Positions 1-9,594 of a DNA stretch of 9,594 nucleotides are shown here, one piece after another (within the stretch, counting starts at the first letter, position 1; each line of letters starts with the position of its first letter). Origin of the DNA: Promethearchaeota archaeon (lineage in GTDB: Archaea; Asgardarchaeota; Lokiarchaeia; Sigynarchaeales; SOKP01); NCBI GenBank assembly GCA_030605085.1, contig JAUWBH010000203.1:1-9594 (forward strand), written 5' to 3'. Position numbers and translations under genes: made by a program. The notes below the pieces were generated by a model, which was not told the DNA's origin, did no database searches, and saw nothing but the letters and a program-made list of their open reading frames with translations.

Positions 1-25
1 AACTCGGTTTATTTTTATCCATCAT
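1..25 (-). CDS. possible 5' end of a gene leaving the window on the left
   Basis: On the minus strand two consecutive ATG codons (25-23 and 22-20) open a frame reading MMDKNKPS to the window edge without a stop. Eight codons cannot identify a product. The divergent arrangement with the flavoprotein gene and the AT-rich 95-bp gap between them fit a shared promoter region. This may be chance. Confidence 0.25.
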
Positions 26-120
26 TAAATATTAAATCCTGGATATTAATAATTTTTCTAAAATCCACCGAAAAAGAATGTTGTAAAAATAAATAAAAGA
101 AAAAATACAAATTATAAATT

Positions 121-735
121 ATGGTTGAAAATAAAAACTTGATATTAGGAATATGTGGTAGTCCAAGAAATCAAGCTACAGAATTCTCCGTAAGATATGC
201 CTTAAATTATGCCACTGAGAAATTTGGATTCGAAACAGAATTTTGGACTGTCAGAGGAAAGAAAATTGGCTTTTGTACCCATTGCGATTATTGTATTCGG
301 GAGAAAAAGGGTTGCGTACAAAAAGATGATCTACAGGACCTTTATCCCAAGTTAGAAAACGCAAAATATTTTTTATTTGGAACTCCGGTATTTCAAGGGA
401 ATCTATCTGCACAATTAAAAGCAGTTATGGACCGTTGTAGAGCGATAATTGCCAAAAAACCTGAAGTCTTCTGGGATAAGATTGGAATAGCGTTAGCTGT
501 CGGGGGAGATAGGAACGGAGGTCAAGAACCTGCCATTAGAACAATTTTGGACTTTTATACACAAAATGGCATAATTACGGTTTCTGGTGGTGCTTTTGGT
601 GCAAATTTAGGTACTTGCTTATGGTCAGAAGATCTAGGAAAAAAAGGCGTTGAGAAAGACGAAGAAGGCCTAAGAGCTATCAAAAAAGTAGTCAATAAAA
701 TGGCAAAATTAAAAGAAAAAAATTTAAAATTATAA
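121..735 (+). CDS. iron-sulfur flavoprotein / NADPH-dependent FMN reductase family
   Basis: A 204-residue cytoplasmic flavodoxin-fold protein, expected to bind FMN and move electrons. The N-terminus has a beta strand followed by GSPR at 13-16, the usual FMN-phosphate loop. A compact cysteine cluster C52-x2-C55-x2-C58-x6-C65 follows, typical of archaeal iron-sulfur flavoproteins (Isf), where it holds a 4Fe-4S cluster. Next come GTPVFQGNLS near 87-96, with AQLKAVMDR just after it (flavin and dimer contacts), and GGDRNGGQE near 128-136, a hallmark of this family. Family knowledge suggests reduction of O2, H2O2, quinones or other small oxidants; the substrate cannot be read from sequence. No Shine-Dalgarno precedes the ATG, so the mRNA may be leaderless. 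The gene converges with the CxxC protein at only 14 bp. Stop is TAA. Confidence 0.85.
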   Translation: MVENKNLILGICGSPRNQATEFSVRYALNYATEKFGFETEFWTVRGKKIGFCTHCDYCIREKKGCVQKDDLQDLYPKLENAKYFLFGTPVFQGNLSAQLKAVMDRCRAIIAKKPEVFWDKIGIALAVGGDRNGGQEPAIRTILDFYTQNGIITVSGGAFGANLGTCLWSEDLGKKGVEKDEEGLRAIKKVVNKMAKLKEKNLKL

Positions 736-749
736 AAAATCTATAAATT

Positions 750-1043
750 CTAATCTAAAAAGAGTTTTTTAGCCTCTCTTTCTCGTAATCCGGAGATACC
801 CCACAGTTCCTTGAACCAATATTTACCTTTGTGTATGACAACAGGAGTATTTACAATACAGCCATCAGCATCACAAAAAGTGCCTGTAAAATTTGGATCA
901 TGTAATAATTGTTGAACAAATTCCTTATCTTCAATGTCTTGGTGAATATAATTAACATTATTCTCTTTTAGCCAAGCTTCTAATTCTTCACACCGGTGGC
1001 ATCCTTCTTTAGTAATAATAATTGGAATTTTTGATTCTGTCAT
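750..1043 (-). CDS. small thioredoxin/glutaredoxin-fold CxxC protein
   Basis: A 97-residue protein from the ATG at 1043; an in-frame TTG at 1052 would add three residues but has no ribosome-binding site. The order of elements is glutaredoxin-like: a beta strand (PIIIT), then the redox pair C15-H-R-C18 at the start of a helix, then NTPVVIHKG, whose TPVV carries the cis-proline loop of the fold. An additional C-x5-C pair (CDADGC) lies just before the TPVV loop, which is unusual for a classical glutaredoxin and could bind metal or form a second disulfide. The likely role is cytoplasmic thiol-disulfide exchange, possibly for the metal genes nearby. It lies downstream of the regulator on the same strand with a 65-bp gap. 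Stop is TAG. Confidence 0.75.
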   Translation of the reverse strand: MTESKIPIIITKEGCHRCEELEAWLKENNVNYIHQDIEDKEFVQQLLHDPNFTGTFCDADGCIVNTPVVIHKGKYWFKELWGISGLREREAKKLFLD

Positions 1044-1087
1044 AGATAGCAATTGTTATAATAAAAATAAAAACTTTGTCTGTAATT

Positions 1088-1095
1088 TTTATAAA
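1088..1095 (-). promoter_or_regulatory. candidate TATA box for the CxxC protein gene
   Basis: The minus strand reads TTTATAAA here. An archaeal TATA box in this place would start transcription near 1065, giving a leader of about 22 bases before the ATG at 1043. In such AT-rich DNA the match is weak evidence. Confidence 0.25.
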
Positions 1096-1108
1096 GACAT
1101 TATTTTTA

Positions 1109-1555
1109 TTATTTAGACTCGCGGAAGGTGTTTTTATACGCTTTTGCGCAATGCTTGCAGCAGAAATTCATTTCCTTACCATCGATTGCTTCGACATGAT
1201 AGTTATCGTAAAGCCTGACGCCGCAAGCAGTACAAATTTCTAATTTCGATTCGATAGCTACTTCGATTAAATTATTTAAACGTAAAAAGATTCTTTTAAC
1301 GAATTCCTCTCCTGCGGGCGTAAGTTGATATCCCTTTGCCTTTTTTGACTCGGGGTTTGGTACATCCTCGATATATCCGTGTAATTTGAGGTTTTTCAAA
1401 AAATCGTAAATGTATGTCGGACTCGTTTTTTTCCCCAAATCGGATTCAAGTCGCTTCAATATATAATATCCTGAAACTTTATTGCTTGATTTTAATAAAA
1501 CTAAAGTGTAGAACTTGGTAAAATTTTGTATTTTTATTTCTGTGTCTTCTGCCAT
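1109..1555 (-). CDS. PadR-like winged-helix regulator with C-terminal TRASH-type metal-sensing domain
   Basis: A 148-residue probable metal-responsive repressor. Residues 10-90 match the PadR winged-helix layout: SGYYILKRLE (28-37), SPTYIYDFLKNLKLHGYIE (45-63, recognition helix), then the wing ending in GYQLTPAGEEF (75-85). A short helix leads to a C-terminal cysteine module with C108-x2-C111, C132-C133-x2-C136, plus H120 and H135. That spacing is the TRASH pattern (C-x2-C, about 20 residues, C-x3-C) known from archaeal copper regulators such as Sulfolobus CopT, although CopT has a different HTH type. It is transcribed divergently from the copA operon, across a 177-bp region with a perfect inverted repeat, so that operon is the obvious target. 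The ATG has no Shine-Dalgarno and a TATA-like box sits about 30 bases upstream, suggesting a leaderless mRNA. Cu(I) is the most likely ligand; other soft metals are possible. Confidence 0.85.
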   Translation of the reverse strand: MAEDTEIKIQNFTKFYTLVLLKSSNKVSGYYILKRLESDLGKKTSPTYIYDFLKNLKLHGYIEDVPNPESKKAKGYQLTPAGEEFVKRIFLRLNNLIEVAIESKLEICTACGVRLYDNYHVEAIDGKEMNFCCKHCAKAYKNTFRESK

Positions 1556-1581
1556 ATTAAATATTCAACTTTCTATTTACA

Positions 1582-1589
1582 AAATATAA
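1582..1589 (-). promoter_or_regulatory. candidate TATA box for the regulator
   Basis: The minus strand reads TTATATTT with its centre about 31 bases before the regulator ATG, which would place transcription start within a few bases of the start codon. This fits the absence of a ribosome-binding site. It is based only on spacing and composition. Confidence 0.35.
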
Positions 1590-1654
1590 GCAAAATTAAA
1601 TTAGTTTATTCTCTATTTTTTTTGGTGTTTATTACTAATATATAATGAAAATAA

Positions 1655-1684
1655 TTAAATATATACTTCTCAGTATATATTTAA
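1655..1684. promoter_or_regulatory. perfect 12-bp inverted repeat, likely operator of the copA operon
   Basis: Left arm TTAAATATATAC (1655-1666) and right arm GTATATATTTAA (1673-1684) are exact reverse complements around the 6-base spacer TTCTCA. A symmetric site of this size suits a dimeric winged-helix regulator. The right arm contains TATATATT (1674-1681), the best TATA box for the operon, so a bound repressor would block TBP. Transcription would then start near 1703, about 30 bases before the TTG start at 1733. AT-rich DNA makes chance palindromes common, but 12 perfect pairs next to a divergent regulator is more than expected. Confidence 0.6.
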
Positions 1685-1689
1685 AAGTA

Positions 1690-1704
1690 TGTATTTTTAA
1701 TACA
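1690..1704. promoter_or_regulatory. second, smaller palindrome between the operator and the operon
   Basis: TGTATT (1690-1695) and AATACA (1699-1704) are exact reverse complements around TTT. The arms share the GTAT/ATAC core with the larger inverted repeat just upstream, and the site would lie near the predicted transcription start. It could be a second regulator site. Alone it is weak. Confidence 0.35.
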
Positions 1705-1715
1705 AAATTTTTTTT

Positions 1716-1724
1716 AAAGGTGAT
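1716..1724 (+). promoter_or_regulatory. Shine-Dalgarno deciding a TTG start
   Basis: AAAGGTGAT matches the archaeal 16S rRNA tail complement (GGAGGTGAT) and ends 8 bases before the TTG at 1733. This supports TTG over the in-frame ATG codons further inside the gene. Confidence 0.6.
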
Positions 1725-1732
1725 AAAAAAAG

Positions 1733-2008
1733 TTGTTAGATGTATCCGGAACAGAACATTTTCACATGATGGATTGGTGGACTGATATTTTTGGGCAAAC
1801 TTGGTGGCTTGTCATGGGTTTAAGTTGGATTATTTATTTTGCGGTGAGTATTACACTTGCTTTTTATGTTCATAAAGACGCAGTAAGGAGAGGTATTCAT
1901 AATTCCGAAGTTTGGCTATTTGTAACGCTAATCTTTAATGTAATTGGAGCTCTCGTATATTTCCTAGTAAGAAAAAATTACAATTTTAAAGACTCTCAAA
2001 TAAGATGA
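1733..2008 (+). CDS. small two-helix membrane protein with His/Met-rich N-terminus, first gene of copA operon
   Basis: A 91-residue integral membrane protein. The N-terminus (1-22) is acidic and rich in possible metal ligands (EHFHMMDWW, 8-16). A first membrane helix spans about 24-46, followed by a basic loop HKDAVRRGI (47-55) and a second helix at about 60-80 containing LIFNVIGALVYFL. The YxxxxAxRRGI loop followed by a helix with N-x2-G-x3-Y looks like a recurring archaeal small membrane protein type resembling PLDc_N-like proteins. The same pattern recurs in the protein encoded just after copA, so the two are probably paralogs flanking the pump. The basic loop predicts a cytoplasmic side and hence an outside N-terminus, though the C-terminus is also basic. 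A role in delivering or receiving metal for CopA is inferred. Start is TTG with a good Shine-Dalgarno; copA begins 28 bases after its TGA. Confidence 0.75.
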   Translation: MLDVSGTEHFHMMDWWTDIFGQTWWLVMGLSWIIYFAVSITLAFYVHKDAVRRGIHNSEVWLFVTLIFNVIGALVYFLVRKNYNFKDSQIR

Positions 2009-2024
2009 TTTATAAAAGATAATT

Positions 2025-2032
2025 AAGGTGAT
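2025..2032 (+). promoter_or_regulatory. Shine-Dalgarno that fixes the copA start at GTG 2037
   Basis: AAGGTGAT pairs with the 16S rRNA tail. An upstream in-frame GTG at 2028 lies inside this site and has no site of its own, so GTG at 2037, 4 bases after the match, is the better start. Confidence 0.6.
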
Positions 2033-2036
2033 TAAT

Positions 2037-5000
2037 GTGGAATCTGAAAAAAGAGAAAAAATTTACATTAAACTGGGCGGAATGACTTGCGCTAACTGCG
2101 CGCTCAAAATCGAAACCAAATTGAAGGGGTTAGATGGTGTAAGTCTATCGGTTGTGAATTTTGCGAACGAAGAAGCGAATGTGGAATATAATCGAAATAC
2201 TGTCGATTTCTATAAATTTCGTCAAGCAATTAAAGATTTGGGCTATAGAGCAAATCTTTCTAGAATTGATGTCGTAATAACTGATGAAATTATGGATAAG
2301 GAATTTGACGATTTTTTAAATAAAATCAAGAAGATAAAAGGAGTCTATGAACTACGAGGGAATTTTCAAGCAAAAAAGCTCTTCCTTGAGTTTAATGAAT
2401 TTGAAATAAGTGAAAATAAGTTAATTTCTAGTTTAAAAAATTTTGGCTATAAAATAGAGAAATCTGCTGGAGTTATAGACAAAGAATTTGAAGCTACTCA
2501 AAGGGAGTTGAAAAAAAGGTATCGAAATTTTGTGATATCTTTAGTATTTTCTCTGGTTATTGCTCCAATGAGTTGGTTTATTGCAGACCCATCTTTTGAA
2601 GTGAAACTTTTTTTGTTTTTTCTGTCTATTGCAAATTTCGCCGTTGGAGGAACACCCTTTCTTATTGGAGCATATAAATCGTTAAAAAATAAATCAGCGA
2701 ATATGGATGTATTAGTGTCAATAGGGACTGGAACAGCTTTAATCTATTCCATTTTGTCTACTTTTTTTACTGATGGAGATATTTTCTACGAAGCAATGAG
2801 TTTAATTTTAACATTTCTACTATTAGGCAAATACTTAGAGCATAGAGCTAAAGGTCAGGCTTCAGAGGCAATTAAGAAATTAATTGGCTTACAGGCAAAA
2901 ACTGCGATTATTTTAAAAGATGGGAAAGAAATTGAAATCCCCATAGAAGAAATTGAGGTCGGAGATATTTTAATAGTGAAACCAGGAATAAAAATTCCCG
3001 TAGATGGAAAAATAGTTGAAGGAAAATCTAAAATTGATGAGTCAATGATTACAGGAGAAAGTGTTTATGCTAAAAAATCTGTTGGTGATGAAGTAATAGG
3101 CGCAACCGTTAATCAGACTGGATTAATTAAAATGATAGCTGAAAAAGTGGGTAAGGATACTTTATTATTTCAGATAATAGATTTTGTGAAAGAGGCACAA
3201 AGCAAAAAAGCAGCAAAACAGCTATTAGCAGATAAAGTTAGCAATTATTTTGTTCCCGTTGTCATTATTATTGCTCTCAGTGCGTTTTTTTACTGGTGGT
3301 TTATTGGGGGGCTTGGTTTTGAAACTGCATTACGAGTTTTTACCGCAGTTGTTGTTATTGCTTGCCCTTGCGCGCTTGGTCTGGCAATTCCAACTGCCGT
3401 GATGGTTGGAACGGGAAAAGGAGCAGAAATTGGTATATTAGTAAAGGGTGGTGATTCATTAGAAGCAATAAATAATGTTAATAATATTATCTTTGATAAG
3501 ACAGGGACATTAACCGTAGGAAAACCTAAGGTATCTACAATTGTTGCAGAAAAGGAAATAAAAAATGAAGGATTTTCAGAAGAGGAAATACTTTATTTTG
3601 CTGCAAGCGCAGAACTAGGCTCAGAGCATACAATTGCTAAAGCGATTATTGAGGAAGCTAATCAAAAAGGGATCAATTTAAACGAACCAAAAGAATTTAA
3701 TGCAGTACCTGGAAAAGGAATTGAAACGACAATCGATAACATGAATGTTTTAATTGGCAATGAAAAACTAATGCTTGATTATAAAATCGATCTAGAACAA
3801 TTTGAAAACAAATTTAAGGAATTACAGAATAAAGGGGTAACTACTATATTAATAAGCGTGGATAAAAAAATTAGAGGTATTCTTGGAATTTCAGATAAAA
3901 TCAAGGACCAAGCATCGTACGCTCTTAATGGATTAAGAGAAATGGGAATCCAGCTATTCATGCTAACTGGGGATAATAGGCAAACAGCAATAAGTATAGG
4001 GAAAGAATTAGATTTTGATGAAAAACACATATACGCGGAAGTATTACCTAATGAAAAAGCACAAACAGTAAAATCTACACAAGAATTGAAGGAAAACAAT
4101 GTGGTAGCGATGGTTGGTGACGGTATTAACGACGCTCCTGCCTTGGCTCAGGCAGATGTTGGAATCGCTATAGGTTCAGGTACAGATATTGCAATAGAAA
4201 CTGCAGATATAGTACTAATGAGGGGCGACCTAAGAAATGTTGTATCTGCAATAAAATTGTCTAAAAAAACATATCGAAAAATGATTACAAATCTATTCTG
4301 GGCATTTATTTATAATATAATTGGTATTCCATTGGCTGCAGGCATATTATATGTGATTTCAGGGTACTTTTTACCGCCATATTTGGCAGCGGTTTTTATG
4401 GCATCGAGTTCAGTATCAGTAGTTACAAACGCTCTTTTCTTAAAGCGATTTGATCCCAGAACAGAACAACAAATTCAAGAGGAAAAATTATTAATCGAAA
4501 AGAAAGATGTAGATCCTGTCTGTGGAATGGAGATTTCACCATTAAAGGCAATTGAATACGAATATAAGACCGAAAAATTTTACTTCTGCAATCCTAATTG
4601 TGAAAAAGAATTCAAACGAGACCCGGAAAAATACAAAGATTACAAGCATAGCGAACCTAAGTTAATGTACAAAAAAGCAGAAGAAACTGAGACCGAAGAA
4701 CTAGTTACTGATTTAGTGTGTGGTATGAAAATAAAGCCTAGCGAATCTATTGAATACGAGTACCAAGGTAAAAAATACTATTTCTGTAACGAATCTTGTA
4801 AAGTTGAATTTCAAAATACCCCTGAAAAATTCGTGAAAGTGAAAGAAACAAAACCAATAATTGAAGAAAAAAAACCAAAGGAGGATGAAAAAAAAATGGG
4901 AAATTTAGAATGTGAGAGTTGTGGCGTCAAATTAGAGATTCCTCAACATTGCGGGAAGCCTATGCACAAGGAGGGTGACCAACTCGTCTGCTGGATGGGA

Positions 5001-5063
5001 GCTTCGTGTGGAGCCCAAGCCATTCCAGAACATTGCGAAAAACCGATGAAAGTAAACGAATAA
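2037..5063 (+). CDS. copA: CopA-type Cu(I)-exporting P1B-ATPase with two YHS domains and a C-terminal Cys/His/Met domain
   Basis: A 1008-residue membrane pump using ATP to export Cu(I), about 200 residues longer than most CopA proteins. Numbering is from GTG 2037. An HMA domain has GGMTC and the pair C18-x2-C21; a second HMA-like fold (about 75-145) has lost its cysteines. Helices 1-4 lie at about 165-184, 191-213, 224-244 and 249-267. The actuator loop has TGES at 339-342. Helix 5 is about 404-424 and helix 6 carries CPC at 443-445. The phosphorylated Asp is D487 in DKTGT. SEHT at 529-532 replaces the usual SEHP. The hinge GDGIND starts at 694. Helix 7 has Y759-N760 and helix 8 M788 to S792 (MASSS), the Cu(I)-specific set in CopA. 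The tail has YHS domains at about 824-869 and 890-935 (each CGM, then FCN-x2-C), a charged linker, then a twin IPxHCxKPM domain from M954. The linker encodes a possible second translation start at 4896. Confidence 0.95.
4877..4884 (+). promoter_or_regulatory. strong internal Shine-Dalgarno inside copA
   Basis: AAAGGAGG lies in the stretch coding for the Lys/Glu-rich linker before the C-terminal domain and ends 11 bases before an in-frame ATG at 4896. The strength equals that of the site before 5580, and the spacing equals that before 5137, where GGGAGGTG also ends 11 bases upstream. A purine-rich Lys/Glu linker could give this by chance. Confidence 0.45.
4896..5063 (+). CDS. possible stand-alone 55-residue metal-binding protein made from an internal start in copA
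   Basis: If translation begins at the in-frame ATG 4896, the product is the last 55 residues of CopA: a compact soluble domain with CESCG (6-10), IPQHCGKPM (15-23), CWMGASCG (32-39) and IPEHCEKPM (43-51). It holds six cysteines, two HCxKPM repeats and four Met counting the initiator, all plausible soft-metal ligands. The repeat suggests two similar half-sites. I recall domains of this kind also as separate small proteins, which I cannot verify here. The start follows a strong Shine-Dalgarno and sits exactly at the domain border after a flexible linker. It might serve as a cytoplasmic copper chaperone returning metal to the pump. Alternatives are that the domain exists only as part of the full pump, or that this is a recent fusion that kept the old start signals. 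Confidence 0.4.
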
Positions 5064-5083
5064 ATATAAATTAAATATTTTTA

Positions 5084-5095
5084 TTTTTTTTTTTT
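5084..5095 (+). terminator. oligo-T tract after copA, probable archaeal terminator
   Basis: Twelve uninterrupted T residues start 21 bases after the copA stop codon. Archaeal RNA polymerase ends transcription at such T runs without needing a hairpin. It may end or attenuate the copA message, so the genes from 5137 onward may be less expressed or use their own promoter; a TATA-like stretch lies at about 5070-5080. Confidence 0.5.
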
Positions 5096-5117
5096 GAATT
5101 TTACTAAAAAAACAATA

Positions 5118-5125
5118 GGGAGGTG
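5118..5125 (+). promoter_or_regulatory. Shine-Dalgarno for the second two-helix protein
   Basis: GGGAGGTG matches the 16S rRNA tail well and ends 11 bases before ATG 5137. The spacing is slightly long, and no nearer in-frame start exists. Confidence 0.55.
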
Positions 5126-5136
5126 TTAAGGATCAA

Positions 5137-5535
5137 ATGTATTTAGGAATTTTACATGAGGATGAAAATCCATTTATGGACGATCACATGATGGGTATGG
5201 ATTGGTTTAATTTTATGGGCTTAGAATACATGTGGATAGTAATTTTTATTTATTTCAGTATTGGTATTTTTATTGGAATTTTTATCTATAATAACGCTAA
5301 AAGACGAGGAATAACTTATTCCATCAGGTGGGGTTTAACTGGTTTGATATTAAATATTTTTGGCTTATTGATTTATATATTATTACCGAAAACTACTGAG
5401 CAACTAGAACAAATTGTAAAAACTCAAGGAATACATAAGGAAACTATAAGAAAATTAAGAATCTGCTCAAATTGCGGAAAAGAGATTGAAAATGTAGGAT
5501 CTTTAAATTGTCCATTTTGTGGATCAAATTTATAA
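5137..5535 (+). CDS. two-helix membrane protein with His/Met-rich N-terminus and C-terminal zinc ribbon
   Basis: A 132-residue membrane protein related to the 91-residue protein before copA. The acidic N-terminus contains DDHMMGMDWF (15-24), close to the first protein's HMMDWW. Helix 1 is about 31-51, then a basic loop NNAKRRGI (52-59), then helix 2 at about 66-84 with LILNIFGLLIYIL, aligning with LIFNVIGALVYFL of the paralog. A predicted helical linker (86-107) leads to a zinc ribbon with C110-x2-C113 and C125-x2-C128, absent from the paralog. The basic loop puts the N-terminus outside, but then the ribbon would also be outside, which is unusual for a ribbon, so topology is unresolved. The pairing around copA suggests a metal-handling or pump-accessory role; this is inference. 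Confidence 0.75.
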   Translation: MYLGILHEDENPFMDDHMMGMDWFNFMGLEYMWIVIFIYFSIGIFIGIFIYNNAKRRGITYSIRWGLTGLILNIFGLLIYILLPKTTEQLEQIVKTQGIHKETIRKLRICSNCGKEIENVGSLNCPFCGSNL

Positions 5536-5563
5536 TTTTTTAAAAATGATGTTGTAATTTCAC

Positions 5564-5570
5564 AAGGAGG
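5564..5570 (+). promoter_or_regulatory. strong Shine-Dalgarno for the TMT1-like methyltransferase
   Basis: AAGGAGG ends 9 bases before ATG 5580. This is among the strongest sites in the window, in line with efficient translation inside the operon. Confidence 0.6.
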
Positions 5571-5579
5571 TATAAAAAA

Positions 5580-6206
5580 ATGTCAGATATTCATCCAACC
5601 TTAAAAGTTGATGATAAGCACGCATCTAGTTATGATAAATCGATGATTACGATGGAGCGTTTATTTTCTAAAAGCAGAAAGATCTTTTCACATTTACGAG
5701 GAAAAATACTCGAGGTTGGCACCGGAACCGGAACTAATTTGAAATTTTACCACCCTTCGACAAATGTGACTGCCTTGGATTTTAGTCCTAGAATGGTTCA
5801 TCAAGCAAAGATGAAAGTTAGACGATTAGGCCTTCACAATGTTAAAAAGATTGTTGTAGGGGATATACAGGAACTTACTAAATATTTTAAAGCCTCAACT
5901 TTTGATTATGTAACATCAACATGCGTTTTCTGCTCTGTTTCGAATCCTATAAAGGGTCTAAGGGAAGTAGCTAAAGTCTTGCGACCCTCAGGAAAGTTAG
6001 TTCAAATTGAACACGGATTAAGTAATTTTGGGCTTATTAATTTTGGTATGCGACTTCTCGACCCTCTCACTGTCAAATTACAAGGTTTTCACCTTACACG
6101 CAATACATTAAAGAATCTTGAAATATCTGGATTTAAAACACTATTCCAAAGGTCGCTTGATCCGACAGGAATTATCCGTGTGATCGTATCTACTCCATCA
6201 TCATAG
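5580..6206 (+). CDS. class I SAM-dependent methyltransferase, TMT1/METTL7-like
   Basis: A 208-residue soluble methyltransferase. The SAM-binding site is clear: motif I ILEVGTGTGTN (43-53), acidic loop D67 in LDFS, GD at 94-95, and motif after strand 4 with TSTCVFCSV (112-120). After LRPSGKL (134-140) comes IEHG (143-146). The core order, the CSV segment followed by a REV-x2-VLRP helix, EH, and late GFHLTRNT (169-176) before a GF turn resemble human METTL7/TMT1 proteins, which methylate alkyl thiols. Unlike those, no N-terminal membrane anchor is visible. From family knowledge it may S-methylate small thiols, but a different small-molecule or lipid substrate (UbiE/PmtA-like) is possible. It follows the zinc-ribbon membrane protein by 44 bases on the same strand. 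Stop is TAG. Confidence 0.8.
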   Translation: MSDIHPTLKVDDKHASSYDKSMITMERLFSKSRKIFSHLRGKILEVGTGTGTNLKFYHPSTNVTALDFSPRMVHQAKMKVRRLGLHNVKKIVVGDIQELTKYFKASTFDYVTSTCVFCSVSNPIKGLREVAKVLRPSGKLVQIEHGLSNFGLINFGMRLLDPLTVKLQGFHLTRNTLKNLEISGFKTLFQRSLDPTGIIRVIVSTPSS

Positions 6207-6280
6207 AATTTATTAACATTAATATTATAAACAAAATTGAATGCATAGCGTGATAAGATTAAAAAGAATGTGATAAATGG

Positions 6281-6820
6281 ATGAGTGATTCTTTAAAATT
6301 TGTAAGAACTGTTTATGGTTTTTGGGGAAAAATTCCGATTGTTTATAATCTCTCTAATTTAATAACCTACTTAGGAAAAGAAAAATTTTTGCGAGAGAGA
6401 GCAGTTAGTCTCTTACGTATAACTGAAGGTGATAAAATCTTAGATGTAGCTTGTGGTAATGGTTCTAATTTTCCTCAAATACTTACTCGTATTGGAAATA
6501 ACGGGAATATCGTTGGTTTTGATTATTCAGCGGATATGCTTCAAGCAGCTCGTGATAGGATTGAAAAAAATGACTGGAAAAGAATTTCATTGAAACAAGG
6601 AGACGCTGCTAAAATGCCATTTGAGGACAATTCTTTTGATGGTATTATTTCGACTCTTGGTATTAGTGCAATTCCTGACTTTAAATCTGCATTAAATAAT
6701 TGCCTTAAGATTTTAAAGAAAGGGAAATACTTGGTCATTTTAGATGCAAAACCATTCGAAGGAAAATGGCAAATATTTAACCCCTTTATTAAGGTTCTTT
6801 ATTCAATTGGGGCCAGTTAG
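6281..6820 (+). CDS. second class I SAM-dependent methyltransferase, ended early by an in-frame TAG
   Basis: The 179-residue product has motif I ILDVACGNG (53-61), the acidic loop in GFDYS (79-83), GDAAKMPFEDNSFD (107-120) and an LKILKKGKYLVILDA strand (122 onward and 140-146 region), all typical of UbiE-type methyltransferases. Family members usually run 30-40 residues further with two final strands. Those are encoded in the same frame directly after the TAG at 6818-6820. The start ATG 6281 has only a weak GTGAT site before it (6270-6274). It lies 74 bases after the TMT1-like gene and is probably in the same operon. A truncated product might be inactive, since the missing strands complete the Rossmann sheet. 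The substrate is unknown; the conserved cysteine pattern of arsenite methyltransferases is absent. Confidence 0.75.
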   Translation: MSDSLKFVRTVYGFWGKIPIVYNLSNLITYLGKEKFLRERAVSLLRITEGDKILDVACGNGSNFPQILTRIGNNGNIVGFDYSADMLQAARDRIEKNDWKRISLKQGDAAKMPFEDNSFDGIISTLGISAIPDFKSALNNCLKILKKGKYLVILDAKPFEGKWQIFNPFIKVLYSIGAS

Positions 6821-6928
6821 GATTATAAAAAGGATATAATCAGTCAGGTTAAGAAAATATTTAAAAGCGTTCATATAGAAAACTATAATGGTGGCACAAT
6901 GTATGTCATTTCAGCAAAAAAAGAGTAA
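6818..6928 (+). pseudogene. in-frame continuation of the second methyltransferase after the amber codon
   Basis: After TAG at 6818-6820 the same frame stays open for 35 codons to TAA at 6926-6928. It encodes a helix (KKDIISQVKKIFKSV), a strand and NGGTMYVISAKK, the usual end of UbiE-like methyltransferases. The position of the TAG is often Trp in relatives, so a single TGG to TAG change explains it. Pyrrolysine insertion or suppression would restore a 215-residue enzyme, but TAG also ends two other genes here (750 and 6206). Confidence 0.7.
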
Positions 6929-6972
6929 AAAGAAATTGCGCATTTTTGCAACTGAGAAAATTGTTCATTAAA

Positions 6973-8373
6973 TTATTCAGCGCAGCATGTCATTTTGGAT
7001 ACATCTCTTCTGAACGATTGGGCAGCTATTTTAATCGCTTCTGATAGGGTCGGAAAAATATGAAGCGTATCTATTACGCTGTCAATAGTCATCCTATTTT
7101 TTATTATCATAGTTCCTTCATGAATTAACTCCGCTGCTTCCAGTGCAAGAATATGGATCCCAAGAATCTCTTGGGAATCGTTGTTGATGACCATTTTAAT
7201 GGCGCCGCGAGTATCGTTAATTGCTTTAGCTTTTGGTACTAACTCCATTGGAATTGTTGAACATCTACAATTAAAACCTTTTGCTACGGCTTGAGCGTCG
7301 GTCAAACCTACCGAAGCTAGTTGAGGGTCAGTAAAAATGGCATGGGGTACTATTCTATAATCCATATATTTCTTTTCTAAAGATAGGGCATTGTGAGCAG
7401 CGATCATCCCCTCTCGAGCAGCAACAGTTTCAAGCATAGGCTCTCCGGTAACATCACCAGCTACCCAAAGATTTTCTGCAACTTGCATTTCTTTATTTGT
7501 TATAATTTCATTTTTTGGATTGATCTTGATATTAAGCTTTTCAAGTCCTAGATCGGAAGTGTTTGCCCTTCTTCCTGTAGCGATAAGCAATTTTTCCGCT
7601 CGAAATTTTTTTTCACTCCCATTAACAGTAGTCTTCACTATTTTCATATTATTTTCTTGGAGTATTTGTTTAATTTCAGCGTGAGTGTAAATTTGAATTC
7701 CCTCCTCCTGCAAGTATTGATGTAGTAGATTAGAGAGTTCAGGCTCTTCTCGTGGAACAATTTTTTCCGCGAAATCGAGAATGCAAATTTTAGTTCCAAA
7801 CCTTGAAAATAATTGAGAGAACTCTAGCCCTAAAGCACCTCCACCGATTACAATCATTGATTTAGGCAAACTTTTCAGTTGAAGGGCCCCGATGTGTGTT
7901 AAATAATCGATTTGTTTGAGCCCAGGAATTGATGGGATAAATGTTGAGGATCCAGTTGAAATTATGAACTTCTTAGAACTATAAATTTGATCTTTAATCT
8001 GTACTTTATTTCTTGAGATAAAATGAGCATTGCCCTCGACAAAATCTACATTGCGCAGGTTTTGAAGCACTTTCTCGTATTTTTCAATTCTGAAGTTTTC
8101 AACCAAATGATCCTTTTCGGTCATTATAGTCTTAAAATCGAATGTAGTGGAGGAGGATACGCCGGGCAGCTTATTCGCGACGATTTCACTAATTTTATTA
8201 GATAAATAAAGGAGATACTTTGTTGGTAGACACCCGACATTAGCGCAAGTCCCTCCAAGTCCAATTGCTGCGTTATTGATCATTAATGTTTTTGCATTCA
8301 GCACATTAGCTTTCATCGCAGCACTAAATCCAGCAGCGCCCCCACCAATTATAATTAAATCATACTCTTTCAT
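6973..8373 (-). CDS. MerA-like FAD/NAD(P)H pyridine nucleotide-disulfide reductase
   Basis: A 466-residue flavoprotein. The FAD-binding GGGAAG (10-15), redox-active C43-x4-C48 in GGTCANVGCLPTK, NAD(P)-binding VIGGGALGLEF (175-185), the second FAD motif VAGDVTGEP near 308, and a C-terminal dimer domain all follow the lipoamide dehydrogenase/mercuric reductase plan. Two features favour MerA. The usual HP of the lipoamide dehydrogenase active site is F440-P441 here, and the chain ends TCCAE with vicinal C463-C464, the Hg(II)-handling pair of MerA. No N-terminal HMA domain is present. Positions that are commonly Tyr in MerA (SGYIG and VGY) are Ala and Leu, so mercury reduction is not certain; reduction of another metal or disulfide is possible. 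It converges on the methyltransferase genes with a 44-base gap. Confidence 0.85.
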   Translation of the reverse strand: MKEYDLIIIGGGAAGFSAAMKANVLNAKTLMINNAAIGLGGTCANVGCLPTKYLLYLSNKISEIVANKLPGVSSSTTFDFKTIMTEKDHLVENFRIEKYEKVLQNLRNVDFVEGNAHFISRNKVQIKDQIYSSKKFIISTGSSTFIPSIPGLKQIDYLTHIGALQLKSLPKSMIVIGGGALGLEFSQLFSRFGTKICILDFAEKIVPREEPELSNLLHQYLQEEGIQIYTHAEIKQILQENNMKIVKTTVNGSEKKFRAEKLLIATGRRANTSDLGLEKLNIKINPKNEIITNKEMQVAENLWVAGDVTGEPMLETVAAREGMIAAHNALSLEKKYMDYRIVPHAIFTDPQLASVGLTDAQAVAKGFNCRCSTIPMELVPKAKAINDTRGAIKMVINNDSQEILGIHILALEAAELIHEGTMIIKNRMTIDSVIDTLHIFPTLSEAIKIAAQSFRRDVSKMTCCAE

Positions 8374-8406
8374 TTAGCCATCAAATAAATATAAGAACAT
8401 TTTCAT

Positions 8407-8414
8407 TATTTATA
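8407..8414 (-). promoter_or_regulatory. candidate TATA box for the MerA-like gene
   Basis: The minus strand reads TATAAATA here, about 37 bases before the ATG at 8373, which would leave a leader of roughly 12 bases. No clear Shine-Dalgarno is seen. Low-complexity DNA makes this tentative. Confidence 0.3.
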
Positions 8415-8457
8415 GTTTCATTATATTTTATTTTCTCGCGTCAGAAATAATAAATTG

Positions 8458-8465
8458 TTAAATAT
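8458..8465 (+). promoter_or_regulatory. candidate TATA box for the small GTPase gene
   Basis: TTAAATAT centred about 24 bases before ATG 8486 would place transcription start at or next to the start codon, fitting a leaderless message. No Shine-Dalgarno is visible. Confidence 0.35.
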
Positions 8466-8485
8466 GAAAAAAAGAAAATTATATT

Positions 8486-9034
8486 ATGGTTCAATTCAAA
8501 ATTTTCCTTTTTGGATTAGATTTCGCGGGAAAAACTACATTAGTAAGCTTCATTAAGGGAAACTCAAACCTCGACACAATACCTATGAGGGCGTTTCACA
8601 TTGCTGAATTGATTTTGGAGGATTTAAATACTATTATTTGGGACGCACCTGGCCAAATTGCGTATTGAGATTCTTGGGATAAAGGATTGGCCAAAGTCCA
8701 TGTTTTATTATTCGTATTAGATACTTAGGACAATAATCGCTATAGAGAAGCCAAACAGAAATTAGATCGAATATTAAGTAATCCAAGCGTAAGCGGTATT
8801 CCTTTAGTTTTTTACTACCATAAAATGGATTTAGAGGATGCCGACAGGCATTTAGGGACAGCTCAAAATGTATTCGCCTTATTCGAAATTAAGGGTAGAA
8901 AAGTTTTTCAAATACAAACAACTATCGACTCCTATGAAAAAATTACCAAATCAAAAAACACCTTAGTTAGGCTTATTGTTGATCTACAAAAAGAATTTTT
9001 TAGAAAGAAAGATCAGGATTTTAAGAAGTCTTAA
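8486..9034 (+). pseudogene. Arf/Rag-like small GTPase gene with two in-frame stop codons
   Basis: One reading frame of 182 codons before TAA encodes a Ras-superfamily GTPase of Arf/Rag type, with no frameshift. It has a P-loop GLDFAGKTTL (10-19), a switch I with TIP, the G3 motif WDAPGQ (WDxGGQ in Arf), and a G4-like YYHKMD where Arf proteins have NKxD. A TGA at 8666-8668 (codon 61) follows GQIAY, where relatives often have Arg, and a TAG at 8726-8728 (codon 81) follows LDT. Both are explained by C-to-T changes (CGA to TGA, CAG to TAG). The second half restarts only at ATG 8825, too late for a working GTPase. The simplest reading is a young pseudogene. Readthrough or recoding is possible, since the flanking sequence is otherwise well kept. 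Such GTPases are abundant in Asgard archaea. Confidence 0.75.
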
Positions 9035-9059
9035 AATAAAAAATAAGAAAAAATTTATT

Positions 9060-9081
9060 TAAGATTATAAAATAAATCTTA
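9060..9081. repeat. inverted repeat between the GTPase and the FTR1 gene
   Basis: TAAGATT (9060-9066) and AATCTTA (9075-9081) are exact reverse complements around 8 bases. The right arm lies in AAATCTTATT (9074-9083), which recurs at 9111-9120. It may be a regulator site for the iron permease or a weak terminator for the GTPase gene; AT-rich chance is a serious alternative. Confidence 0.3.
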
Positions 9082-9129
9082 TTTTCTTGTCTATTTCTAA
9101 AAAATAATCAAAATCTTATTATATTCTAA

Positions 9130-9137
9130 TTTATAAT
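9130..9137 (+). promoter_or_regulatory. candidate TATA box for the FTR1 gene
   Basis: TTTATAAT here would start transcription near 9160, leaving a leader of about 19 bases that contains GTGAT (9171-9175) just before the ATG. Another TATA-like run at 9156-9167 lies too close to the start codon. Confidence 0.3.
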
Positions 9138-9178
9138 TTAGCTTTGACTAAAAACATATTTATAAAAAAAGTGATATA

Positions 9179-9594
9179 ATGATAGCAAGTTTTATTATAG
9201 CGTTTAGAGAATCATTAGAAGCTGCTTTAATTGTAGGAATAGTAATAAGTTATCTCGTTAAAACTAAACAAACAGAACATATCAACCTGGTATTATTTGC
9301 TATTGCATCCGCAATAGTATCTAGTATTATTGCTGCAGTATTATTTAATTTGATAGCCGGTGGATTTACCGGAACAGCAGAAAAAAGTTTTGAGGGAATT
9401 ACAATGTTAATTGGGGCAGCACTCCTAACTACAATGATACTATGGATGATGAGACAGTCTCATATAGCTAGGAAATTAGAGGAAAAAGTTGCTACAGAAA
9501 TTGCTGAAGCTCATAAATTTGGTCTATTTTTCTTAGTTTTCATTTCTATCTTAAGAGAAGGGATTGAAACTGTAATTTTTTTAGCCTCAGCATC
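9179..9594 (+). CDS. FTR1-family iron permease, 5' part, cut by the window edge
   Basis: The frame from ATG 9179 stays open for 138 codons to the edge. The start of the protein is a membrane helix with FRESLEAALIVGIVISYL, a variant of the REGLE (RExxE) motif of FTR1 permeases. After a second hydrophobic segment (about 39-61) and a third near 75-90, the charged stretch RQSHIARKLEEKV leads to helix 4 with LREGIETVIFL, the second RExxE motif. In the family these Glu residues carry ferric iron across the membrane. Fungal FTR1 works with a multicopper oxidase, so a link to the copper genes is conceivable, but no oxidase is seen here. A GTGAT match (9171-9175) precedes the start. The remaining helices lie beyond the window. 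Confidence 0.85.
   Translation, partial: MIASFIIAFRESLEAALIVGIVISYLVKTKQTEHINLVLFAIASAIVSSIIAAVLFNLIAGGFTGTAEKSFEGITMLIGAALLTTMILWMMRQSHIARKLEEKVATEIAEAHKFGLFFLVFISILREGIETVIFLASA

Follow-up and report, generated by a model that had tools for sequence, protein, structure and literature searches.

A probable internal translation start in copA of Asgard archaea that would release its C-terminal domain as a free protein

The copA gene and its internal start site

The question raised by this locus is whether copA encodes, in its own reading frame, a second and much shorter protein. The window (the whole 9,594-nt stretch of DNA analysed) contains on its + strand a copA-type heavy-metal P1B ATPase gene (2037–5063; 1008 aa), taken here to start at GTG 2037, while the ORF list begins at GTG 2028. 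Its own Shine-Dalgarno (SD) sequence is AAGGTGAT (2025–2032, + strand). CopA proteins are recognized by a family profile, an HMA domain and a CPC membrane motif. The product matched TIGR01525 (3.6e-191) and the copper profile TIGR01511 (2.1e-180; 601.2 bits, cut-off 397) as well as Pfam E1-E2_ATPase, HMA and YHS, and CPCALG was present in its translation, so it was assigned to the copper-transporting P1B ATPases, with copper as the predicted substrate. The cut-off of the E. coli-type CopA equivalog NF007952 was not reached (602.6 of 1316). A database protein of 1008 aa (P0019) was 100% identical over the searched region. The domains were ordered as an N-terminal HMA, two YHS domains and a C-terminal 55-aa domain. 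The second YHS domain (4704–4835, + strand; best PF04945 stretch, residues 893–936 counted from GTG 2028) was followed by a Lys/Glu-rich linker (4836–4895, + strand).

On the opposite strand (1109–1555) lay a PadR-type regulator (PF03551, 3e-8, above cut-off) with a TRASH-like C-terminal part; Ta0938 (2e-5) and TRASH_HVO_1752_C (8e-4) fell below cut-off, and by context it is a possible metal sensor of the cluster. Scans of the window with Rfam (gathering threshold) and for tRNAs found nothing.

The original prediction was of an internal SD and ATG in the copA frame, lying between the charged linker and the last Cys/His/Met domain, and the sequence confirmed both the signal and its place. In the linker, AAAGGAGG (4877–4884, + strand), of which the window has no second copy on that strand, is followed by 11 bases (4885–4895) and an in-frame ATG (4896–4898, + strand). 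This ATG opens 55 codons (MGNLECES...KVNE; 4896–5063 with the stop) carrying Cys/His/Met motifs and ending at the copA stop codon (5061–5063). The window thus contains the arrangement expected of an internal gene, an in-frame start preceded by a ribosome-binding signal within a longer ORF.

SD strength was calculated as pairing energy with the archaeal 16S tail GGATCACCTCC, which was found in four of seven Asgard genomes searched, these being the four that gave a 16S match. The internal SD paired at −12.1 kcal/mol, and other starts of the window at −10.5 (2037), −13.9 (5137, the next gene), −11.4 (5580), −9.9 (1733), −5.1 (6281) and +0.8 (121). The compared energies therefore bore out the claim that the internal signal is as strong as those of separate genes nearby. 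Under a synonymous null, keeping the amino acids and redrawing codons by the gene's own usage, the window site gave p=0.034, and none of 19 other in-frame ATGs in the copA ORF scored as well. Taken alone, the site is mildly improbable and suggestive, not decisive. Such a p-value leaves some room for chance, that is, for a Lys/Glu linker that happens to encode an SD in front of a Met that is an ordinary residue; across loci, 121 of 1113 other in-frame ATGs reached the score of the internal site in their own locus.

Conservation of the internal SD and start codon

Related fusions were collected from 104 domain instances located 100 or more residues into an ORF, of which 64 remained once identity was limited to under 97%. 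Of these, 58 were scored; five had no start (the first copies of L027 and L108, and L114, L037 and L057), and the upstream region of L115 was masked. The 58 include an N-terminal tandem copy (L129) and two Longin-TRASH proteins (L138, L139), which are not C-terminal copA fusions. Simulations used 35 of 40 mutually saturated representatives, leaving out the window, L114, L115, L037 and L057.

A strong SD (−7 kcal/mol or lower) was found in 28 of these 35 Asgard fusions, although the synonymous null, which keeps the amino acids, predicted 8.4 and codon-order shuffles of the same linkers 2.4; the highest count in 2000 synonymous simulations was 15. If the four representatives without a scorable start are counted as misses, the figure is 28 of 39. 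The mean SD energy was −8.82, compared with −4.79 (sd 0.43) under the null, where the lowest of 2000 simulated means was −6.39, and with −2.80 in the shuffles. Among 59 genomes with C-terminal fusions, kin included, 41 had a start within codons −5 to +2 together with a strong SD; in 14 the start was accompanied by a weaker SD, and four had no start in this interval.

The excess was seen at single codons. Counts of codon −5, spacing and unpairedness were made on the 52 of 58 loci with at least 300–480 residues before the domain. Where codon −5 encoded Glu it was GAG in 34 of 36 fusions (23 of 25 saturated representatives), as against 25 of 214 Glu codons at other linker positions and 748 of 3401 (22%) across the ATPase part (Fisher 1e-23 and 3e-20; like the other p-values of the comparison, these are overstated because the sequences are related). 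The SD was also kept when the amino acids changed, being encoded by KE, EV, EE and EGE. Four-fold sites were saturated, excess identity being at most 0.21 between the window and 54 others and 0.03 as the median over 1485 pairs, so the SD signal is no recent relic.

The start codon was likewise kept. In the best 120 of 242 fusion proteins, ranked by similarity to the window, residue 1 of the domain was M in 92, V in 17, L in two and none of these in nine, while Met made up 22 of 2280 residues of the adjoining linker. Where residue 1 was Val it was encoded by GTG in all five mutually saturated loci with DNA (background 461 of 3001). An ATG or GTG within codons −5 to +2 occurred in 33 of 35 saturated representatives, with four further ones unscorable.

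Two comparisons inside the same proteins showed that the signal is specific to the domain junction. Among the same best 120, 25 proteins carried tandem copies of the domain; residue 1 was M, V or L in the last copy of 24 and M or V in the first copy of three, in a set with some near-identical rows (P0105/P0106) and with low-scoring last copies in P0128 and P0130. At YHS junctions of the same genes a start with a strong SD was found in none of 42 cases, versus 27 of 35 at the junction with the C-terminal domain. SD and start codon are thus conserved beyond synonymous expectation. Neither the GAG preference, nor the empty YHS junctions, nor the first tandem copies, mostly without a start residue, fit a fortuitous SD, and for the family as a whole chance is very unlikely, deserving very little weight.

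An SD-like sequence might act without initiation, slowing or pausing elongation ahead of the final domain and so timing folding or membrane insertion. The diverged loci L037 and L057, with ATT at residue 1 behind a good SD, would suit such a pause. It would leave unexplained, however, the start codon at residue 1 with GTG in all five Val loci with DNA, the distance from SD to start (44 of 52 fusions have 8, 10 or 11 nt), the absence at YHS junctions and the difference between tandem copies, and we consider pausing quite improbable. Unpairedness was higher in the start region (0.71; 52 sites) than at other in-frame ATGs (0.47; 208 sites); other causes, too, leave A-rich linkers unpaired.

A free domain could also come from a short transcript starting inside copA, or from proteolysis in the linker, and not from internal entry on the full mRNA. 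Translation of such a transcript would rely on this very SD and ATG, while pure proteolysis would leave the codon-level conservation (GAG, GTG) unexplained; this origin of the free domain is unlikely, though it keeps some weight.

Conservation of SD and start beyond amino-acid demand, proposed as a check of the internal start, was therefore positive overall, with exceptions among loci. Named as refuting were orthologs with the same linker residues whose synonymous codons destroy the SD, or which lack the Met. This pattern appeared in part: in L011, L013 and L017, the closest relatives of the window (84% core identity for L011), the SD was weak (−3.9), yet the ATG was kept and the linker differed (KDSEIT). 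The upstream bases of L020 were nearly the same as theirs. L114 had neither SD nor start at residue 1; the SD was weak or the ATG displaced in L128, L133 and L136, and the ATG was displaced in L131 and L032. In the Lys-Gly-Asp linker lineages (L117, L118, L135, L137) the SD was demanded by the amino acids (p 0.39–0.79). First ATGs of long ORFs in the loci analysed had a mean SD energy of −3.9, and SD motifs are reported, in the part of a review consulted, as not prevalent in a Lokiarchaeote genome (PMC7531240).

Free-standing relatives and identity of the domain

Looking for genomes in which the domain forms a gene by itself was a further check that had been proposed, and such genomes do exist: the domain was encoded separately in 21 of 21 Thorarchaeota-titled loci. 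The free-standing hypothetical proteins P0016, P0159 and P0163 (~55 aa) were 56–60% identical to the window domain. Free-standing Asgard ~55-aa proteins share with it the whole domain and the M-x-x-L-x-C beginning, but come from a gene of their own, which in two Thorarchaeota loci inspected lay away from copA and adjoined ferredoxin, acyl-CoA dehydrogenase and nitroreductase genes, not copper genes. At L025 an 843-aa HMA-bearing P-type ATPase ORF was followed after ~30 nt by a separate gene for the domain, and the other copA, on the same contig, had the domain fused (L001). Because many 55-aa database entries come from short contigs (P0004, for example, from one of 686 bases) and may be edge pieces of fused genes, the count of separate genes was restricted to loci for which DNA was available. 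Assembly frameshifts as the cause of the fusion were ruled out, the fused ORF being unbroken in many independent assemblies.

These separate genes, one of them directly behind a P-type ATPase gene, would also be expected if SD and ATG were unused leftovers of an in-frame fusion. Synonymous saturation would have erased an unselected SD, yet −7 kcal/mol or lower was kept in 29 of the 40 mutually saturated representatives, window included; as a reading of the family, a fusion relic is very unlikely and deserves hardly any weight.

A domain search over 227 genomes gave no match in 104. Genome classes were typed by hand from the matches listed, which are not the full set: G122 was placed with the C-terminal fusions despite carrying its copy at the end of a contig, and the class of 51 genomes with a small ORF only includes contig-edge pieces and diverged relatives. 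With a separate gene defined as another match of at least 59 bits in an ORF under 190 aa, such a gene was also present in three of the four fusion genomes without a start in −5 to +2, in three of 14 with a weak SD and in one of 41 with a strong SD; three of four versus four of 55 gave a Fisher value of 0.004 with kin not removed. A stronger complementarity obtained with hand-picked classes (6/7 vs 1/52) was withdrawn, as it had missed G090 and the fixed rule was weaker.

The Cys/His/Met residues of the domain were conserved, and its AF2 model (mean pLDDT 92.9) consisted of strands only. The domain (4896–5060) gave no match above cut-off in Pfam or NCBIfam, and its profile matched no PDB chain at E<=1; by these searches it was not recognized as a member of the known small metallochaperone families (CopZ-type HMA, TRASH, YHS). 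The comparative evidence strongly favoured the predicted internal initiation, while the name metallochaperone found no support, given no family match above cut-off and non-copper neighbours in the two Thorarchaeota loci inspected. The free protein may handle copper or another soft metal.

The proposed internal gene and known systems

A conserved internal start in Asgard copA very probably releases the ~55-residue domain as a free protein, as far as comparison of sequences can tell. copA of Lokiarchaeia and related Asgard archaea would then be a gene with a gene inside. Translation from the copA start would yield the whole pump, its C-terminus carrying the attached Cys/His/Met domain, and ribosomes recruited by the linker SD would begin at the internal ATG (or GTG) and produce the domain in free, soluble form. 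Most likely, a once separate gene joined the 3′ end of copA in the same frame, and selection has maintained its SD and start codon. Actual initiation at the internal start, the product ratio and the direction of the fusion are what we infer. That selection keeps the fused domain doubly available across Asgard archaea, tethered to the pump and free, is probable.

E. coli copA reportedly yields CopA(Z) by ribosomal frameshifting after its N-terminal HMA domain, an early out-of-frame stop releasing this metal-binding domain. In both cases one copper-pump gene would give a pump and a small soluble metal-binding protein, but CopA(Z) is N-terminal and made by frameshifting, whereas the Asgard candidate is C-terminal, has an in-frame start and is an unrelated Cys/His/Met domain. 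No frameshift is needed in Asgard copA because the candidate product is C-terminal, in frame and shares the copA stop.

Internal in-frame starts have rarely been proven. According to the part consulted of a 2025 report (PMC11899642), Haloferax volcanii Cas11b is translated from a start codon lying in frame within the last (3′) third of cas8b, which its authors call the first experimental proof of such a start in archaea. There too an internal start in an archaeal gene gives the C-terminal part as a separate protein; it differs in being a haloarchaeal CRISPR subunit with a potential non-standard SD (GGATG), while the Asgard case concerns a metal transporter with a strong conserved SD and is predicted from sequence comparison. 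The Rpn genes (RpnL/RpnS), in the excerpt consulted (PMC10327210), also have a small C-terminal domain translated separately from inside a long gene, but these encode a bacterial toxin and its intragenic antitoxin, with a variable C-terminus; the Asgard domain is conserved, of metal-binding type and also exists as its own gene. Among the matches listed in the literature searched, no description of an internal start in Asgard archaea was found. The present case brings together conservation at the codon level among saturated lineages of a single phylum, a within-protein control from tandem copies and genomes in which the same domain has a gene to itself.

If true, Asgard copA would be the counterpart of CopA(Z) at the C-terminal end, based on initiation, and a fusion that never gave up its separate product, and annotations listing one protein per copA would overlook a second one in many Asgard genomes. 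Asgard ribosomes are said to depend little on SD pairing, and this gene would allow a clean test of their use of an SD for internal entry. The finding suggests that single genes came to encode both a pump and a free metal-binding partner along more than one evolutionary path.

A probable internal start signal in copA

The window copA protein matched TIGR01511, the profile for copper-translocating P-type ATPases, at 601 bits; an HMA and two YHS domains were also found by profile search. As noted in the original prediction, AAAGGAGG (4877–4884, + strand) precedes by 11 bases an ATG (4896) in the copA frame, which would release the last 55 residues, a Cys/His/Met domain (4896–5063, + strand; ORF end at 5063). 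Its pairing energy with the archaeal 16S tail (SD energy) was −12.1 kcal/mol, against −10.5 for copA's own GTG (2037) and −13.9 for the next gene, confirming that the Shine-Dalgarno (SD) signal is as strong as those of genes nearby. In the four Asgard genomes with a match (seven searched), the 16S gene ended in GGATCACCTCC, indicating that the anti-Shine-Dalgarno is intact. Weighing against the use of such a signal, a review (PMC7531240) describes these motifs as not prevalent in a Lokiarchaeote genome. When codons were redrawn from the gene's own usage under a fixed amino-acid sequence, the window site alone gave p = 0.034, which is weak for a site chosen as striking, and the window was therefore kept out of the main test.

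Conservation of the start codon and the SD

Among the 120 copA proteins carrying the domain (fusions) most similar to that of the window, of 242, the domain ended within 9 residues of the C-terminus in 120/120, and its first residue (residue 1) was Met in 92, Val in 17, Leu in two and another residue in nine; Met made up 22 of 2280 residues in the neighbouring linkers. Met was followed by Gly (65), Ser (6) or Ala (5) in most of the 92. Val was encoded by GTG in 5/5 DNA loci, mutually saturated at synonymous sites (background: 461 GTG among 3001 Val codons of the same genes). The SD-start spacing in 52 fusions was 11 nt in 29, 8 nt in eight and 10 nt in seven; among the family's separate small genes, 39 of the 41 with a match had 7–14 nt (44 examined).

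The original prediction had asked whether these signals were kept beyond what the amino acids demand. In 58 scorable of 64 non-redundant instances of the domain, mean SD energy was −8.27, where synonymous codon choice would predict −4.73, and it was −7 or lower (strong) in 43 (13.6 expected). To reduce shared ancestry, representatives were chosen whose four-fold sites agreed little more than by chance (excess identity under 0.25). These 35, the window excluded, had a mean of −8.82, where the synonymous null gave −4.79 (sd 0.43; lowest mean in 2000 simulations, −6.39), and a strong SD in 28 against 8.4 expected (largest simulated, 15), or in 28/39 when four representatives without a scorable start were counted as misses. 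Shuffling codon order within the same 20-codon linkers gave a mean of −2.80 and 2.4/35 strong sites. Glu at codon −5 from the internal start, in the SD core, was GAG in 34 and GAA in two, GAG being 25 of 214 Glu codons elsewhere in the linker and 748 of 3401 in the ATPase part. Since synonymous sites were saturated, similarity left over from a fusion event is an insufficient explanation. Of all 59 genomes with a C-terminal fusion, kin included, 41 had ATG or GTG within −5 to +2 codons and a strong SD, 14 had a start with a weaker SD and four had no start in that interval.

Conservation beyond amino-acid demand thus held for the saturated set (28/35), but not in every lineage. The window's nearest relatives L011 (84% core identity to the window), L013 and L017 kept the ATG behind a linker KDSEIT with an SD energy of −3.9; the upstream bases of L020 were nearly the same as theirs. 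Where the linker of a lineage is Lys-Gly-Asp (L117, L118, L135 and L137), the amino acids account for the SD (p 0.39–0.79). The ATG was displaced in L128, L131, L133 and L032, the SD was weak in L136, and L114 had neither start nor SD at residue 1. Two diverged relatives, L037 and L057 (four-fold excess identity 0.25), had ATT behind a strong SD, which would mean a non-standard start codon or a different role for the SD. On a tree of 55 rows at least 10 start-codon and at least 11 SD state changes were counted, so the signal has been retained but is not invariant.

Controls within the same genes and genomes

Twenty-five of the best 120 of 242 proteins, several of them close kin, carried two tandem copies of the domain. 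Residue 1 was Met, Val or Leu in 24/25 last copies and Met or Val in 3/25 first copies; although both are copies of one domain within one protein, a start is regularly retained in the last alone, the one whose release would give a single free domain. A start with a strong SD was found at 0/42 YHS junctions of the same genes, against 27/35 domain junctions, and 121 of 1113 other in-frame ATGs scored as well as the site of their own locus. Mean SD energy was −3.9 at first ATGs of long ORFs (strong in 17/108) and −7.5 at separate domain copies (strong in 12/29), placing the internal site among the stronger ones. By a fixed rule (match of 59 bits or more), a separate family gene was present in 3/4 C-fusion genomes with no start, 3/14 with a weak SD and 1/41 with a strong SD; this complementarity is supportive only, because some genomes are close kin.

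Fused and separate forms, and the predicted small protein

Searches placed the domain in 61 genome-collection loci and, at E ≤ 1e-10, in 123 of 227 Asgard genomes; the 123 were classified by hand: copA C-terminus in 59, copA N-terminus in 11, small ORF only in 51 (including contig-edge pieces and diverged relatives) and Longin-TRASH protein in two. Genomes with the domain as a separate gene, which the original prediction had proposed to look for, were found: in the genome-collection set it was separate in 21/21 Thorarchaeota-titled loci (L060 runs off its contig), and one Lokiarchaeal contig had both forms, a fusion with internal start (L001) and L025, an HMA-bearing P-type ATPase ORF (843 aa) without the domain and with the domain as a gene ~30 nt downstream. 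P0138, a database protein labelled Thorarchaeota, was nonetheless fused, and residue 1 of its domain was Met. Two Thorarchaeota neighbourhoods inspected (L042 and L054) shared ferredoxin, acyl-CoA dehydrogenase and nitroreductase genes, not copper genes, around the separate gene.

In other Asgard lineages (L119, L120, L123–L127, L129, L130 and L132) the domain was at the N-terminus of copA, and L123, L124 and L126 had a separate copy directly upstream of such a copA. A ~239-aa protein of L138 (3000–3716) combined a stretch resembling Longin (PF13774, slightly under cut-off), TRASH and the Cys/His/Met domain, and L139 had a similar ORF, possibly joining a eukaryote-like domain to metal sensing. 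Directly behind many fused copA genes (L001, 6196; L005, 6191; L014, 6194; L098, 1678; and others) a second, diverged family protein was encoded (57–68 aa, e.g. METFRCSGCGKIMETIPQCC...); none was matched behind copA in the window. Near the window's metal cluster, a pyridine nucleotide-disulfide oxidoreductase-like protein (6973–8373, − strand) terminated in a vicinal Cys pair (KMTCCAE), which we take to be reminiscent of mercuric reductase. An Arf-family small GTPase frame (8486–9034, + strand; PF00025 on its first piece) was broken by in-frame stops (TGA at 8666–8668, then TAG further on) and is probably a pseudogene.

E. coli CopA(Z) is made by frameshifting at the opposite end of its gene; the outcome predicted here is alike, but the mechanism differs. 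The proposed internal in-frame initiation would be shared with Cas11b from cas8b of Haloferax (in the text available of PMC11899642) and the Rpn genes (likewise, PMC10327210). Asgard copper P-ATPases are named as a family in PMC7997004, whose accessible passages do not mention an internal start alongside them, and no description of this copA arrangement was found among the literature matches listed, subscription journals being mostly outside coverage.

For the last 55 residues, neither Pfam nor NCBIfam gave a family above cut-off, and sequence search matched no solved structure. They contain Cys-x2-Cys and His-Cys motifs as well as Met residues that are invariant, and look on inspection like two repeats of C..C-G...P-x-H-C-G-x-P-M; the AlphaFold model consisted of strands only (mean pLDDT 92.9). 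SD and start-codon conservation, together with the controls, support well the predicted initiation at the C-terminal end of copA, and on these comparisons in-frame internal initiation is very probable. The predicted small protein is likely to have a metal-handling role; fusion to copA points to copper as the candidate metal, but the two Thorarchaeota neighbourhoods inspected do not, and "copper chaperone" is a guess.
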